This document shows positions 1 to 64,000 of a DNA stretch of 64,000 nt, piece by piece. Each line of letters opens with the position of its first letter. Positions within the stretch are counted from its first letter, which is position 1. The stretch is from positions 1 to 64,000 of the forward strand of contig PLOR01000016.1 of assembly GCA_003142185.1 (NCBI GenBank). Reading direction: 5' to 3'. Source of the stretch: Bryobacterales bacterium (GTDB lineage: Bacteria > Acidobacteriota > Terriglobia > Bryobacterales > Bryobacteraceae). Made by a program: the position numbers and the translations under genes. Below the pieces are notes generated by a model. That model was not told the origin of the DNA. It saw nothing but the letters and a program-made list of their open reading frames with translations, and did no database searches.

Positions 1-139
1 CCATGTCCCCGGCCGCACCATCGCGAGAAAGGTTTGGGCTTCAGCCCCTGCGCACCCAGCGAGTCCCAGCGGCTAAAGCCTTTGGCTACAGATGTGTAGC
101 GGCACGGCTGAAGCCGGCTGAAGCCGTGCCCTGATACAA
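1..139. repeat. Dispersed repeat family B, copy 1 (left end truncated by the window or diverged)
   Basis: From about base 19 this stretch matches 9900-10014 closely: both share GCGAGAAAGG, GGGCTTCAGCCCCTGCGC, GCGGCTAAAGCCTTTGGCTA and the terminal GTGCCCTGATACAA. It is a chain of small hairpins (GGGCTTCAGCCC; GGCACGGCTGAAGCC). It carries no gene and lies just upstream of the hrcA promoter. Confidence 0.75.
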
Positions 140-178
140 AGCCGGCCGCCCACGTTCCACTTCCATGTCGCACACTCG

Positions 179-207
179 TTGACCCTTCACTTTCAGAAGG
201 TTAGAAT
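179..207 (+). promoter_or_regulatory. Sigma-70-like promoter of hrcA
   Basis: TTGACC at 179-184 and TAGAAT at 202-207 are separated by exactly 17 bases, close to the vegetative consensus. Transcription would start near 213-215, giving a 5' leader of about 20 bases before the hrcA ATG at 236. No CIRCE operator (TTAGCACTC and its complement) is visible between the promoter and the gene, so self-repression by the usual site is not supported here. Confidence 0.55.
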
Positions 208-235
208 CGAAGTAGGGGCATTGTAGCAGCGCAGC

Positions 236-1273
236 ATGAGTCAAACCGAGCCGCTCAAATCCCGGCACCGCGAAATTCTGAATGCGATCGTGCGGAATTA
301 CATCGAAACCGGCGAGCCGGTCGGTTCGCACAGCATTTCGAGGAGCCGCAACCAGAATCTGAGCCCGGCTTCGATTCGCAACGTGATGGCGGACCTGGCC
401 GAAGAGGGTTACCTTTCGCAGCCCCACACCTCGGCCGGACGCGTGCCCACCGAAAAGGCCTTCCGCTTTTACGTGGGTTCGCTGGTAGCGGCGCGGCCGG
501 CGCCGGCCGAAGCGGAGCGGCTGCACCACGAATTCAGCGCGCTGCCCACGGTGGCGGCCGGCGTGGAGCGGTCCAGCCAGATTCTGACCGAGTTGACGCG
601 CAATGTGGGCATCGTGGCCGCCCTTCCGGCGCTGGCGCAGGAGCTGGATCAGATCGAGCTGCTGCCGCTGGCCGACCGGCGCGTGCTGATGATTCTGGTA
701 ACACGCGACCAGATGGTGCGCAACCGGGTGGTGACGCTGGAAGAACCAATCCGATCCGACGAGTTGCTTTCCATCCGCAATTACGTCAACCGCAATTTCA
801 GCGGCTGGCGGTTGGGAGACGCGCGCCGCGAGCTGTTGCGCCGGTTGCTGGAAGAGAAGGCGCTGTATAGCGAAGCGATGGGCAAGTTGCAGGTGCTGTG
901 CAGCAAGGGACTGCTGGATGTGGACACCTCGCCCGAAGTGCACATGGAGGGCGCCTCCAACCTGCTCGGCCTGGACCTGCACCTGACGCGGGAGAAGCTG
1001 CGCGAGCTGCTGCGGGCGCTCGAGGAGAAGCAGCGGCTGATCGACCTGCTGGACCGTTTCCTGGAGCTGCCGCCGGGCGAGCTGGAGGTGCGGGTGGGCC
1101 TGGAACAGGCGCATCCGGCGATGAAGGACCTTGCACTAATCGGCATGACCGTGCGGCTGGCCAGCGGTTTGCCGGCCAAAGTCGCCGTGCTGGGCCCCAT
1201 GCGCATGCGATACGCACGCGTGATGGCGGCCGTGATCCAGACCAGCCGGGCCCTCGAGAGCGCGCAGTTCTAG
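236..1273 (+). CDS. hrcA: Heat-inducible transcription repressor HrcA
   Basis: The 345-residue protein is full length for HrcA, the repressor of class I heat-shock (groE/dnaK) operons that binds CIRCE elements and is folded with help from GroEL. The N-terminal 75 residues form the winged helix, including the family signature ETGEPVGSHSIS and the segment SPASIRNVMADLEEGYL-like around residues 40-60, followed by HTSAGRVPTEKAFRFYV. The rest is the GAF-like dimerisation region. The ATG at 236 places the first residues where HrcA proteins normally begin. In many bacteria hrcA precedes grpE-dnaK-dnaJ; here the next gene encodes a PEP-CTERM protein, so that linkage is absent downstream. Confidence 0.95.
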   Translation: MSQTEPLKSRHREILNAIVRNYIETGEPVGSHSISRSRNQNLSPASIRNVMADLAEEGYLSQPHTSAGRVPTEKAFRFYVGSLVAARPAPAEAERLHHEFSALPTVAAGVERSSQILTELTRNVGIVAALPALAQELDQIELLPLADRRVLMILVTRDQMVRNRVVTLEEPIRSDELLSIRNYVNRNFSGWRLGDARRELLRRLLEEKALYSEAMGKLQVLCSKGLLDVDTSPEVHMEGASNLLGLDLHLTREKLRELLRALEEKQRLIDLLDRFLELPPGELEVRVGLEQAHPAMKDLALIGMTVRLASGLPAKVAVLGPMRMRYARVMAAVIQTSRALESAQF

Positions 1274-1547
1274 GGACTCGTGCACAGCGCAAGAGTGGAC
1301 CTTGCGTTCCAACGTCGCGTGCGAGTTAAGCTTCGGAGGATCGCCGGAGACCTCCTCAGAATCCAAGGCCGTGCGACTTTCATGTCCGGCACCCAAGACG
1401 CAATTCGCAGGTCGAGAGGACGGCGGTTTGGTTTATACTAAATGAAACCTGGAAGTCCAAAATTGGAGATTCCGGCTTGGACAAGGGTGATTCCAGGTAG
1501 CGGCTGGGAAGACACAAGAAAGAAATCCCGGCCATGAGGAGGACAGA

Positions 1548-2459
1548 ATGAACATGTTCAGAACATCAACGGGTTTCCGAACAATCTTGACACTAGCCGT
1601 TGCCGCCGCCGCGATTTGTCTCGCCGGCCTGCCGGCCTTCGGCGCCGCCGGGGTCCAGGTGAGCCTCGCGTCGTCCTTTAATGCGGATGACGTGCTGCGC
1701 TATAGCGGCGCCGCCTTCACCGCGCCAGGCATCTCATGGGACAATCCCACGCCAGGCGGCTCCGTAGACAATTGGATGGTCACGCAGAGCGCCGCGAACC
1801 AGCTCGCGGGCGGCGGCAGCGCGGTAGGCATCAATGACAATGGCTATTACCCGGCAAGCGGAGCGCGGCTCTACGATGTGCAACTGGGATTCACGAACGC
1901 GACGCCGACAGGCACGAACGTGGCGATCCGGTCAACCGCGGTTGGCAACTTCACCTTCAACGTACCGAACAACCAGTATTCGCAGTTTGCGATTTTCGGT
2001 TCGGGCGGGAGCGGGAGCTCGACCCTTACGATTACGCTGACTTACACCACCGGCTCACCCACGGTGCTGACGGGCGTGACGCTTCCGGATTGGTATAGCG
2101 GCGCCGGCACATCGGCGGCAGGCGCAGCCGGAACGTATTTCGCGCTGACACCCGCGCTGTCGCGGCAAGCGGCCTACAGCTTCCCGAGCGGCGGTTATCA
2201 GGTTCCGGGCTCCGCGGGAGCCTACATTTATGGAATCAACCTGGCGCCGGATTCCACCCGAGTGCTCACCAGCGTCGCAGTGTCCTACACGCCATCGAGC
2301 CCAGGATATACGGTCGCGAATTTCCTGGCCGCGGCAGGAGCGATTGCGGCAGGCTCCACTGGGACGGCAACACCGGCACCGGGCACCTTCGTTCTACTCC
2401 TGATGGGACTGAGCTTGGTTTGCTGGTTCTTCCTGCGCCGCCAGCGTAAGGCGTTCTGA
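1548..2459 (+). CDS. Secreted PEP-CTERM-type protein with PAPGT sorting motif
   Basis: The 303-residue protein has an N-terminal signal peptide (about residues 12-33, ending near GLPAFGA), a Ser/Gly/Thr-rich body of unknown fold, and a C-terminal sorting tail at about residues 276-303: TPAPGT, a hydrophobic helix, then RRQRKAF. This tripartite tail is the exosortase recognition signal, with Ala replacing the Glu of the classical PEP motif. The matching exosortase is likely the gene at 48782. A strong ribosome site AGGAGGA lies just before the ATG, and the 274-base gap after hrcA contains a TATACT hexamer near 1434 that could be its -10 box. The function of the body is unknown. Confidence 0.8.
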   Translation: MNMFRTSTGFRTILTLAVAAAAICLAGLPAFGAAGVQVSLASSFNADDVLRYSGAAFTAPGISWDNPTPGGSVDNWMVTQSAANQLAGGGSAVGINDNGYYPASGARLYDVQLGFTNATPTGTNVAIRSTAVGNFTFNVPNNQYSQFAIFGSGGSGSSTLTITLTYTTGSPTVLTGVTLPDWYSGAGTSAAGAAGTYFALTPALSRQAAYSFPSGGYQVPGSAGAYIYGINLAPDSTRVLTSVAVSYTPSSPGYTVANFLAAAGAIAAGSTGTATPAPGTFVLLLMGLSLVCWFFLRRQRKAF

Positions 2460-2508
2460 ACGGCCGCTCGCCGGGCGCGGACGGGTCCCCAAGCCACGGC
2501 CAGACGCC

Positions 2509-2859
2509 TTAGGCTGATTCGCTGGCGTCGAACCGCTCCACGAGGCGCTTCGGCGCGGTATTGTGCCAAGCCGCCGCCAGGGCCCGGCGCACGACTCCTT
2601 TATGAGCGGCCTTCAGGCGCACGGTGGTCGCACCGCGGCGGCCCCACGCGCCCGCCGCCGGTACGAAGACGGCCCGGTGGGCCTCCACGAAATTGTGCTG
2701 CTGCTCCGGCGCGAGCTTCACCATGGCCCAGCCATGCTCCGGATAGCCGAGCGTGGCAAAGATCTTGCCGCCGACCCGGAAATCCGGGTGGTGCATGTGG
2801 GCGCGCTCCTCGGCTTCCGGAAAATCGAGTGCGAGACGGCGAAAATCGTCAGGGGTCAT
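2509..2859 (-). CDS. MmcQ/YjbR family protein
   Basis: This 116-residue protein has the compact YjbR fold, related to double-wing DNA-binding proteins. Family features include the start MTPDDFRRLALDFPEAEE, the segment HPDFRVGGKIFATL at residues 24-37, WAMVKLAPEQ, and a C-terminal KRLVERF. The molecular role of the family is not well established; DNA binding is inferred from structure. It stands alone, convergent with the PEP-CTERM gene upstream in the window. Confidence 0.85.
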   Translation of the reverse strand: MTPDDFRRLALDFPEAEERAHMHHPDFRVGGKIFATLGYPEHGWAMVKLAPEQQHNFVEAHRAVFVPAAGAWGRRGATTVRLKAAHKGVVRRALAAAWHNTAPKRLVERFDASESA

Positions 2860-2938
2860 GGCGAAGCCTCGGTTGCGACGGGCACCGTATCGCGACCGGC
2901 GTGGGACGGCATCAAGAACTCCAAGAAAGACCTCGCCT

Positions 2939-3136
2939 CTACAAGAGTGTTTCCAGCAGCATCTCCCCAGCCGCCTCTAGCACCTCTCCGGCCGCCTCAC
3001 CGAGGAGCGACAGCAACTCGGGGAGATCCGACCACTCAAAGTCCGCGAGAGACTGGCGGAGCCCACCCCCGTCTTCATTGAGCAGCTTGAACTGCGGGCT
3101 TCCCACACAAACAGATACGCCAAGGCGGCATGTCAC
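2939..3136 (-). CDS. Possible small acidic protein, unrecognised
   Basis: A 65-codon frame starts at a GTG preceded by GGGGAAC, and ends in an acidic Leu/Glu/Ala-rich tail (ELLSLLGEAAGEVLEAAGEM) that could form an amphipathic helix. It fills the 290-base gap between the YjbR-like gene and smpB on the same strand. I recognise no family and the Cys-containing N-terminus is unconvincing. It may be a chance frame. Confidence 0.25.
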   Translation of the reverse strand: MTCRLGVSVCVGSPQFKLLNEDGGGLRQSLADFEWSDLPELLSLLGEAAGEVLEAAGEMLLETLL

Positions 3137-3151
3137 GTTCCCCAGGCCGCC

Positions 3152-3622
3152 TTACGCCCGCCTTCGCATCTCGGCGCGGGCTTCGGCTTCGGCGGTGCGG
3201 GTGCGCTCGGTCTCGCGCTTATCGTGTAGCTTCTTGCCTTTCGCCACCGCCAGCTCGCACTTGATGCGGCCTTGCTTGAGGTAGATCTTGGTGGGAATGA
3301 GGGCCAGTCCTTTTTCCCGCGTGATGCCTAGCAGCTTGTCGATTTCGCGCCGGTGCAGCAGCAGCTTCCGGTTGCGAACGGGGGGATGGTTTTCGCGGTT
3401 GCCGTGCGAATACTGGCTGATGTGCGCGTTCAACAGCCACGCTTCGTTGGCGATCACCGCGCCGTAGGCATCCTTAAGCTGAACTTTGCCGTCTTTGGCG
3501 GCCTTCACTTCGGTCCCGGTGAGCACCATGCCGGCCTCGAATCGGTCCATCAAAAAGTAGTTGTGATGGGCCTGCCGGTTATCGCTGAGGATCTTGAAGC
3601 GCGCGTCTTTCTCGTCCGCCAA
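3152..3622 (-). CDS. smpB: SsrA-binding protein SmpB
   Basis: SmpB binds tmRNA and delivers it to stalled ribosomes for trans-translation. The core is clear: [54 protein letters not shown] and the C-terminal [20 protein letters not shown] tail that inserts in the mRNA channel. I chose the TTG start at 3622, giving 156 residues starting [12 protein letters not shown], because it has GGAG seven bases upstream and matches family length. An in-frame ATG at 3697 would add 25 basic residues not typical of SmpB. The gene is divergent from the secretin gene at 3739. Confidence 0.93.
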
Positions 3623-3738
3623 TTTTGTTCTCCACGCCCGGAAGGCCAAGCGCGTCAATGCTTTTAGATGTGCCCGGATCGCGAAGTGCGACTTCATCTT
3701 AGCATAGGGTTCGCAAGAGGCCTGGCGGAAACAGGAAC

Positions 3739-6288
3739 ATGCGTTTTTTCAATCGTTTAACCGCAGTCTGGCTGGCCGCCGCGATGCTCGCGCCGCTGGC
3801 TCCTTTGGAAGCCAAAACCCGCAAGGGCGACAAGTACCTGGCCGAGGGCCGGATCGCCGAGGGCAAGAAAGACTGGGACACGGCGCTGGCTTCCTACGAG
3901 AAAGCGCTTTCCGAAGACCCCGCCGAACTAACCTATCAGATGGCCGCCGAAAAGGCCCGCTTCCAGTGCGCGCAGGTGCACGTCGACAAGGGGCTGCGTC
4001 TGCGCGGCCAGGGGCAACTGGACGAGAGCCTGGCGGAGTTCCAGAAGGCGTACGGCATTAACCCGGGCTCGGCCATCGCCGCTCAGGAAGTCGATCTCAC
4101 GCGGCAGATGCTGGAACGCGAACGCAAGCGCCAGGCGGTCACCGGCAAAGAAGCGCCCCCGGCGGAGCGCGCCCTGACTCCGGTGCAGGAATACCATCAG
4201 CAGGAACAGGAGCGGCTGGGCCGGCTGATGGGTGTACCCGAGCTGAAGCCGCTCAATCCCGCGCCCATCAACCTGAAGATGAACAACAAGACCAAGGTCT
4301 TGTTCGACACCGTGGCCAAGTACGCGGGCATTAATCTTCTTTTCGATCCCGAATATCAGCCCCCGGCGAAGGACGGGTTCAACGTGGAACTGAACGATTC
4401 CACCGTCGAGCAGGCACTGGATTATCTCGCCGTGCTCACGAAATCGTTCTGGAAGCCGATCTCGACCAACACTATTTTCGTCGCCAATGACAGCCAACAA
4501 AAGCGGCAGGCTTACGAAGAGCAGGTGCTCAAGGTCTTCTACTTGCAGAATATTCAAAGCGATACAGAGCTGAACGAATTGGTGACCGCACTCCGCACCG
4601 TGGCCGAACTGCAAAAGGTCATGGCGTATAAAGGGCAAAATGCCATCATCGTGCGCGGCGAAGCGGACAGAGTGGAACTGGCGGAGAAGATCATCAACGA
4701 CATCGATAAACCCAAGGCCGAAGTGGTCATCGACCTGATGGTGATCGAAGCCAGCACCACCTTCAGCAAACAGGTCACCGCGGCAATCGCCTCCACCGGG
4801 TTGAACCTGCCGGTGTCATTCAACCCGCGCTCCAGCATCCAGGTGCAAAGCAGCAACACCAGCAACAACTCGACCAACAATTCCAACACGACCAACACGT
4901 CCGGCCTCACCAACACCACCGCGACCACCAGTAGCAGCACCACCGGTACTTTGATTCCACTCAACGAGCTGGGACACATCAGTAGCGCGGACTTTGCGAC
5001 CACCCTGCCTAGCGCGCTGTTGCAGGCCGCATTGAGCGATGCGGGATCGAAGATTCTGCAAGCGCCGCAACTGCGCAGCGTGGACAATGTCAAAGCGACG
5101 CTGAAGATCGGCGAGAAGGAACCGATCGCCACCGGCAGCTTCCAGCCGGGCGTGGCCGGAGTGGGTGTCAATCCGCTGGTGAACACCCAGTTCACATATC
5201 AGGACGTGGGCGTCAACGTGGAAATCACGCCGCGGGTGCATGAGAACGGCGACGTGACCATGCACATCGACCTGGATATCTCGACGGTTGCCAGTTACGT
5301 CAACGTGGGCGGCATCAGCCAGCCGGTGATCGGCCAGCGCAAAGTGCAGCACGACATCCGCATGCGAGAGGGTGAAGTGGGTCTGCTGGGCGGACTGATC
5401 AATACCGAGGATGACAAAACGGTGACCGGGATTCCGGGCCTCGCGAGCATTCCGATTCTGGGCAACCTGTTCAAGGGCTCCAGCGTCAACCACAACCGCG
5501 ATGAGCTGATGATCGTGGTGATCCCGCACGTGATCCGGCAGCCCGAGATCACCGCGCAGAATCTGCGCACCATCGCCGTGGGCACGAATGTCGTTCATCT
5601 GAGCCGCGCGCCGAGACTGCCGGAGAGCCCCGCGGCACAGGCGCCGTCCGTGGCCGATATGCAGCCTCCGCCGCCCCCGGGTACAGTGACGCCAGCCACC
5701 ACTCCGCCGCCCACCAACCCGGCTTCGGCGCCGCCGGTAACCGCGCCGGCAGTCAACAACCCGTTACCGGTTCCGCCTGCCGCCGGCCTGCCGCCGGCGA
5801 CTGCGCCACCGTTCCCACCGGGAGCCGAGCCTCCGCCCACCGGCGGCGCTCCGGTGGCGGACGTCAGTGGCCCGGCCCGGGCCTACTTCAAGCCTGGGCA
5901 TGTGGATGCGGCGGCCGGCGGCGCCTTCACGGTGGCCGTCGAGTTCGATAACGGACTGGACGTGGCTTCCGCGCCGATGAGCATCGAATTCGACCCGAAG
6001 CTCCTCCACCTGAACGACATCACGCTGGGAGGCCTGCTATCTTCCGCGGCCCAGAAACCGGTATTCGATAAGAACATTCAGAACGAGCGCGGAGCGGCCA
6101 CCGTGACTCTCAACGTGATCCCGAACAACCCGGGTGTAACGGCGGCCTCGGGCACGCTGGTCACGCTTAACTTTCAGGCGCTAGCCGCGGGCAGCGGCAC
6201 CGTCACCATACAATCGCTGGTGGTGAAGAATTCGCGCGGCAGCGTCCTTCATACCGGCAGCCCGCAGCTTACCGTCACCGTAAAGTGA
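3739..6288 (+). CDS. GspD/PilQ-type secretin with N-terminal TPR and C-terminal cohesin-like domain
   Basis: The 849-residue precursor has a signal peptide (1-25), TPR-like helices (about 30-125), an STN/N0-type domain (about 170-245), an N1-type domain to about 335, then a Ser/Thr/Asn-rich linker (about 369-405) interrupting the secretin region. The outer-membrane ring domain runs to about 595 and contains [13 protein letters not shown] and [15 protein letters not shown], typical of secretins. A Pro-rich linker (about 639-710) leads to a final domain (713-849) resembling cohesin, with [20 protein letters not shown] and [11 protein letters not shown]. Secretins form export pores for type II secretion or type IV pili. 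The stop overlaps the start of the first pseudopilin gene (GTGA), so the three genes are probably co-translated. The cohesin-like tail suggests a surface or periplasmic binding role; that part is inference. Confidence 0.88.
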
Positions 6289-6764
6289 GAAGCGTCATGC
6301 GGCGGCGGAAACAGAGCGGATTGACCTTGGTGGAGTTGATCGTGGCGTTCACCATCATGCTCATCCTCACCAGCATGGCGGTGCCGTTGGCGCGCGCCAA
6401 GGTGCGGGCGCAGCGCGAACGCGCCCTGCGCTATGCGCTCGACGACATGCGCCTGGCCATCGACAAGTACAAAGACTACTGCGACATGGGCGTGTTCGGC
6501 CCGGTCAAGCAGGGCACCAACTGCTGGCCGGAGACGCTCGAGTCGCTGGTCGAGGGAGTCAAAATTGGCAGCTCCGCCGACGACAAGAAGATCAAACTGC
6601 TGCGCCGCATTCCGCGCGACCCGTTCACCAACTCAAACGAGTGGGGCATGCGCAGCGATCAGGACGATCCCACGGCGAACAGTTGGGGCGGACAAAACGT
6701 GTTCGATGTGTACAGCAAGACCGACCAGAAGGCACCCGATGGAACGGCATATTCGGAGTGGTGA
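6285..6764 (+). CDS. Type II secretion GspG-like pseudopilin 1
   Basis: This 159-residue protein has a short basic leader and a type III signal SGLTLVELIVAF: cleavage would fall after Gly12, with the conserved Glu at +5 of the mature protein, followed by a hydrophobic helix to about residue 30. The C-terminal half has the GspG pattern RRIPRDPFTN and FDVYSKTDQKAPDGTAYSEW. The start is a GTG overlapping the secretin stop, or an ATG four codons later. Pseudopilins are processed by a PilD-type peptidase and build the periplasmic piston of type II secretion. Confidence 0.88.
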   Translation: MRSVMRRRKQSGLTLVELIVAFTIMLILTSMAVPLARAKVRAQRERALRYALDDMRLAIDKYKDYCDMGVFGPVKQGTNCWPETLESLVEGVKIGSSADDKKIKLLRRIPRDPFTNSNEWGMRSDQDDPTANSWGGQNVFDVYSKTDQKAPDGTAYSEW

Positions 6765-7306
6765 GCGCGTTGTCTCGAAATAGCCGGGCCAAATTCGGGC
6801 GATGGACGTGGCGCACGCACTCCTGCGTGCCGTGTCGAGACTCTTCTCGACACCTCCTTGCGGATGGGAAGCCGGGCGCCGGCGCGAGTGCCGGCGCGGC
6901 ACGCAGGAGTGCGTGCGCCACGTCGAGGCGCGGCTTCACCTTCGTCGAACTGATGGTGGTGATCTCGATCATCGTGATCCTGATCAGCATGGCCATCCCG
7001 ATCTACCAGAAGTCGATCATCCGCGCCAAGGAGAGCGTGCTGGCTAACAACTTGTTCACGCTGCGCACGGTGATCGACAATTACACCTACGACAAGGAAA
7101 AGGCGCCGCAGGCTCTACAGGACCTGGTGACCGAAGGCTACCTCAAGGATGTGCCCGTCGACCCGATGACCGGCGACAACTCGAGCTGGAAGATCGTGAT
7201 GGAAGACGCCAGCCAGGCGCTCAACCAGGCCGAACCCGGCATTTTCGACGTGCACAGCGGCTCGGATAAGAAGGCGCTGGACGGAACCGCGTACGCGGAC
7301 TGGTAG
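6761..7306 (+). CDS. Type II secretion GspG-like pseudopilin 2 with a repeat inserted in its leader
   Basis: The prepilin motif RRGFTFVELMVVISIIVIL and the C-terminal DVPVDPMTGDNSSWKI and FDVHSGSDKKALDGTAYADW show a second GspG-like pseudopilin, homologous to its neighbour. The best start is the GTG at 6761, which overlaps the preceding stop as GTGA and gives 181 residues. The leader before the cleavage Gly is then 57 residues instead of the usual 6-20. Residues about 16-55 are encoded by the palindromic repeat at 6806-6923; without it the leader would be of ordinary length. Because the leader is removed by the prepilin peptidase the insertion may be tolerated, if the longer leader is still recognised. 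Confidence 0.85.
   Translation: MSALSRNSRAKFGRWTWRTHSCVPCRDSSRHLLADGKPGAGASAGAARRSACATSRRGFTFVELMVVISIIVILISMAIPIYQKSIIRAKESVLANNLFTLRTVIDNYTYDKEKAPQALQDLVTEGYLKDVPVDPMTGDNSSWKIVMEDASQALNQAEPGIFDVHSGSDKKALDGTAYADW
6806..6923. repeat. Dispersed palindromic repeat family A, copy 1, inside a pseudopilin leader
   Basis: A perfect 26-base inverted repeat forms the ends (6806-6831 and 6898-6923; arm begins ACGTGGCGCACGCACTCC). Just inside is a hairpin GTGTCGAGA/TCTCGACAC (6832-6840, 6845-6853) with a CTCT loop. The element is 118 bases and adds no stop codon in the pseudopilin frame. Related copies are at 23646, 43429 and 59285. Confidence 0.9.
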
Positions 7307-7324
7307 AGCCGCCCGATGGCCGCG

Positions 7325-7870
7325 TTACCGAAGCGCTGCTTCAATGGCATCGATCAGTTCGGGGGATTCGGGAGCCGCCTTGGATCCGAAGCGAGCTATC
7401 ACCTTTCCGTTTCGGTCCGCCAGGAACTTGGTGAAGTTCCAGCGAATCTCACCGCCGGTGGATGGGTTGGCCTTCTTGTCAGTCAGGAATTGGTACAGCG
7501 GAGTCTTGTCCGCTCCTTTAACCGACACCTTAGCGAACATGGGGAAGGTGACGTGGTACTTGGTGGAGCAGAATGCCTGGATCGCTAAGTTAGTCCCCGG
7601 CTCCTGCCATAAGAAATTGTTGGCGGGAAAACCCAGGACGACGAGACCCTTGTCCTTGTACTTGTTGTACAGAGCTTCCAAACCTGCGTATTGAGGCGTA
7701 AAACCGCAGCGGCTGGCCACGTTGACGATCAGCGCCACCTTGCCTTTGAATTGAGCCAGAGGAACCGGCTGGCCGTCTATGGAATTCAAGGTGAATTCGT
7801 GGATGCTGGAAGCCGCGGAGTGCGGTTTCGAAGGAAACAGAAATCCGGGGAGCAAAGTCGATAGCGTCAC
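7325..7870 (-). CDS. Glutathione peroxidase family protein (Cys type)
   Basis: This 181-residue thioredoxin-fold protein reduces peroxides with a thiol partner. It carries the family signatures NVASRCGFTPQY with the peroxidatic Cys at residue 55 in place of selenocysteine, GFPANNFLWQEPG with the catalytic Gln, and RWNFTKFL with the catalytic Trp and Asn. Most bacterial Cys-type members use thioredoxin rather than glutathione. The N-terminal extension before SIHEFTL is hydrophobic and Pro-containing and might be a weak signal peptide or an over-long start. The gene is convergent with the pseudopilin cluster, with only 18 bases between stops. Confidence 0.92.
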   Translation of the reverse strand: MTLSTLLPGFLFPSKPHSAASSIHEFTLNSIDGQPVPLAQFKGKVALIVNVASRCGFTPQYAGLEALYNKYKDKGLVVLGFPANNFLWQEPGTNLAIQAFCSTKYHVTFPMFAKVSVKGADKTPLYQFLTDKKANPSTGGEIRWNFTKFLADRNGKVIARFGSKAAPESPELIDAIEAALR

Positions 7871-7947
7871 ACTTATAGAGATGCCCGCGCGCGCGGCGCG
7901 ATGCAGATTGTCTCGGAGGAACCGGAGACTTCTGCCCCGGCCTCTTC

Positions 7948-9717
7948 CTATCTCCGGCTCGCGATCCAGGCGTCTATCTTGACTTCCAGCATGTCGAGCG
8001 GCAGCGGACCCTGGTCGAGCACCGCGTCATGAAAGGCGCGCAGATCGAACTTAGCTCCTAACTCCCGCTGCGCGCGTTCGCGGAGCGCGAGAATCTTCAT
8101 CTGTCCCATTTTGTAGGAAAGCGCCTGCGCCGGCCATGCAATGTAGCGATCCACTTCGGTCTCGATGTTCTGATCGTCCATCGCCGTGTGTTGATGAAAG
8201 AAGTCGATCATCTGCTGGCGCGTCCAGTGCTTTGCGTGGACGCCGGTGTCCACCACCCAGCGCACGGAACGCCACATCTCATTCTGCAAACGCCCGTATT
8301 CGCTGTACGGATCTTGATAGAACCCCGCTTCTTTTCCCAGGCGCTCGGCGTAAAACGCCCACCCTTCGGTATATGCATTCAGATCCAGGTCATACCTGCG
8401 GAACGGCGCCAGGCCGGTGAGTTCCTGCGCAATCGAAAACTGCAAGTGATGTCCGGGGACTCCTTCGTGATAAGCGATGGCTTCCACGTTGAGCAGCAGC
8501 CGCTTCTCCGGCGCATACTCGTTGACGTTGATCCTTCCGGGGCGCGAGCCATCTCCGGCGCCCGGCGAATAATCGGCGGGAACGTTGTCGGCGCTCAGGA
8601 ACGCCTCCATCGACACCACCGCCAGCTTGGTCTTTGGCAGCCGTCCGAATAGCTCAGGCAGCTTCCCGTACATCTGGTCGCGATACTGCGTGTACAGGTC
8701 CAGCAGTTGCTGGCCGCTCCTGGCGTGCAGTTTCGGGTCCTGCCGTATGTGATCGTTGAACGATTTCAGGTCGCTGAATCCCTGCGCCTTGGCGATGACC
8801 AGCATCTCGGTTTCGATCTCCGCCACGCTCCGCAGGCCAAGCTGATGAATCTGTTCGGCGGTGAAATCGCTGGTGGTCTCGTGACGCACGGCGAAGCGAT
8901 ACCGCGCCTCGCCATCGGGCAAGGCCCACACGCCGGGATCGATCCGCCCGTGCGGTGCGTAGTCTTCTCTCACGAACCTGGCGAATTTCGCGTACGCCGG
9001 CGCGACCGCGTCCCTGACTGCGCTTTCGATCCCTTCGCGCAGCGGTTTCCGCTCTGCCTCGGAGATCGAATCGGGAAACTTGCGCAGCGGCGCGGTAAAC
9101 GGACTCTTGTCGAGCGCGTAGCCGGCGATCTCCTGCGCCTGTCCGGACACCTTCTCGAGCAGATACCGCGGCGGTATGCGATGGTCGCGCAGACCGTCGC
9201 GCATATGTTCCATCGCCTGATCCAGTACGCGTGGAATCTGTCGAAGGCGGCCCGTGTAATCCCGGTAGTCTTTCGCGTTGCGGAAGGGCGTATCGAGGGC
9301 TAGCGTTGCGTAACCCAGGTGAATGCCGCCAAACTGCGTCGCCGGCATCTCCCAATCCTTGAATGGCGCGCTCTCGAGCGCTTCCCGCAAGCTGCGCAGC
9401 ATGAGTGCGCGGTTGAGCTTCTCCTGCTCCGGAAAGCCTGTGACATCGACCGCTTCGAAGCGCGCGAGCGACTGGCGAGCGTGTTCGAGATCCGCGGCAA
9501 TCGCCTGGCCGGAGAAATCGCTCAGCCGGTCGTTGTACCGGTCGTCCCCAACGTGGGTGGCCAGTTCCGGCTGAGTGCGCAGCGTGTATTCCCACTCATC
9601 GTTCAGCAGACGATTCAGTTCCGCCCGCCGGTCTTTCAGGGTCTGCCCGCCAGTCTGGGCGAAGAGCGGGACGAGTTGAGCCACGGCGAAACAGACAATC
9701 ATAAGCGATGCGCGCAC
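7948..9717 (-). CDS. DUF885 family secreted metallopeptidase-like protein
   Basis: The 589-residue protein has a signal peptide (residues 1-20, ending LVPLFAQ) and the DUF885 architecture throughout. The motif YHEGVPGHHLQ near residues 413-423 is the zinc-binding HExxxH-type signature of the family, and the C-terminal helix LSYKMGQMKILALRERA is also typical. DUF885 proteins are thought to be zinc peptidases, but substrates are mostly unknown. Translation starts at a GTG preceded by GGAGGAC. Upstream, reading leftward, the sequence has a TATAGAAT box about 30 bases before the start, a plausible promoter. Confidence 0.9.
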   Translation of the reverse strand: MRASLMIVCFAVAQLVPLFAQTGGQTLKDRRAELNRLLNDEWEYTLRTQPELATHVGDDRYNDRLSDFSGQAIAADLEHARQSLARFEAVDVTGFPEQEKLNRALMLRSLREALESAPFKDWEMPATQFGGIHLGYATLALDTPFRNAKDYRDYTGRLRQIPRVLDQAMEHMRDGLRDHRIPPRYLLEKVSGQAQEIAGYALDKSPFTAPLRKFPDSISEAERKPLREGIESAVRDAVAPAYAKFARFVREDYAPHGRIDPGVWALPDGEARYRFAVRHETTSDFTAEQIHQLGLRSVAEIETEMLVIAKAQGFSDLKSFNDHIRQDPKLHARSGQQLLDLYTQYRDQMYGKLPELFGRLPKTKLAVVSMEAFLSADNVPADYSPGAGDGSRPGRINVNEYAPEKRLLLNVEAIAYHEGVPGHHLQFSIAQELTGLAPFRRYDLDLNAYTEGWAFYAERLGKEAGFYQDPYSEYGRLQNEMWRSVRWVVDTGVHAKHWTRQQMIDFFHQHTAMDDQNIETEVDRYIAWPAQALSYKMGQMKILALRERAQRELGAKFDLRAFHDAVLDQGPLPLDMLEVKIDAWIASRR

Positions 9718-9868
9718 GATCGAGTCCTCCGCAACTTATTATTCTATACTTCAGCGCATAAATAACCACGGCGGTAGGACCGGCGAGGGCGCGCGACACA
9801 GGAATGGCCAAACTCTCCATTGCTAAAGAACCCCCGCGAATCTGAGCGTAGGGGTACGCAAGAAGGCT

Positions 9869-10014
9869 TTGTATCAGGGCACGGCTTGAGCCGTGCCGAA
9901 GGATCGCGAGAAAGGTCTGGGCTTCAGCCCCTGCGCCCGCAGGAAAGCTTCAGCGGCTAAAGCCTTTGGCTACCGATGTGTTGTGGCACGGCTGAAGCCG
10001 GTGCCCTGATACAA
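9869..10014. repeat. Dispersed repeat family B, copy 2 (complete)
   Basis: This 146-base element has inverted ends: TTGTATCAGGGCACGGC at 9869-9885 and its near complement GCCGGTGCCCTGATACAA ending at 10014. Inside are GGGCTTCAGCCC and GGCTAAAGCC hairpins. It matches copy 1 at the start of the window and occupies most of the 444-base gene-free gap between the DUF885 and MBL genes. Confidence 0.85.
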
Positions 10015-10051
10015 GGCCAGCCGCCGAGTTCCAACTTCCATGTCGCCACCC

Positions 10052-10127
10052 GGACCGGCGATCGGTTTTTGTCGCCGGTCTTCCGCTCTCGAGCGACAGG
10101 CCACAAAAACCGATGGCCTATCCTACC
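10052..10127. repeat. Dispersed double-hairpin repeat family C, copy 1
   Basis: Two consecutive hairpins: GACCGGCGA (10053-10061) pairs with TCGCCGGTC (10072-10080), and GACAGGCCA (10095-10103) pairs with TGGCCTATC apart from one mismatch. The element ends with CCTACC. The same layout with different stem sequences is found at 40702-40794. Confidence 0.8.
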
Positions 10128-10161
10128 TTGCGCAGCGCCGATGCGGAGCGACAATAGTGGC

Positions 10162-10953
10162 ATGCGCCTGTCCAATCGTTGCTACGCGGTTACCGGTCTT
10201 GGATACTCGGCGCCATGGTGCGTGAATGCGGGCTTTGCGGTTGGCGACAATCTGACGCTGGTGGTAGATACGGGCGGGAACGCGCTGGCGGCGCAAACTG
10301 TCCACGGATACGCGTCCGCCGCGAGGCCGGGAAACCATCTGCAAGTCGTCAACACGGAGAAGCATTTCGATCACATTGGCGGGAACGGCTTCTTTCGCGA
10401 GCGGGGGATCGACGTGTGGGGCCACGTTGGGACTGTGCGAACGGAGGAGGACTTTCAAGCCGAAATCGCGGAGTTCAACGATTCGATCCCCAACCAGGCT
10501 CGCCGGGAACGCGGTGAGGCGCGGGCGTTCTTTCATGGAACGCACCTGGTAAATCCGAACCGCCAGATTGATAGCGACACCCGATTCGACCTGGGCGGCT
10601 GCACGGTGGAAATCCTGCTTACGCCGGGGCACACGGCAACCAATCTTTCGGTTTGGGTGCCCGATGACGAAGTCTTATTCACTGGCGATTGCCTGATTAA
10701 CGAGTATCTTCCGAACCTGGACGCAGGAACGCCCGTCGATTGGCAGATATGGCTGGAATCACTCAAGCGAATCGAGTCGCTCAAGCCCACTATCGTCGTC
10801 GCCGGCCACGGCCCGGTTGCCCGGGGCAATGAGGTCCAGGTGATCGTGGATACGGTAAGGCGCGTGCTTCAGGAATCCATTGCACGCGGTTACTCACCAA
10901 CGGCCAATCGGGCATCGGATCCGCTTTCTCCGCCGAATTCCGGCGCTGCATAA
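10162..10953 (+). CDS. Metallo-beta-lactamase-fold hydrolase with altered first metal motif
   Basis: With the ATG at 10162 the protein has 263 residues, starting just downstream of repeat family C; an upstream extension would be read from repeats and is unlikely. The MBL fold is shown by VVNTEKHFDHIGGNGFF (residues 62-78), PGHTATNLSVW (155-165), FTGDCLIN with the bridging Asp, and VAGHGPVARG near 214. In the usual HxHxDH motif the first His is replaced by Glu66, leaving E-K-H-F-D-H. The substrate is unknown; fold assignment is firm and activity is uncertain. Confidence 0.85.
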   Translation: MRLSNRCYAVTGLGYSAPWCVNAGFAVGDNLTLVVDTGGNALAAQTVHGYASAARPGNHLQVVNTEKHFDHIGGNGFFRERGIDVWGHVGTVRTEEDFQAEIAEFNDSIPNQARRERGEARAFFHGTHLVNPNRQIDSDTRFDLGGCTVEILLTPGHTATNLSVWVPDDEVLFTGDCLINEYLPNLDAGTPVDWQIWLESLKRIESLKPTIVVAGHGPVARGNEVQVIVDTVRRVLQESIARGYSPTANRASDPLSPPNSGAA

Positions 10954-11062
10954 AGCAGCGCGGCATCCGCGACGAAAAATAGAATGAGATTCTTGGGACG
11001 CGCGTGGACTACCTTGCAGACGACCCAGCTCTCTGGGTGATCCCAGGAGAAGGAAGCGCAAG

Positions 11063-11944
11063 GTGGGTATTCTGCATGCCGGGTATCGGGCGGGTTTGTG
11101 CTCCGCCGTGCTGTTTCTCTTATCCGCCGCCGGCCTCAAGGCCGACTCCATCTGTTATGAGTTCAGTTCCACTTGGGGCGTATTCGGCACCGTCGACCTG
11201 ACCACCGGCGCGGTCTCCTCGCTTGCCTCCTACCGGTACTTCGAAGCAAGTCTGGGTGTGTATGACGGATCGTTATACACAGCCACTACCGCTGAGCTCT
11301 ACACGGTGAGCACGGCGACTGGATCGATTGCGCCAGTTGATAACGATTTTGGCGTACACTTAGCCGACCTGGGCTCCACTCTGAGCGGGCTCTATGGCGT
11401 GGGCTGGGGGACCGGCGATGGATCTAGCTCGTCTGACCTTGGAGTGTATTCCATAGACCCTTCCACGGGGCTAGCCGCATTGGTGGGGCTAACCGGGCTC
11501 GGCTACAACGCCGGCGATTATATTGGTCTCTCCACCAACTCGAGTACGCTTTATTTTGGCGACAACAACGACCTTTATACGATAGCCACCACAACCGGAG
11601 CTGTCACGCTGGTTGGATCGTTTGGCGCCGGCGCTCTCCCCTACGAAATGGGAGCGATGACCACCATAAATGGCGTCCTGTACGGAGCGGATGTCAACAA
11701 CGGCATGATCGATACGATCAACACCAGCAATGGAACCGCCGCGCCGGGCGCCGCGAGTAAGGAGATCTTCGGGCTTGCACCCGACCCGCTGCCAAGCGGT
11801 GGATTGGCGGCACCGGAGCCGGGGTCCTGGAGCTTGCTGGCGGCCGCCCTCGGTGTACTGATGGTGGCAAAGAGGAAGATGAAGAATCGCCGGACTTCCT
11901 CCGCGCCGCCCGCCGGTAGCCCACCCACGGTTCGGTCAAAATGA
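11063..11944 (+). CDS. Secreted PEP-CTERM protein with beta-propeller-like repeats
   Basis: The 293-residue protein begins at a GTG (AGGAGAAGGAA lies upstream), has a signal peptide (about 8-27, LCSAVLFLLSAAGLKA) and a body with repeated short strands such as LYTVSTATGSI, LGVYSIDPSTG and LYTIATTTGAV that suggest a six- or seven-bladed propeller. The C-terminal tail has the canonical motif APEPGSW, a hydrophobic helix and basic KRKMKNRR at about residues 251-277, then an unusual further 16 residues. It should be processed by the exosortase at 48782. Confidence 0.85.
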   Translation: MGILHAGYRAGLCSAVLFLLSAAGLKADSICYEFSSTWGVFGTVDLTTGAVSSLASYRYFEASLGVYDGSLYTATTAELYTVSTATGSIAPVDNDFGVHLADLGSTLSGLYGVGWGTGDGSSSSDLGVYSIDPSTGLAALVGLTGLGYNAGDYIGLSTNSSTLYFGDNNDLYTIATTTGAVTLVGSFGAGALPYEMGAMTTINGVLYGADVNNGMIDTINTSNGTAAPGAASKEIFGLAPDPLPSGGLAAPEPGSWSLLAAALGVLMVAKRKMKNRRTSSAPPAGSPPTVRSK

Positions 11945-11991
11945 TCTTCGGCTTGGCGCCTCAATCGGGAGCTGAACCCGAAAGAGTAAGC

Positions 11992-12429
11992 CTACCGGGC
12001 TACCAGCGGATTACGAACCGCAATCCCCGGCAAGCGGCCGAAGTCGCGATCCGCCGACCACAGCTCCCGCACCCCATGTTCCAGGCAAATCGCGGCCACA
12101 CGCGCGTCGTGAATCGCGCCGCCCGAAACGCGTCCGGCCATGGCCAGCCCCTTGAGCTCTTTCCAGTGCCCCTTCAATTCGCCGATCGTACGCAGCGAAG
12201 GAGAGCCCAGCCAGATCTCCACCTGATCGAGCGCCTTGGCCAGTGGCGTGGGCGGACGGTAGATGCGCGAGTGCGTCACCACGGCCAGAAACTCATGGAG
12301 GCAAGGCCACGGGATTGCCCACGGTGCGGACCCTTCCGCCAGCGACTGGATCAGGCGATAGGCCTTCTCATGCCACTCGGAGTCGCGACGGTGCGCGTAC
12401 ACCAGGATATTGGTATCGACCGCGATCAT
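11992..12429 (-). CDS. vapC: VapC-type PIN-domain ribonuclease toxin
   Basis: The 145-residue PIN domain starts MIAVDTNILVYAHR with the first catalytic Asp at residue 5. Other acidic active-site positions are the Glu in LHEFLAVV, the Asp in IHDARVAA and the Asp in WSADRDFGRL. VapC toxins cleave tRNA or rRNA when released from their antitoxin. The ATG overlaps the vapB stop by the four bases ATGA, so the pair is translationally coupled. A longer upstream frame is only the vapB gene read in another frame. Confidence 0.92.
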   Translation of the reverse strand: MIAVDTNILVYAHRRDSEWHEKAYRLIQSLAEGSAPWAIPWPCLHEFLAVVTHSRIYRPPTPLAKALDQVEIWLGSPSLRTIGELKGHWKELKGLAMAGRVSGGAIHDARVAAICLEHGVRELWSADRDFGRLPGIAVRNPLVAR

Positions 12430-12662
12430 TCGCCGCGGCCTTCGTAGATCCGGCCGCGAACCGCCGGCCAGGAGAGCGGATCCCGCAAACCCTTGCCGCC
12501 GACCGATCCGTTGCGCAAGCGGAATTTCCGCGGTCCGCGCTCCTGGCTGATGGCGGCTCGCAATCCCTCTTCCACCAATTGCCGCAGCGGCACCCCCCGC
12601 GATGCGGCGAAGCCCTTGGCCTCCTCGAACAGCGAATCCGCAATCTCGACAGTGGTCTTCAT
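12426..12662 (-). CDS. vapB: VapB-type antitoxin
   Basis: This 78-residue protein starts MKTTVEIADSLFEEAKGFAA, a ribbon-helix-helix DNA-binding start common in VapB antitoxins partnered with PIN toxins. The C-terminal half (FRLRNGSVGGKGL, then GRIYEGRGE) would wrap the toxin. A perfect inverted repeat just upstream is a likely autoregulatory operator. Confidence 0.85.
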   Translation of the reverse strand: MKTTVEIADSLFEEAKGFAASRGVPLRQLVEEGLRAAISQERGPRKFRLRNGSVGGKGLRDPLSWPAVRGRIYEGRGE

Positions 12663-12667
12663 TTGAC

Positions 12668-12695
12668 CCCATATTACCATCCTGGCTAATATGGG
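12668..12695. promoter_or_regulatory. Probable operator upstream of vapBC
   Basis: CCCATATTA (12668-12676) and TAATATGGG (12687-12695) are perfect 9-base inverted arms separated by ten bases, starting six bases before the vapB ATG. On the minus strand TAATAT in one arm could also serve as a -10 element. Placement and symmetry fit autorepression by the RHH antitoxin; this is inference. Confidence 0.55.
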
Positions 12696-12755
12696 TGTAT
12701 GGGAGAAAGTGGAAGCGCGTAGCCTGTCACCAGTTGTTAAGTTTTTATGACTCGG

Positions 12756-13220
12756 CTATCTCTTCTTCGGAAGCGGAAGAATCCAGACTTGAGCAGAGGC
12801 GAACTTCGTTGAATCGGCAACGCTGGTTGCCGTCACAGTTACCTTCTGCCGCGATGCGATCGATGCCGGCGCGGTGTAGAGGCCGCTTTGGTCGATCCCG
12901 CCTACTCGCGGGCTAATTGACCAGGTGACGGATTCATCGAGTTCCGGCCTCAGGGCCAAGGTGACCGCAAATGGCACCGACTGCGATACATACAGAGAAC
13001 TGCTCGCGGGTAGAACCACGATTGGCACTGGCACAGTAACGGAAACTCTGGCCGAGGTACTGGCTCCGGAAGGAGTAGTGTACGTGATCGTGAGGTTCGC
13101 ATCACCTGGAGCGATGGCAGTTACCATACCCCGTGAGTCCACTGTGGCTACAGCTGGCCGATCAGACCTGTACGTCGTATAGGTGGAGTTTTCGAGGCCA
13201 GTTTGTGAGCCGACGTGGCC
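12756..13220 (-). pseudogene. 3' remnant of a secreted protein with bacterial Ig-like (Big_2) domains
   Basis: An open frame of 155 codons runs from just after an in-frame stop (CTA on the plus strand, 13221-13223) to a stop at 12756. It reads as the end of a Big_2 domain (RPAVATVDSRGMVTAIAPGD, then LTITYTT) followed by a further Ig-like segment (VTWSISPRVGGIDQSGLYTA, KVTVTATSVADS). There is no convincing start or signal peptide, and the frame begins in the middle of a domain, so it looks like the tail of a larger surface protein whose front has been lost. A GTG at 13142 could start a 128-residue product, but it lies inside the domain. Confidence 0.6.
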
Positions 13221-13749
13221 CTACTCCTGCGACACGACCTCACTCGATAACGGCAACCCGCTGGCGGTGACCACGATCAATATGCCCACGGGCAATTTCG
13301 TGGACGAGGCCCTCGTGATCGCGGGCTTCACCGTTGACGTGAACGGCAACGAATCGCCCGACGGCGATGCGCCGATCCGCGAGGACTGGGTGTTCGGCGC
13401 GGAAGGACTCTCTAAAGTCGCCGGCCTTGTCTTCCAGATGCAGGGCACGCTTGGTGTGGAATCCAACGCCGCGCAGCCTCTCTATTTGAACCGCCCCGTC
13501 ACTGTCGGCGATGTGAAGGCTTACGTCCAGGCCGCGCCCACCGGCGCGGCGATCACGTTCACGATTTACGTCGGAGGCGCGGCCTGGCTGACATTGACCA
13601 TTCCTGCCGGCCAGACGGCAGTGGTTGCCACTCCGTCGCAGATCGGCGCTCTTATCGAGATCCCGGCGGACACGGCAGTCTCTATCGGCATTACGGCGGT
13701 CGGGACAACGTTCCCCGGTTCGAACCTCTCGGTCTTCATCTACTCGTGA
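13183..13749 (+). pseudogene. Probable 3' remnant of a large extracellular or fibre-like protein
   Basis: The frame opens directly after an in-frame TAG and encodes 188 residues with no signal peptide. The C-terminal part (DVKAYVQAAPTGAAITFTIY, GGAAWLTLTIPAGQT, GALIEIPADTAVSIGITAVG) is a beta-rich domain like those found at the ends of phage tail-like or long adhesin-like proteins; that likeness is from memory. It overlaps the opposing Ig-like remnant by 38 bases, which is best explained by a junction of two broken genes. It may still be expressed from the GTG at 13183. Confidence 0.45.
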
Positions 13750-13784
13750 TTCCGGACTCCCAGCCGTGATTTCCCGCCGAACAC

Positions 13785-14297
13785 CTATTTCAGAAGGCGA
13801 AGGTCTCTTCCGTCACAACTCCGCACGACCACCTGCACGAGTTGGCCGTCCTTGAATTGAAACCTTACATCGGGGCGTTTAGCATCGAACCACTCACGCA
13901 CATTAGTGACGCTCTCAGAGCAGTAATGGATTCCCAGCCAGTGGTGCGGGCCCAGAGAATGCGTCTTTCGCTCGACTATTCTTCCTTGTGAGTCCCTAAT
14001 CCAGAATGCGTTTTCGGACCCACGATTCGACAACCCGACAATATATCGCCCATCGTCGGATGCGGCGACGTAGTCGGCAAAATCACTCACGGTGAAGAGC
14101 GTTTCTGTGCCTCGGCTGCAACTCAAAATCATGTTCCGACATTGACGCACTTCCTGACGACAGGCTATTTGACCTGCGCGAAGAACTTGCGGGTCTCCGT
14201 ATCCACATCCCCAAAAGACTCGATCGGCAAGAGCTGACATTGGTGATAAGGCTATGCAGCAAACTGCAAACGTACGTTTGTAGCGGTTGAATGCCAT
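13785..14297 (-). CDS. Small secreted Cys-rich hypothetical protein
   Basis: With the ATG at 14297 the product has 170 residues and begins MAFNRYKRTFAVCCIALSPM, a signal peptide ending near ALA. The mature part has several Cys (WGCGYGD, CRQEVRQCRNMILSCS, HYCSES, RSCDGRD) that could form disulphides. I do not recognise the family. Base composition and codon use are visibly less GC-rich than the neighbours, and it sits among gene remnants and repeats, so recent acquisition is likely. An upstream ATG at 14348 would add 17 residues but disrupts the signal peptide position. Confidence 0.6.
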   Translation of the reverse strand: MAFNRYKRTFAVCCIALSPMSALADRVFWGCGYGDPQVLRAGQIACRQEVRQCRNMILSCSRGTETLFTVSDFADYVAASDDGRYIVGLSNRGSENAFWIRDSQGRIVERKTHSLGPHHWLGIHYCSESVTNVREWFDAKRPDVRFQFKDGQLVQVVVRSCDGRDLRLLK

Positions 14298-14426
14298 TTG
14301 CAAATCAGCCTCCGAATCAGAGTTAAACCCTCCCTTATGATAGGCCACATCGGTTCGCCATCAAAGCTGAACCGCCACCAGTTCAACGCCGTGTGGAGCG
14401 TCGTGCCGACCGGCTGATGTACTTAT

Positions 14427-14650
14427 GGGGGGAGAATCCGGGGACGACGGGAGAATCCGGGGACGGGAGAATCCGGGGACGGGAGAATCCGGGGACGGAC
14501 GGGACGTATTCGCCACTGGCCGCGCCGGCTCTCACTCTGCGACTCCGTGGGGCTTGAGTAACTCCACGCCGCGCGGGGGGAGAATCCGGGGACGTATGAG
14601 ACGTATTCGCCACTGAGAATCCGGGACGGACGGAACGCATTCGCCACTGG
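14427..14650. repeat. Tandem array of GAGAATCCGGGGACG units with a duplicated gene end
   Basis: At least five copies of GAGAATCCGGGGACG occur (starting near 14431, 14450, 14466, 14482 and 14580) plus a decayed copy near 14614. Two units are followed by ACGTATTCGCCACTG. The segment 14511-14574 is an imperfect copy of 14641-14704, which contains the 3' end of the TPR gene. The unit resembles REP sequences (GTCCCCGGATTC on the other strand). This fills most of the 365-base gap. Confidence 0.8.
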
Positions 14651-14662
14651 CCGAGATGGATC

Positions 14663-15007
14663 TCACTCCGCCACCCCGTGCCGCCTGAGCAACTCCACGC
14701 CGCGCGGACTGCCGTGCTGCTCGGCCAGGCGCGCGTGGCGCCAGGCGGCGGGGTAGTCGGCTCTAACGGCGTATAGCTCGGTGAGCGCGGTGTGGGCATC
14801 CGCGAACGCGGCGTCCAGGCGCACGGCTTCTAACAACAAACCCAATGATTGCTCGGTACGGTTTTCCATGCGGTAGAACTGCGCCAGGTGATAGTAGGGC
14901 CGCGGATTGCCAGGCTCGCGCTCGATCCACTTACGGAGCCCGTCTATCTGCCGCACTGTCTCGTGACTCAGTGCGAACTCGACTACCTCTTTCCGCCAGA
15001 AGCTCAT
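14663..15007 (-). CDS. Small TPR protein
   Basis: This 114-residue protein starts at an ATG overlapping the glycerate kinase stop (ATGA) and is the last gene of a four-gene coupled operon. It contains two to three TPR-like helix pairs: NPRPYYHLAQFYRMENRTEQ, AFADAHTALTELYAVRADY and AAWRHARLAEQHGS. TPRs mediate protein contacts; the partner is unknown. The longer reading frame through 15763 is only the opposite reading of the glycerate kinase gene. Confidence 0.75.
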   Translation of the reverse strand: MSFWRKEVVEFALSHETVRQIDGLRKWIEREPGNPRPYYHLAQFYRMENRTEQSLGLLLEAVRLDAAFADAHTALTELYAVRADYPAAWRHARLAEQHGSPRGVELLRRHGVAE

Positions 15008-16296
15008 GCGCGACTCCCAATTAAGAGGATCCTCACATCGGCCACGTTGGTGTTGGTCGGCCCTGTGATTACCAGGTCGCCCAGTGCTTCGAAGTAATGA
15101 TAGGAATCGTTGGCGTCCAGATAGCGGCGGGCGTCCGGCTTGCGGCCGAGCGTATCTCCGTCGGCGATGGCACCGGCCGCGTCGGTGGGTCCATCGGTGC
15201 CATCGGTACCGGCGCTGAACACCACCACGTTGTCGAGTCCCGCGATATCGAGCGCCGCCGCCAGCGCGAATTCCTGGTTGCGCCCGCCGAGCCCGTCGCC
15301 GCGCAGCGTGACGGTGGTTTCGCCGCCGGTGATGATGCAGGCGGGCGGCTTCGCCGGCCGGCCTGATTCCGCCACTTCGCGCGCGATGGCTGCGTGCATG
15401 CGTGCGATCTCCCGCGTCTCGCCCGCGATCGAGCTCGAAAGCACCAGTGTGCGAAACCCAAGTTGGCGCGCGTGGCGCGCCGCGGCAGCGAGCGCCAGGC
15501 GGTTGCCGCCGATTACCGTGTTGCGGATGCGCGCGAAGAGCCTGTCGCCCGGCTTGGGAGTTTCGTCGATCGCGGCGGCTACGCCCTGCTCGATCCGCAC
15601 CCGCACCGCCGCCGGAACCTTGTCGCGAATGCCGTACCGGTCCAGCACGGCGGCTGCTTCGAGGAAGGTCGATGGATCGGGCGCGGCCGGGCCGGAGCCG
15701 ATCACGTCCGGATTGTCGCCGATCACGTCGGAAACCAGCAGCGCTTCCACCTTCGCCGGCCATGCCAGGCGCGCCAGTCGCCCGCCCTTGATTGCCGACA
15801 AATGTTTGCGAACGGCGTTGATTTCATGGATGTCTGCGCCGCACGCCAGCAGCAGCCGCGTGACTTCCTGCTTTTCCGCCAGCGTGATCGGCGGCGCCGG
15901 CAGCGGCAGCAGCGCCGAGGCGCCGCCCGAAATCAGGCACAGCACCAGGTCGCCAACACCAGCCGCGGAGGCGATCTCCGCGATGCGCTCCGCGCCGGCT
16001 GCGCCGCGCTGGTCCGGCACCGGGTGTCCGCATTCGTTCAGCTCGATGCGGCGCAGCTTGGCGACGTGGCCGTACTTGACGTTCACCAGGCCGCCGGTGA
16101 CAATCCGCCCCAACGCGCGCTCGGCGGCGCGCGCCATGGAAGCGCCCGCCTTGCCCGCGCCGATCACGTAAACGTGGCGGAAGCGGGAATAATCGCGCCG
16201 CGCCAGGTAGCGCATCACCGCCTCGTGCGGGTCGGCCGCCCGCAGCGCGGCGCGAAAAATGGCGGCAGCCTGATGTCTCAGCAAGCGGTGAGTCAT
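15004..16296 (-). CDS. Glycerate 2-kinase (MOFRL family)
   Basis: The 430-residue protein matches the type-2 glycerate kinase family: an N-terminal DUF4147-like domain (VIGAGKAGASMARAAE at about 44-59, LISGGASALLPLPAPP, INAVRKHLSAIKGGRLA) and the C-terminal MOFRL domain (TGGETTVTLRG, GGRNQEFALAAAL, SAGTDGTDGPTDAAGA). It phosphorylates D-glycerate at the 2-position, feeding lower glycolysis. Start and stop both overlap neighbours by ATGA, so expression is coupled to the aroK-like gene upstream. I avoid a gene symbol because several names (gckA, ttuD) are used. Confidence 0.93.
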   Translation of the reverse strand: MTHRLLRHQAAAIFRAALRAADPHEAVMRYLARRDYSRFRHVYVIGAGKAGASMARAAERALGRIVTGGLVNVKYGHVAKLRRIELNECGHPVPDQRGAAGAERIAEIASAAGVGDLVLCLISGGASALLPLPAPPITLAEKQEVTRLLLACGADIHEINAVRKHLSAIKGGRLARLAWPAKVEALLVSDVIGDNPDVIGSGPAAPDPSTFLEAAAVLDRYGIRDKVPAAVRVRIEQGVAAAIDETPKPGDRLFARIRNTVIGGNRLALAAAARHARQLGFRTLVLSSSIAGETREIARMHAAIAREVAESGRPAKPPACIITGGETTVTLRGDGLGGRNQEFALAAALDIAGLDNVVVFSAGTDGTDGPTDAAGAIADGDTLGRKPDARRYLDANDSYHYFEALGDLVITGPTNTNVADVRILLIGSRA

Positions 16297-16823
16297 CGGA
16301 AAAATGGGTGCGCCAGAATGGCGTCGGCGACGGCTTCCGCATCGTCCGTTTCGATGGGAATGTGGACGTCGGCCAGCCGGTAGATGTCGCGGCGCTCATC
16401 GAACAGAGCCGCCAATTTCTCGGGATCGCGCGCCAGCGGCCGGTGGGTGGCCTGCGCCACGCGGCGCGCGATGCGGTCGAAATCGCAATCCAACCAGACG
16501 CTCACGCCGTTGCCGGCCGCCAGGTCGCGATTGGCCGGGCTGAGGAACGCACCGCCGCCCAGCGCCACCACGGCCGCGCGCCCGTGCTCAATCGAACGTA
16601 CGTGCTGCGCCAGCATTTCGCTCTCGATGCGGCGGAACTCGGCTTCGCCGCGCGTATCGAAAATGTGCGCGATAGTCGTCTTCTCGGCTGCCTCGATTTC
16701 GTCGTCGAGATCGAAGAAACTCCAGCCCAGCCGGTGCGCCAGGTGGCGTCCCACGGTGGATTTGCCGGTGGCCATGAAGCCTAACAGGTAGATGCCCGGA
16801 GTCTGCTTGAGCCGCAGATTCAT
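16293..16823 (-). CDS. aroK: Shikimate kinase
   Basis: This 176-residue P-loop kinase converts shikimate to shikimate 3-phosphate in aromatic amino acid synthesis. It shows the Walker A GFMATGKSTVGRHLA (residues 15-29), the shikimate-binding DLDDEIE (38-44), FRRIESEML, the GGGAF loop (89-93) and the lid arginines near RPLARDPEKL. The length is typical. The ATG overlaps the upstream SDR stop (ATGA) and the stop overlaps the glycerate kinase start, an unusual pairing for aroK, which more often sits with aroB. Confidence 0.93.
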   Translation of the reverse strand: MNLRLKQTPGIYLLGFMATGKSTVGRHLAHRLGWSFFDLDDEIEAAEKTTIAHIFDTRGEAEFRRIESEMLAQHVRSIEHGRAAVVALGGGAFLSPANRDLAAGNGVSVWLDCDFDRIARRVAQATHRPLARDPEKLAALFDERRDIYRLADVHIPIETDDAEAVADAILAHPFFR

Positions 16824-17590
16824 GCCGTTCCATTCATGCGCGCCATGCGCGCCTCCACGGCGCGCGGCAGCAGCCGCGCTAGCGCCACCAGCAGCCATCC
16901 CACGCGCGGCGTCATTACCGTGCGCGCGTCGCGCTCCACGCCGCGCCGGATACTCGCGGCGCATTCGGTGGCGGTGATGGCGAACCGCCGGCCCTTCACC
17001 ATTTGCGGCGGAACTTCGCCCACGCTGCGCTGCTGAAATTCGGTGAGCACGTAACCGGGGCACACCAGCATGGTGCGTATGCCGTCGCGGCGCAGCTCCA
17101 TGCGCAGCCCCTCGGTGAGCGCGCCGACGGCGTATTTGGACGCGCTGTACACCGTCAGCCAGGGCAGCACGATCTTGCCGCCGATCGATCCCACGTTGAC
17201 GATGGTTCCGCCCCGCCGCGCGCGCATGTGCGGCGTCACCAGCCGGATCATGCCGAGCACGGCGAAGAAGTTCAGTTCCATCAGGCGGCGCACTTCCGCT
17301 TCCGGCGCTTCCCAGGACGGAATATAGAGGCCGATGCCGGCGTTGTTGATCAAAATGTCGATCGCGCCAAACCGCTCCAGCGTCCGCTCCACCACCCGCC
17401 GCCGCACGCTTTCCTCGGTCAGATCGCCGGCCGTAATCAACGCCTGATCGCCCGCGGCGCGGCGCAATCCTTCTTCCGAGCGGGCGCACAAGGAGAGCTT
17501 CGCGCCGGCGCGCGCGAACTCCGCGGCGCATGCCGCTCCAATGCCCGCCGAAGCGCCGGTGACGATCACGACTTTGCCGTCTATTTTCAT
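16820..17590 (-). CDS. Short-chain dehydrogenase/reductase
   Basis: The 256-residue classical SDR has the NAD(P) motif TGASAGIGAACAAEF (11-25), INNAGIG (about 82-88), the catalytic Ser in VGSIGGK and YSASK with the catalytic Tyr and Lys, and a basic C-terminal helix WLLVALARLLPRAVEARM that may touch the membrane. The substrate cannot be predicted. It is the first gene of the coupled SDR-aroK-glycerate kinase-TPR operon; its promoter should lie in the 60 bases shared with the divergent LON-domain gene. Confidence 0.88.
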   Translation of the reverse strand: MKIDGKVVIVTGASAGIGAACAAEFARAGAKLSLCARSEEGLRRAAGDQALITAGDLTEESVRRRVVERTLERFGAIDILINNAGIGLYIPSWEAPEAEVRRLMELNFFAVLGMIRLVTPHMRARRGGTIVNVGSIGGKIVLPWLTVYSASKYAVGALTEGLRMELRRDGIRTMLVCPGYVLTEFQQRSVGEVPPQMVKGRRFAITATECAASIRRGVERDARTVMTPRVGWLLVALARLLPRAVEARMARMNGTA

Positions 17591-17602
17591 ACCATTGGTC
17601 TG

Positions 17603-17626
17603 GGCAAGCTAAAGCATGCCCTACCT
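17603..17626. repeat. Repeat family E, short copy
   Basis: GGCAAGCTAAAGCATGCC followed by CTACC matches 37640-37662 and 54658-54680, but here the preceding GC hairpin is missing. It lies in the divergent promoter region between the SDR and LON-domain genes. Confidence 0.7.
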
Positions 17627-17647
17627 CAGAAACGCCATAATAGTACC

Positions 17648-18277
17648 ATGCCTTCGCGGCTGCTTCCGTTGTTCCCGTTGCAGGTCGTGGTGTTTCCGCG
17701 AACGCGTTTGCCGCTGCATATTTTCGAAGAGCGCTACAAGCTCATGGTGGGGGAAGCGATCCGCGATGGATGCGAGTTTGGCATCGTGCTCGCCGGGGAA
17801 CAGGGCATTGCGAACGCCGGTTGCAGCGTAGCCGTGGAAAAGGTGCTCGATCGTTATCCCGACGGGCGCATGGATATTCTGACGCGCGGCCTCAGGCGAT
17901 TCGAAATCGTATCACTCGATGAAGAGCTGGATTATCTGCGGGCCGAGGTCCACTACTTCGACGATGAGGATCAAGCGCAGCCGGAACCCGAAATCCGCAA
18001 GCAGGTGCTGCGCCATTTCCGCTCGCTGAAAGAACTGGGCAGCGCACGCCCCCGCGGCGAGCCCGACCTGGCGGACCCGCAGCTCAGTTTTCAACTGGCG
18101 CAGATCCTGCCCGACCTCGATTTTCTCAGTGCGCTGCTGCGGCAGCGGTCGGAGGCTTCCCGGCTCAAACAGCTCAACCAATATCTGGCGGATTATATTC
18201 CGCGGCAGCGCGCCATTGAGCGCGTGCAGGGGGTCGCGCCGACCAACGGGTTCGGCGGCAAACGCAGGGAGTTGTAG
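17648..18277 (+). CDS. LON peptidase substrate-binding domain protein
   Basis: The 209-residue protein is a stand-alone Lon N-terminal (LAN/PUA-like) domain without ATPase or protease modules. It begins MPSRLLPLFPLQVVVFPRTR, followed by LPLHIFEERYKLMVGEA, the typical opening of this family, and ends with a helical part (LKQLNQYLADYIPRQRAIER). Such proteins are common but functionally uncharacterised. A CATAAT box eight bases before the ATG could suggest a very short or absent leader. The stop is two bases from the TonB-like start. Confidence 0.88.
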   Translation: MPSRLLPLFPLQVVVFPRTRLPLHIFEERYKLMVGEAIRDGCEFGIVLAGEQGIANAGCSVAVEKVLDRYPDGRMDILTRGLRRFEIVSLDEELDYLRAEVHYFDDEDQAQPEPEIRKQVLRHFRSLKELGSARPRGEPDLADPQLSFQLAQILPDLDFLSALLRQRSEASRLKQLNQYLADYIPRQRAIERVQGVAPTNGFGGKRREL

Positions 18278-18278
18278 G

Positions 18279-19736
18279 GTGAGGATGCTGATCCGCCGCG
18301 ACGGGGCACGTCGCCGCTCACCGGCGTTCGCGGCTTCGGGGCTATTGCACCTGGCGGCGTTGCTGGCGGTGGTGCTCAGCCCGCTTGCGCCGCGCGCAGA
18401 CCCGCGCCCCGTGTACAATCACGAGATCCGCCCCTACGAGTCGCACATCATCTGGTACAACCTGCGCAAGAAACTGCCCGAGGTAAGGCCGGCCGAAGCG
18501 ATGGACCCGAAACCGCCCCGCGCGATTCGCCGGTTCCAGCAGCAGATTGTGGCGGGGCAAATCGAACTGCCGCGCCCGCCGCAACTGATCCGCGTTCCCG
18601 CCCCGGAGATTCCGCTGGCCCAGCCTCGCGAGCTGCCCAATCTGCTCGCCGTCGCACCGCCTAAGCCCGTCCGTCCATTCGCGCCGCCGCCGGACCGTGC
18701 GCGCCAGCCCGAGAGTGGCCCGTTGCCGGCCGCACCGCTAATCCCTGACCCCGTCTCGCCGCGCGAGTTGGCGCTTCGCCTGGCGGCGCCGCGCCCGCGC
18801 CCGCTGCCCTTCATCCCACCGGTCGAGCGCAAATCCCAGCCGGCCCTGACTGCGCTGCCGGCCGCGCCGGTAGTAGCGGTGCCCGCGCCAACGGCGGACA
18901 TGCCGCGCATTGCGCGCGGCTTTAGCGCGCCGCCGGAGAAAAAGGCGAAGCCCGCCGCCGAGCCGGCGCTGGCTGCCGATACCTCCGCGGTCGTGATGCC
19001 ACCATCGCCGCAGTCCACGCTGGCCATTGTGGGTCTCAATCCGATCGACACTCCCGAGATTCCCAAACCGCCTGGCTCGCATGAGGCCGCCTTCTCCGCC
19101 GGCCCACGCCCGAAGCCGGAAGGCGGCGCCGCGGCTCCGGCCGGTGCGGCAGTTGTGGTGCCCAATCTGATCGCGCATGGGGGCGCTGCGGACGCCAACG
19201 CGGCTATCCTCGCCGTGCTTCGCCCCTTAACCCGCGAAAGAATCGTGGCGGAGATGCTGGCCGGACAGGCCAGCGCCCAGCCGCCCGCCGCCACCGGATC
19301 CGCCCGCATCGTCAAGGCGCCCGATCCGCGTCTCGAAGGCCGCGCCGTCTATGCCATCTCCATCCAGATGCCCAACGTCACCAGCTTCTCGGGAAGCTGG
19401 CTGGTGTGGTTCGCCGAACGCCGCCCGCTGACGGGAGCGCCGCCGGCCGATATGCAATCGCCCGTTCCGCTGCGCAAGGTCGACCCCAAGTACTATCGCG
19501 ATACCGTCTCTGACCGCGTGGAAGGAACCGTGCGCCTGTTCGCGGTGATCCGCAAAGACGGACAGGTGGATGCGATCGAGATTATCCGCGGGATCGATCA
19601 GCGCCTCGACCGCAGCGCCGCCGAGGCGTTGGCCAAGTGGCAATTCCAGCCAGCCAAACGCGCCGGCATACCGGTGGACGTGGACGCGGTTTTCGAAGTC
19701 CCTTTCCGCCTGGCGCCGCGATCCGAACAAAAATGA
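18279..19736 (+). CDS. TonB family protein with long proline-rich region
   Basis: The 485-residue protein has one N-terminal membrane helix (about 19-35, SGLLHLAALLAVVL), a very long Pro/Ala-rich periplasmic stretch (about 50-330), and a C-terminal TonB-type domain (about 400-480) with VPLRKVDPKYYRDTVSDRVE, GTVRLFAVIRKDGQVDAIEI and AAEALAKWQFQPAKRAG. TonB proteins pass energy from ExbBD to outer-membrane transporters, but acidobacteria have many TonB-C proteins without obvious partners, and no exbB/exbD is seen nearby. The GTG start follows GGGAG with proper spacing; an ATG two codons on is possible. Confidence 0.85.
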   Translation: MRMLIRRDGARRRSPAFAASGLLHLAALLAVVLSPLAPRADPRPVYNHEIRPYESHIIWYNLRKKLPEVRPAEAMDPKPPRAIRRFQQQIVAGQIELPRPPQLIRVPAPEIPLAQPRELPNLLAVAPPKPVRPFAPPPDRARQPESGPLPAAPLIPDPVSPRELALRLAAPRPRPLPFIPPVERKSQPALTALPAAPVVAVPAPTADMPRIARGFSAPPEKKAKPAAEPALAADTSAVVMPPSPQSTLAIVGLNPIDTPEIPKPPGSHEAAFSAGPRPKPEGGAAAPAGAAVVVPNLIAHGGAADANAAILAVLRPLTRERIVAEMLAGQASAQPPAATGSARIVKAPDPRLEGRAVYAISIQMPNVTSFSGSWLVWFAERRPLTGAPPADMQSPVPLRKVDPKYYRDTVSDRVEGTVRLFAVIRKDGQVDAIEIIRGIDQRLDRSAAEALAKWQFQPAKRAGIPVDVDAVFEVPFRLAPRSEQK

Positions 19737-20419
19737 CGCCCCAATTTCTCATCATCGACGCCGACGATACGCTGTGGGAGAACAACATCTATTTCGAGCG
19801 CGCCTTCGACGAGTTCGTCGAGTTCCTCGATCACTCGACGCTCGCGGCGCCCGAAATTCGCGCCGTGCTCGACGCCATCGAAGAAGCCAACGCCCGCGTT
19901 CACGGCTACGGTACGCTCAATTTCGGCCGCAATCTGCGCCAGACCTACGAGCGGCTGGCCGAGCGCGACGTGCGGCCGGAGGATCTCGAGACCGTAATGG
20001 GCTTCGCCGAGCGCATCCTCGAATGCCCGATGGAGACCATCGCCGGAGTTCCCGAAACGCTCGCCTACCTGGCGGCCCGGCACGACCTGACGCTATTCAC
20101 CAAGGGTCATCCCGACGAACAGACGCTGAAGATCGGCCGCTCCGGCCTGGGAGAGTACTTTCGGCACACCGCCATCGTCAAGGAAAAGGACGCCGCCGCA
20201 TACCGCCGCCTGGTGGCTGAGCGTGGCATGGACCCGGCGCGCACCTGGATGATCGGCAACAGCCCTAAGTCCGACATCAACCCGGCCCTGGCCGCTGGCT
20301 TGCATGCGGTCTTCGTTCCTCACGCTCACACCTGGGTTCTGGAGAAGCAGGAGATCGCCGAAGCTGACGGCCGGCTCTTGGTGGTCGACCGGTTCGAGGA
20401 TTTACACAAGCATTTCTGA
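19733..20419 (+). CDS. HAD superfamily hydrolase
   Basis: The 228-residue protein starts at an ATG overlapping the TonB-like stop (ATGA). HAD motif I is IDADDTLWENN (residues 8-18) with nucleophile and acid/base Asp, motif II is the Thr of LFTKGHPD, the motif III Lys is in IVKEKD, and motif IV is GNSPKSDINPALAAG. The helical cap between residues 20 and 95 is of the C1 type. Substrate unknown; a phosphatase acting on a small phosphorylated metabolite is likely. Confidence 0.88.
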   Translation: MTPQFLIIDADDTLWENNIYFERAFDEFVEFLDHSTLAAPEIRAVLDAIEEANARVHGYGTLNFGRNLRQTYERLAERDVRPEDLETVMGFAERILECPMETIAGVPETLAYLAARHDLTLFTKGHPDEQTLKIGRSGLGEYFRHTAIVKEKDAAAYRRLVAERGMDPARTWMIGNSPKSDINPALAAGLHAVFVPHAHTWVLEKQEIAEADGRLLVVDRFEDLHKHF

Positions 20420-20595
20420 AGCCGCAACGGAATCGGATCGCCACACAAGGGAGCCGGGCCGCGCGGATGCCACTCCTGTACGCGCACACTGTATGCGCAA
20501 GGCACGGTGCACAAGCTCACAAACGACAGTGAATCTTCACACAATCTTCAGGTTGCGGCCTCGACGCTCGCACCGCTTCGCACGTCAATATAGAT

Positions 20596-21423
20596 ATGAG
20601 CACTCCAAATCGGCAGTCTGCTTGTGTCCCATTCTTTGCTCCGCCAACGGCCGAAAACCCGGCTCTCGCTTTCGAGCCTGCGCCGGGGACGGACAGCCGG
20701 TCGATTCCCGGCCTGGACTACTACGGCGCGTGCCGGTCCGCCAACAACTCGACCGGCGACTTCTTCAAATTCATCCCGCTCGATGGCCGCCGGCTGCTCG
20801 CTTCCATTGGGGAAACACCTGGGCCCGGTATGTCGCCCCGCGCCATGATGACCGCTGTTCAGGCGCACTTCCCTGGAGTTGCTGCCAGCGGTCCTGATTC
20901 ACTTGCCGCAGCGGCCTCCCGGCTCAACCGGCCGCTGTGCGACGTCGCTTCGGATGGTTCGCTCACGACGCTCTTCTGTGCCTGCATCGACCCGCTGCGG
21001 CGCGTGTTACGCTACCTGAGCGCGGGCCATGAGTCGGCGCTTCTGTTCCGCGCCACCCATTTTAGCGCCCACCGTCTGGAACCTACCGGAACCGTGCTCG
21101 GGCTTACCAGCAGGACGGTGTACCGGCAGCGCAGCGTCGGCCTGAGCCCCGGCGACGTGCTGATTGCGTTCACTGGCGGTGTCGCGGACGCCGTGGACCG
21201 TGCCGGTCGCGTCCTGGGCGAAGCGGGCGTGATCGAGGCGCTGCGGGACTCCCCGGACAACCCGCCGCGGATTCTGGTGGAACGCATCCTGGACACCGTC
21301 GGACGTTACGGCGAAGGCGCCGGCCAGCCCGCCGATCAAACCGTGCTGGCAGTCCGCTTCGCCGGTTCCGAGGGCAGCCTCAACGAGGGCCACGCAGCCA
21401 AAGTGGCCTTGGCGGCTGCGTGA
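20596..21423 (+). CDS. SpoIIE/RsbU-like PP2C phosphatase with eroded active site
   Basis: The 275-residue protein aligns to the SpoIIE phosphatase core: DYYGACRSANNSTGDFFKFI, YLSAGHESALLF, and a C-terminal ADQTVLAVRF. Several metal-binding positions look changed: the usual D-x-x-G-x-G appears as ETPGPG, TDG appears as FTGGVADAVD, and the terminal DDxT appears as ADQT. The first Asp (TGDFF) is kept. It may be a weak or inactive phosphatase acting as a binding protein. The 176 bases before it hold no other gene. Confidence 0.8.
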   Translation: MSTPNRQSACVPFFAPPTAENPALAFEPAPGTDSRSIPGLDYYGACRSANNSTGDFFKFIPLDGRRLLASIGETPGPGMSPRAMMTAVQAHFPGVAASGPDSLAAAASRLNRPLCDVASDGSLTTLFCACIDPLRRVLRYLSAGHESALLFRATHFSAHRLEPTGTVLGLTSRTVYRQRSVGLSPGDVLIAFTGGVADAVDRAGRVLGEAGVIEALRDSPDNPPRILVERILDTVGRYGEGAGQPADQTVLAVRFAGSEGSLNEGHAAKVALAAA

Positions 21424-21558
21424 CACGCGAGGTGTCGGTGACGGAATTGGACAAGTCGTCAATCCGGCGGGAGGACGGCGGATAAGCCGGGGGCCGGCCT
21501 GCGCGCGGAAAGTGAGAGCCTCTCTTGGTCGTCTAAACCAGTGACGTAGCTTCGGATT

Positions 21559-21741
21559 TCAGGATTGAGAGATCTGGTCGTTCGGCGAAGCCGGCAGCCC
21601 TATGACGACGGAAGCCAGGCGCGACAGCCTGCGCTGCCGCTTGATGCGGGCGCGCGCGAACGCGCGGACAGTCTGGGCGATCGCCGCGCAGGCCGCCAGC
21701 AACACGAGGCCGACGACTACCAGTGACGATGTTTGGGTCAT
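21559..21741 (-). CDS. Possible small single-span membrane protein
   Basis: A 60-codon frame starts MTQTSSLVVVGLVLLAACAA with one membrane helix (about 6-22), followed by a strongly basic stretch (RAFARARIKRQRRL) that would sit in the cytoplasm by the positive-inside rule. No known family is recognised. It lies between two convergent or isolated genes and the 160 bases before it (21742-21901) hold nothing I can name. Confidence 0.4.
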   Translation of the reverse strand: MTQTSSLVVVGLVLLAACAAIAQTVRAFARARIKRQRRLSRLASVVIGLPASPNDQISQS

Positions 21742-21901
21742 CCGCCTATAAGAGTACGAGTCAGACCGCTGGTATTAAAGTGCCTGGAGTACCCGGCCCG
21801 TCCTGGTACCCCCTCTGTAAAGAATTTCGGCCCCCTTTATCGTCTTATCTGGTTGGATCGATGCGGGCGTCGCCAGGGCCGGGCGCGCCGCCGCCCTGTG
21901 G

Positions 21902-23569
21902 CTATGGCGCCGGCGGCCGATACGCCGCCAGGCTGGGCGGCTGCGCATCCGGCTCCAGTACCAGCGCCGTGCGGTCCGCGTAATAGCGCAGCAGTTGCCG
22001 GTTCTCCGCATCTCCCAGGTCGCGCGCCCACACGATCCGCGCGTCGTCGATTGCCGCCCGGTTGTACACCCACTCGTCCTGGAAGATGTGCCGCGGCGAG
22101 TAGCGCACGAACACCAGCACTTTCCCGGGCACGCCGTCGAGCTGCCGGTTGACGAAAATGCGGCGCTCCGGATTGCCGTGATTGATCGAGTCCCAGGTCT
22201 CATAGCGGCGCACCGCCGCCGACCATTCCGCCGTGTCGAAGAACGCGTGCAGGCCGTACCAGAACACGAACTGCGCCGCGCATAACAGTGCCACCAGGCG
22301 CGCCGCTTCCGGCCACCGGCGCGCGATGCGCTCCAGGCCAACCACCGAAACCAGCACAAACAGGCAGGTGACCGCGGCCACGTAATGCAGTTGAAACGCG
22401 GGAAAGAAATTCGTTCCCAGGGCGAACAACGCCAGCGTCAGCGCCACCCAACGGAAGCGGCGCTCGCCGAGCGCAAACAGAAACGCCCCCAGCGCCAGGT
22501 AAAGCGGCGCCAGAAAGAAGAACCGGTAATAGCGCACGCGATATTCCAGGCGCAGCAGAAACGACCCCACCGTTTCCGTGCGTTCGCCCAGAAACGACCG
22601 CTGCATCTTGTAATCCATCAGTTGCTGCTCGGTCAGCGGCACGTGCGGCGTAACCTTGGCCTGGAACGTAAGCGCCGCGGGCACGCCGTATTGGTACTGG
22701 CTCAGCGCCTCCGGCATGGTGGCGAAACTTCCCGTGACTTGCTTGTTTTGGACCGCTAGCAGCGCCACGGCGGCCAGCAGAACCAGCGCCACTTCCGGCA
22801 GGAACCTGGCCGCCGCCTTCAGTTCCGCCGGCCGCCAGGGCACCCAAAACAGCGCCACCGCCAGGAACAGGAAGATGGATTCGTACGGCCGCGTGATCAA
22901 GTGCATCGCCAGGCCCAGCCCCAGCAGGAGCGCATCGCGCCGCCGCGGCGCGGCTCGCAACCGCGGCAGCGCGCCGAACACCAGGCAGCCTGAGGCTGCG
23001 ATCCATTCCCCGCCCCAGTATTCGTTCATCCACTGATTCAGCGGTCCGAATTCGATCACCGCCAGCAGGCCTCCCGCCAGCGCCCACCGCGGGCTCACCC
23101 AGCCGCGCAGCATCCAATAGCAAAGGCCGCAGAAGGCCGCCGTGGCCGCCAGCACGCCGGCCCAGGGATGGCCGAACAGCGTCCACCCGATGGCCAGAGC
23201 CAGCCCCTGCCCAGGCGGATAAATCGAGGCGTACGTTGGCCGCTGCAAGACGAAAAACGTTTCGAAGAATTGCGGCAGCGCGTGCGGCGGATTGGCCAGC
23301 CGGAAATGCCGTAGCGTGTCCGCCGCCAGCAGATGGCTGAATTCGTCGTAGAGGTCGGGCGCCGGCGCCGGATGGTGCGGCAACAGCGCCAGCCGCAGCA
23401 CCACCGGCAGCGCCGCCAAGAAAACCATCACCCACCCGGTGCGCGTTTCGAACCGCCGCGCCAGCGGCGCCAACCACGGGTGCCAAATCAGCACGCCCAG
23501 CAGCAGCAGCGCGACCAGGACCAGTTCGACCAAGTCGGCCGGGCTAAGACCCTGATTGACGATGGTCAT
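21902..23569 (-). CDS. Multi-spanning membrane glycosyltransferase-like protein (GT-C/ArnT-like)
   Basis: The 555-residue protein has about ten to twelve predicted membrane helices and an early luminal loop with the acidic pair in PDLYDEFSHLLAADTL (about residues 70-85), as in GT-C enzymes that use lipid-linked sugars. Further typical features are YPPGQGLALAIGW and NEYWGGEWIAA in loops and a soluble C-terminal part from about 440. The sugar and acceptor cannot be read from sequence. It is followed by a family A repeat and then lgt on the same strand. Confidence 0.8.
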   Translation of the reverse strand: MTIVNQGLSPADLVELVLVALLLLGVLIWHPWLAPLARRFETRTGWVMVFLAALPVVLRLALLPHHPAPAPDLYDEFSHLLAADTLRHFRLANPPHALPQFFETFFVLQRPTYASIYPPGQGLALAIGWTLFGHPWAGVLAATAAFCGLCYWMLRGWVSPRWALAGGLLAVIEFGPLNQWMNEYWGGEWIAASGCLVFGALPRLRAAPRRRDALLLGLGLAMHLITRPYESIFLFLAVALFWVPWRPAELKAAARFLPEVALVLLAAVALLAVQNKQVTGSFATMPEALSQYQYGVPAALTFQAKVTPHVPLTEQQLMDYKMQRSFLGERTETVGSFLLRLEYRVRYYRFFFLAPLYLALGAFLFALGERRFRWVALTLALFALGTNFFPAFQLHYVAAVTCLFVLVSVVGLERIARRWPEAARLVALLCAAQFVFWYGLHAFFDTAEWSAAVRRYETWDSINHGNPERRIFVNRQLDGVPGKVLVFVRYSPRHIFQDEWVYNRAAIDDARIVWARDLGDAENRQLLRYYADRTALVLEPDAQPPSLAAYRPPAP

Positions 23570-23645
23570 CGGCGGCTCCTATCGGCTTAGCGAGAAGGCG
23601 CGGCGCAGTACCTCAGAAACCGCATCCCTCACAATCACTCTGCCG

Positions 23646-23778
23646 ACGTGGCGCGGGCAGTCCTGCCTGCTGTGTCGAGAGTCGTCTCGACATTTCTTGT
23701 GCGCGCGCGATACGCTGTCGTCGCGAAGAAACGTCGCCACGACTGGCGACGCTGCAGGCAAGACTGCCCGCGCCACGT
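23646..23778. repeat. Palindromic repeat family A, copy 2, abutting the lgt stop codon
   Basis: The ends are ACGTGGCGCGGGCAGTCCTG at 23646 and the near complement finishing CCCGCGCCACGT at 23778. Inside are two hairpins: TGTCGAGA/TCTCGACA (23673-23680, 23685-23692, loop GTCG) and CGTCGCCA/TGGCGACG. It ends on the base next to the lgt stop (23779-23781), so it would be transcribed as part of the lgt mRNA 3' end. Confidence 0.88.
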
Positions 23779-24573
23779 TCATCTCCGCGCGCCGGCGGCT
23801 CGCTTCGCCCGTCGCTTCCCCACCGCGAAGTGCGCGGCGCCAACCGCAAACAGGACCAGCGAAATCCACTGCGACGCGTCGAGCGGCGTGCCCCACAGGT
23901 TGCCTTGTTCGTGGTAACGGAAGAACTCTACCAGGAAACGGGCTGCGCCGTAGAGCATCAAATACAAACTGATGATATCGCCGCGCCCGTGCGGCCGGCC
24001 GAAGCGCCAGTACAGAATGCCGAAAATGGCGAATTCCGCCGCCGATTCGTAGAGCTGCGTCGGGTGCAGCGGCAACCCCAGCGGCACACCCACAAGCTGG
24101 CTGGCGGCCATGCTGGTGAAGGTGACGGCCCACGGCAGGTGGCACTCGGTGCCCCAGCAACAGCCGGCGGCAAAGCAGCCGATCCGTCCGATGGCGTGCC
24201 CCAGAGCGATGGCTGGCGCGAACGCATCCGCCACCACCAGCGCGGACAACCGCGTCTTGCGCAAGTACCACGCCGCCACCGCCAGCGCGCCCAGCAATCC
24301 GCCGTAAAAAACGCCGCCCGCCTGCAATGTTTCGAGCGAAAGGATGCGGCGCGGGTGCTCCCAGTAGTAGCCCGCATCCACCACCAGCATCATCAGCTTC
24401 GCCCCGGCCAGCGCCGCCAGCGCGCAATACAGGCCCAGGTTGGTGATGTGTTCCGCGTTCAGCCCGGCGCGCACGCCTAGCCGTCCGGCCATCCACAATC
24501 CGGCCAGAAAGCCGAGCGCCACCAGCACGCCATAGGTGTGCAGAAACGAGATGTGAAACAGTTCAGGGTACAT
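23779..24573 (-). CDS. lgt: Prolipoprotein diacylglyceryl transferase
   Basis: The 264-residue, seven-helix inner-membrane enzyme transfers diacylglycerol from phosphatidylglycerol to the lipobox Cys of prolipoproteins. Key features are the N-terminal GVLVALGFLAGLWMA, GGVFYGGLLGALA, the signature LGHAIGRIGCFAAGCCWG with the essential Arg, LHPTQLYESAAEF and RFLVEFFRYHEQG. It overlaps the lspA stop by 11 bases, and the ileS-lspA-lgt order places lipoprotein maturation in one transcript. Confidence 0.95.
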   Translation of the reverse strand: MYPELFHISFLHTYGVLVALGFLAGLWMAGRLGVRAGLNAEHITNLGLYCALAALAGAKLMMLVVDAGYYWEHPRRILSLETLQAGGVFYGGLLGALAVAAWYLRKTRLSALVVADAFAPAIALGHAIGRIGCFAAGCCWGTECHLPWAVTFTSMAASQLVGVPLGLPLHPTQLYESAAEFAIFGILYWRFGRPHGRGDIISLYLMLYGAARFLVEFFRYHEQGNLWGTPLDASQWISLVLFAVGAAHFAVGKRRAKRAAGARR

Positions 24574-25057
24574 TCGCCGCCTGTCGCTTCGAGAGAAGCA
24601 TATCCAAGATCAGCAGTCCGCTGCCGATCACTACGCCCGAATCCGCCACGTTGAAGGTGGGCCAATGGTAAGCGCCAAGGTAGAATTCCAGGAAGTCGGT
24701 CACGCGTCCCGACACGATGCGGTCGAAGGCATTGCCCGCCGCGCCGCCCAGAATCAGCGCCAGCCCCCACAGCGTCGCCGCGTCGATATGCTGTGCACGC
24801 CACATGTAAGCGCCGATGAAGATCACCGCGACCACGGCCACCACAATCAGCGCGAGGCTCCGCCATTCGGAGGCGGAATCGTTGAAGATGCCGAACGCCA
24901 CGCCGCGGTTTTCCGAATGCACGATGTCGAAGAAGCCCGGGATGACGCGGTAGCTGGCGCTCTCGGAAACCCGCTGCTCGATGATCACCTTGGTCACTCG
25001 GTCGAGTCCGAATACTGCCGCAGCCGCCGCGTACGCCTTGAAGCGGGCTTCAGCCAT
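24563..25057 (-). CDS. lspA: Lipoprotein signal peptidase (signal peptidase II)
   Basis: With the ATG at 25057 (MAEARFKAYAAAAAVF) the protein has 164 residues and four membrane helices. The catalytic Asp pair is in NAFDRIVSGRVTDFLEF and FNVADSGVVIG, both family signatures; SENRGVAFGIF is the conserved N-terminal loop. It cleaves prolipoprotein signal peptides after Lgt modification. The start lies inside the end of ileS (8-base overlap) and the end overlaps lgt, so the three genes are coupled. Confidence 0.95.
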   Translation of the reverse strand: MAEARFKAYAAAAAVFGLDRVTKVIIEQRVSESASYRVIPGFFDIVHSENRGVAFGIFNDSASEWRSLALIVVAVVAVIFIGAYMWRAQHIDAATLWGLALILGGAAGNAFDRIVSGRVTDFLEFYLGAYHWPTFNVADSGVVIGSGLLILDMLLSKRQAANVP

Positions 25058-27866
25058 GCAGCATCTCATCGACCGCTAGCGCGCACCGGCCGCACACCGT
25101 CGGGTAGCGGCTATCGGCGCCGGTGTCGGTGGTGTACCGCCAGCAGCGCTCGCATTTCTGTCCTGCCGCGCGCTCCACCGTCACGTTCCAAACGCCTTCC
25201 GCGTCGGCGCGCTTCACTTCCACTTGGGACACAATGAAGAGAGCCGGCAGTTCCGCCGCGTATCGATCCACGAGCGTTGCGTTTTCCCCGCTCGCAGTCA
25301 GCATGATGCGCGCTTCCAGCGGCGCCCCGATCAGCTTTTCGTTGCGCGCCGCCTCCAGGTACTTCAACACATCGCCGCGCACAAACATCAGCCGTTCCCA
25401 GTTGTCGTGGCATGCGGATGCCCCTTCGCCTAGCCCCGCCGTCAGTTCGCCCGGCTCGGGGAAGAGCGCCATGTGAACGCTCGCCGACCGTCCCATATGC
25501 GTCCACACTTCTTCCGTGGTGAAGCTCATGATCGGCGCCAGCAGCCGCACCAGCGCGTCCAGCAGCCGATAAAGCGCGGTCTGCGCGCTGCGTCGCGCCG
25601 GCCAGCCGGGCGCCGAGCAGTACAGCCGATCCTTCAATACATCCAGGTACACCGAGCTCAAATCCACGGTGGCAAAAGCGTAAACGTTGTGGAAGACCTT
25701 GTGAAACTCGTAGTTGTTATACCAGTCGCGGCAGTTCTTCACGAGGTCCGCGGCCTTCACCAGGATCCATTGGTCGATCTCCTGGAACTGGTCCGCTGGC
25801 GTCGCGTCTTTCCGCGCATCGAAATCGTGCAGGTTCCCGAGCAGGTAGCGGAACGTGTTGCGCAGCTTGCGGTAGGCATCCACAAGCCTTGTGAGAATCG
25901 TCTCCGACAGGCGCACGTCTTCGCTGAATTCGACCGATGCCGACCACAGCCGCAGAATTTCCGCCCCGTGGTGCTTAATCACCTCTTCCGGCTCGATCGC
26001 GTTGCCCAGCGATTTGTGCATCGCGCGGCCTTCGCCATCGAGCACCCATCCGCTCAGCGCCGAGGCCCGAAACGGCGCCCCGCCTTTCAGCCCCGTCCCC
26101 ACCAGCAGCGAACTTTGGAACCATCCGCGGTATTGGTCGCCGCCCTCGATGTACATATCGGCGGGCCATTCCAGGCCGAAGCGCTGGTTCAGCACCGCCA
26201 GGTGGCTCGAACCGGAATCGAACCACACGTCCAGAATGTCGTTTTCCTTGTTGAACTCCTTTCCGCCGCACTTGCCGCACCGGGTGCCCGCCGGCAGTAG
26301 CTCGGCCGCCGTGCGCTCATACCAGATATCGGCCGTGTGCTCGCGAAACAGTAGTACGATGCCGTCCAGAATTTTGCGGTCGGTCAGCGGCTCGCGGCAG
26401 CCTTCGCAATAAAATACGATAATCGGCACACCCCATACGCGCTGCCGCGAGATGCACCAGTCGGGCCGCGAGGCGATCATGTTCGAGATGCGTTCCTGGC
26501 CCCATTCCGGAATCCAGCGTGTGTGCCGCACCGCCTCCAGCGCGTGCTCGCGGAAATCGTTGCGCTCCATGCCGATGAACCACTGCTCGGTGGCGCGGAA
26601 AATCACCGGTCTGTGGCACCGCCAGCAGTGCGGATACGAGTGCGCCAGCTTCTCCATCGCCAGCAGCGCGCCGTGCGCCTTCAGTATTTCGATCACCAGC
26701 GGGTTGGCTTCCCACACCGTCTTGCCGATCAGTTCCTCCGGCAGGCGCCCGGCCGCTCCCGTGGCGTGAAAAAACCGTCCCGCCGCGTCCACCGGGCAGT
26801 AGACTTCGATGCCGTACTGCCGCGCGCTCACGTAGTCTTCCTGGCCGTGTCCCGGCGCCGTGTGGACCGCGCCGGTGCCTTGTTCGAGCGTCACGTGATC
26901 GGCCAGCAGCCCCAGCGAATCGCGTTCCAGAAACGGATGGCGGAATACCGCGCGGTCCAGCTTCGCGCCGGCGAACTTCGCCACCACGCGCGGCTCCGTC
27001 CAGCCGCATTTTTCCGCCGTGACCTGCAATAAATCCCCGGCTACGATGTACACCGCGTCGCCCACTTCCGCCGCGACGTATTCGAACTTCGGGTTGAACG
27101 CGATCGCCACGTTGGCCGGCATGGTCCACGGCGTGGTGGTCCAGATCAGCCCGTAGACAGCGCGCCCGGCGAGCGCCGGATCGATTGCCGCCGCGTCCGA
27201 CATCAGCCGGAAGCGCACCCAGATCGACGGGCTGGTGTCGTTCTCGTATTCCACTTCGGCTTCGGCCAGCGCAGTGCGATCCTTGATGCACCAATGAACC
27301 GGCTTGAGCCCTTTGTATACGTAGCCCTTCTCCAGAAAATCCACGAACGCGCCTGCGATCACCGATTGATACTGCGCGCTCATCGTCAGGTACGGGTCGT
27401 CCCATTGCCCCAGCACGCCCAGCCGTTTGAAATCGGTGCGCTGCAAATCGACGTACTTCTGCGCATACTGGCGGCACGCGCGGCGGATCTCCACCGGCGA
27501 CATCTGCGCTTTCTTCGCGCCCAGTTCGCTATCCACCTTGATTTCGATGGGCAGCCCGTGGCAATCCCAACCCGGCACGTAAGGCGCGTCGAAGCCCGCC
27601 ATGGTCTTCGACTTCACGATGAAGTCCTTCAGGATTTTGTTGAACGCCGTGCCCAGGTGAATGCGCCCGTTGGCATACGGCGGCCCGTCGTGCAGAATGT
27701 AGCGCGGCCGGCCGGCTGCGATGCCGCGAATCTGGTGATACAGCCGCTCCTTCTCCCACCGCGCCAGCGTCTTCGGCTCGGTCTGCGGCAGGTTGGCCTT
27801 CATCGAGAAGGCCGTCTTCGGCAAATTGACGGTTTGCTTGAGGTCTACGCTCTGCGGATCATCCAT
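25050..27866 (-). CDS. ileS: Isoleucyl-tRNA synthetase
   Basis: This class I synthetase of 938 residues charges tRNA-Ile. It has the HIGH-type motif PYANGRIHLGTAFN, the CP1 editing domain in the middle (GTGAVHTAPGHGQEDY), the tryptophan-rich catalytic part DQYRGWFQSSLL, the KMSKS-type motif AMHKSLGN, and a C-terminal zinc finger CERCW...CGRCA. I chose the ATG at 27866 (MDDPQSVDLK); a TTG nine codons upstream is possible, and neither has a strong ribosome site. The gene heads the ileS-lspA-lgt group. No T-box is visible in the short upstream region. Confidence 0.96.
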   Translation of the reverse strand: MDDPQSVDLKQTVNLPKTAFSMKANLPQTEPKTLARWEKERLYHQIRGIAAGRPRYILHDGPPYANGRIHLGTAFNKILKDFIVKSKTMAGFDAPYVPGWDCHGLPIEIKVDSELGAKKAQMSPVEIRRACRQYAQKYVDLQRTDFKRLGVLGQWDDPYLTMSAQYQSVIAGAFVDFLEKGYVYKGLKPVHWCIKDRTALAEAEVEYENDTSPSIWVRFRLMSDAAAIDPALAGRAVYGLIWTTTPWTMPANVAIAFNPKFEYVAAEVGDAVYIVAGDLLQVTAEKCGWTEPRVVAKFAGAKLDRAVFRHPFLERDSLGLLADHVTLEQGTGAVHTAPGHGQEDYVSARQYGIEVYCPVDAAGRFFHATGAAGRLPEELIGKTVWEANPLVIEILKAHGALLAMEKLAHSYPHCWRCHRPVIFRATEQWFIGMERNDFREHALEAVRHTRWIPEWGQERISNMIASRPDWCISRQRVWGVPIIVFYCEGCREPLTDRKILDGIVLLFREHTADIWYERTAAELLPAGTRCGKCGGKEFNKENDILDVWFDSGSSHLAVLNQRFGLEWPADMYIEGGDQYRGWFQSSLLVGTGLKGGAPFRASALSGWVLDGEGRAMHKSLGNAIEPEEVIKHHGAEILRLWSASVEFSEDVRLSETILTRLVDAYRKLRNTFRYLLGNLHDFDARKDATPADQFQEIDQWILVKAADLVKNCRDWYNNYEFHKVFHNVYAFATVDLSSVYLDVLKDRLYCSAPGWPARRSAQTALYRLLDALVRLLAPIMSFTTEEVWTHMGRSASVHMALFPEPGELTAGLGEGASACHDNWERLMFVRGDVLKYLEAARNEKLIGAPLEARIMLTASGENATLVDRYAAELPALFIVSQVEVKRADAEGVWNVTVERAAGQKCERCWRYTTDTGADSRYPTVCGRCALAVDEMLHG

Positions 27867-27958
27867 TGTCGGGAGTAATTTCCATGGTACCAACCGCGAA
27901 CCAATCGCCGCTGGGCGCTTGTCCGGGCCGGCATTCCTGCCAAGGTGGCTCGCAAGGA

Positions 27959-27986
27959 CACCGGCGGCAAGACCGCCGGCGCTACG
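27959..27986. repeat. Repeat family D, half copy
   Basis: CACCGGCGGCAAGACCGCCG followed by GCGCTACG is identical to the right arm at 34230-34257. The core CGGCGG-CAAGA-CCGCCG is itself a hairpin. It lies between the divergent ileS and rodZ-like genes. Confidence 0.75.
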
Positions 27987-28079
27987 TCACCCGCCGGTAA
28001 TACGTCGCCGTACCTACGAACGGATGCCCGGTAAGTCACCGCGTTGTATCATGAAGAGTAAGTACCAGGTGTCTCATTT

Positions 28080-29036
28080 ATGATGTCCGTCGGCGAGACC
28101 TTGCGCCAGCAGCGGCTGCGGCGGAAGGTCCAGTTACAAGAGGTTTCCGAAGAACTGAAGATCTCATCGCGCATGCTGGCGGCGATTGAGGCCGACGAAT
28201 ACGACAAGCTGCCGGGCGGCGTTTTCGCCAAGAATTTCGTGCGCCAATATGCGGGCGTGCTGGGTCTGGACGAGGCGGAAGTGGCCGCCCAGTTCGAACA
28301 GGCCGTGCGATCGCCCGAGCTGACGCATTTGGCGGAGCTGCGGCGGCCTCACGCCGCGATTGCGCTGCCCAGGATGGATGAGCGGCGCTTCAGCAGCGGC
28401 CGGCCGCGGAATGTCTTGCCATCGCTGATTGCGGTGGTGGTGGTGATGCTGATCTGCTCGGGAGTATACGGGTGGTGGCAGCGGAGCCGTCAACTCGCGG
28501 CGACGCGGCCGCGGATTTCGCGGGCAACCGAAGCCCGCCGCGCAGCGCCGCCGCCGGCCGCGAAAGTTCAGCAGCCGCCCGCTCCGGTCCAGCCGCCGCC
28601 AGCCGCGGCAACCACCACTGCCGGCAACGTGGCGCCGGCGTCCGCGGCCGCCGCTCCACCCCCCGCACCCCAGCCGGGCGTTCCGCAGCCGCTGGTGCCG
28701 GACACTGCGCCCCTCGGGACCGAGGCCGTGCAAGTGGAGCTAGTGGCTAAAGAGCAGGTTTGGGTGAGGGTGCAACGGGACGGCCATTCCATCTTCCAAG
28801 GCGAGCTCAAGCCAAACGAAATTCGCACCGTGGCGGCCAACAACGAGATCACTCTGAGGCTGGGCAATGCCGGAGGAGTGACGATTCTTCTGAACGGCAA
28901 GCAGATCCCTCCGCCCGGGCCGGAAGGCCAGGTGCGGACCGTTCAGTTGACTTCGGGCGGTTTCCAGATCGTGCCGCCGGAGGCACCCGCTCCGGAACCG
29001 GCTCCGCGAGCGCCGGCTCTCCTCGAACCTCTCTGA
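28080..29036 (+). CDS. RodZ-like protein: cytoplasmic HTH, one membrane helix, C-terminal DUF4115
   Basis: The 318-residue protein has an N-terminal Cro-type helix-turn-helix (residues 4-70, VGETLRQQRLRRKVQLQEVS and PGGVFAKNFVRQYAGVLGL), a membrane helix (about 119-137, LPSLIAVVVVMLICSGVYGW), a Pro/Ala-rich periplasmic linker and the DUF4115 beta domain (about 220-305). This is the layout of RodZ, which links MreB to the cell-wall elongation machinery. No mreB neighbour is present. Its 3' end overlaps the convergent pgsA gene by 94 bases. Two adjacent ATGs are possible starts. Confidence 0.88.
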   Translation: MMSVGETLRQQRLRRKVQLQEVSEELKISSRMLAAIEADEYDKLPGGVFAKNFVRQYAGVLGLDEAEVAAQFEQAVRSPELTHLAELRRPHAAIALPRMDERRFSSGRPRNVLPSLIAVVVVMLICSGVYGWWQRSRQLAATRPRISRATEARRAAPPPAAKVQQPPAPVQPPPAAATTTAGNVAPASAAAAPPPAPQPGVPQPLVPDTAPLGTEAVQVELVAKEQVWVRVQRDGHSIFQGELKPNEIRTVAANNEITLRLGNAGGVTILLNGKQIPPPGPEGQVRTVQLTSGGFQIVPPEAPAPEPAPRAPALLEPL

Positions 29037-29659
29037 CGCAGCGATTCCCGCTGGCGCTTTCTTTCCAGTAGCAGTAGCTCGCGGCGCCGGCGCAGCTTGA
29101 CGTGCTCATCCACTTTGCGCCAGAACTTGCGAAAATAGCTGACCGCGGAAAGCAGCGCGAAGAAGATCACGCCCCACATCATCCAGATGCCCGGCTGGTG
29201 CAGCGCGGAATGGCGGGTGCTGACCAGCAGGCAGGAAATCGCGATTACCTGCGACAGCATTTTGGTCTTTCCCAGATCGCTCGCCTTGATGGTGTAGCTT
29301 TCCGTCGCCGCGATGGCGCGCAAGCCGGAGACGGCGAACTCGCGGCCGATCACCAGAATCGCCATCCAGCCCGGCAGAACCCGCACTTGCACCAGCGAAA
29401 TCAGCGCCGCCGATACCAGCAGTTTATCGGCGATGGGATCGAGCAAGGTGCCAATCGTGGTCTCCTGTTTCCAGCGGCGGGCCAGATAGCCGTCCAACAG
29501 ATCGGTGGCGGCGGCCGACAGGAAAATGGCCAGCGCCAGCCATTCGTTGGTGACTTGCCAGGACCCGAGCCGGAAGCCGACGTTTTCCTCCAGCAGCACC
29601 GCCACCAGCAACGGCACGAAGAAGATTCGCAGAATGGTCAGCGCGTTTGGAAGATTCAT
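28943..29659 (-). CDS. pgsA: CDP-diacylglycerol-glycerol-3-phosphate 3-phosphatidyltransferase
   Basis: The 238-residue membrane enzyme makes phosphatidylglycerophosphate, the precursor of phosphatidylglycerol. It begins MNLPNALTILRIFFVPLLVA and carries the CDP-alcohol phosphotransferase signature split as DLLDGYLARR and GTLLDPIADK (about residues 53-80). A basic C-terminal tail after residue 190 (KLRRRRELLLLERKRQRES, then Gly/Ala/Arg-rich) is longer than in most PgsA proteins; the last 31 codons overlap the rodZ-like gene on the other strand, suggesting the tail grew by stop-codon loss. Confidence 0.92.
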   Translation of the reverse strand: MNLPNALTILRIFFVPLLVAVLLEENVGFRLGSWQVTNEWLALAIFLSAAATDLLDGYLARRWKQETTIGTLLDPIADKLLVSAALISLVQVRVLPGWMAILVIGREFAVSGLRAIAATESYTIKASDLGKTKMLSQVIAISCLLVSTRHSALHQPGIWMMWGVIFFALLSAVSYFRKFWRKVDEHVKLRRRRELLLLERKRQRESLRQRGSRRAGARGAGSGAGASGGTIWKPPEVN

Positions 29660-29742
29660 CCGCCCACCCCATTATGCCTCACGCGGACCGCGAGCGGCTC
29701 TTAGTTGGCATGCCGCTCAAAGAACTCCGAAGAGAAATTCTG

Positions 29743-29830
29743 GAGCCACGGATGAACACAGATGAACACCGATAAGCCGAAATAAGCTAATTCTTTCTAA
29801 TCGGTGTTCATCTGTGTTGATCCGTGGCTC
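29743..29830. repeat. Large palindrome (31-base arms, one mismatch)
   Basis: GAGCCACGGATGAACACAGA... at 29743-29773 is complementary to 29800-29830 except for one base; the 26-base loop is AT-rich and stands out from the GC-rich background. The sequence CACGGATGAACACAGATGAA resembles repeats I remember from many unrelated bacterial genomes. It lies between pgsA and the permease gene. Confidence 0.85.
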
Positions 29831-29957
29831 ATCATGTTTTGGTGTTTTTCAGCAAGCCGTTAGGGTAACAAGGCCACCAAGGTCGAGTTTGCGGGATTTT
29901 GCAAATAAATCTGCTGCGCCCCCGGAACAATCGGGGGTGGTCGCCCGTCTTAACTTT

Positions 29958-31214
29958 GTGCCCAGGCGCAAGAACCAATGGAGCGCCTCCCTTTGGGAGG
30001 CCACCCGCATCGCTCTGGATTCCTTGCGTAAGAACAAGCTGCGCAGTTTTCTCACGCTGCTCGGAATCATTCTGGCCACCACCACCCTGATCGCCGTCAC
30101 GGCGCTGATTCACGGCATGGACCGGTACATCGCCGACAAGGTTTCCAACATGGGAGCGGACGGTTTTCGCATCGTGCGCATGGCATGGTTCGGAGAGTGG
30201 GATCCCAAGAAGTTTTTCGAGATGGACAAGCGCAACCCGCAGATCCGCGTGGACGAATACGAATTCATCCGGTCGAAGGCTACGCTGCTGAAAGATATCG
30301 GCATGATGACGCAGCGGCAGGCGCGGGTGGCCTTCAAGGGCAACTCGGTGGAGGGCGTGACCGTCAACGGCATCACCGACAACATTCCGGCCATCAATAA
30401 CGTGCAGGTGGGAATCGGCCGCGGCATCACCTATGACGAAGTGCGGCGGCACATGGCGGTGGCGTTCATCGGCAACGACATTTTCACGCGCTTCTTCGAG
30501 GGGCAGGATCCGCTGGGAAAAACCATCTCGATTGAAGGCGACCCTTACGAAGTAATCGGCGTGGCGCAGGCGCTGGGCAGCGTGTTCGGCCAGTCGCAGG
30601 ACAACTTCGTGATGATTCCCGTCGAGAGCTATTTCAAAACCTACGGGGCGCGCAACGGGATTCGGCTGGTGGCCAAAGCGATGGACCAGCAGCACCTGGT
30701 CCAGGCGCAGGACGAGGTGCGCGTGCTGTTGCGTTCCTATCGCCACCTGGGCCCGGCGCAGGACGACAACTTCGTGATCTTCGCTTCGGAGACCTTCGTG
30801 ACCCTGTGGGAGCAGCTCACCAAAACCATCGCGGCGATGGCGGTGGGCGTGGTTTCCGTGTTCATGGTGGTGGGCGGGATCGTGATCATGAACATCATGC
30901 TGGCGGTGGTGACGGAGCGTACGCGCGAGATCGGCATTCGCAAATCGCTGGGCGCGCGGCGGCGCGACATCCTGAATCAATACCTGGTGGAATCCGCGGT
31001 GCTGGCCGGGGCGGGCGGCCTGATCGGCGTCGGAACGGCGTGGCTGATTGCGGTCGCGGTGCGCAGTTTCACCTCGATGCCGATGTCGTTGCCCGCATCG
31101 TCGATCGCTATTGGGGTGGGACTATCGTCGGTGGTGGGGTTGTTCTTCGGCATCTATCCGGCGCGCAAAGCGTCCAAGCTGGACCCGATCGAAGCCCTGA
31201 GGGCGGAGCGGTGA
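29958..31214 (+). CDS. MacB/FtsX-type ABC transporter permease 1
   Basis: Using the GTG at 29958 the protein has 418 residues: an N-terminal membrane helix (LRSFLTLLGIILATTTLIAV), a large periplasmic MacB-type core domain (about 55-280) and three C-terminal helices with the FtsX signature VTERTREIGIRKSLGARRRDILNQ quoted here in part as TREIGIRKSLGA. It ends RKASKLDPIEALRAER, the usual close of this family. Such permeases work with an ATPase to move lipoproteins, peptides or signals by mechanotransmission. No ATPase gene is adjacent. The true start is uncertain; an in-frame codon at 29814 lies inside the palindrome. Confidence 0.88.
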   Translation: MPRRKNQWSASLWEATRIALDSLRKNKLRSFLTLLGIILATTTLIAVTALIHGMDRYIADKVSNMGADGFRIVRMAWFGEWDPKKFFEMDKRNPQIRVDEYEFIRSKATLLKDIGMMTQRQARVAFKGNSVEGVTVNGITDNIPAINNVQVGIGRGITYDEVRRHMAVAFIGNDIFTRFFEGQDPLGKTISIEGDPYEVIGVAQALGSVFGQSQDNFVMIPVESYFKTYGARNGIRLVAKAMDQQHLVQAQDEVRVLLRSYRHLGPAQDDNFVIFASETFVTLWEQLTKTIAAMAVGVVSVFMVVGGIVIMNIMLAVVTERTREIGIRKSLGARRRDILNQYLVESAVLAGAGGLIGVGTAWLIAVAVRSFTSMPMSLPASSIAIGVGLSSVVGLFFGIYPARKASKLDPIEALRAER

Positions 31215-32452
31215 TCGTAAAGAGACTCGCTTTCTTCAACGGATTGAAGCTGGCGCTCGATACCATTCGCGGGCACAAGCTGCGCGCGTTTCTCACCGTG
31301 CTGGGCGTGATCATCGGCACCGGCACCATCATCGGCGTCAGCGCCATCCTCACCGGATTCGATACCTCCATTTCCAATGTGCTCCGCAGCTTCGGCCCGA
31401 ATTCGATTATCGTCTTCAAGTTTCCGGTGGGCCCGCGCGTCGGCAACCTGAGCCCGGAGGAACGCACGCGCAAGGACCTGACCTACGAAAACGCCGTCGA
31501 TATCAAGGAACGCTGCAAGGCCGTGGAGGACGTTTCGCCCATGATCTTCCCCAACAAGACCGTCAACGTGCGTTTCAAGGGCAACGACATGTACGACGTC
31601 AACCTGATGGGCGTGGAGGAAGCCTACGCGCGTGGCGGGCAAGTGGACATTCACCTCGGCCGCTTCTTCGGCGACGAAGAAGGCCGGCGCAGGATGCCGG
31701 TGGCCGTGGTGGGTGCCGACATCGAAAAAGGGCTGTACGCCAACATGGACCCGATCGGCAAGACCCTCCTGGTGGACGGCCACGAGTTTCTGGTGGTCGG
31801 CACCATGCTGCGCCCGGCCGCTTCCTTTTTTGGCGACACCGATAACCGCGTGCTGGTCCCATACGGCATGATGCGCAAGATGTATCCCAACGCCAAGGAG
31901 GTCGCCATTGTGGCGACGGCTTACGATGGCAAGCTGCCGGAAGCGCTGGACCAGGTGCGCACCGTGTTGCGCATCGACCGCCGCGTGCCTTACAGCAAGC
32001 CCGATAACTTCGCGCTCTCCACGGCCGAGCAGATGGTCGCCGATTTCCGCCAGATCACCGCGATCACGTTTATCGTGATGGCGGTGCTGAGCTCCATCGG
32101 CCTGCTGGTGGGCGGCATCGGCGTGATGAACATCATGCTGGTATCGGTGACGGAGCGCACGCATGAGATCGGCGTCCGCAAGGCGGTTGGCGCGCGGACC
32201 ACCGACATCCTGATCCAGTTTCTGCTCGAAGCCGCCGTGCTGACCGGTCTGGGCGGCCTCGCCGGCATTCTGTTCGGCTGGATGATTTCGCTCATCAGCC
32301 GGCTGGTATTCACCTCCATCCCGGCCAGCGTTCCGCTCTGGGCCGCCGTGACAGGCGTGGTGGTCTCGGTGGCAACCGGCCTCTTCTTTGGCATCTGGCC
32401 CGCCAACAAAGCGGCGCGGCTGGACCCGGTAGAAGCACTGAGGTACGAGTAG
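31211..32452 (+). CDS. MacB/FtsX-type ABC transporter permease 2
   Basis: The GTG at 31211 overlaps the previous stop (GTGA) and gives a 413-residue paralogue of the first permease: LRAFLTVLGVIIGTGTIIGV as first helix, a periplasmic core with NVRFKGNDMYDVNLMGVEEA, and C-terminal helices with GVMNIMLVSVTERTHEIGVR and KAARLDPVEALRYE. The two proteins may form a heterodimer. Neither an ATP-binding subunit nor a MacA-like adaptor is encoded within the window beside them. Confidence 0.9.
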   Translation: MIVKRLAFFNGLKLALDTIRGHKLRAFLTVLGVIIGTGTIIGVSAILTGFDTSISNVLRSFGPNSIIVFKFPVGPRVGNLSPEERTRKDLTYENAVDIKERCKAVEDVSPMIFPNKTVNVRFKGNDMYDVNLMGVEEAYARGGQVDIHLGRFFGDEEGRRRMPVAVVGADIEKGLYANMDPIGKTLLVDGHEFLVVGTMLRPAASFFGDTDNRVLVPYGMMRKMYPNAKEVAIVATAYDGKLPEALDQVRTVLRIDRRVPYSKPDNFALSTAEQMVADFRQITAITFIVMAVLSSIGLLVGGIGVMNIMLVSVTERTHEIGVRKAVGARTTDILIQFLLEAAVLTGLGGLAGILFGWMISLISRLVFTSIPASVPLWAAVTGVVVSVATGLFFGIWPANKAARLDPVEALRYE

Positions 32453-32507
32453 GGCATAGCTCGGTGGAGCGGTTCACGCCGAATCAACGGGCGATTTGCC
32501 TGAAGAC

Positions 32508-32936
32508 TCACACCGCGTCCCAGGGGTTGAAGATCGGGACGCCAAGACCGGCAAAATCCTTCACGTTTCGCGTGACTACCGTGAGGTCATGCTCAAGGGC
32601 GGTTGCGGCAATCATGCCGTCTGCCGTGTTGAGGGGCGTTCCCTTCAACTGGCATTGACCGTCCAATACGCCCCATCGATCGGCGACCGAGTGTGTGACG
32701 GGCAGGATGCGGTTACGAAACCAACTCAACAGGTCCGTATGAAACCACGTCTCCAACTCGGCGCGACGACGGCCTTGCGGAAGCACCACGAGCCCCTTGC
32801 GGATTTCACCGATCGTGACCGCGCTTAGGAAGAGCGTCGTCACGGGTTGTGTCTTGAGCCACTGCACGACGCGAGGTTCCGGACGATCCCGGCTGAACTC
32901 CGACGGGATGTTAGTGTCGAGCAGATAACCGTTCAC
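32508..32936 (-). CDS. vapC: VapC-type PIN-domain toxin (second module)
   Basis: This 142-residue PIN domain starts at a GTG overlapping the antitoxin stop (GTGA). Active-site acids are visible in YLLDTNIPSEFSR, TIGEIRKGL, NTADGMIAATA and TRNVKDFAGLGVP. It resembles the FitB/VapC group of RNases that target tRNA. It is convergent with the MacB-like permease 2, 55 bases away. Confidence 0.93.
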   Translation of the reverse strand: MNGYLLDTNIPSEFSRDRPEPRVVQWLKTQPVTTLFLSAVTIGEIRKGLVVLPQGRRRAELETWFHTDLLSWFRNRILPVTHSVADRWGVLDGQCQLKGTPLNTADGMIAATALEHDLTVVTRNVKDFAGLGVPIFNPWDAV

Positions 32937-33169
32937 AGGTCTACTGGTCGTCCGGTAGACGGGTTGCGTCCGAAGTCCAGATTGAGGCCCTGCAATGGGG
33001 CAAAGAGTTCGACGATGTCTTTCACGGGCGGCGTGTCAGGTAGCGGCCTCGTTGGTGGGGAAGACTGGAGCGCCTGTAGGATCACATCTTCGGCGTTACT
33101 GAACGCGCCGCTCTGTAGGCGCTGATTGATCAGCTCCTCAACTTCGGGCCTCGTGATCTGTATGGTCAT
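32933..33169 (-). CDS. Antitoxin of the second VapBC-like module
   Basis: The ATG at 33169 has a strong ribosome site (GGAAAGGAG) and yields 78 residues: MTIQITRPEVEELINQRLQS then SNAEDVILQALQ, a ribbon-helix-helix of the ParD/CopG type. The tail LFAPLQGLNLDFGRNPSTG would bind the toxin groove. An upstream frame to 33268 has no good start signal. Confidence 0.8.
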   Translation of the reverse strand: MTIQITRPEVEELINQRLQSGAFSNAEDVILQALQSSPPTRPLPDTPPVKDIVELFAPLQGLNLDFGRNPSTGRPVDL

Positions 33170-33320
33170 GGCAGCTCCTTTCCAAACTGGCTCTCTCTCC
33201 CTTACTGGGCGCTGGGCATTCACGAATCGCAGTGTTGTCTCAAGGCAGCTCTTCTCGCCGTATCCCATCTCATTCTACGCCGCTCACCGGCCTATTTTGG
33301 AATGCTCGACAATCGCGTGC

Positions 33321-33680
33321 TCACCGCGCCAGCAGCACTATGCCACCCAGCACCAGCAGGGTGCCCGCGGCGCGCCGCGGGCCGACCTGTTCGTGCAGCA
33401 CAAGTTTGGCGGCGATCGTCTCCAGGATGAAGCTGGCCGCGCTCGCCGGCACGGCGAAGCTCAGCGGCTGCGATTGCACCAGCGCCATGAACGCAAAAAA
33501 CGAAAACGCCAGGCATACGATGGAGAGGATCAGGTAGCGCCGCTCTACGACCAACCGGGCCAGGCGCGCGATGCCGCGCGCGCCGACGGATTGTTCGCCC
33601 GCCCGCTTCAACTCGTAGCTTTGCAGCAGATCGCTCAACGCCGTGGCCACCACCGTGATCGCAACCAGCAGCCACTTCAT
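33321..33680 (-). CDS. Half-size EamA/SMR-like transporter subunit 1
   Basis: The 119-residue protein has four membrane helices and the DMT pattern: MKWLLVAITVVATALSDLLQ at the start, PLSFAVPASAASFILETIAA, and LHEQVGPRRAAGTLLVLGGI at the end. The start overlaps the stop of the next half-size gene upstream (ATGA), so the two are made together and probably form a heterodimer, as ArnE/ArnF or EbrA/EbrB do. Substrate unknown. Confidence 0.82.
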   Translation of the reverse strand: MKWLLVAITVVATALSDLLQSYELKRAGEQSVGARGIARLARLVVERRYLILSIVCLAFSFFAFMALVQSQPLSFAVPASAASFILETIAAKLVLHEQVGPRRAAGTLLVLGGIVLLAR

Positions 33681-34084
33681 TCCGTGCGCGCCTCTTTGGT
33701 GGTGTTCTGCGGGGTGGATCCCACCACAGCCACGCCGGCGAAGATGAGAAACGCCGCCAGCCAGCGGATGGCCGTCACTTCTTCGTGCAGAAACACTTTG
33801 CCCAACACCTCGGCCAGCACGTAGCCCACCGCCGTCACCGGCAGCACGAAACTCAAATCGGCGACGCTGAGCAGCGCCATGCGCGTGAACAACGCGAAGA
33901 TGAGCATGGCGATGCCGGCCGCTACCGCCGGATCGAGCATTGCTTGCAAGTACGCCGCCGGATGCACCCCGAGCACCGCCGGCAGGTGCTTCGTCCCAAA
34001 TGCCAGGAGCAGGTTGCCGAATCCTCGGAGGCCGATGAAAAGCAATACCAGCAGGTAGGTGCGCGCGGTTCTTGGCTGATCCAC
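33677..34084 (-). CDS. Half-size EamA/SMR-like transporter subunit 2
   Basis: This 135-residue, four-helix protein carries the same DMT features as its partner: VADLSFVLPVTAVGYVLAEV, LGKVFLHEEVTAIRWLAAFL and a final LIFAGVAVVG, then a polar tail. The first residues MDQPRTARTYLLVLLFIGLR fit a cytoplasmic N-terminus. It is the first gene of the pair. Between its start and tsaD lies the inverted pair of family D repeats. Confidence 0.82.
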   Translation of the reverse strand: MDQPRTARTYLLVLLFIGLRGFGNLLLAFGTKHLPAVLGVHPAAYLQAMLDPAVAAGIAMLIFALFTRMALLSVADLSFVLPVTAVGYVLAEVLGKVFLHEEVTAIRWLAAFLIFAGVAVVGSTPQNTTKEARTE

Positions 34085-34114
34085 GGTCTGATGATAACAG
34101 CCGTGCGCGGCCCG

Positions 34115-34257
34115 GTAGCGCCGGCGGTCTTTGCCGCCGGTGTCTCCTGCAGAGTGGAGGACAACCCGGTCAAGGAGCGGTCCGGCGGTCCCAAAGAGTG
34201 GTCGTGGTCAAGCGTGTACAAGACCAACTCACCGGCGGCAAGACCGCCGGCGCTACG
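34115..34257. repeat. Inverted pair of family D repeats
   Basis: GTAGCGCCGGCGGTCTTTGC... (34115-34142) and its complement ending CGCCGGCGCTACG (34230-34257) flank 87 bases of gene-free sequence that contain a smaller TCCGGCGG element. A half copy is at 27959. Location between the tsaD stop and the half-size transporter start. Confidence 0.8.
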
Positions 34258-34264
34258 GCACCTC

Positions 34265-35344
34265 TTACGCCAACTTGAGGCTCGCGTCGGCGGCGGTGTC
34301 GAAGCCGGCGAACTCACGGCGCAGCAGCTTGGGAAAGGCCGCGGCGGCGATCATGGCGGCATTATCCGTGGCGAGGCCGGGTGAGGGGAAGTGAACCGGA
34401 TACGGCAGATGGGCCGCGCGCGCGGCGGCGCGCAAACCGGCGTTGGCGCTGACACCGCCGGAAACGATCATTGCGCGGGCGTGGATCTGTGCGGCCGAAG
34501 CGGCGGCGCGCGTCAGCAGTTCATTGATGACGGCGTGCTGGAATGACGCGAGCAGATCCAGCGTCTCCGGCTGCGTGACGGCCAGCCACTGTTCCAGCGA
34601 AGCGTGCGGTTCGGCGCGCGCCAGAGCGCGGCGGGCGGCGATGGCGGCGGCCAGATCGCGCGCTTCCACCCAGCGCAGCACTGCGGTTTTGAGGCCGCTG
34701 AAACTGAAATCGAGCGCGTTGCCTTTCATCTTGGCGAAGGTGAAACGCACCGCCAGCGGATTGCCGTGAGGCGCCAGGCAGTCGATGATGGGGCCTCCGG
34801 GATAGGGGAAGCCGAGCAACTTGGCGACCTTATCGTAGGCTTCGCCGGCGGCATCGTCTCGGGTCTTACCGAGCAAGGCGTACCCGAAGTTCTCATCCAC
34901 GCGAAACAGGTGGGTGTGGCCGCCGCTCGCCACCAGCGCCAGCGCGGGCAATTCCACCGGCGTGCCGGCGCGGCGCGATTCCAGAATCACGGCGTGGATG
35001 TGGCCTTCAATATGGTTGACCGCGATCAGCGGCAGGCCGCGGGCGAAGGCCAGCGATTTGGCATAGGTGAGGCCCACCAGCAGGGATCCCACCAGGCCGG
35101 GCCCCGAGGTGGCGGCAATGGCGTCCAGGCCGCTCAACGAAACCGCGGCCCGCTCCAGCGCTTCACGCACCACGGGAACGATGGCGCGCAAGTGCTCGCG
35201 CGAAGCCAGTTCCGGCACTACGCCGCCATACTTGCCGTGGGTGTCCATCTGCGACGCCACCACCGATGACAGCACCGTTTCGCCGTTCTCGACCACGGCC
35301 GCGGCGGTTTCATCGCAGGAAGATTCGATGCCCAGAATGTACAC
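34265..35344 (-). CDS. tsaD: tRNA N6-adenosine threonylcarbamoyltransferase TsaD
   Basis: The 359-residue ASKHA-fold enzyme installs t6A37 on ANN-decoding tRNAs with TsaB/TsaE. It opens [20 protein letters not shown], and has the metal-binding HIEGHIHA (about 112-119), [26 protein letters not shown] and [12 protein letters not shown]. The length is typical of bacterial TsaD. It is divergent from the radical SAM gene at 35458. Confidence 0.96.
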
Positions 35345-35457
35345 TACTGAACATAGTAGCGCGGCAATTGGTGATAAGATGGCTGCACCGACACGGAACT
35401 CTCATCCGCCTGCACGCGCGGATTACTTGCCGGAGAAAGGTAACACTAGCTTCCGAC

Positions 35458-37074
35458 GTGAAGTTGGAACAGGCAAGTAAATTGCGAATCCTGCTCTATA
35501 ACCCCGACAACGGTGTCACGCAGAACTTCATGCCCCACCTTTGGATGTTTCTGCTGCAGGCGCTTACGCCCAGCGGGCATGAAGTGGTTCTGATCGATGG
35601 CAACACGCAGCCGATGAGCGACGCCGAGCTGGTTCAGTTCGTGCTGGACCGGCGAATCGGACTGGTCGGAATCGGCGCCATGACTCGTATGATCGCCAAG
35701 GCGTATCGGGTAGCGGATGCGATCCGCGCGGCCGGCATTCCGGTGGTGATGGGCGGACCACATGTAACGGAAGTTCCGGATGAAGCTCTCGGGCGGGACG
35801 GCGGACCGCGTCATGCAGACGCGCTGGCTTTGGGTGAAGCGGATGAAACCTGGCCGCGAATCGTGGAGGATGCGGCGCGCGGCGAGCTCAAGGAGATCTA
35901 CTCTCCGGTAGACGCGTTCGGGCAGGAACGCAAGCCGAATTTGGCCGATTACCCGATGATTCCCTGGGACTCAATCGACCTGCGGCAATTCAACCGGATT
36001 CCGGGCTTCTTCCGTCCCATCATGCGGCACTTCGGGTTCGAGTGGGAGACATTTCACATTATCCCGATTGAATCCGGACGCGGCTGCCCTTATGGATGCG
36101 AATTCTGCACGGTCACGGGTTTCTTTGGCGACTCGATCCGGTTCCGGTCCAACCGGAGCATCGTCGAGGAGATGCTGAAGATCAAGGAGCGCGCCAGCAG
36201 CAGCAGGGGCAAGGCCGCGGTGTTCTTCGTCGATGATAACTTCGCGATCAACGTCAAGCGGACCAAGTCACTCTTGCGCGATGTGATTGCGGCCGGCGCC
36301 CAACTGTCGTGGGTGGGGCAAATCAGCGCGAACTTACTGAAGGACGAAGAGCTGCTCGATTTGATCGGCGCTTCGGGCGGGAAATGGATTTTCATCGGGA
36401 TGGAGTCACTCGATCCCGCTAATCTGGCCAGCGTGAACAAGAGCTTCAATAAGCCGGCGGATTACGCGCGCGTGCTGGAGGCACTGGCCAAGCGCCACGT
36501 CTACGCGATCACTTCGTTTATCTTTGGATTGGATAACGATACTCCCGGCGTGGCCGAGCGCACGCTCGCGGAGATTCGGCAATGGCCGCCGGGGCTGCCG
36601 GTCTTTGGACAGATCACTCCATTTCCGGCTACTCCTTTGTATGACCGGCTGCTGAAGGAAGGACGGCTGACACGGCCGAAACACTGGCTCGAGTTCGCGC
36701 CATTCCGGATGGCGCACACGCCTCTGAAGATCACGATACCGGAGGTGCAGGAAGAAGTTTCGTACGCCTGGAAGAACTCTTACAGCCCGGCGGCAATCGA
36801 AGGCGCCATCGAGTCCATCGCAGACGAGCCGGCTGCCTATAAAATCAGCCACCTGATGTCACGGTTATTCTTCCGCGGAATTTACTTCCCGCAAAAAGGC
36901 GCGTGGGGCTGGCTGAAGCTGGCCGCCCGGAACCGAGGCGCGATCTATCGCGTGGTCAAGGACTCGCTGACGCGGTGGCACGGCGCCCATCCCCCGGCGA
37001 GCAGGCGGGACTTCAACGGCAAGCTGGAGCCTGCTTCGATCGAGCGCGCGCAGCCGGATAGCGGCGGAGACTGA
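35458..37074 (+). CDS. Cobalamin-binding-domain radical SAM protein
   Basis: The 538-residue protein has an N-terminal B12-binding Rossmann domain (about 5-160: LRILLYNPDNG, VVLIDGN, GIGAMTRM, VVMGGPHVTEVPDEAL) followed by a radical SAM barrel with the cluster motif CPYGCEFCTVTGF near residue 215, FFVDDNFAIN and FIGMESLDPANL. Members include HpnJ/HpnH-like hopanoid enzymes, methyltransferases and BchE-like cyclases; the substrate is not clear. The start is taken as GTG at 35458 (VKLEQASK); upstream in-frame codons overlap tsaD. Its 3' end is followed by about 590 bases without a gene. Confidence 0.88.
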   Translation: MKLEQASKLRILLYNPDNGVTQNFMPHLWMFLLQALTPSGHEVVLIDGNTQPMSDAELVQFVLDRRIGLVGIGAMTRMIAKAYRVADAIRAAGIPVVMGGPHVTEVPDEALGRDGGPRHADALALGEADETWPRIVEDAARGELKEIYSPVDAFGQERKPNLADYPMIPWDSIDLRQFNRIPGFFRPIMRHFGFEWETFHIIPIESGRGCPYGCEFCTVTGFFGDSIRFRSNRSIVEEMLKIKERASSSRGKAAVFFVDDNFAINVKRTKSLLRDVIAAGAQLSWVGQISANLLKDEELLDLIGASGGKWIFIGMESLDPANLASVNKSFNKPADYARVLEALAKRHVYAITSFIFGLDNDTPGVAERTLAEIRQWPPGLPVFGQITPFPATPLYDRLLKEGRLTRPKHWLEFAPFRMAHTPLKITIPEVQEEVSYAWKNSYSPAAIEGAIESIADEPAAYKISHLMSRLFFRGIYFPQKGAWGWLKLAARNRGAIYRVVKDSLTRWHGAHPPASRRDFNGKLEPASIERAQPDSGGD

Positions 37075-37620
37075 CCGCGAGCGATGGGGCACTGCTCTCC
37101 GGTACCGGCAGGACAGAGCCTCGGCACACTACGGGATTGAAGAGTGGGCAAGATAGATAAGTGCGTTGCGGGTGGCCGGGCTGTCGGACTTATCGCCGTG
37201 CGTATCGGCCACCCGATGATTTGAGTAGAAACTTCGATGTATTGGCCCGCTTTGATGGCGAGCATATCGATGTCGATTCGTTCCTTACTCTCTGTTATCC
37301 GGCGGGCGGCAACGATAGCTATCCGTTTTCCGCCGGCGGTTATAGATTCCGGAATCCAAAGTCTTCCGTCGAGAGTCCTGCCCGTAGGGGACCCCGCATG
37401 CCTTTAAGGGGCGCCGGAAGTTCAGTACCACTTGAGTGCAACGCTTGCTGGCCAGCAAGTACGGACTAGCAGCGGTGCCTGGCGCCACAGTCCCAATTCA
37501 AGGATAAAGGGTGCGTCAAGGGGTTCAAGGGCTAAGTGATTGAGTTAGTGGGGAAGATGGGGTGTGACTGGGGGTTGAGGCGGGCGCGGGCCGGGCATGC
37601 CCGCCCCTACGAAAGAGCGC
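37075..37620. other. Gene-free stretch between radical SAM gene and mqnE
   Basis: Short frames here have mixed codon use and no recognisable domain. The only structured element is GGCGGGCGCGGGCCGGGCATGCCCGCCCC near 37578-37608, a GC hairpin that belongs with the family E repeat that follows. I see no tRNA-like T-arm and no promoter I would defend. Confidence 0.5.
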
Positions 37621-37662
37621 AACCGGGCTTCGCCCGGTTGGCAAGCTAAAGCATGCCCCACC
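37621..37662. repeat. Repeat family E copy abutting the mqnE stop
   Basis: Hairpin AACCGGGCTTCGCCCGGTT is followed by GGCAAGCTAAAGCATGCC and CCACC. The last base is the first base of the mqnE stop codon (minus strand, 37662-37664). The stem differs from the CGCCCGCAAGCGGGCG hairpin in other copies, while the following block is the same. Confidence 0.8.
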
Positions 37663-38780
37663 TAGACCAGGACGGTGAAGGCGGTTTCGGTGCGCTGGAC
37701 GGGGCGGTAGAGGGTGTCGCGTTCGACGGGGGTGCGGCCGGCTTTGCGGATGAGTTGCAATAGCTCGGCGCGGCGCAGGCCCTGGCTGGTGGTGGCGCCG
37801 GCGTCGTGATAGATGCGCTCTTCGACGATGGTGCCATCAATATCGTCGGCGCCGAAGCGGAGCGCGATCTGCGCCATGCGCGGAGTCATCATCACCCAAT
37901 AGGCCTTGATGTGGGGGATGTTGTCGAGCATCAGGCGCGCCACCGCGATGTTGCGGATGTCGGCGAAGCCGGTGGTCTTACCGATGTGCTGGAGCGGCGT
38001 ATTGTCGGGATGGAAGGCCAGCGGGATGAAGGTGACGAAGCCGCCGGTTTCATCCTGCAAGGCGCGCAGCTTGACCAGGTGATCGACGCGGTCCGCGTCG
38101 TTCTCAATGTGGCCGTAGAGCATGGTGCAATTGGAGCGCAGGCCGAGCTGGTGCGCGGCGCGCGCGGTTTCGATCCAATCGTCGCCATCGATCTTGTGAT
38201 CGCAAATGATGCGTCGGACGGCTGGCGCGAAGATTTCGGCGCCGCCGCCGGGCAGCGAATCCATGCCGGCATCGCGCAGGCGCTCCAGGGTTTCGCGGAC
38301 GCCGATCTTCGTGCGGCGCGCCAGATATGCGATCTCGACCATGGTGAACGCTTTCAGATGGACGTGGGGGAAGCGCGTCTTGAGGCCGCGCAGCATCTCG
38401 CAATACCAATCGAGGGTCAGCTCGGGATGCAGACCACCCACGATGTGGAACTCGGTGACCGCTTCGGTGTAACCTTCGCCCGCGCGCTGCCAGACCTCTT
38501 CGATCGACATGGTGTAGGCTTTGGGATCGCGCACGCGCTTGCCGAAGGCGCAGAGGCGGCAACTGGCGACGCAGACATCGGTGGGATTGATATGGCGGTT
38601 GACGTTGAAATAGGTGGTATTGCCGTGCAGGCGCTCGCGGACCAGGTTAGCCAGGTAGCCTACGGCTAGGATGTCGTGGGTGCGATAGAGAGTGACGCCG
38701 TCCTCGAAAGACAGCCGCTCGCCGGCTTCGACCTTCTGTCGAATCGGGTTAAGATGCGGGTCTTCAAAGAGGACTTGCAT
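37662..38780 (-). CDS. mqnE: Aminofutalosine synthase MqnE
   Basis: This radical SAM enzyme (372 residues from the ATG at 38780; a GTG four codons upstream is also possible) joins an adenosyl radical to 3-[(1-carboxyvinyl)oxy]benzoate in the futalosine route to menaquinone. It has the cluster motif CVASCRLCAF, TEFHIVGGLHPELTLDWY, LPGGGAEIF and FIPLAFHPDNTPL, all conserved in MqnE and the related MqnC and CofH. The N-terminus (LFEDPHLNPIRQKVEAGERL) favours MqnE over MqnC. It follows a UbiA-type gene, as in other futalosine clusters. Confidence 0.9.
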   Translation of the reverse strand: MQVLFEDPHLNPIRQKVEAGERLSFEDGVTLYRTHDILAVGYLANLVRERLHGNTTYFNVNRHINPTDVCVASCRLCAFGKRVRDPKAYTMSIEEVWQRAGEGYTEAVTEFHIVGGLHPELTLDWYCEMLRGLKTRFPHVHLKAFTMVEIAYLARRTKIGVRETLERLRDAGMDSLPGGGAEIFAPAVRRIICDHKIDGDDWIETARAAHQLGLRSNCTMLYGHIENDADRVDHLVKLRALQDETGGFVTFIPLAFHPDNTPLQHIGKTTGFADIRNIAVARLMLDNIPHIKAYWVMMTPRMAQIALRFGADDIDGTIVEERIYHDAGATTSQGLRRAELLQLIRKAGRTPVERDTLYRPVQRTETAFTVLV

Positions 38781-38784
38781 GTGA

Positions 38785-39672
38785 TCAAACACCCGAATGA
38801 CGGAGGAAAATATCGGCGGCCCAGAATATAAAGAATAACACGCTCACCCAGCCGTTCATGGTGAAGAAGGCGGCGTCGACGCGCGACAGATCGTGAGCGT
38901 GAACAAGGCTGTGCTCGTAAATCAGCAAGGCCGCGACGGCGCCGACTCCGGCCAGCGCCAGGAAGCCGAGCGAGAGCGAGTGGACCAGAGCGAGCAGGCA
39001 GACGATCATCAGCAGGTGCAGGAAGCGGGAGACCCAGAGCGCGCCGGAGATGCCAAGAAGACGGGGAACGCTCGCCAGCGCTTCGGCGCAATCGAATTCG
39101 TAATCCTGGCAGGCGTAGATGACGTCGAAGCCGGCGGTCCAGAAAGTGACGGCGGCGGTGAGCCAGAGAATGCGCGGATCGAGCGAGCCGGCCACGGCGA
39201 TCCAGGCGGCGGCGGGAGCGATGCCGAGCGAGAAGCCGAGCACGAGGTGGGAAAAGGAAGTGAAGCGCTTGGTGAAGGAATAGCAGAAGACGACACCCAG
39301 GGCGAGCGGCGCCAGGCGCAGGCAGAGCGGGTTGAGGCGCCCGGCGGCGAACAGGAAGACGGCGGCGGAAACGGCGACGAATCCCCAGGCGAAACCGCGA
39401 GAGAGCAGGCCGGCGGGCAGATGGCGCATGCGGGTGCGCGGGTTGCGGGCGTCCAGATCGGCATCCACCAGGCGGTTGAAGGCCATGGCGGCGGAGCGCG
39501 CGGCTACCATGGCCACCACGATCCAGGCCAGCTTCACGGCGCCCGAGCGCGCGTGAAATCCCTGTTGGCGGAAGGCCAGCAAGGCGCCGGTGAGCGCGAA
39601 CGGCAGAGCGAAGACGGAATGCTCGAACTTGATCATTTCGAGCGTAAGGCGCAGGCGCTTGAGGAGCATCAA
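38785..39672 (-). CDS. UbiA-family polyprenyltransferase, probably MqnP-like
   Basis: The 295-residue integral membrane protein has the two Asp-rich motifs of UbiA enzymes: NRLVDADLDARNPRT (about 65-80) and YACQDYEFDCAE (about 187-198). It begins with IKFEHSVFALPFALTGALLA. Placed directly before mqnE, it likely prenylates a naphthoate or dihydroxynaphthoate intermediate in menaquinone synthesis. The link to the pathway is by neighbourhood and family resemblance. Confidence 0.88.
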   Translation of the reverse strand: MMLLKRLRLTLEMIKFEHSVFALPFALTGALLAFRQQGFHARSGAVKLAWIVVAMVAARSAAMAFNRLVDADLDARNPRTRMRHLPAGLLSRGFAWGFVAVSAAVFLFAAGRLNPLCLRLAPLALGVVFCYSFTKRFTSFSHLVLGFSLGIAPAAAWIAVAGSLDPRILWLTAAVTFWTAGFDVIYACQDYEFDCAEALASVPRLLGISGALWVSRFLHLLMIVCLLALVHSLSLGFLALAGVGAVAALLIYEHSLVHAHDLSRVDAAFFTMNGWVSVLFFIFWAADIFLRHSGV

Positions 39673-39726
39673 TAAATCCGCGGAGGGAACGGCTTACGAA
39701 GGGCGCCCGACAGCGGCGAAAAAAAC

Positions 39727-39767
39727 GCGCCCGCAAGCGGGCGTTGGCAAGCTGGTCTTGCCCTACC
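39727..39767. repeat. Repeat family E copy with altered loop
   Basis: CGCCCGCAAGCGGGCG hairpin followed by TTGGCAAGCTGGTCTTGCCC and TACC. The centre differs from the other copies (GGTCT in place of AAAGCA) but the outer GGCAAG/CTTGCC pairing is kept or improved. It lies between the divergent UbiA and PP2C genes. Confidence 0.8.
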
Positions 39768-39843
39768 CTTAGGTATTTTACCGCTGCGCGGTTAGGTTTG
39801 GATACAATGATCGATTGCTGGCTGCGGCCGGGAAAAACTGCCC

Positions 39844-40566
39844 ATGTTGGAAGTGTGCGCCAAATCGGACCTCGGATGCGTCCGCGGGAACAACGAGGAT
39901 TACTGCCAGGTGGAGGCGGAACTGGGCCTCTACGTTCTGGCGGATGGAATGGGCGGGGCGAAGGCGGGCGAACGGGCATCGCGGCTGGCGGTGGAGACGG
40001 TGGTGGAGATGGTGCGGTCGGCCGTGTTCCGCGATTCGCAGGCGTTGCTGCGCGCGATGGAAGAGGCCAACCAGCGGGTGCTCGAGGCGGGCCGGAGCGA
40101 TAGCAGCCTGGAAGGGATGGGCACCACGCTGGTGGCGGCGCTGGAAAACCCGGCCGGGCTGGACATCGCCAGCGTGGGCGACAGCCGGGCATACACGCTG
40201 GACGCGCGCGGTCTCGACGCCGTCACCGACGACCAGACCTGGGTCAACGAAGTGGGCCGGCCGCTGGGCCTGGACGAAACGACCCTGCGCAACCATCCGA
40301 TGCGTCACGTGCTGACGATGGCGATTGGGGCGAGCGGGCCGCTCACGGTCAACTGTTACTCGGTGGCGCTCGAAACCGGATCGTTGGTTTTGATGTGCAG
40401 CGACGGCCTGCATGGGGTGGTGGATGCGGGCGAGTTACAGCGGATCCTCGAAGCCGGGCGGAACGGCGCGCCACTGGAAGAGGTCTGCGGCCAATTGATC
40501 GAAGCCGCCAAAGCGGCGGGAGGCCCCGACAACGTCACCGTCATTCTGCTGAGAAAAGCGGACTGA
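39844..40566 (+). CDS. PP2C-family serine/threonine phosphatase
   Basis: The 240-residue PrpC/Stp1-type phosphatase has all metal motifs: RGNNEDYCQVE, LADGMGGAKAGERAS, ASVGDSRAYTLD, LMCSDGLHGVVD and GGPDNVTVILL. It should dephosphorylate proteins modified by Hanks-type kinases, none of which is encoded nearby. It precedes a gene for an Ig-like membrane protein, separated by a 210-base gap containing a family C repeat. Confidence 0.93.
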   Translation: MLEVCAKSDLGCVRGNNEDYCQVEAELGLYVLADGMGGAKAGERASRLAVETVVEMVRSAVFRDSQALLRAMEEANQRVLEAGRSDSSLEGMGTTLVAALENPAGLDIASVGDSRAYTLDARGLDAVTDDQTWVNEVGRPLGLDETTLRNHPMRHVLTMAIGASGPLTVNCYSVALETGSLVLMCSDGLHGVVDAGELQRILEAGRNGAPLEEVCGQLIEAAKAAGGPDNVTVILLRKAD

Positions 40567-40701
40567 CCGAAGCACAATCTAGACACGGGTAAGCGAAGTG
40601 TCTAGTTCCCTGATTGCGGGATTCGATGGTGCCGCGAGACCACTCGCCGGCGCTGGCTTCGAGCGGAGCCGGCAGCGCACTGAGCCGGGGAAAAACTCAC
40701 A

Positions 40702-40794
40702 GGTAGGACAGACGATCGATTTTTGTCGTCTGTCAAGGCGGCGTGATTGGGCGAGCGATGACAGACCACGAAAGGCGATGGTCTGTCCTACCTG
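40702..40794. repeat. Dispersed double-hairpin repeat family C, copy 2
   Basis: The outer ends GGTAGGACAGAC and GTCTGTCCTACC are inverted. Hairpin 1 pairs GACAGACGA (40707-40715) with TCGTCTGTC (40726-40734); hairpin 2 pairs GACAGACCA (40760-40768) with TGGTCTGTC (40779-40787). The likely start codon of the next gene (ATG at 40778) lies inside hairpin 2. Confidence 0.85.
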
Positions 40795-41410
40795 GTCCCG
40801 AGCGAAATCCGCGGGTGCGATTTTCTTACGGCTTGTCGCGCTGGCGGCGCTGTTGATTGCGATATGCCAACCGGCGGTCGCGCAGGTAGCCATCCTACAG
40901 ATCCAGGTGAGTGGCGGGGAAGGAGCGGTGCACGCCGCGGGCGCGCGGGATTCCCGCGGCATCGCGGTGGTGGTGACCGACGAAACCGGCCGCCCCGTGG
41001 AGGGAGCCGCGGTGAGCTTCCACCTGCCGGAACAAGGGCCGAGCGGCACCTTCGTCAATGGACTGCGCACCGAGGTAGCGGTCACCGACGACCGCGGCCG
41101 GGCCGCCGTGCACTCGATTGAGTTCAACCGCGTGGCGGGACGGTTCGAAATCCGCATCGTGGCCTCGAAGGAGCAGGCGCGGGCGGGCACGGTCTCATTC
41201 CAGTACATTGCGGGGACGAGCCCGGGCGCCGCGGCGGCGGCGAAAGTCGGCGTGCATCGTCGAAAAAAGTGGCTGATCGTAGCCGCGGCAGTGGTGGCGG
41301 GCGCAGGGGCGGCGGGAGGCGCCATGGCGCTGGTGCGTCCGTCGCCGGCGGCGGAAAGCACGACCGTTCTTACCATCGGGCCGCCCAGCATCACGGTGGG
41401 CAAACCATGA
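40778..41410 (+). CDS. Secreted Ig-like (Big_1-type) protein with C-terminal membrane helix
   Basis: From the ATG at 40778 the 210-residue product has a signal peptide (about 13-36, LRLVALAALLIAICQPAVAQ), an invasin-type Ig domain (GIAVVVTDETGRPVEGAAV, HLPEQGPSGTFVNGL, AVTDDRGRAAVHS, GRFEIRIVASKEQAR), then a basic KK segment and a Gly/Ala-rich membrane helix (LIVAAAVVAGAGAAGGAMAL). The ATG lies inside the family C repeat and is preceded by AAAGGCG; a longer frame from 40598 would have to be read through the repeat and lacks a proper signal sequence. It is translationally coupled (ATGA) to the large ASH-type protein gene. Confidence 0.75.
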   Translation: MVCPTWSRAKSAGAIFLRLVALAALLIAICQPAVAQVAILQIQVSGGEGAVHAAGARDSRGIAVVVTDETGRPVEGAAVSFHLPEQGPSGTFVNGLRTEVAVTDDRGRAAVHSIEFNRVAGRFEIRIVASKEQARAGTVSFQYIAGTSPGAAAAAKVGVHRRKKWLIVAAAVVAGAGAAGGAMALVRPSPAAESTTVLTIGPPSITVGKP

Positions 41411-43419
41411 GGTGTTGGCGCGCCGCGGCGCTGCTGCTGAGCCTGCTGGCGCCAGCGGCGCACGCGCAGTTCAGCCTATATCAGGTGTCGGGCAATGCGG
41501 ATCTGCCTGTGGGCGCGCTGTTCAGTTTCCCCACGGCGAGTCCGAACATGCCGGAGGCCGTGACGTTCCTCATCAGGAATTCGACCAACCAGGCGCAGAC
41601 GCTGGCACTGTTATCGATGAGCGGCGTGGGGTTTTCGCTGACGGGAGCGACGGCGCCGGCGACTCTGCAAGCGGGCGGCAGCGTGCAGTTCACGGTCACG
41701 TTCGAAGCCGCAACGGTCGCGTCCTATAGCGGTTCGCTGGTCGCGACCGGCATTTCGGTGACACTGACGGCGAATGTAGTGCCGGGCCTCACCTACGAAG
41801 TGCAACTGCCCTCTGGAGGAAAAGGCGCGCTGGGCCCGGCGGCGGTGAATTTCGGCAGCGTGCAGGTGGGAGCGAACGCGACGGTGAATTTTCTGGCCGT
41901 GAATCTGACCACAGCCGTTTTGACGGTGGACCCGATCAGCGTGGGGTCTGGGGATTTCGCGCTGGTTGGGCCATCGCCCGGCGGCACGTCGCTCGATCCG
42001 CAGACGAGCGCCAGTTTCTCGATCGAATTCAGCCCAACGGCGGCCGGCGCGCGGTCGGCGGTGCTGTCCATCGGCAGCCGGCAGTTCACGCTGGCGGGCA
42101 CGGGAGTGGCCTCATCGCAGTTCAGCCTGTATCAGGTGTCGGGCAGTGCGGAGCTGCCGGTCGGCACGCAGTTCAGTTTTGGATCGGTGTATCCGAACCT
42201 GCCGGATGCGGTCGAATTCGGCGTCCTCAATACCACCAGCCAGACACAGACGGTGACGGTGCTTTCGGTGAGCGGCGCGGGATTTTCGATCAACGCGGCT
42301 GCGCCGATGGTGGTGAAGGCGGGCACCAACGTGCAGTTCACAGTCACGTTTGAAGGCGTAACGGCCGGCCCGTATAGCGGTTCGCTGGATGTGGCCGGGA
42401 TTACGGTGGCGCTGACGGCGAATGTGGCGGCGGGCCTCACCTACGAAGTGGAGCTGCCTTCGGGAGCGAGCCCGCTGGGCGCCGCGGCGGTGAATTTCGG
42501 AAGCGCGCAGGTGGGGTCAGACGCGACGGTCAATTTCCTGGCCGTCAATCAGACCGCGGCCGCTTTGACGGTGGATCCGATCGGCGTGGCGACGGGGGAT
42601 TTCGCGCTGGTTGGGGTTTCGCCGAGCGGGACGTCGCTCGCTCCGCAAGCGAGCGCCGGTTTTTCGATCGAGTTCAGCCCGACGGCGGCCGGCACGCGCA
42701 CGGCGGTGTTGTCGATTGGCAGCCAACAGTTCACGCTGACGGGCACTGGAGTGTCCCCGCCGCTTCCAACGCCGGAGTTGTCGGTCACGCTGGGTGAAGC
42801 GCAGAGCGCGCAGCAGGGCTCGGGCACGGTGACCTTCGACGCCGCCGCAGAGACTGGCGGCTCGGGCACGGTGACGCTGTCATTCGAAGCGCAGACGGCG
42901 GGCGAGCTGGACCCGTGCATCGTCTTCGCCAACGGCCGCCAGACGGTTAATTTCACCTTCAACAAGGGCGACACGGCGGCCAATTTCGGAGGCGCCTCGA
43001 GCGCCGCCTTTCAGACCGGCACCACGGCCGGAACCTTGATGCTGGCGGCGCAGATTGGCGGCGCGGTGAGCCAACAGAACGTGGTGATTGCGCCAGCGGT
43101 AATCGGAGTCGCGGCGGTGACAGGCGCGCGGCAGACCTCGGGGGTGTCGGTGAACGTGACCGGCTTCGACAACACGCGCACCGCCGGAATGCTGAGTTTC
43201 ACTTTTTACGATTCGGCCGGAAATGTCATAGCGCCCGGTGCCATCGGCTACGACAGTAAGGCCGCGTTCAGCAGCTATTTCGCCGGATCGGACGATGGCG
43301 GCCAATTCGCGCTGGAGGCGTATTTCCCGGTAAACGGCGATCCGTCCAGCGTGAGTGGGTTTACGGTGCAGTTGGTGAACTCGGCCGGAACCGCGACCAC
43401 GGCGCGAACGAGCTTTTGA
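41407..43419 (+). CDS. Secreted repeat protein with ASH/HYDIN-like (choice-of-anchor D) domains
   Basis: The 670-residue protein has a signal peptide (1-20, LLLSLLAPAAHA) and two long tandem units (about residues 20-235 and 236-450), each with two beta-sandwich domains recognisable by GGTSLDPQTSASFSIEFSPT and FTLAGTGVAS. The units share FSLYQVSG at their starts and are also similar at DNA level, showing an internal duplication of about 650 bases. The C-terminal third (450-670) holds other Ig-like domains and no membrane anchor or sorting signal. Such domains often build extracellular or surface assemblies. It is coupled to the preceding Ig-like membrane protein. Confidence 0.8.
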   Translation: MRCWRAAALLLSLLAPAAHAQFSLYQVSGNADLPVGALFSFPTASPNMPEAVTFLIRNSTNQAQTLALLSMSGVGFSLTGATAPATLQAGGSVQFTVTFEAATVASYSGSLVATGISVTLTANVVPGLTYEVQLPSGGKGALGPAAVNFGSVQVGANATVNFLAVNLTTAVLTVDPISVGSGDFALVGPSPGGTSLDPQTSASFSIEFSPTAAGARSAVLSIGSRQFTLAGTGVASSQFSLYQVSGSAELPVGTQFSFGSVYPNLPDAVEFGVLNTTSQTQTVTVLSVSGAGFSINAAAPMVVKAGTNVQFTVTFEGVTAGPYSGSLDVAGITVALTANVAAGLTYEVELPSGASPLGAAAVNFGSAQVGSDATVNFLAVNQTAAALTVDPIGVATGDFALVGVSPSGTSLAPQASAGFSIEFSPTAAGTRTAVLSIGSQQFTLTGTGVSPPLPTPELSVTLGEAQSAQQGSGTVTFDAAAETGGSGTVTLSFEAQTAGELDPCIVFANGRQTVNFTFNKGDTAANFGGASSAAFQTGTTAGTLMLAAQIGGAVSQQNVVIAPAVIGVAAVTGARQTSGVSVNVTGFDNTRTAGMLSFTFYDSAGNVIAPGAIGYDSKAAFSSYFAGSDDGGQFALEAYFPVNGDPSSVSGFTVQLVNSAGTATTARTSF

Positions 43420-43428
43420 GGGGCGAAG

Positions 43429-43614
43429 CGCGGGCTGTCGAGCCTGCTGAGCCGAGAGTCGTCTCGGCTTTTCTTGCCGCGCCTCAACCCAGTAGTCCGC
43501 ACCTTCGGCCAGTGTTCTGGCTTCACGGAACTGTTTTCGATGCTTTGCTTCCATCCGATACCAGAGAAGAAAAGCCGAGACGACTCTCGGCTCTGCAGGC
43601 CGGACGGCCCGCGC
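43429..43614. repeat. Palindromic repeat family A, copy 3 (186 bases)
   Basis: A perfect 26-base inverted pair AGCCGAGAGTCGTCTCGGCT... (43450-43475 and 43567-43592) lies within outer arms GCGCGGGCTGTCGAGCC and its imperfect complement ending GGCCCGCGC. Each arm is itself a hairpin (GCCGAGA-GTCG-TCTCGGC). The central 90 bases carry no gene. It separates the ASH-type gene from the convergent SDR gene. Confidence 0.88.
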
Positions 43615-43629
43615 CACGGCGGCGGCTGA

Positions 43630-44373
43630 TTAGTGCATCACCCAGCCGCCATCCACGTTGAGGCACTGTCCGGTCATCCCGTCGCTCAGCTCGCAGGCCA
43701 GAAACTGGCACACCCGCGCGACATCGAGCGGCGTGATTCGGCGCGCCAGGCACTGGTCGGCCACCATCCTACGCGCTTCGTCATCACCAACGAAGCGGAC
43801 CTCGGATTCGGTTTGGATGAAGCCCGGCGTGACGCAGTTGACGTGAACGTTGTATGGCCCGGCCGCGCGCGCCAGCGAGCGGGTCAGCCCGATCACTCCT
43901 CCCTTCGAGGCCGTGTAGTGCGCCAGGTTGCCGACGCCAAGGAAGAACGTCACCGAGGAGATGTTGACGATTTTGCCCGCGCGCGCCGCCATCATCGATT
44001 TCAGCGCGAGCTGGCTCAAGCGGAACATGCTCTTCAGGTTGACGTCCTGCATCTCGTCCCACTGCTCATCGGTGATTTCGAGGAACGGCTGGCGCGGGAA
44101 AATGCCGGCGTTGTTGACGAGGATGTCGATGCGCCCGAAACGCGCGCGCGCCGCTTCCACCAAGCCCGCCAGGTCGCCGGCCCGGCGCACGTCGCCGGTG
44201 ATGGCTTCGGCCCAACCGCCGGCCGCGCCAATCGACGCCGCCACGCGGCAGTTCGTTTCCGCGTCCCGATCGAACAGGTAGACACGCGCGCCCTCTTCGG
44301 CGAACCGCCGCGCAACCGCTTCCCCGATTCCGGTGGCAGCGCCGGTCACCAGCGCAACTTTCTCTTGCAACAT
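43630..44373 (-). CDS. Short-chain dehydrogenase/reductase, FabG-like
   Basis: The 247-residue classical SDR starts MLQEKVALVTGAATGIGEA. It has the cofactor motif TGAATGIG, DILVNNAGIFPRQPF, the catalytic Ser in NISSVTF, and YTASKGGVIGLTRSLARA with Tyr and Lys, then NCVTPGFIQTE and a C-terminal GQCLNVDGGW typical of oxidoreductases acting on sugars or 3-oxoacyl groups. The Asp in LFDRDAE after the second strand suggests NAD preference. Standing alone, its substrate is unclear. Confidence 0.9.
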   Translation of the reverse strand: MLQEKVALVTGAATGIGEAVARRFAEEGARVYLFDRDAETNCRVAASIGAAGGWAEAITGDVRRAGDLAGLVEAARARFGRIDILVNNAGIFPRQPFLEITDEQWDEMQDVNLKSMFRLSQLALKSMMAARAGKIVNISSVTFFLGVGNLAHYTASKGGVIGLTRSLARAAGPYNVHVNCVTPGFIQTESEVRFVGDDEARRMVADQCLARRITPLDVARVCQFLACELSDGMTGQCLNVDGGWVMH

Positions 44374-44541
44374 GTATCGGCCTCCCTTTCCCAAAATAGA
44401 ACCGGCGCTGAACGGACGCCTGCCCGTTTCTGCCTATGGTCGCGGCTCCGATGCGCGAAGCCGCGCGCGTAAGCAAGCGGTGACGTCGCCACATTTTAAC
44501 TCCGCGCTTTCGGGACCTCCTGTTTGGCATAGAATATCCTG

Positions 44542-45564
44542 GTGATGATCCACCGCCGTTCCTTACTGGCCGCGGCTGCCGCGCTAGTTCCGGCCGCCGC
44601 GCAGACGCCGCGCGATTGGGCCGGCCGGGAGCCGGCCCGCTATCCCGATCCCGATATCGTGTCGCTCGATCCCCGGTTCGACAAGTACAAAATCGGCAGC
44701 GCCGCCATTGAGCGCCTTTGGACCGGCGCCCGATGGGCCGAAGGAACCGCCTGGCACGCTGCCGGGCGCTACCTGGTGTGGAGCGACATCCCGGCCAACC
44801 GCCAGATGCGCTGGCTGGAAGAGGACGCGCACGTGAGTGTCTTCCACGAGCCTTCCGGATACTCCAACGGCAACACCTTCGATTTCGAAGGCCGCCTGGT
44901 CTGCTGCCAGCATGGCTACCGCCGCGTGGCGCGCTATGAGCACGATGGCTCGCTCACGGTGATCGCCGACCGGTGGAACGGCAAGCCGCTCAATTCGCCC
45001 AACGATATCGTGGTGCACCCGGACGGCGGCATCTGGTTCACCGACCCTACTTATGGGATTCTGGGTAACTACGAGGGCTTCCAGGCTAGCCCCGAGATAC
45101 CGACCGCCGTGTATCGCGCCGACCCGAAGACCGGCAAGCTCGATCAGGTTGCCGCCGATTTCGGGCAGCCCAACGGCTTGTGCTTTTCTCCCGATTACCA
45201 GAAGCTGTACATCATCGACAGCGGCGATGCCAAGGACATCCACGTCTTCGATGTGGCGGACGACCGCCAGTTGCGCAACCGCCGCCTGTTTTCGAAGATG
45301 GTCACCGACAAGGGCTCCGGCATCGCCGACGGCATGCGCGCCGATATCGACGGCAATCTCTGGGTTGGCGCCGGCTGGGCTGGCCCGGGCTATGACGGCG
45401 TGCATGTGCTCTCGCCCGGCGGCGAGCGCATTGGTATGATCCTGTTGCCGGAAATCTGCGCCAACTTGTGTTTCGGCGGCGCCAAACGCAACCGGCTGTT
45501 CATGGCCGCCAGCCAGTCGGTTTATGCCGTCTATGTGGGCACGCGCGGGGCGCATGTGTGTTGA
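44542..45564 (+). CDS. SMP-30/gluconolactonase family secreted protein
   Basis: The 340-residue protein begins MMIHRRSLLAAAAALVPAAA, a signal peptide with a weak Tat-like start. The six-bladed propeller of the SMP-30 family is supported by EGTAWHAAGRYLVWSDI, NSPNDIVVHPDGGIWFTDPTY and QPNGLCFSPDYQKLYIIDSG, which carry the metal-binding Glu, Asn and Asp residues. It probably hydrolyses sugar lactones in the periplasm. Confidence 0.9.
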   Translation: MMIHRRSLLAAAAALVPAAAQTPRDWAGREPARYPDPDIVSLDPRFDKYKIGSAAIERLWTGARWAEGTAWHAAGRYLVWSDIPANRQMRWLEEDAHVSVFHEPSGYSNGNTFDFEGRLVCCQHGYRRVARYEHDGSLTVIADRWNGKPLNSPNDIVVHPDGGIWFTDPTYGILGNYEGFQASPEIPTAVYRADPKTGKLDQVAADFGQPNGLCFSPDYQKLYIIDSGDAKDIHVFDVADDRQLRNRRLFSKMVTDKGSGIADGMRADIDGNLWVGAGWAGPGYDGVHVLSPGGERIGMILLPEICANLCFGGAKRNRLFMAASQSVYAVYVGTRGAHVC

Positions 45565-45654
45565 GGGGGGCGTAAGGAAGAAAACTGACCGCTCCCTTTG
45601 GTCGCGGCTCCGATAGGTGAAACCGTTCGGCCGGCTCGACTAGAATCACGATAG

Positions 45655-46899
45655 GTGCGCTGCCGGTCGATCAACACGGTTAGTCTGATAGCTGCGCTGC
45701 TGGTGTTCGCCGGGTGCCGCTCCGGCCCGGCGGCGCGCGAGCCCGCCATCGGGCAGGCCTTCGTGGGGCCGGCCACGCTCAAGATCCACGGCGATATCTC
45801 TCTGCAATCGGCCACCGTGGCGACGGTGAAACACGGCGAGCGGCTGGAGATTCTAGCGCGGCGCCGCAGCCTGATTCGCGTGCGCACTCCGGGCGGGGTT
45901 CAAGGGTGGACGGAAGCGCGCCAGTTGCTGGCCGCTTCGGACATGGCCAGCCTGCAGGAACTCGCCGAGCGCGCCGCCAAAATGCCGTCGCAGGGCCAGG
46001 CCTCCAGTTACGGGGAGTTGAAACTCCGCACGCAGCCTTCGAGCGCCGCGCCCAGTTTCCTGCAAATCCGGGCGGCCGAGAAGTTCGCCGTGCTGGCCAC
46101 GATTGCCTTGCCGCGCACCGACCTGCCCAGAGCGCCGCTGGTCTTTCCAGCGCCGCCGAAGAAAGCGGCGAAGAAAGAGGACGCCAAGGGCAAGGTTCCG
46201 CCGCCGCCCATGCCGAAGCCGCCACCGCCTCCGGCCGATTGGCTGGAGCTATCCGGCAGGGACCCGGACGAGCCCGCACCCGAGCCCGAAGAGCCGCCCG
46301 AGCGGCCGCCGGCGGCCCTCGATTACTGGAGCCTGGTGCGCGTTTCGACCGGGCAAGCCGGATGGGTGCTGACGCGCCACGTCTCGATGGCTATCCCGGA
46401 CGAAGTGGCCCAATATGCCGAGGGGCACCGCATCGTCTCTTATTTCTCGCTTGGCCAACTGACCGACCACGACGAGCGGAAAGAGATCTGGCTGTGGACT
46501 ACCGTTGGGAGCGGCGTTCACGACTACGACTTCGACAGCTTTCGCGTGTTTGTCTGGAGCTTCCGCCACAACCGTTACGAAACCAGCCACGTGGAGCGGA
46601 ACCTGGAAGGCTATTCGCCGGTGCTGGCGAAACCGGCGGGCGCAGAAGGGCAAACCAATCCGGGCTTTTCGATCTGCGTAGTGAACCGCGTGGACAAACG
46701 GGTGCGGCGCGAGTATGAGCTGTCCGCCGGAAGGATTCGCCTGGTGTCGGAGGGCGACTGCCCGGCGGCGCCGCCGATCTACACGGCGCCGACGGCCTCC
46801 GCAGTGGCTGCCGCGGCCGGCACAGCGCCAACCGCGCCGCCGGCTCCACAGAGCTTTTTCCAACGCCTGAAGAACCGATTGAAGGCCCTGACCAAGTAA
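45655..46899 (+). CDS. Lipoprotein with SH3-like domains
   Basis: The 414-residue product starts at a GTG and has a lipoprotein signal ending LLVFAGC (Cys20). Two SH3-type beta domains follow: one near 35-90 (VATVKHGERLEILARRRSLI) and a split one near 120-245 separated by a Lys/Pro-rich linker (PKKAAKKEDAKGKVPPPPMP). The C-terminal domain (about 255-380) with VWSFRHNRYETSHVERNLEG is unknown to me. It would be acylated by the Lgt/LspA system and may bind cell-wall material. Confidence 0.78.
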   Translation: MRCRSINTVSLIAALLVFAGCRSGPAAREPAIGQAFVGPATLKIHGDISLQSATVATVKHGERLEILARRRSLIRVRTPGGVQGWTEARQLLAASDMASLQELAERAAKMPSQGQASSYGELKLRTQPSSAAPSFLQIRAAEKFAVLATIALPRTDLPRAPLVFPAPPKKAAKKEDAKGKVPPPPMPKPPPPPADWLELSGRDPDEPAPEPEEPPERPPAALDYWSLVRVSTGQAGWVLTRHVSMAIPDEVAQYAEGHRIVSYFSLGQLTDHDERKEIWLWTTVGSGVHDYDFDSFRVFVWSFRHNRYETSHVERNLEGYSPVLAKPAGAEGQTNPGFSICVVNRVDKRVRREYELSAGRIRLVSEGDCPAAPPIYTAPTASAVAAAAGTAPTAPPAPQSFFQRLKNRLKALTK

Positions 46900-46943
46900 G
46901 GGGCCGGGCGAGGCGGCGCGACGGCATGCCATGCTGGAAAGAG

Positions 46944-48734
46944 ATGGCAATTCTATTGAGCGGCGCCGGCCTCGGCAAATCGTTTGGCGCGCGACCGCTG
47001 TTTGAGAACCTCTCGGTGAGCATTTCCGAGGGAGAGCGGACCGGTCTGATCGGGCCGAATGGCAGCGGCAAGACCACCTTGCTGGAGATTCTCGCCGGCC
47101 GGGAGGCGCCGGACGCCGGAGTGCGGGCGCTGCGCAAGCAAACCAGGCTGGCCTATGTTCCGCAAGATTCGCTGTTCGAGCCGGACGATACGGTTGGTTC
47201 CGTCCTCACGGCGGCGTTGGCAGGGCTGCCGCTGGAGGAACAGGAGAAGACGGCCCGCAAGGAGACGATGCTCGGGCGGGCCGGCTTCGAAACGCCCGCC
47301 ACTCCGGCCGCGGCGCTCTCCGGCGGATGGAGGAAGCGTCTCGCCATCGCGGCCGCGCTGATCACTTCGCCGGACGTGCTGCTGCTGGACGAGCCGACCA
47401 ATCACCTGGACCTGGAAGGCATCCTGTGGCTGGAGACTGCGATCCTGGCGGCGAACGCCTGCCTGGTGGTCACCCACGACCGGTACTTTCTCGAGAACGT
47501 CGCCACGCGAATGATGGAGATCAACCGGATCTATCCGCAGAGCGCGTTCCAGGTGGCTGGGAACTACAGCGAGTTTCTGGAACGGCGGGCGGAATTCCTG
47601 GAGGCGCAGGCCAAGCGGCAGGATTCGCTGGAGACGAAGGTGCGGCGCGAGGTCGAGTGGCTGCGGCGCGGACCGAAGGCCCGGACCGGCAAATCGCGCG
47701 CGCGAATCGATGCGGCTGGCCGGCTGATCGAGGAACTCTCGGAGGCGATGGCGCGCAAACAGACGGCAACCGCGCAGATCGACTTCACTGCGTCCGATCG
47801 AAAAACCAAGCGTCTGATCGAGGCCAAAGGCATTGGGAAGACACTCGCCGGGCGCAGGCTGTTTCAGAACCTGACCCTGACTCTCTCGCCGGGCGTCCGC
47901 GTCGGTCTGGTGGGAGCCAACGGGAGCGGGAAGACCACGCTGCTGAAGATTCTGCAAGGCGAGGTCGAGCCAGACGAAGGAACTATCCGGCGGGCGGACC
48001 GGCTGCAGATTGTGAGCTTCGCGCAGGACCGGCATGCGTACCTGGACCCCGAAGTCAGCCTGCGCCGCACGTTGTGTCCGGAGGGCGACTCGGTGATGTA
48101 CCGTGGCCGTCCCATCCACGTGGCGGGATGGGCCAAGCGCTTCCTCTTCCTCGACGAACAACTGGAGATGCCGATGTCGAGATTCTCGGGCGGCGAAAAA
48201 GCGCGCGCGATGATCGCACGGCTGATGCTGGCGTCGGCGGATGTGCTGTTGCTCGACGAGCCGACCAACGACCTGGATATTCCGACTCTGGAAGTTCTCG
48301 AGGACAGCCTGCTCGAGTTTTCCGGGGCCATCGTGTTAGTAAGTCACGACCGCTATCTGCTGGACCGCGTGTCCACCGTCGTCATCGGTCTGGACGGAGG
48401 CGGCGGAGAGACTTTCGCCGACTATTCGCAGTGGGAGGCGTCGCGCAGCGAGCAGCCTTCGCAGAAACCGGCAGCGAAAGAGCCGCGCCAGCCACCGCCG
48501 GAAGACGGGCCGAAGAAAAAGCTGGCCTATCTCGAACAGCGCGAGTGGGACGGCATGGAAGCGAAGATACTGGAAGCCGAAGGCGAGTTAGACACTTGGC
48601 GTAACGAAATGCAAGAAGCCGGGCCGGATGCGAAACGACTTACCGAGGCCTACGAACGAATGCAACAGTCGCAACGCGTGGTGGACGAATTGTACGGGCG
48701 CTGGGCGGAGTTGGAGGCGAAGGTGGCCCGGTGA
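46944..48734 (+). CDS. ABC-F family ATPase, Uup-like
   Basis: The protein (596 residues from the ATG at 46944; another ATG lies six codons upstream) has two ABC cassettes: Walker A GPNGSGKTTLLEIL and GANGSGKTTLLKIL, signatures LSGGWRKRLAIA and FSGGEKARAMIA, and Walker B VLLLDEPTNHLDLEG and VLLLDEPTNDLDIPT. No membrane domain is present. A C-terminal coiled coil (about 525-596) matches Uup, which acts on ribosomes or branched DNA. It precedes the exosortase gene by 47 bases. Confidence 0.93.
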   Translation: MAILLSGAGLGKSFGARPLFENLSVSISEGERTGLIGPNGSGKTTLLEILAGREAPDAGVRALRKQTRLAYVPQDSLFEPDDTVGSVLTAALAGLPLEEQEKTARKETMLGRAGFETPATPAAALSGGWRKRLAIAAALITSPDVLLLDEPTNHLDLEGILWLETAILAANACLVVTHDRYFLENVATRMMEINRIYPQSAFQVAGNYSEFLERRAEFLEAQAKRQDSLETKVRREVEWLRRGPKARTGKSRARIDAAGRLIEELSEAMARKQTATAQIDFTASDRKTKRLIEAKGIGKTLAGRRLFQNLTLTLSPGVRVGLVGANGSGKTTLLKILQGEVEPDEGTIRRADRLQIVSFAQDRHAYLDPEVSLRRTLCPEGDSVMYRGRPIHVAGWAKRFLFLDEQLEMPMSRFSGGEKARAMIARLMLASADVLLLDEPTNDLDIPTLEVLEDSLLEFSGAIVLVSHDRYLLDRVSTVVIGLDGGGGETFADYSQWEASRSEQPSQKPAAKEPRQPPPEDGPKKKLAYLEQREWDGMEAKILEAEGELDTWRNEMQEAGPDAKRLTEAYERMQQSQRVVDELYGRWAELEAKVAR

Positions 48735-48781
48735 GGTGGGGGCACCCCTCGGCGGGGGTTGTTATGATAAGCGGAGACCCT

Positions 48782-49657
48782 ATGACCGCTATCGCGGAAC
48801 CCGCGCCAAAGATGCGCGTGCCTTGGGTGGCCATCGCCTGGCTGGCGGTGCCGCTACTGGTCTGTTACGCACCAGTCCTGCACAGGCTCATCCTCCAATG
48901 GTGGAACGATCCCGACATGGGCCACGGATTCTTCGTGCCGCTGGTAGCCGGGTATATCGTCTGGCAGCGCCGCCAGGAGTTGCTGGCCACTGAGCCGCGT
49001 CCCACATGGTGGGGCCTGCTGCTGGTGGTCTGGGGCGGTCTGCAGCTCCTCATCGGCACATTGGGAGTGGAGCTGTTTACGGCGCGGACGGCGCTGGTGG
49101 TCACACTGATCGGCGTGGTGTGGACGGTGGGCGGCCCGCCGGTGCTCCGCAAGCTTGCATTTCCCCTGTTTCTGTTGTTTTTCATGGTGCCGATCCCCAC
49201 CGTGGTCTACAACAGCCTCACCTTCCCGCTGCAGATCCTGGCCACCCGCATCGCGGCGGCGGGGCTGCTCACCATCGGTATTCCGGTGATGCGCGAAGGC
49301 AACATTCTCGATCTGCCCACCCAGCAGCTTTCCGTGGTGGAAGCTTGCAGCGGTATCCGCTCGCTGCTTTCGCTGACGTTTCTGTCCCTGGTGTACGGCT
49401 ATTTCTTCGAGAAGCGAATCTGGCTGCGGGTGGTGCTGTTTCTGGCCACCATTCCGGTCGCATTGACGGCCAACGCCGGGCGAGTCATGGTGACCGGGAT
49501 TCTTTCGCAGATCCGTAGCGACCTTGCCGAAGGCTTTTTCCATGAGTCGACCGGCATGGTGATTTTTCTGTCCGCCGGAGTAATCCTGTTTCTCTTTCAT
49601 CGGGCCATTCTTTTCGTCATCGGGTTTGGCGAAAGGCGAAAGCGGGCGCGGATATGA
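48782..49657 (+). CDS. Exosortase (EpsH/Xrt family)
   Basis: The 291-residue protein has about eight membrane helices and the exosortase catalytic triad: Cys in SVVEACSGIRSLLSL, Arg in LTANAGRVMVTG and His in GFFHESTGMVIF. The early DMGHGFFVPLVAGYIVWQRR is also typical. Exosortases cleave and possibly transfer PEP-CTERM proteins, here those at 1548 and 11063. I chose the ATG at 48782 because GGAG lies six bases upstream. The stop overlaps the EpsI-like start (ATGA). Confidence 0.92.
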   Translation: MTAIAEPAPKMRVPWVAIAWLAVPLLVCYAPVLHRLILQWWNDPDMGHGFFVPLVAGYIVWQRRQELLATEPRPTWWGLLLVVWGGLQLLIGTLGVELFTARTALVVTLIGVVWTVGGPPVLRKLAFPLFLLFFMVPIPTVVYNSLTFPLQILATRIAAAGLLTIGIPVMREGNILDLPTQQLSVVEACSGIRSLLSLTFLSLVYGYFFEKRIWLRVVLFLATIPVALTANAGRVMVTGILSQIRSDLAEGFFHESTGMVIFLSAGVILFLFHRAILFVIGFGERRKRARI

Positions 49658-50304
49658 CCAAGAATCCGTACGTGCGCGTGGTAACCGTGGTCCTGCTGCT
49701 GGAGGCGCTGGTGTTCTACGCCTTCGCGTCGCGCGCGGAGACCGTGCCAACGGTGGAGCCGCTGCTGCTGTTTCCCTCCGTGATCGGCGATTGGCTGATT
49801 TATCGCGATTTCCCGCTCGATAAAGAGGTGCTGGAAGTTCTCAAGGCAGACGACACTCTGAACCGGTTCTATGTGAACCAGACCACCAAAGAGATGGCCG
49901 GTCTGTACATCGCTTACTTTCAAACGCAACGGTACGGCCAGGCGCCGCACTCGCCGAAGAATTGCCTGCCGGGGGCCGGCTGGGAGCCGATCCAAGAGGA
50001 TTTCGTTTCCCTGCGCGTGCCCGGTTGGGATGCGCCGATCCGGGTGAACCGGTACGTGGTGGAGCACGGGGACGAGAAGAGCGTGACCTTGTACTGGTAT
50101 CAAAGCCACAACCGGGTGATTGCCACCGAGTACGCCGCCAAGTTTTGGGCAGTGGCGGATTCCATCCGTTACCGGCGGAGCGATACGGCGCTGGTGAGAA
50201 TCATGGTCCCGGTGGGGCCGGCGGGCATCGACGTAGCGGAACAGACCGGCGGTCAATTCGTGCAGGCCGTGTTCCCGGCCCTGCTGCACCAATTGCCGCT
50301 GTAG
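49654..50304 (+). CDS. EpsI-type exosortase-associated protein
   Basis: The 216-residue protein has an N-terminal membrane anchor (8-27) and the EpsI domain with PSVIGDWLIYRDFPLD and the conserved AYFQTQRYGQAPHSPKNCLP, followed by GAGWEP. EpsI domains are either fused to or encoded next to exosortases; the role is unknown but may be in extracellular polysaccharide export or coupling. The gene is coupled to the exosortase gene by a 4-base overlap. Confidence 0.88.
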   Translation: MTKNPYVRVVTVVLLLEALVFYAFASRAETVPTVEPLLLFPSVIGDWLIYRDFPLDKEVLEVLKADDTLNRFYVNQTTKEMAGLYIAYFQTQRYGQAPHSPKNCLPGAGWEPIQEDFVSLRVPGWDAPIRVNRYVVEHGDEKSVTLYWYQSHNRVIATEYAAKFWAVADSIRYRRSDTALVRIMVPVGPAGIDVAEQTGGQFVQAVFPALLHQLPL

Positions 50305-50385
50305 CCGCGCCTGGATGGACGGTGCGCGCGAGGCTTGCGGGCGCGCGATTTGGGTGGATGCGTTGCGACGATTGAGGAGGATGCG

Positions 50386-51390
50386 ATGCGACGACGGTTT
50401 ATCATTCTGCCGGCTGTGCTGACGTTGATTTGCTGGTGCGGGGTCTCGTATCTCGGTGCCCAGGCCCCGGCGCCGCAGACTTACTCGTTCACGGAAGATC
50501 CCGGGCTCGCCCTTATGGGCCCCAGCGTTGTGAAGATCAGCCGCGATGGTTCCAAGGAGGTGGTGGACCAGATCATGCCCGTCGGGCCGGGGCGCGACAA
50601 AGAGTTCCATAACCATCTCCTCTATGACTTCCAGGCACACAAGCTGTACATAAAAGTTCTCAGCGACCCGGCCGTGCCTTGCGGGGTCCAGGAGTACACC
50701 GATCCCGGTGCGCCGCCGGAGCTTGACGTGATCAGCGGCTCGGACGCTTTGATGAAGGAATTGATCGGCGGCGGCGGACAACCGAAGCCGGGCGGCACCG
50801 ATACCGTGAATGGAATCGCGGCCAAGGTCATGGAAGTGACTTCGGCCCAGGGCAAGGGCAGAATCTGGATTGCACAGAACGGCGGTTTCCCGGTCAAGAT
50901 CGTCGTCACCGGAGCGGACGGGAAGGCGGTGACGCTAATCGAGATGAAGCAGCTCAGCCTTGCCAAGCCTCCCGCTTCGGCTTTCGCACTTCCGGCCGGT
51001 TGCGCCGCGGCCCAGGTCCAATCCCAGACCAGCCAAAAGCCCAGCACTAACGTCACCGCCCTGACGCTCGAAAAGATCCCGAGTTATACAGGCCCGTGCC
51101 CGGCGCACATCAAGATGGTTGGAACCATCACCGCGGATGGGCCGGGAACGGTGTTTTACCAATTCGGCGCCGGTAAGTTCGATCCGGGAGAAACAATCGC
51201 CTTCAGTGCCGCGGGAACCAAGACCGTCACCCACGTGATGACCTTTCAGCCTAAGTACGGTAATCAGATGGGCGGTGGAGCTATCCTGGAAGCCATTGGG
51301 GCAGACGCCTCGGGCAATCACGGCATTCCCACGCAAGGTTCCAACAACGCCGATTTCAATATCACCTGCACCAGCGGAGGTGGAAAGTGA
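50386..51390 (+). CDS. Secreted hypothetical protein in the exosortase group
   Basis: The 334-residue protein follows a perfect GAGGAGG ribosome site and has a signal peptide (1-25, ending GVSYLGAQA). The first half (about 30-210) resembles outer-membrane lipoprotein carrier-like or DUF4412-like folds: VVDQIMPVGPGRDKEFHNHL, VNGIAAKVMEVTSAQGKGRI, GFPVKIVVTGADGKAV. The second half (about 230-325) is an Ig-like beta domain. Neither assignment is firm. Its stop overlaps the start of the signal peptidase gene (GTGA), so it belongs to the same transcript. Confidence 0.7.
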   Translation: MRRRFIILPAVLTLICWCGVSYLGAQAPAPQTYSFTEDPGLALMGPSVVKISRDGSKEVVDQIMPVGPGRDKEFHNHLLYDFQAHKLYIKVLSDPAVPCGVQEYTDPGAPPELDVISGSDALMKELIGGGGQPKPGGTDTVNGIAAKVMEVTSAQGKGRIWIAQNGGFPVKIVVTGADGKAVTLIEMKQLSLAKPPASAFALPAGCAAAQVQSQTSQKPSTNVTALTLEKIPSYTGPCPAHIKMVGTITADGPGTVFYQFGAGKFDPGETIAFSAAGTKTVTHVMTFQPKYGNQMGGGAILEAIGADASGNHGIPTQGSNNADFNITCTSGGGK

Positions 51391-52205
51391 CCAAGAGGAA
51401 GACCGGACAGGCGGTGACGGCAGACACCAGCCAAAAGCCGCGCGGGATCTGGAACCGTTGCCGCGCGCTGACGCGCGACGTCCGCCGCGGCTTTATCGCG
51501 GAGTGGACTGTCACCATCATCGTGATGCTGTTCCTGTTCACCAACGTCGTGCAGGGGTATGTAATTCCCAGCGCGTCCATGGAGGGTTCGTTGCTGACTG
51601 GCGACCACGTGTTCGTGGACAAGCTGATCTTTGCCCCGCCGGGCGCAATTTCAAGCCGCCTGCTGCCGTACCGGGATGTGCGCCGCGGCGACATCATCGT
51701 CTTCCGCGATCCGGTGGACATCAACAAAGACCTGGTGAAGCGGGCGATCGGGATTCCAGGCGATCATATCCGGCTGGTGAACAAACAGCTCATCCTCAAT
51801 GGGCACGCCGTGAACGAGCCGTATGTGCAACACATTACCCCGTACATCGACCAGTACCGCGACAACTTTCCCGCCGCGCCGCCGGAGCTGGGCGTGCTGC
51901 AGCCGGCGATCGCCATGCTCACCGGCAATGTGGTGAACGGCGAGTTGGTGGTGCCGCCCGGTTGCATTTTCGCCATGGGCGACAATCGCGACGATTCGCT
52001 CGACAGCCGCTACTGGGGATTTGTGCCGCGGCGAAACATCGAGGGTACGCCGCTGGTGATCTACTGGTCTTTCGACGCGCCCACCGCCGATTTGATGAAC
52101 GGGAACATCGGCGTCGACCACATGATGGATGTGGTGACGCACTTTCTTACCAAGACACGCTGGTCGCGCACGCTGAAGCTGGTTCGCGGCTATCCGCTGC
52201 AGTGA
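51387..52205 (+). CDS. lepB: Signal peptidase I
   Basis: The 272-residue type I signal peptidase has one N-terminal membrane helix (about 40-56) and the catalytic boxes: IPSASMEGSLLTGDHVFVDK with the nucleophilic Ser, RRGDIIVFRDPVD, the general-base Lys in LVKRAIGIPGD, and FAMGDNRDDSLDSRYWGFVP. It removes signal peptides of exported proteins. A position in the exosortase transcript suggests maturation of PEP-CTERM proteins; whether it is the only leader peptidase cannot be told from this window. Confidence 0.95.
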   Translation: MTKRKTGQAVTADTSQKPRGIWNRCRALTRDVRRGFIAEWTVTIIVMLFLFTNVVQGYVIPSASMEGSLLTGDHVFVDKLIFAPPGAISSRLLPYRDVRRGDIIVFRDPVDINKDLVKRAIGIPGDHIRLVNKQLILNGHAVNEPYVQHITPYIDQYRDNFPAAPPELGVLQPAIAMLTGNVVNGELVVPPGCIFAMGDNRDDSLDSRYWGFVPRRNIEGTPLVIYWSFDAPTADLMNGNIGVDHMMDVVTHFLTKTRWSRTLKLVRGYPLQ

Positions 52206-52244
52206 TGCGCCGCCGGCCAACATGGGAGGCAGTAAGGAACAACG

Positions 52245-52562
52245 ATGCTCTGGTACCACTATGTGGCGTACTTCTTCGGGGGCGCATTCCTCGCCAACGC
52301 CCTGCCCCATCTCGGCAATGGGATCTCGGGGCACGCCTTCCAGAGCCCCTTCGCATCACCACCCGGGGAAGGCTTGTCCTCTTCGACGGTCAATGTCCTA
52401 TGGGGCCTATTCAACCTGGCCGTCGGCTACCTGCTGGTCTGTCGCGTCGGCCGCTTCGATCTGCGCAATACCGGGCATATGCTCGTGCTCGGGGCGGGCA
52501 TCGTGATCATGTCGCTCATGCTTGCCCGCGCATTCGGACGGTTCCACGGAGGGCGGCAGTAA
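52245..52562 (+). CDS. Small conserved membrane protein
   Basis: The 105-residue protein has three to four membrane helices (LWYHYVAYFFGGAFLANALP, VNVLWGLFNLAVGYLLV, LVLGAGIVIMSLMLARAF) with a conserved-looking GISGHAFQSPFASPPGEGLS loop. I have seen similar uncharacterised proteins in Proteobacteria and Acidobacteria but know no function. It follows lepB by 39 bases and is probably the last gene of that group. Confidence 0.75.
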   Translation: MLWYHYVAYFFGGAFLANALPHLGNGISGHAFQSPFASPPGEGLSSSTVNVLWGLFNLAVGYLLVCRVGRFDLRNTGHMLVLGAGIVIMSLMLARAFGRFHGGRQ

Positions 52563-52633
52563 ACGCGAAGGACCGGTTGGCAGGCGAATCCGGAACGGAC
52601 CCGAGAACCGGGGCGCTGGCCCTGCCATCGTAC

Positions 52634-53593
52634 TTACGCGTGCAGCAAGTCCGGTAAGCGGGCCAACTCCGCGTCAGTGCTGTCGTTCGGCACCGAGCAG
52701 CCGGGTGTGAGAAGGAATTTGCGGCCGGCGGCCTGAGCCGCGGATTGCCACTGGCGGCGCAGGTCTTCGGAGGTGAGGGTGCGGTAGTTGACCTCGTCGA
52801 TGCCGCCGGCGATGACCCAGCTTGGGAACTGGCTGCGCACCTCGGCCATGGGGATGCCGGAAACCTGCAGAGAGTAATTGATCACCGGCGCGTTGAAGCC
52901 GCGGAAAAACTCGAGATAACCGGGCTGTACGTGCAGGTGGAGAAACGTCAGCTTGGTTTCGCCGATGGCTTCGAGGAAACGCTTGTCGAACGGGCGGCTG
53001 AACTTCTCGTAGTCGGCGGGTGACATTTCCGCGCGGTTGGCGTTGGCGACGGAGTACAGAATGCCCACCACGCCGTTGATCGCCAGCACGCGCCGCGCAT
53101 GGTTGATTTCCGACTGCGTGATTACGTCGAGCGCATCCAGCAGAGCTTGCGGGTTCTCATCCTTCAGGCGTAGCACTTCCTCTTTCGAAGAGAGCTTCTG
53201 CGCCACGTTCCAAGGGTTGAAGACGGTCTCCATCATGTAGGCGGAGCCGCCCAGGCCCTCGCGAATGAGATTGAGGGAGCGAATCTGCTGCGGAAACGGA
53301 TTGGCTTCGACTTTGAGCTCGTACCACTTACCCGGCGGCTTCGGGTACGGGAAATCGCTCATCACCTTGACGATGTCGGTGCGGTAGGCGCGATGAAACG
53401 CGAGCGTGCGCGCAGCGTGCTCTTCCGGCGTCGGCAGCCCGAAATGATGCCAGAAGGTGAAAGGCGGGCGGTCCAATTCCTTGCCGGCCAGCGCGCGATC
53501 CACCCGGTCGATGTGGGAAAGCTCGGCCGCGCGCAGGAACGCCGGCGCGGCCGAAGCACCGGCCACGCTCAACAGGAAATTGCGTCTCAGCAT
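52634..53593 (-). CDS. Uroporphyrinogen decarboxylase-like (UroD/MtaA fold) exported protein
   Basis: The 319-residue protein starts MLRRNFLLSVAGASAAPAFL, a Tat-like signal. The rest resembles the UroD superfamily barrel: DRPPFTFWHHFGLPT, PEEHAARTLAFHRAYRTDIV, and RKFLLTPGCSVPNDSTD, the C-terminal loop of UroD/MtaA methyltransferase-type proteins. It lacks the residues needed for heme synthesis as far as I can tell, and export makes that role unlikely. The ATG is at 53593; longer frames run into the rpmB promoter region. Confidence 0.82.
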   Translation of the reverse strand: MLRRNFLLSVAGASAAPAFLRAAELSHIDRVDRALAGKELDRPPFTFWHHFGLPTPEEHAARTLAFHRAYRTDIVKVMSDFPYPKPPGKWYELKVEANPFPQQIRSLNLIREGLGGSAYMMETVFNPWNVAQKLSSKEEVLRLKDENPQALLDALDVITQSEINHARRVLAINGVVGILYSVANANRAEMSPADYEKFSRPFDKRFLEAIGETKLTFLHLHVQPGYLEFFRGFNAPVINYSLQVSGIPMAEVRSQFPSWVIAGGIDEVNYRTLTSEDLRRQWQSAAQAAGRKFLLTPGCSVPNDSTDAELARLPDLLHA

Positions 53594-53705
53594 CGTCAAA
53601 AGTCTCCTTGGTCTTTTACTGTAGCATTCACGGTTGCATTCGAGCACCGGGAGCCGCGGATCTGCTATACTTGACCTTTCGACTCGATCGGGAGATTTGT
53701 GCTTT

Positions 53706-53897
53706 ATGGCAAAAGTATGTGATATTTGCGGCCGCGGACCCCAGTTCGGGAACCGCATCAGCCACGCCCACAACGTCACCAAGCGGCGCTGGGATCTGAA
53801 CCTGCAATCGGTTCGTGCCGTGGTGAACGGGGCGTCCCGCCGCTTGCGCGCCTGCACGTCGTGTATCCGCAGCGGCAAAGTTCAGAAAGTCGCGTAG
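53706..53897 (+). CDS. rpmB: Ribosomal protein bL28
   Basis: The 63-residue protein begins MAKVCDICGRGPQFGNRISH, followed by NVTKRRWDLNLQSVR and LRACTSCIRSGKVQK. Paired Cys motifs (CDIC and CTSC) make it the zinc-binding C+ form of L28. Length and motifs are typical. It is divergent from the UroD-like gene. Confidence 0.96.
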   Translation: MAKVCDICGRGPQFGNRISHAHNVTKRRWDLNLQSVRAVVNGASRRLRACTSCIRSGKVQKVA

Positions 53898-53946
53898 TCC
53901 GCATCCCCCTAAAATACCGGATCGGCAAGGTTGAGGCTATTCTTCC

Positions 53947-53967
53947 GCCCCGTTCCGGGGCTCTTTG
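53947..53967 (+). terminator. Possible terminator after rpmB
   Basis: A perfect 6-base stem GCCCCG-TTC-CGGGGC is followed by TCTTTG, 50 bases after the rpmB stop. The T-tract is short, so efficiency is doubtful. The next 70 bases contain further small palindromes (AAGGCTCGCGCCTT; CCCTTCCGGG) that look like repeat DNA. Confidence 0.4.
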
Positions 53968-54131
53968 AGTCGGCTGTTTTCCCAAGGCTCGCGCCTTGAG
54001 CTACTATCTTTCGCCCTTCCGGGCTAAAGCTCTGCGCGTGCCATGCACGGCTTGTTGCGCTCCCGAGTTGCCTGCACCGCTTGTTTCGAGCGGGGTCGCC
54101 AGCCTAAAATCGGACTGGAGGGTCCGATTGA

Positions 54132-54611
54132 ATGGCTTCGATGGAGCGGGTGCGGGATTTTCTGAGCCAGAAGCGGCTGGCGTTCGTGGGCGTTTCGCGG
54201 CAGCCGAAGGATTATTCGCGGGCGCTGTTTCGCGAGTTCGGCGCGCGCGGCTATGACGCGGTTCCGGTCAACCCGGCCATCGCCGAAATCGAGGGCTGCC
54301 GTTGCTTCGCCCGCGTGCAGGATATCGAACCGGTCCCCGATGGCGTGGTCTTGCTGACTTCGCCAGCGGTGACCGAGCAAGTGGTGGGCGATTGCATCCA
54401 GGCCGGCGTGAAGCGGATCTGGATGTGCCGCACAGTCGGGAAAGGCGCGGTCAGCGCGCGGGCTGTCGGCGAGTGCGAAGCTCATGGGGTCTCCGTGATT
54501 CCGGGTGAGTGCCCTTTCATGTTCCTCAAGGGCGATTACCAACAGGGCGGCGGATGGGTCCATCGCTTACACGGATTCGTGAAGAAGCTCACCGGCTCGT
54601 ACCCGAACTGA
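54132..54611 (+). CDS. CoA-binding domain protein
   Basis: The 159-residue Rossmann-fold protein of the CoA_binding_2 family has VRDFLSQKRLAFVGVSRQPK at the start, ALFREFGARGYDAVPVNPAI, VLLTSPAVTEQVVGDCIQAG and a C-terminal GECPFMFLK. Stand-alone members bind CoA or related nucleotides but their role is unclear. It lies before panC, a gene of CoA biosynthesis, separated by a family E repeat. Confidence 0.88.
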   Translation: MASMERVRDFLSQKRLAFVGVSRQPKDYSRALFREFGARGYDAVPVNPAIAEIEGCRCFARVQDIEPVPDGVVLLTSPAVTEQVVGDCIQAGVKRIWMCRTVGKGAVSARAVGECEAHGVSVIPGECPFMFLKGDYQQGGGWVHRLHGFVKKLTGSYPN

Positions 54612-54639
54612 TCGGCGGCTTAGTGCTTGGAAAGAACGG

Positions 54640-54680
54640 CGCCCGCAAGCGGGCGTTGGCAAGCTAAAGCATGCCCTACC
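54640..54680. repeat. Repeat family E, complete copy
   Basis: Hairpin CGCCCGCAAGCGGGCG (54640-54655) followed by TTGGCAAGCTAAAGCATGCC and CTACC. It ends 30 bases before the panC start, so it is probably in the 5' leader or promoter region of panC. Confidence 0.82.
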
Positions 54681-54709
54681 AGCACATTTGCTCCAGGTAA
54701 GTTGGACCA

Positions 54710-55555
54710 ATGCGGATCATAAGAACAATTCAGGAAATGCGGGCGGAAACGGAGGCTCGGCGACGCGCAGGCGAGACGGTGGGCATGGTCCCGACGATGG
54801 GGTTCTTCCATGAAGGCCACTTGTCACTGATGCGCAGGGCGCGGGCGGAGTGCGGGATGGTGGTCGTATCTCTGTTCGTGAACCCGACCCAGTTCGGGCC
54901 CGGCGAGGATCTGGCGGCATACCCCAAAGACTTCGAGCGGGACTGCGCGTTGGCGGCGGCGGAGGGCGTGGATGCGATGTTCGCGCCGGAGGCCGGCGAA
55001 ATGTACGCGGGCGATCACGCCACGTTCGTCAACGTGGAGCGCCTCACCGGTAACCTGTGCGGCGCTTCGCGGCCGGTACATTTCCGCGGCGTGGCGACGG
55101 TGGTGGCCAAACTGTTCAACGCCTGCCGGCCGCAGCGCGCGTACTTCGGGCTGAAGGACTATCAGCAGGTGCGCGTGATTGAAACCATGATTCGCGACCT
55201 GAACTTCGACATCGAACTGGTGCGATGCCCGATCGTGCGCGAGCCGGATGGCGTGGCGATGAGCTCGCGGAATAGCTATCTTTCCGCGGAAGAACGCCGC
55301 GCCGCAACGATTCTGCGCCGGTCGCTGGTTGCTGCGGGTAAGCGAATCAAGGAAGGGGCGCGCGATGGCGCCGCAATCGCACGAGAACTTCGGGAGGCGA
55401 TTGAGACGGAGCCGCTGGCGAGGGTGGATTACGCCGAGGTGGTGGATGCGGAATCGCTCGCGCCGCTCGGCCGGATTCACGGCGCGGCGCTGCTGGCCGT
55501 AGCGGTGCGCATCGGCCGTGCGCGGCTGATCGACAACCTGGTGGTTGAGACTTGA
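54710..55555 (+). CDS. panC: Pantothenate synthetase (pantoate-beta-alanine ligase)
   Basis: The 281-residue enzyme joins pantoate and beta-alanine with ATP, a step of CoA biosynthesis. It has VGMVPTMGFFHEGHLSLMRR with the HxGH nucleotide motif, SLFVNPTQFGPGEDL, RPVHFRGVATVVAKLFN, AYFGLKDYQQ, and VAMSSRNSYLS. Length is normal. It is not followed by panB or panD. Confidence 0.96.
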   Translation: MRIIRTIQEMRAETEARRRAGETVGMVPTMGFFHEGHLSLMRRARAECGMVVVSLFVNPTQFGPGEDLAAYPKDFERDCALAAAEGVDAMFAPEAGEMYAGDHATFVNVERLTGNLCGASRPVHFRGVATVVAKLFNACRPQRAYFGLKDYQQVRVIETMIRDLNFDIELVRCPIVREPDGVAMSSRNSYLSAEERRAATILRRSLVAAGKRIKEGARDGAAIARELREAIETEPLARVDYAEVVDAESLAPLGRIHGAALLAVAVRIGRARLIDNLVVET

Positions 55556-55642
55556 CTTAGAGATGACTTAGCTAGATACAATACGGTTCACTTAGATACC
55601 GGTGGCAAGCGCCGAAGATGATCGCCGATTCAGCGCGGGTAG

Positions 55643-56092
55643 TCACTCGTGCGGCGGAAGCATCACCACACCCAGCCAGAAACTCTTGATAGCCTGCACG
55701 ACGCTCATGAACTGGTCCAGATCCACCGGCTTCACGATGTAGCAGTTGGCGTGCAGTTCATAAGCGCGACGCACATCCTGTGCTGCTTGCGATGTAGTCA
55801 GCACGACCACGGGAATCGACTTGAGGTCGGGGTCCTCCTTGATTTCCGCCAGAACCTCCAGTCCGCCTTTCCGGGGAAGATTCAGATCGAGCAGAACCAG
55901 GTCGGGACGCGCCGCGTTGGCATACTTACCCTGCCGCCGCAGGTCCGCAATGGCTTCCTGGCCGTCTTTGACCACGGTCAAGTTGTTGATCACTTTCCCT
56001 TCCTTCAACGCCTCGATGGTCAGACGTACATCGCCGGGGTTGTCCTCCACCAACAGAAGCTCGACTGGTCTAGTCCGCGTTTCAGCCTTCAT
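55643..56092 (-). CDS. Single-domain response regulator (Rcp1-like receiver)
   Basis: The 149-residue protein is a CheY-type receiver: acidic pocket in [13 protein letters not shown], phospho-acceptor Asp in [15 protein letters not shown], Thr in [14 protein letters not shown] and Lys in [12 protein letters not shown]. The [10 protein letters not shown] and LNLPRKGG patterns are typical of regulators partnered with phytochrome-like or multi-PAS kinases. There is no output domain. Its ATG overlaps the kinase stop (ATGA). Confidence 0.93.
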
Positions 56093-58857
56093 TGGCCCTG
56101 AACCGGAATGGAGAAATAAAAAACCGATCCTGCGCCTGGTTCCGAAGTCACCCACAGGCGGCCGCCGTGACGCTCCGCGATCTTCTTGCAGATCGCGAGG
56201 CCGAGCCCCGTGCCCGGGAATTCCGACGCCGCGTGGAGGCGCTGGAATATCACGAAGATACGCTCCAGGTGCTGCGGCTCGATTCCGATGCCATTGTCCC
56301 GCACGGAGAACACCCACTCCTTCGCGCGCCGTTCCGCCGACACATGAACCCGCGGCGGCTCCTGGCGCCGGAACTTGAGGGCATTCCCAATCAGGTTCTG
56401 AAACAACTGTGTCAGTTGTCCCGAGTCCGCGTTCACCACCGGCAGAGGATCGAAAGTCACGTTCGCGTGGCTCTCTTCGATAGCGGCCTTCAGATTCCAT
56501 AGCGCCTGCTTCAAAGCAGTGTCTGCCTCGACCGGTTTAAACTCGTGGCCCCTCGTGGCGACCCTCGAGAACTCCAGCATGTCGTTGATCAGTTGCTGCA
56601 TCCTCTTTGCCCCGTCCACCGCGAACGCGATGAACTCGTCGGCATTCGAATCCAGCTTTCCCTTGTACCGGCGCGAAAGAAGCTGCATGTAGCTGGAGAC
56701 CATCCGCAAGGGCTCCTGGAGGTCGTGCGAGGCCACATAGGCGAACTGCTCCAGCTCGGTATTGGACCGTTTGAGTTCCTCGGTTCGCCGAAGCAACGCC
56801 TCTTCGGCCAGTCTGCGCTCGGTGATGTCCAGAGCCGCGCCAACCACGTGGATCGATTTGCTTCCCGCTTCCTGCGGCAAGAGGTGCCCGCGGCCCATGA
56901 TATAGCGGATGCCGCCGTCAGGCAGTTTGACGCGAAACTCCAGGTCGGGCGGTCCTAGTCCCGCCAGACACTCCCGCATCCACGTTTGCATGGAAGCCTG
57001 ATCGTCCGGGTGGATCAGAGTCGGAAACGTTTCGGAGGTCAGGACAAAGGTCTCCGGCGAAACTCCAAAGAGACGATACGTTTCGGGCGTCCATACCATC
57101 ACGTCCGAGTCGCCTTCGAGCCTCCAGTCAAAACTGCCGAGATGGCCAATACTCTGTGATTGCGAAAGCAGGTCTTCGTTTGCCCGCAAATCCTCTTCCG
57201 CCCGTTTCCGCGCCGTGATATCGCGGGCGAAAACAAGACCGCCCTTTTCGCCCTCATATAGGAAGGGAACGGCGTACCCCTCGACGTCGATGGCCGTGCC
57301 GTCGAGCTCGAGGTACTTCCGGGTAAACAGGGGCATGTCCACTCCCATTTCCTCGACCTGCCGGATTGCTTCGATCATGGCGGGCCGGGAATCCGGGTGC
57401 ACGGTCTCTAAGACCGGCTTGCCGAGGAGTTCGGAATCCGCCGCGGCGCCAAACAACTTGATGGCCGCCGGATTCAGGTACCGGAAGCAGCCGCGCGTCC
57501 CCACGAAGATGGCCTCCGGCGCGTTTTCCACGACTCTCCGAAAGCTTTCCCGGCTCTCACGCAGCGCCTCTTCCGCCCGTCTCCGTTCGCTGATATCACG
57601 GGCGAAAACGAGACCTCCCTCTTCGCCCTCGTAGAGGAACGGCACAGCGGCCCCCTCGACATCGAGGACCGTGCCGTCGAGCCTGAGGTACTTCGTTATC
57701 CACGGCGGTGAGTCCGCCATCCGTTCCTCGACGTGCCGGATTCTTTCGGCCACGCCGGCGCGAGAATCCGGATGGATTCTCATCATGACCGGCTGGTCGA
57801 GGAGTTCGGAATCCGCCGCGGCGCCAAACAACTTGATGGCCGCCGGATTCAGGTACCGGAAGTGGCCTTTCGTCGCCACGAAGATGGCCTCCGGCGCGTT
57901 TTCCACGACTCTCCGAAAGCTTTCCCGGCTCTCACGCAGCGCCTCTTCCGCCCGCTTGCGGCCCGTCATGTCGCGGATGACCCCGACCGCATGCCATTCC
58001 TCTCCCTTTTGGACGGCGGCCAACGAAAGATCGATGGGGAACTCGCTTCCGTCTTTTCGCCGTGCGGAGAGTTCCCGCATCGTGCCGATGGCAGCCCCTT
58101 GTCCGGTCTTCTGAAAGGCGGGGTAGCTCTCCTGAAAGCGCTGCCGGAGGGCGGCGGGGGCCAACAGATCGTGAATCGGCTGGCCGAGCATCTCGGCGGA
58201 CGTGTAACCGAACATCCGTTCGGCCGCCGGGTTCCAAAGGAGCGCCCGGCCTTGGCCGTCAATCATGACCAGGGCGTCCAGCGAGCTGGCACACACGGAT
58301 CGAAGAAGATCCTCCCCCTGGCGCAACGCCTCCTCAATCTCCTTGCGCCTGGTTACGTCGAGCATGACGGACCGAATGCCAGTCACCACACCCCTGGCGT
58401 CCCGAATCAGCACCTCGTGAATCTCGAGAGTCAGGTGACGGCCGTCACTGCGAATGTGATCGCGCGGGAAGGGATCGAGGGCCTGCTGCCCCGACAACTT
58501 CCGCTGGAAGGCTTCGCGGCTTTCGGATGGTGCGCCTCGCGAAACGAATTCAAAAATGGGTTTGCCGAGTATTGCGCCGGCCTCAACCCCCAGCAGCTCG
58601 CATTCGGCCTGGTTGACCCAACGCACGTTCCCCTCTTGGTCCAACTCGTGGTAGGCTACCGGCCCTTGCTCGAAAAGGTCCCGGAATCGCTGCTCGCTCT
58701 CGATCAATTGGGACAGAGCCCGGCTCAAGCCGAGGCTATCGAGTTGCTCTCGCAACGGAAGGGGCAGTTCGCGCAAACACGAAAAGTCGCCTTCCTTCGG
58801 CGCCGCCGAAGGTTGCGCCTGTTCTTCACGAGGGCTTTGAGGACCGGTCTGCGCCAT
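56089..58857 (-). CDS. Multi-PAS sensor histidine kinase
   Basis: The 922-residue cytoplasmic kinase has no membrane helix. It contains five PAS domains in series (about 55-175, 185-305, 310-430, 435-555 and 570-690), then a HisKA dimerisation domain with the phospho-His in [20 protein letters not shown] and an ATPase domain with [26 protein letters not shown] and [11 protein letters not shown]. The third and fourth PAS domains are near duplicates (375-base repeat unit). Signals are unknown; co-translation with the receiver marks them as a pair. Confidence 0.92.
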
Positions 58858-58923
58858 TGGTATTCCTTGTCAAACCCGGCGGTCCGGGGCTGTCTGGAAT
58901 CGATAAGGGCGCAGCGGACGGCC

Positions 58924-59025
58924 CTACTTCAGGCAGGCTAGAAGGTCTTTGCGGCCGGCGCGCAGGATGGCGCGCTGGCGGATCTTGTGGCGCTCGCGGA
59001 CGTACTCCACCTGCCGGAAACGTTC
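58924..59025 (-). pseudogene. Possible 3' coding remnant upstream of the kinase gene
   Basis: A minus-strand frame ending in TAG (58924-58926) reads ERFRQVEYVRERHKI, then RQRAILRAGRKDLLACLK, with strong GC-ending codons over about 33 codons, unlike the sequence further upstream. No start or family is recognisable. It may be the end of a lost gene. The rest of the 590-base gap before bshA's 3' end (59026-59284 and 59361-59448) holds nothing I can name. Confidence 0.3.
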
Positions 59026-59284
59026 GTGAGCGGAAAAACAAGAGAATCTCCAAGTTACACTACGAATATTCCACAGGAGAGAGCAGAATACAAGAGCATC
59101 ATGTGGGGATCTCCGAAACAGTGCGACAGTGGTCCTCGCAAATCAGATCTGGCAGATACAGTGGGAGTTGCGCTGGTTCCGTCGATTCTCCCGCGGCCGC
59201 GCGCGAAACCGGGGACCGTAAACCGATTGCGCAGTTCATTATACGGATCGCGCGCCGCCCAGCTTAAGCACAATACTGTGCAGT

Positions 59285-59360
59285 CGTGGCGCGGGCTGTC
59301 AAGCCTGCTGAGCCGAGAGTGAGTCAGAGTCATTCTCGGCTTTTCATGCCGCGCTTGACC
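59285..59360. repeat. Palindromic repeat family A, half copy 4
   Basis: CGTGGCGCGGGCTGTCAAGC, then CTGAGCCGAGAG and TCTCGGCTTTTC, followed by ATGCCGCGCTTGACCAC, matches the left arm of the copy at 43429. The loop is longer (GTGAGTCAGAGTCAT) and no right arm is visible. Confidence 0.78.
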
Positions 59361-59448
59361 ACGAACAATCCTCAGCGTTCGCAATTTGGTGCCCTGTTCC
59401 TCATTTACCGCAAAACAGGACGGCCGGTTGGCTGTGCGTGGGGCAAAT

Positions 59449-60585
59449 TCACCCCATTTGGCGGGCTGACACAACATCCTCGTAATACTGCTCGTATTGG
59501 GGAATGATCTTCTCCGAACAGAAGCGCTCGGAGGCGTTCCAGCGGCCGGCTCCGGCCATGCGCGAATGCAGCGCGTCGTCGGTTAGCAGCGCGGTCACGC
59601 GGGTGGCCTGCGCGACAATGTCGCCGGGGGCTTCCAGGTAACCGTCTTCGCCGTCGGTGATAAGCTCGGGAACGCCGCCCACGCGGGTGGCGACCGGCAC
59701 CACGCCGCACGCCATGGCCTCTAGCGCCACCAGCCCGAACGATTCCATATCGCTCGGCATCAGCAGCACGTGCGCCAGCGGGATGATGCGCTCCACGTGG
59801 TCCTGTTTGCCGAGGAACAACACGTGGCGATCCACCTTCAACTCGCGCGCCAGGTGCTCGGCCGGGCCGCGGTCGGGGCCGTCGCCCACCATCAGCAGGC
59901 GCGCCGGCGCCTTCCGGCGCACTTCGGCCAGGATGCGAACGCAATCGAGCGCGCGTTTGACCGGGCGGAAATTCGAAAGGTGAATCAGCAGCTTTTCGCC
60001 GACGGCCGAGTACGCCGCAGCGCCGCTCTTCGAGTTATCGGGATGGTACAGATCGCAGTTGACGAAGTTCTTGATCACGCGAATCTGGTTCGAGATGCCG
60101 AACACGTCCACCGTCTGCTGGCGCAGGTAATCGCTGATGGCAGTGACGCCGTCGGACCGTTCGATCGAAAACTTAGTGATGGAGAAGTAGGAAGGATCGG
60201 CCCCCACCAGCGTAATATCGGTGCCATGTAGCGTGGTGATAAAAGGCAAACGGCGCTTGGGGGCCAGCATCTGCTGCGCCAGCATGGCGGAGATGGAATG
60301 CGGGATGGCGTAATGCACGTGCAGCAGGTCGAGCGCGTAGGCCTCGGCCACATCCGCCATGCGCGACGAGAGCGCCAGGCAATAGGGCGGGTATTGGAAC
60401 AGCGGATAATTCGAGACTTCGACTTCGTGGTAGTGGATGCGCGGCGTGCCGGGATCGAGCCGTATCGGATTGGCGTAGGTGATGAAGTGGACCTGGTGCC
60501 CGCGCGCGGCCAGTTCCATGCCGAGTTCGGTGGCGACAATGCCGCTGCCGCCATAGGTGGGATAACACGTGATGCCGATGTTCAC
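59449..60585 (-). CDS. bshA: N-acetyl-alpha-D-glucosaminyl L-malate synthase BshA
   Basis: The 378-residue GT4-family glycosyltransferase makes GlcNAc-malate, the first step of bacillithiol synthesis. It begins MNIGITCYPTYGGSGIVATE, the hallmark of BshA, with HVHYAIPHSISAML, FITTLHGTDITLVG, HLSNFRPVKRALD and MPSDMESFGLVALEAMACG. bshB and bshC are not in the window. Confidence 0.95.
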   Translation of the reverse strand: MNIGITCYPTYGGSGIVATELGMELAARGHQVHFITYANPIRLDPGTPRIHYHEVEVSNYPLFQYPPYCLALSSRMADVAEAYALDLLHVHYAIPHSISAMLAQQMLAPKRRLPFITTLHGTDITLVGADPSYFSITKFSIERSDGVTAISDYLRQQTVDVFGISNQIRVIKNFVNCDLYHPDNSKSGAAAYSAVGEKLLIHLSNFRPVKRALDCVRILAEVRRKAPARLLMVGDGPDRGPAEHLARELKVDRHVLFLGKQDHVERIIPLAHVLLMPSDMESFGLVALEAMACGVVPVATRVGGVPELITDGEDGYLEAPGDIVAQATRVTALLTDDALHSRMAGAGRWNASERFCSEKIIPQYEQYYEDVVSARQMG

Positions 60586-60613
60586 GGCGACAAGCGTAGC
60601 ACGCCGGAACGTC

Positions 60614-61750
60614 TTATTGCAGCGGGATACGCACCTTCAGACCGGTGCCGCGGCCGGGACGCGAGTCGAGCTGCATATCCGCGTTCAAGGAGCGGGCGCG
60701 CCGCTTCAAGCTGGCTGGGCCGAGCCGCAGCAGCTCGAGTTCCTCGAGCGAATACGAGCCGGAAAAAGCGAAGCCGTGGCCGTTGTCTTCGATCGAGATC
60801 TCCAGGCCGCTGGCTGCCTTTTCGAGCGATACGGCGACGCGCGTCGCGGCGGCGTGCTTCTGCACGTTGTGCAGGGCTTCGCGAATCATCTGCAACGTTT
60901 CGGCCGTCATTTCCGGCGGCAAGCCAATCGGCCCGGACGAGCTGATGAAGGTCACCGGAATGCCGCTTTCTTTCTGGAACGATTCGGCGGTGCGCCGGGC
61001 GGTGGCCACGAAATTGGCGCCATCCACATCCACCGGCCGCATCGCATTCAAGAACATGCGCAGGTCGCGTATCTGCGCCACCGCGAGGGATTGCAGTCCC
61101 AGCAACTCCTCCATGCCGGCTTCGAAGTCGCGCTCCAGCAGCTTCTTCAGAATCTCGAGGCGCATTTGCAGGCTAATGAAGCTTTGCAGCGGGCCGTCGT
61201 GAAAATCCGCGGCGATGCGCAGGCGCTCGGTTTCACGCGCCTTCTCGGCGTCCTGCTGCGCCTCGGCCGCGCGCGCTTCGAGCGTGGCGAAGCGCGTGGT
61301 CATGCGGCGCTTGTAGATCGCCGCGCCGCATGCCAGCGAGCCGCCGACCACAATCGTTTTCAGCAGAGGATCCAGCGGTTGTGATGGCAGCGCGATGCAG
61401 AATGCGGTGGCCACGGCCGAGACCAGCGCCACTTCCGTCACGCCGAAAAACACCAGCGCTTCGGCGAGCACGTAGAGCAAGAAGGTCGAGCTGAACCAGA
61501 GCAGGCGTTCTCCGCCATAAGCCGCGGACACCAGCAGGTACACGATGTCGGCAACCAGCGCCAGCAGCCCGAAAACGCCGTGCGGCGTGCGTGCCTTTAC
61601 CACCAGCACGACCGCGCAGACCAGGTACACTGCCAGCACGTAGAAAGACGCCGAGAACGTGGCCGTCGGCCCGAACAGAAACCACCCCAGGGCCACTGCG
61701 GCCAGCGCCGCCCGGGCCCCCGCCATCGCTCGAGGCCAGCCGATTTTCAT
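60614..61750 (-). CDS. NarL-type membrane sensor histidine kinase (HisKA_3)
   Basis: The 378-residue protein has five or six N-terminal membrane helices (about 10-150), then a HisKA_3 domain with the phospho-His in RIAADFHDGPLQSFISLQ and a HATPase domain with IREALHNVQKHAAATRV and SIEDNGHGFAFSG. No partner LuxR-type regulator is adjacent. I took the ATG at 61750 (MKIGWPRAMAG), four codons after another ATG. The transmembrane sensor may detect membrane state. Confidence 0.92.
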   Translation of the reverse strand: MKIGWPRAMAGARAALAAVALGWFLFGPTATFSASFYVLAVYLVCAVVLVVKARTPHGVFGLLALVADIVYLLVSAAYGGERLLWFSSTFLLYVLAEALVFFGVTEVALVSAVATAFCIALPSQPLDPLLKTIVVGGSLACGAAIYKRRMTTRFATLEARAAEAQQDAEKARETERLRIAADFHDGPLQSFISLQMRLEILKKLLERDFEAGMEELLGLQSLAVAQIRDLRMFLNAMRPVDVDGANFVATARRTAESFQKESGIPVTFISSSGPIGLPPEMTAETLQMIREALHNVQKHAAATRVAVSLEKAASGLEISIEDNGHGFAFSGSYSLEELELLRLGPASLKRRARSLNADMQLDSRPGRGTGLKVRIPLQ

Positions 61751-61766
61751 TCGATCCAACAAGGTG

Positions 61767-62357
61767 TCACTTTCGATACAGGTACAACGTGTGGCTGCGG
61801 CCTTCCCCGTCGTCGGCGATGTTTTGCACCTTTTCCGGGGTCCACGCGCGAAACTCGAAATCGTGGGCTACCACGCGCGCGCCCTTCTTGAGCTGGCGGT
61901 CGAGCAGCGGCTGCACTTTGCCGTTGATGGAATCCGGCAACAGGTAGACCGTCACCAGGTCCGCCGCGCCGTAGTTCTGCGCCAGCAGGTCGCCGTGGAT
62001 GATGCGGGCGCTTTTTTCCAGCCCCAGCTTGGCAATCCGCACCAGGCTCTGGCGGCACAAATCGAGGTCGATCTCAACGCCCACCGCGTTCGCATGAAAC
62101 TTCTGCGCCGCCATAATCACGATTCGGCCGTCGCCCGACCCGAGATCGAACACTCTTTCGCCTGCCTTCAATCCCCCCAACTGGAGCATTTGTGCAACGA
62201 TGGTTTCCGGCGTCGGGTAATACGGCGCGAGCTTGGCCGCGTCACCTTCCTGCGCGCGCAGGCCGGCGCCCAGAGCGGCTGCGCAGAGACAAACACACAG
62301 CCACCGGGCGCCCGGCATACGCCCCGCCCGGCCGCGCCGCCGCCCTTCCTTTCGCAT
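61767..62357 (-). CDS. Class I SAM methyltransferase-like protein with signal peptide
   Basis: From the ATG at 62357 the product has 196 residues. The N-terminus is a basic stretch and hydrophobic helix ending GAGLRAQ (about residues 18-36), a signal peptide. A Rossmann methyltransferase core follows: YYPTPETIVAQML, GERVFDLGSGDGRIVIMAA (SAM-binding motif I), NAVGVEIDLDLC and ADLVTVYLLPDSIN. Export of a SAM-dependent enzyme is odd because SAM is cytoplasmic. The gene starts three bases after the phosphoribosyltransferase stop. Confidence 0.8.
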   Translation of the reverse strand: MRKEGRRRGRAGRMPGARWLCVCLCAAALGAGLRAQEGDAAKLAPYYPTPETIVAQMLQLGGLKAGERVFDLGSGDGRIVIMAAQKFHANAVGVEIDLDLCRQSLVRIAKLGLEKSARIIHGDLLAQNYGAADLVTVYLLPDSINGKVQPLLDRQLKKGARVVAHDFEFRAWTPEKVQNIADDGEGRSHTLYLYRK

Positions 62358-62359
62358 TC

Positions 62360-62968
62360 TCAAACCTTTTCCAGAGGCATGCCCCGCCGGCACCATTCGC
62401 AGTGCTCCCCATCGACATAGTAACTGGCGTCAAGCTTGACCAGATAGTACAGCGGGAGGTCGCCGAAACTCAAGGTCGTGGGGTTGGGCTGGTAAACGGC
62501 CACCGCCAGCCCCACCACCTTGGCGTCGTAGGACTCCAGCAGCGCTTTCAGTTCGGCCAGCCGCTGGCCGGTACGCAGGAGGTCATCCACCAGCACCACC
62601 GGCTCTCCCGGTTCGGGGCGCAGGAACTGGCGGAAACGGAGCGGGTCCCGGTCGTGCTCCCGCTCCGCCCAGTACACCTGCCGCGCGCGCAACGCTTCGC
62701 ACAATCCGAAGGCCAGTGGCAGGCCGCCCGTGGTCGGCGCCACCATCGAAAGATCCTTGGCGATGGCGCGGATTTCCGGATGGGCGCGCAGCAGCCGGCT
62801 CAAACCGACCGACATCATTTTCTGGTGCCGGGAGTAGCGCATCGCCAGCGGCACCTTCAGATACTCGTTCGAATGCAAGCCGGTGGGGTACTCAAAATGG
62901 CCGTCGCGCAGCGCTCCGGTTTCTCGCAGCACGGCAACGACTTCCTCTTGCGTGGGAATGAGGTGCAT
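62360..62968 (-). CDS. Orotate phosphoribosyltransferase-like protein
   Basis: The 202-residue protein has the type I PRTase fold with the PRPP-binding loop GEPVVLVDDLLRTGQRL (about 130-147) and the start VVAVLRETGALRDGHFEYPT, similar to PyrE. MVAPTTGGLPLAFGLCEALR forms the pyrophosphate loop. A C-terminal extension HCEWCRRG contains a Cys pair not usual for PyrE. It may be PyrE or a relative with a different base. It is the first gene of a coupled group with the methyltransferase and the kinase. Confidence 0.85.
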   Translation of the reverse strand: MHLIPTQEEVVAVLRETGALRDGHFEYPTGLHSNEYLKVPLAMRYSRHQKMMSVGLSRLLRAHPEIRAIAKDLSMVAPTTGGLPLAFGLCEALRARQVYWAEREHDRDPLRFRQFLRPEPGEPVVLVDDLLRTGQRLAELKALLESYDAKVVGLAVAVYQPNPTTLSFGDLPLYYLVKLDASYYVDGEHCEWCRRGMPLEKV

Positions 62969-63216
62969 CGATGTCCTCGTCTTTTCGACCCGGCAAATCC
63001 GTTAGCCCAAACAAAATAAGGGCTTTACACTAGTGGCCGCAGATCCGGCTTCAGGATATCACGCGGCGGCGGGCGGCGGCTCTGCCAGATCTAGATCAGA
63101 GCGCGATCGAAGACACTCATTTTCTGAATGAGGCGCCATTGTTGTCCGGTGATCGATGACCCACACGGGCGGCTGCCTTTCGGGATTACTGAGTAACGGT
63201 GCATTGAGAAACTGCG

Positions 63217-63999
63217 CTACCGGAAATTATGCACTTCGGCGGCGGCGCCTTCGGGCAGGGCGGCGACTCTGGCGGCTTTTACAGAGACCACGTCATCGAC
63301 GTTTTGCAGCACGCCATCGATCAGCAGAAACGGCTCGGTCAACACCACGAATTTGAAGCGATCGAAAGTTTTCGGATCGATGATGACATTGAAGACGCCG
63401 GTTTCATCTTCGACGCTGAGGAAGACGAAGCCCTTGGCGGTGCCGGGGCGCTGGCGCACGATGACAGACCCGGCAATCCGCACCAGGCGGCCGTTGGGCA
63501 TGCGAGCGAGAGCGGCGGCGCGGGTGACGCCGAGCGCGTTCATTTCGGCGCGGCGATGCGCCATGGGATGGCGGCCGATGGTGAGGCCGGTGCCGCGGTA
63601 ATCGGCCCACAGGCGCTCTTCGGTGTCCATGGGCGCGAGCGGCGAAGGCTCGCCGGTTTCCTCCTGCGGCTCGAGCAGCGGGCCCACCGGCAGCGTAGCG
63701 CGCTGCGCCTGCCAGAGCGCGTCGCGGCGATGGAACCGGCGGACAGGAGAGTTTGAAAGATCTGGTTGGCAGGCGGAAGCGCCTGCCCCACTTTCCTGCG
63801 CGTCCTTCGACAAAGTGGGGCAGGCGCTTCCGCCTGCCAACCTCCCGCCGATGGAGTTCAGTGCGCCGATTTCCGCCAGGCGGTTGAGCTCGTCCTTGCG
63901 CAGCTCGGGCACGCGCAGCGCCAGGTCGTCGATGCTCGAAAAAGGGCGGGCGCGAACGATGGCGCGGCCGGCCTCTTCGCGCAAACCCTTGGCGTAGCG
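63217..63999 (-). CDS. dnaE2: Error-prone DNA polymerase III alpha subunit, DnaE2-like (C-terminal part, 5' end beyond window)
   Basis: The last 260 codons are present. RYAKGLREEAGRAIVRARPF and LRKDELNRLAEIGALNSIGG form the helix-hairpin-helix region, FHRRDALWQAQRA is typical of DnaE2/ImuC, and the C-terminal OB fold (RIAGSVIVRQRPGTAKGFVF, LSVEDETGVFNVIIDP) ends with VHNFR, the usual DnaE2 close. Between GALNSIGGR and FHRRDALW lies an insert of about 26 residues encoded by a perfect palindrome (63764-63842). DnaE2 acts in damage-induced mutagenesis with ImuA/ImuB; whether those are adjacent is beyond the window. Confidence 0.88.
   Translation of the reverse strand, partial: RYAKGLREEAGRAIVRARPFSSIDDLALRVPELRKDELNRLAEIGALNSIGGRLAGGSACPTLSKDAQESGAGASACQPDLSNSPVRRFHRRDALWQAQRATLPVGPLLEPQEETGEPSPLAPMDTEERLWADYRGTGLTIGRHPMAHRRAEMNALGVTRAAALARMPNGRLVRIAGSVIVRQRPGTAKGFVFLSVEDETGVFNVIIDPKTFDRFKFVVLTEPFLLIDGVLQNVDDVVSVKAARVAALPEGAAAEVHNFR
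63764..63842. repeat. Perfect palindrome inserted in the dnaE2 coding frame (family E-like)
   Basis: Arms of 31 bases (63764-63794 and 63812-63842) are perfect complements, with a 17-base loop. Each arm has TTGGCAGGCGGAAGCGCC then TGCCCCAC, the same outer frame as family E (TTGGCA...TGCCC-C/T-AC). It is read through in the polymerase frame without a stop, adding residues GGSACPTLSKDAQES and following. Confidence 0.9.
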
Positions 64000-64000
64000 G

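Follow-up and report, generated by a model that had tools for sequence, protein, structure and literature searches.

A REPIN-like in-frame palindrome in dnaE2 of a Bryobacterales bacterium, and polymerase loops that may repeatedly receive mobile palindromes

The DNA analyzed here, a stretch of 64,000 nucleotides from a Bryobacterales bacterium (hereafter the window), ends within dnaE2, the gene of an error-prone DNA polymerase, and a perfect palindrome is present in the reading frame of this gene. Very likely, this palindrome is a REPIN-like doublet of a GTGG-tagged REP family spread by RAYT, which is probably ancestral to both known species of the genus and is tolerated in a loop of DnaE2. 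Comparison with further dnaE2 loci revealed that different palindromes occupy a small number of loops of this polymerase in different lineages.

The palindrome and its host gene

The palindrome is composed of two 31-nt arms (63764-63794 and 63812-63842), which are 100% complementary and are separated by a 17-nt spacer (63795-63811) with no symmetry of its own. It is located in the C-terminal part of dnaE2 (HhH and OB regions; 63217-64000, minus strand), the open frame of which runs off the window, and the perfect in-frame palindrome reported in the preliminary description was thus confirmed. The first arm holds a minus-strand REP unit (63768-63791; GTGG plus an 8-bp stem and a 4-base loop) and the second a plus-strand unit (63815-63838), with both tags facing inwards. 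When folded as RNA, the palindrome had a z-score of -9.83, and none of 200 shuffles folded equally well; the very stable mRNA hairpin proposed earlier was borne out as a prediction (-77.9 kcal/mol). Based on this fold and on the related copies that recur genome-wide, the palindrome is not a chance product. Two other candidates were rejected or left without support: an intrinsic terminator, as judged by eye from a coding strand that has no T run past the hairpin, and a phage or plasmid origin, as the 79 bases gave no match at E 0.001.

Beyond the window, dnaE2 forms an ORF of 1105 residues from stop to stop (contig C84, 63220-66534), which shows that the whole gene is open and its domains are kept, a check that had been called for earlier. 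The ORF matches the NCBIfam model PRK05672 of error-prone DNA polymerase (1180 bits; cut-off 939) as well as the Pfam domains PHP, polymerase, finger, HhH, and OB (the last slightly below cut-off). Of two ORFs upstream, one matches the Y family (IMS) weakly and the other matches RecA and, under cut-off, ImuA; by these sequence matches the region looks like a standard imuA-imuB-dnaE2 cassette. Beyond the window, dnaE2 has a second REP insertion, a single unit (C84:64050-64073) in the loop preceding the HhH domain.

The site of the doublet was compared in 27 of 30 loci from this genome and its relatives, with L051 (partial) and L052 and L053 (DnaE1-like) omitted. It is empty in 25 of the 27 and filled in this genome and in G001, the sole other genome of the genus. 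The in-frame insertion proposed in the preliminary description was therefore upheld, and the residues are not an ancestral part of the protein that close relatives carry without the palindrome. The frame is indeed open, but the suggested gain of about 26 residues was too small: the distance from GALN to HRRDA is 50 residues here versus 14 at the empty site of relatives, a net gain of 36, of which the palindrome itself accounts for about 26.

An AlphaFold2 model of the last 552 residues of DnaE2, built with 60 locus sequences, had a mean pLDDT of 86.4, and its best PDB matches were Pol III alpha chains. The two longest stretches with pLDDT <50 coincide with the two inserts (266-280 and 347-376), and a third (80-84) lies away from them. 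Both inserts are thus predicted to be disordered, flanking the HhH domain on either side. The doublet would then have landed between the HhH domain and the helix that follows it, in a disordered loop, and the polymerase would carry 36 tolerated residues. The doublet may have survived because it is stop-free in all frames, has a net length that is a multiple of three, and lies in a disordered loop. Presumably the protein with its inserts works, and the insert under study is probably near neutral. According to a survey of Pol III alpha subunits (PMC3919608), the clamp-binding motif comes after HhH and is non-canonical in DnaE2, which might make the post-HhH loops of DnaE2 tolerant.

A GTGG-tagged REP family and its RAYT link

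Each arm contains a GTGG tag, followed by a GGCAGGCG-CTTC-CGCCTGCC hairpin and an AAC tail. The stem pattern occurs in 98 copies on many contigs of the genome and the tagged unit has 115 matches at no more than one mismatch, with 0 matches for the reversed control in either case. These features fit the GTAG superfamily of REPs, i.e., a palindromic unit of 20-40 bases with many dispersed copies and an unpaired tag. Flanking sequence varies from copy to copy, and the element is stop-free in all six frames. In a sample of 101 genomes from the taxonomic family, 26 had the REP family, and in one of 199 genomes from the phylum, 4 did; this genome is counted in both samples.

Stem variation was counted in 89 units gathered without requiring a paired stem. 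There were 23 departures from the stem consensus, including 18 double Watson-Crick changes, 2 G-T pairs, and 3 broken pairs. Among 24 close pairs of REP units, 17 have their tags inside, 6 outside, and 1 is in tandem, and the two units differ in 12 of the 17 inward pairs. These paired stem changes and unlike units in doublets imply that pairing is kept by the single hairpin, not by the large palindrome; symmetry would then be maintained at the single-hairpin level and would not be a mark of youth.

The dnaE2 element has two inverted REP units with a short spacer, as expected of a REPIN. Seven Y1_Tnp matches were found in this genome, and 30 further loci were taken from seven REP-rich relatives. 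In 2 of these 37 loci a RAYT ORF has REP units on either side, and the GTGG unit was absent from the other 35. One of the two is L015 on contig C92 of this genome, where the 3' side has a full unit and the 5' side only a half unit adjoining a run of N; the other is L328 in G053 (another genus), where a 217-residue RAYT ORF lies between two inverted units. In a protein comparison of 22 loci with a typed HUH-like motif in the ORF, the C92 protein matched L328 best (60% over 139 residues), but L328 matched best not L015 but L316, a locus without REP units. Because REP units flank RAYT, the dnaE2 palindrome can be read as an inverted, REPIN-like doublet with the tags inside. It would be a non-autonomous pair of a family spread by a RAYT (Y1, HUH) transposase, which presumably moved the doublet itself.

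The gene context was analyzed for 69 elements (90 units), with only 18 other ORFs through or beside an element tested against Pfam; on this basis, 6 elements are supported within genes and 4 others are possible. The Pfam-backed in-frame copies are in dnaE2 (two), a CCA-type nucleotidyltransferase, BirA, LamB/YcsF, and probably glycosyltransferase 9. In three ORFs the unit is probably upstream of the gene, since the domain begins only past the unit. One of the 4 possible cases is a unit in L307 (ORF 1003-2439, minus strand), where the open frame that contains it also encodes the C-terminal domain of CRISPR Csm4, with one-sided domain support.

Several other repeats were noticed in the window. 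Further inverted pairs at 40700-40794 and 10052-10123 resemble a GTAG-tagged REP family (GTAGGACAGACGATCG..); the window has one copy of the core, and 219 kb of other loci of this genome have 4. Long imperfect palindromes at 6805-6924, 23646-23778, and 43428-43614 have GTGGCGC- or GCGCGGGC-type arms and are perhaps an additional REP family; GTGGCGCACGCA has two copies in the window and 7 more at other loci of the genome. In addition, GATGAACACAGATGAACACCGAT forms an inverted pair at 29743-29830, with 94% complementarity and a 19-base core found once in other loci of the genome.

Age of the insertion and a functional alternative

The doublet that G001 has at this dnaE2 site is also perfect, with GACAGGCG..CGCCTGTC in both units and four symmetric positions changed together relative to this genome. 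In view of these matching changes and of the paired stem changes seen genome-wide, the earlier suggestion that perfect symmetry indicates a recent insertion was not supported. A phenylalanine next to the site, before HRRDALW, is common to both genomes and absent from the 25 other loci, which favors one insertion before the species split. Most likely, then, the doublet would already have been in dnaE2 when the two known species of the genus separated.

A less likely reading, though one of appreciable probability, is that this REP family inserted twice, independently in each of the sister species, and hit one loop both times. By eye, neither the spacers nor the outer flanking sequences of the inserts align, and the unit variants differ (GGC..GCC vs GAC..GTC), with both variants present in this genome. 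The loop before HhH, moreover, was used independently in G000 and G021; the latter, from another genus, has its own GTGG-family unit there, read in a different frame. On the other hand, the adjacent phenylalanine and the same position are common to both species, and the mixed doublets described above show that individual units are swapped or modified in situ. Between the two species, each arm matches at 25 of 27 positions, compared with 348 of 475 fourfold sites (P 0.0004, with the two arms treated as independent) and 85.7% for the whole gene (P 0.10). Since the arms are not clearly above whole-gene identity, constraint on them is unproven.

We regard it as quite improbable that the insert was functionally recruited, i.e., that selection retains it because an mRNA hairpin, a DNA cruciform, or the extra peptide adjusts how much polymerase is present or how active it is. 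Such a role for REPs in repair genes was a speculation of Di Nocera et al. (PMC3733652). The predicted hairpin stability and the retention of the doublet by the sister species are consistent with this idea, as are the two REP insertions in dnaE2 and another unit upstream of the imuA-like ORF (C84:69236). However, the insert is missing from most dnaE2 loci compared, the loop before HhH is filled in this genome and empty in G001, and the same REP family is found in unrelated genes.

Control genes bear on the same question. Inverted repeats were scored without gaps (+1 per match, -2 per mismatch) and called strong at 17 or more. The 50 control genomes, which covered 40 DnaE1 and 40 LeuS loci, were chosen to include ten named dnaE2 loci with strong palindromes at a loop, a choice that favors dnaE2. 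In matched genomes thus picked to include dnaE2 positives, strong palindromes numbered 11 in dnaE2 vs 1 in DnaE1 (40 genomes), which would favor recruitment, and 10 in dnaE2 vs 4 in LeuS. The single strong DnaE1 repeat (L230) and weaker ones in L193 and L195 are in the DnaE1 counterpart of the pre-HhH loop. The four strong LeuS repeats, which argue against recruitment as LeuS is a housekeeping gene, are all from Verrucomicrobiota and in one loop. By length, there were 14 strong palindromes in 312.6 kb of dnaE2, 4 in 102.4 kb of LeuS, and 1 in 111.8 kb of DnaE1. In view of these controls, length-tolerant loops explain the pattern and targeting of repair genes is not established; the LeuS result means that the published repair-gene-target idea needs a genome-wide control. 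The palindromes in leuS of L240, L241, L242, and L244 are in frame and of AATGACGAA type, and a second leuS loop is used at lower score in L242, L244, and L240.

An assembly or amplification artefact (inverted chimera) might be imagined for a genome in 119 contigs with one REP copy adjoining a run of N, but its probability is negligible given the same-site doublet in the separate genome G001, the recurrence of the sequence as a family, and the frame that is open throughout.

Shared insertion loops and known systems

A total of 107 dnaE2 loci were aligned, comprising the 27 above and 80 named loci from at least 589 relatives and including near-duplicates (L098 and L032 have identical loops). 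Among the named loci listed, the nearest belong to Acidobacteria and Bryobacterales genomes. Fourteen strong inverted repeats were detected in the homologous part, in 13 of the 107 loci, and 13 of the 14 map to four loops. In the numbering of the last 960 residues of the DnaE2 ORF of this genome, these loops are at about 10 (L119, L121, L128), 667-696 (L152, L153), 753-786 (L024, L025, L139), and 808-817 (L106, L111, L123, L128, L130); the fourteenth repeat (L165) is beyond the aligned part. These numbers refer to loci and not to independent events; a single event probably lies behind L024 and L025, and one may lie behind L119 and L128. The single REP units before HhH in L024 and L026 score only 8 and were recognized by family, and the score-14 repeats in L130 and L168 look like chance, as they are in conserved sequence.

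Arm sequences of the loop palindromes differ between lineages, with unrelatedness judged by eye. For example, the arms in L153 (Planctomycetota) are perfect over 33 bases and belong to an AATTGCA-type repeat, which gave 15 matches on six contigs of its own genome and 0 in three other genomes. Some inserts at the dnaE2 loops are non-palindromic. L028, from another family of the order, has a GC-rich, non-palindromic tandem repeat in the loop before HhH; this loop therefore also accepts other repeat types. On balance, we favor the view that the four DnaE2 loops (one in PHP, one before and two after HhH) are convergent sites at which unlike mobile palindromes became protein repeatedly in Acidobacteriota, Verrucomicrobiota, and Planctomycetota, the pre-HhH loop being used in DnaE1 as well. 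If true, linkers in replicative and error-prone polymerases would have gained length from mobile palindromes again and again, providing a natural experiment on polymerase tuning.

Rickettsia palindromic elements are palindromes retained in frame within protein genes. In-frame insertion in protein genes is common to those elements and the present one, which is a likeness of behavior only; they belong to another bacterial group, and no membership is claimed for the present element. They are also named in PMC3733652.

REPINs, as presented by Bertels and Rainey 2011 (PMC3116915), share with the GTGG family inverted doublets, a variable spacer, and a RAYT with flanking REPs. The Pseudomonas REPINs are described there as mainly extragenic, whereas some copies are read as protein here. 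Likeness is also found in the GTAG-superfamily and intragenic REPs of Di Nocera et al. (PMC3733652), which have a tagged hairpin, inverted pairs, a RAYT link, and in-frame copies that encode 20-30 residues, with copies in dnaE2 among them (published in 2013). GTGG is an accepted tag variant according to the same paper, replacing GTAG in most GTAG-20 elements of O. terrae. The present family differs in its stem sequence and host group.

According to that paper, REPs that interrupt genes of a given functional category do so at sites that vary between species, recB excepted, whereas four dnaE2 loops are reused here; in this respect the shared loops go beyond PMC3733652. No report of shared dnaE2 insertion loops was found in the literature searched, the scope of which lay outside the supplementary tables of that paper, and the shared landing loops look new. 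The dnaE2 insert is a fresh example of a known thing, an in-frame REP doublet, and the twist is in landing loops common across lineages. A single odd palindrome has in this way led to a testable pattern, in which unlike mobile palindromes occupy the same loops of the polymerase from one lineage to another, and it can be asked whether such inserts are merely tolerated or alter the behavior of the polymerase.
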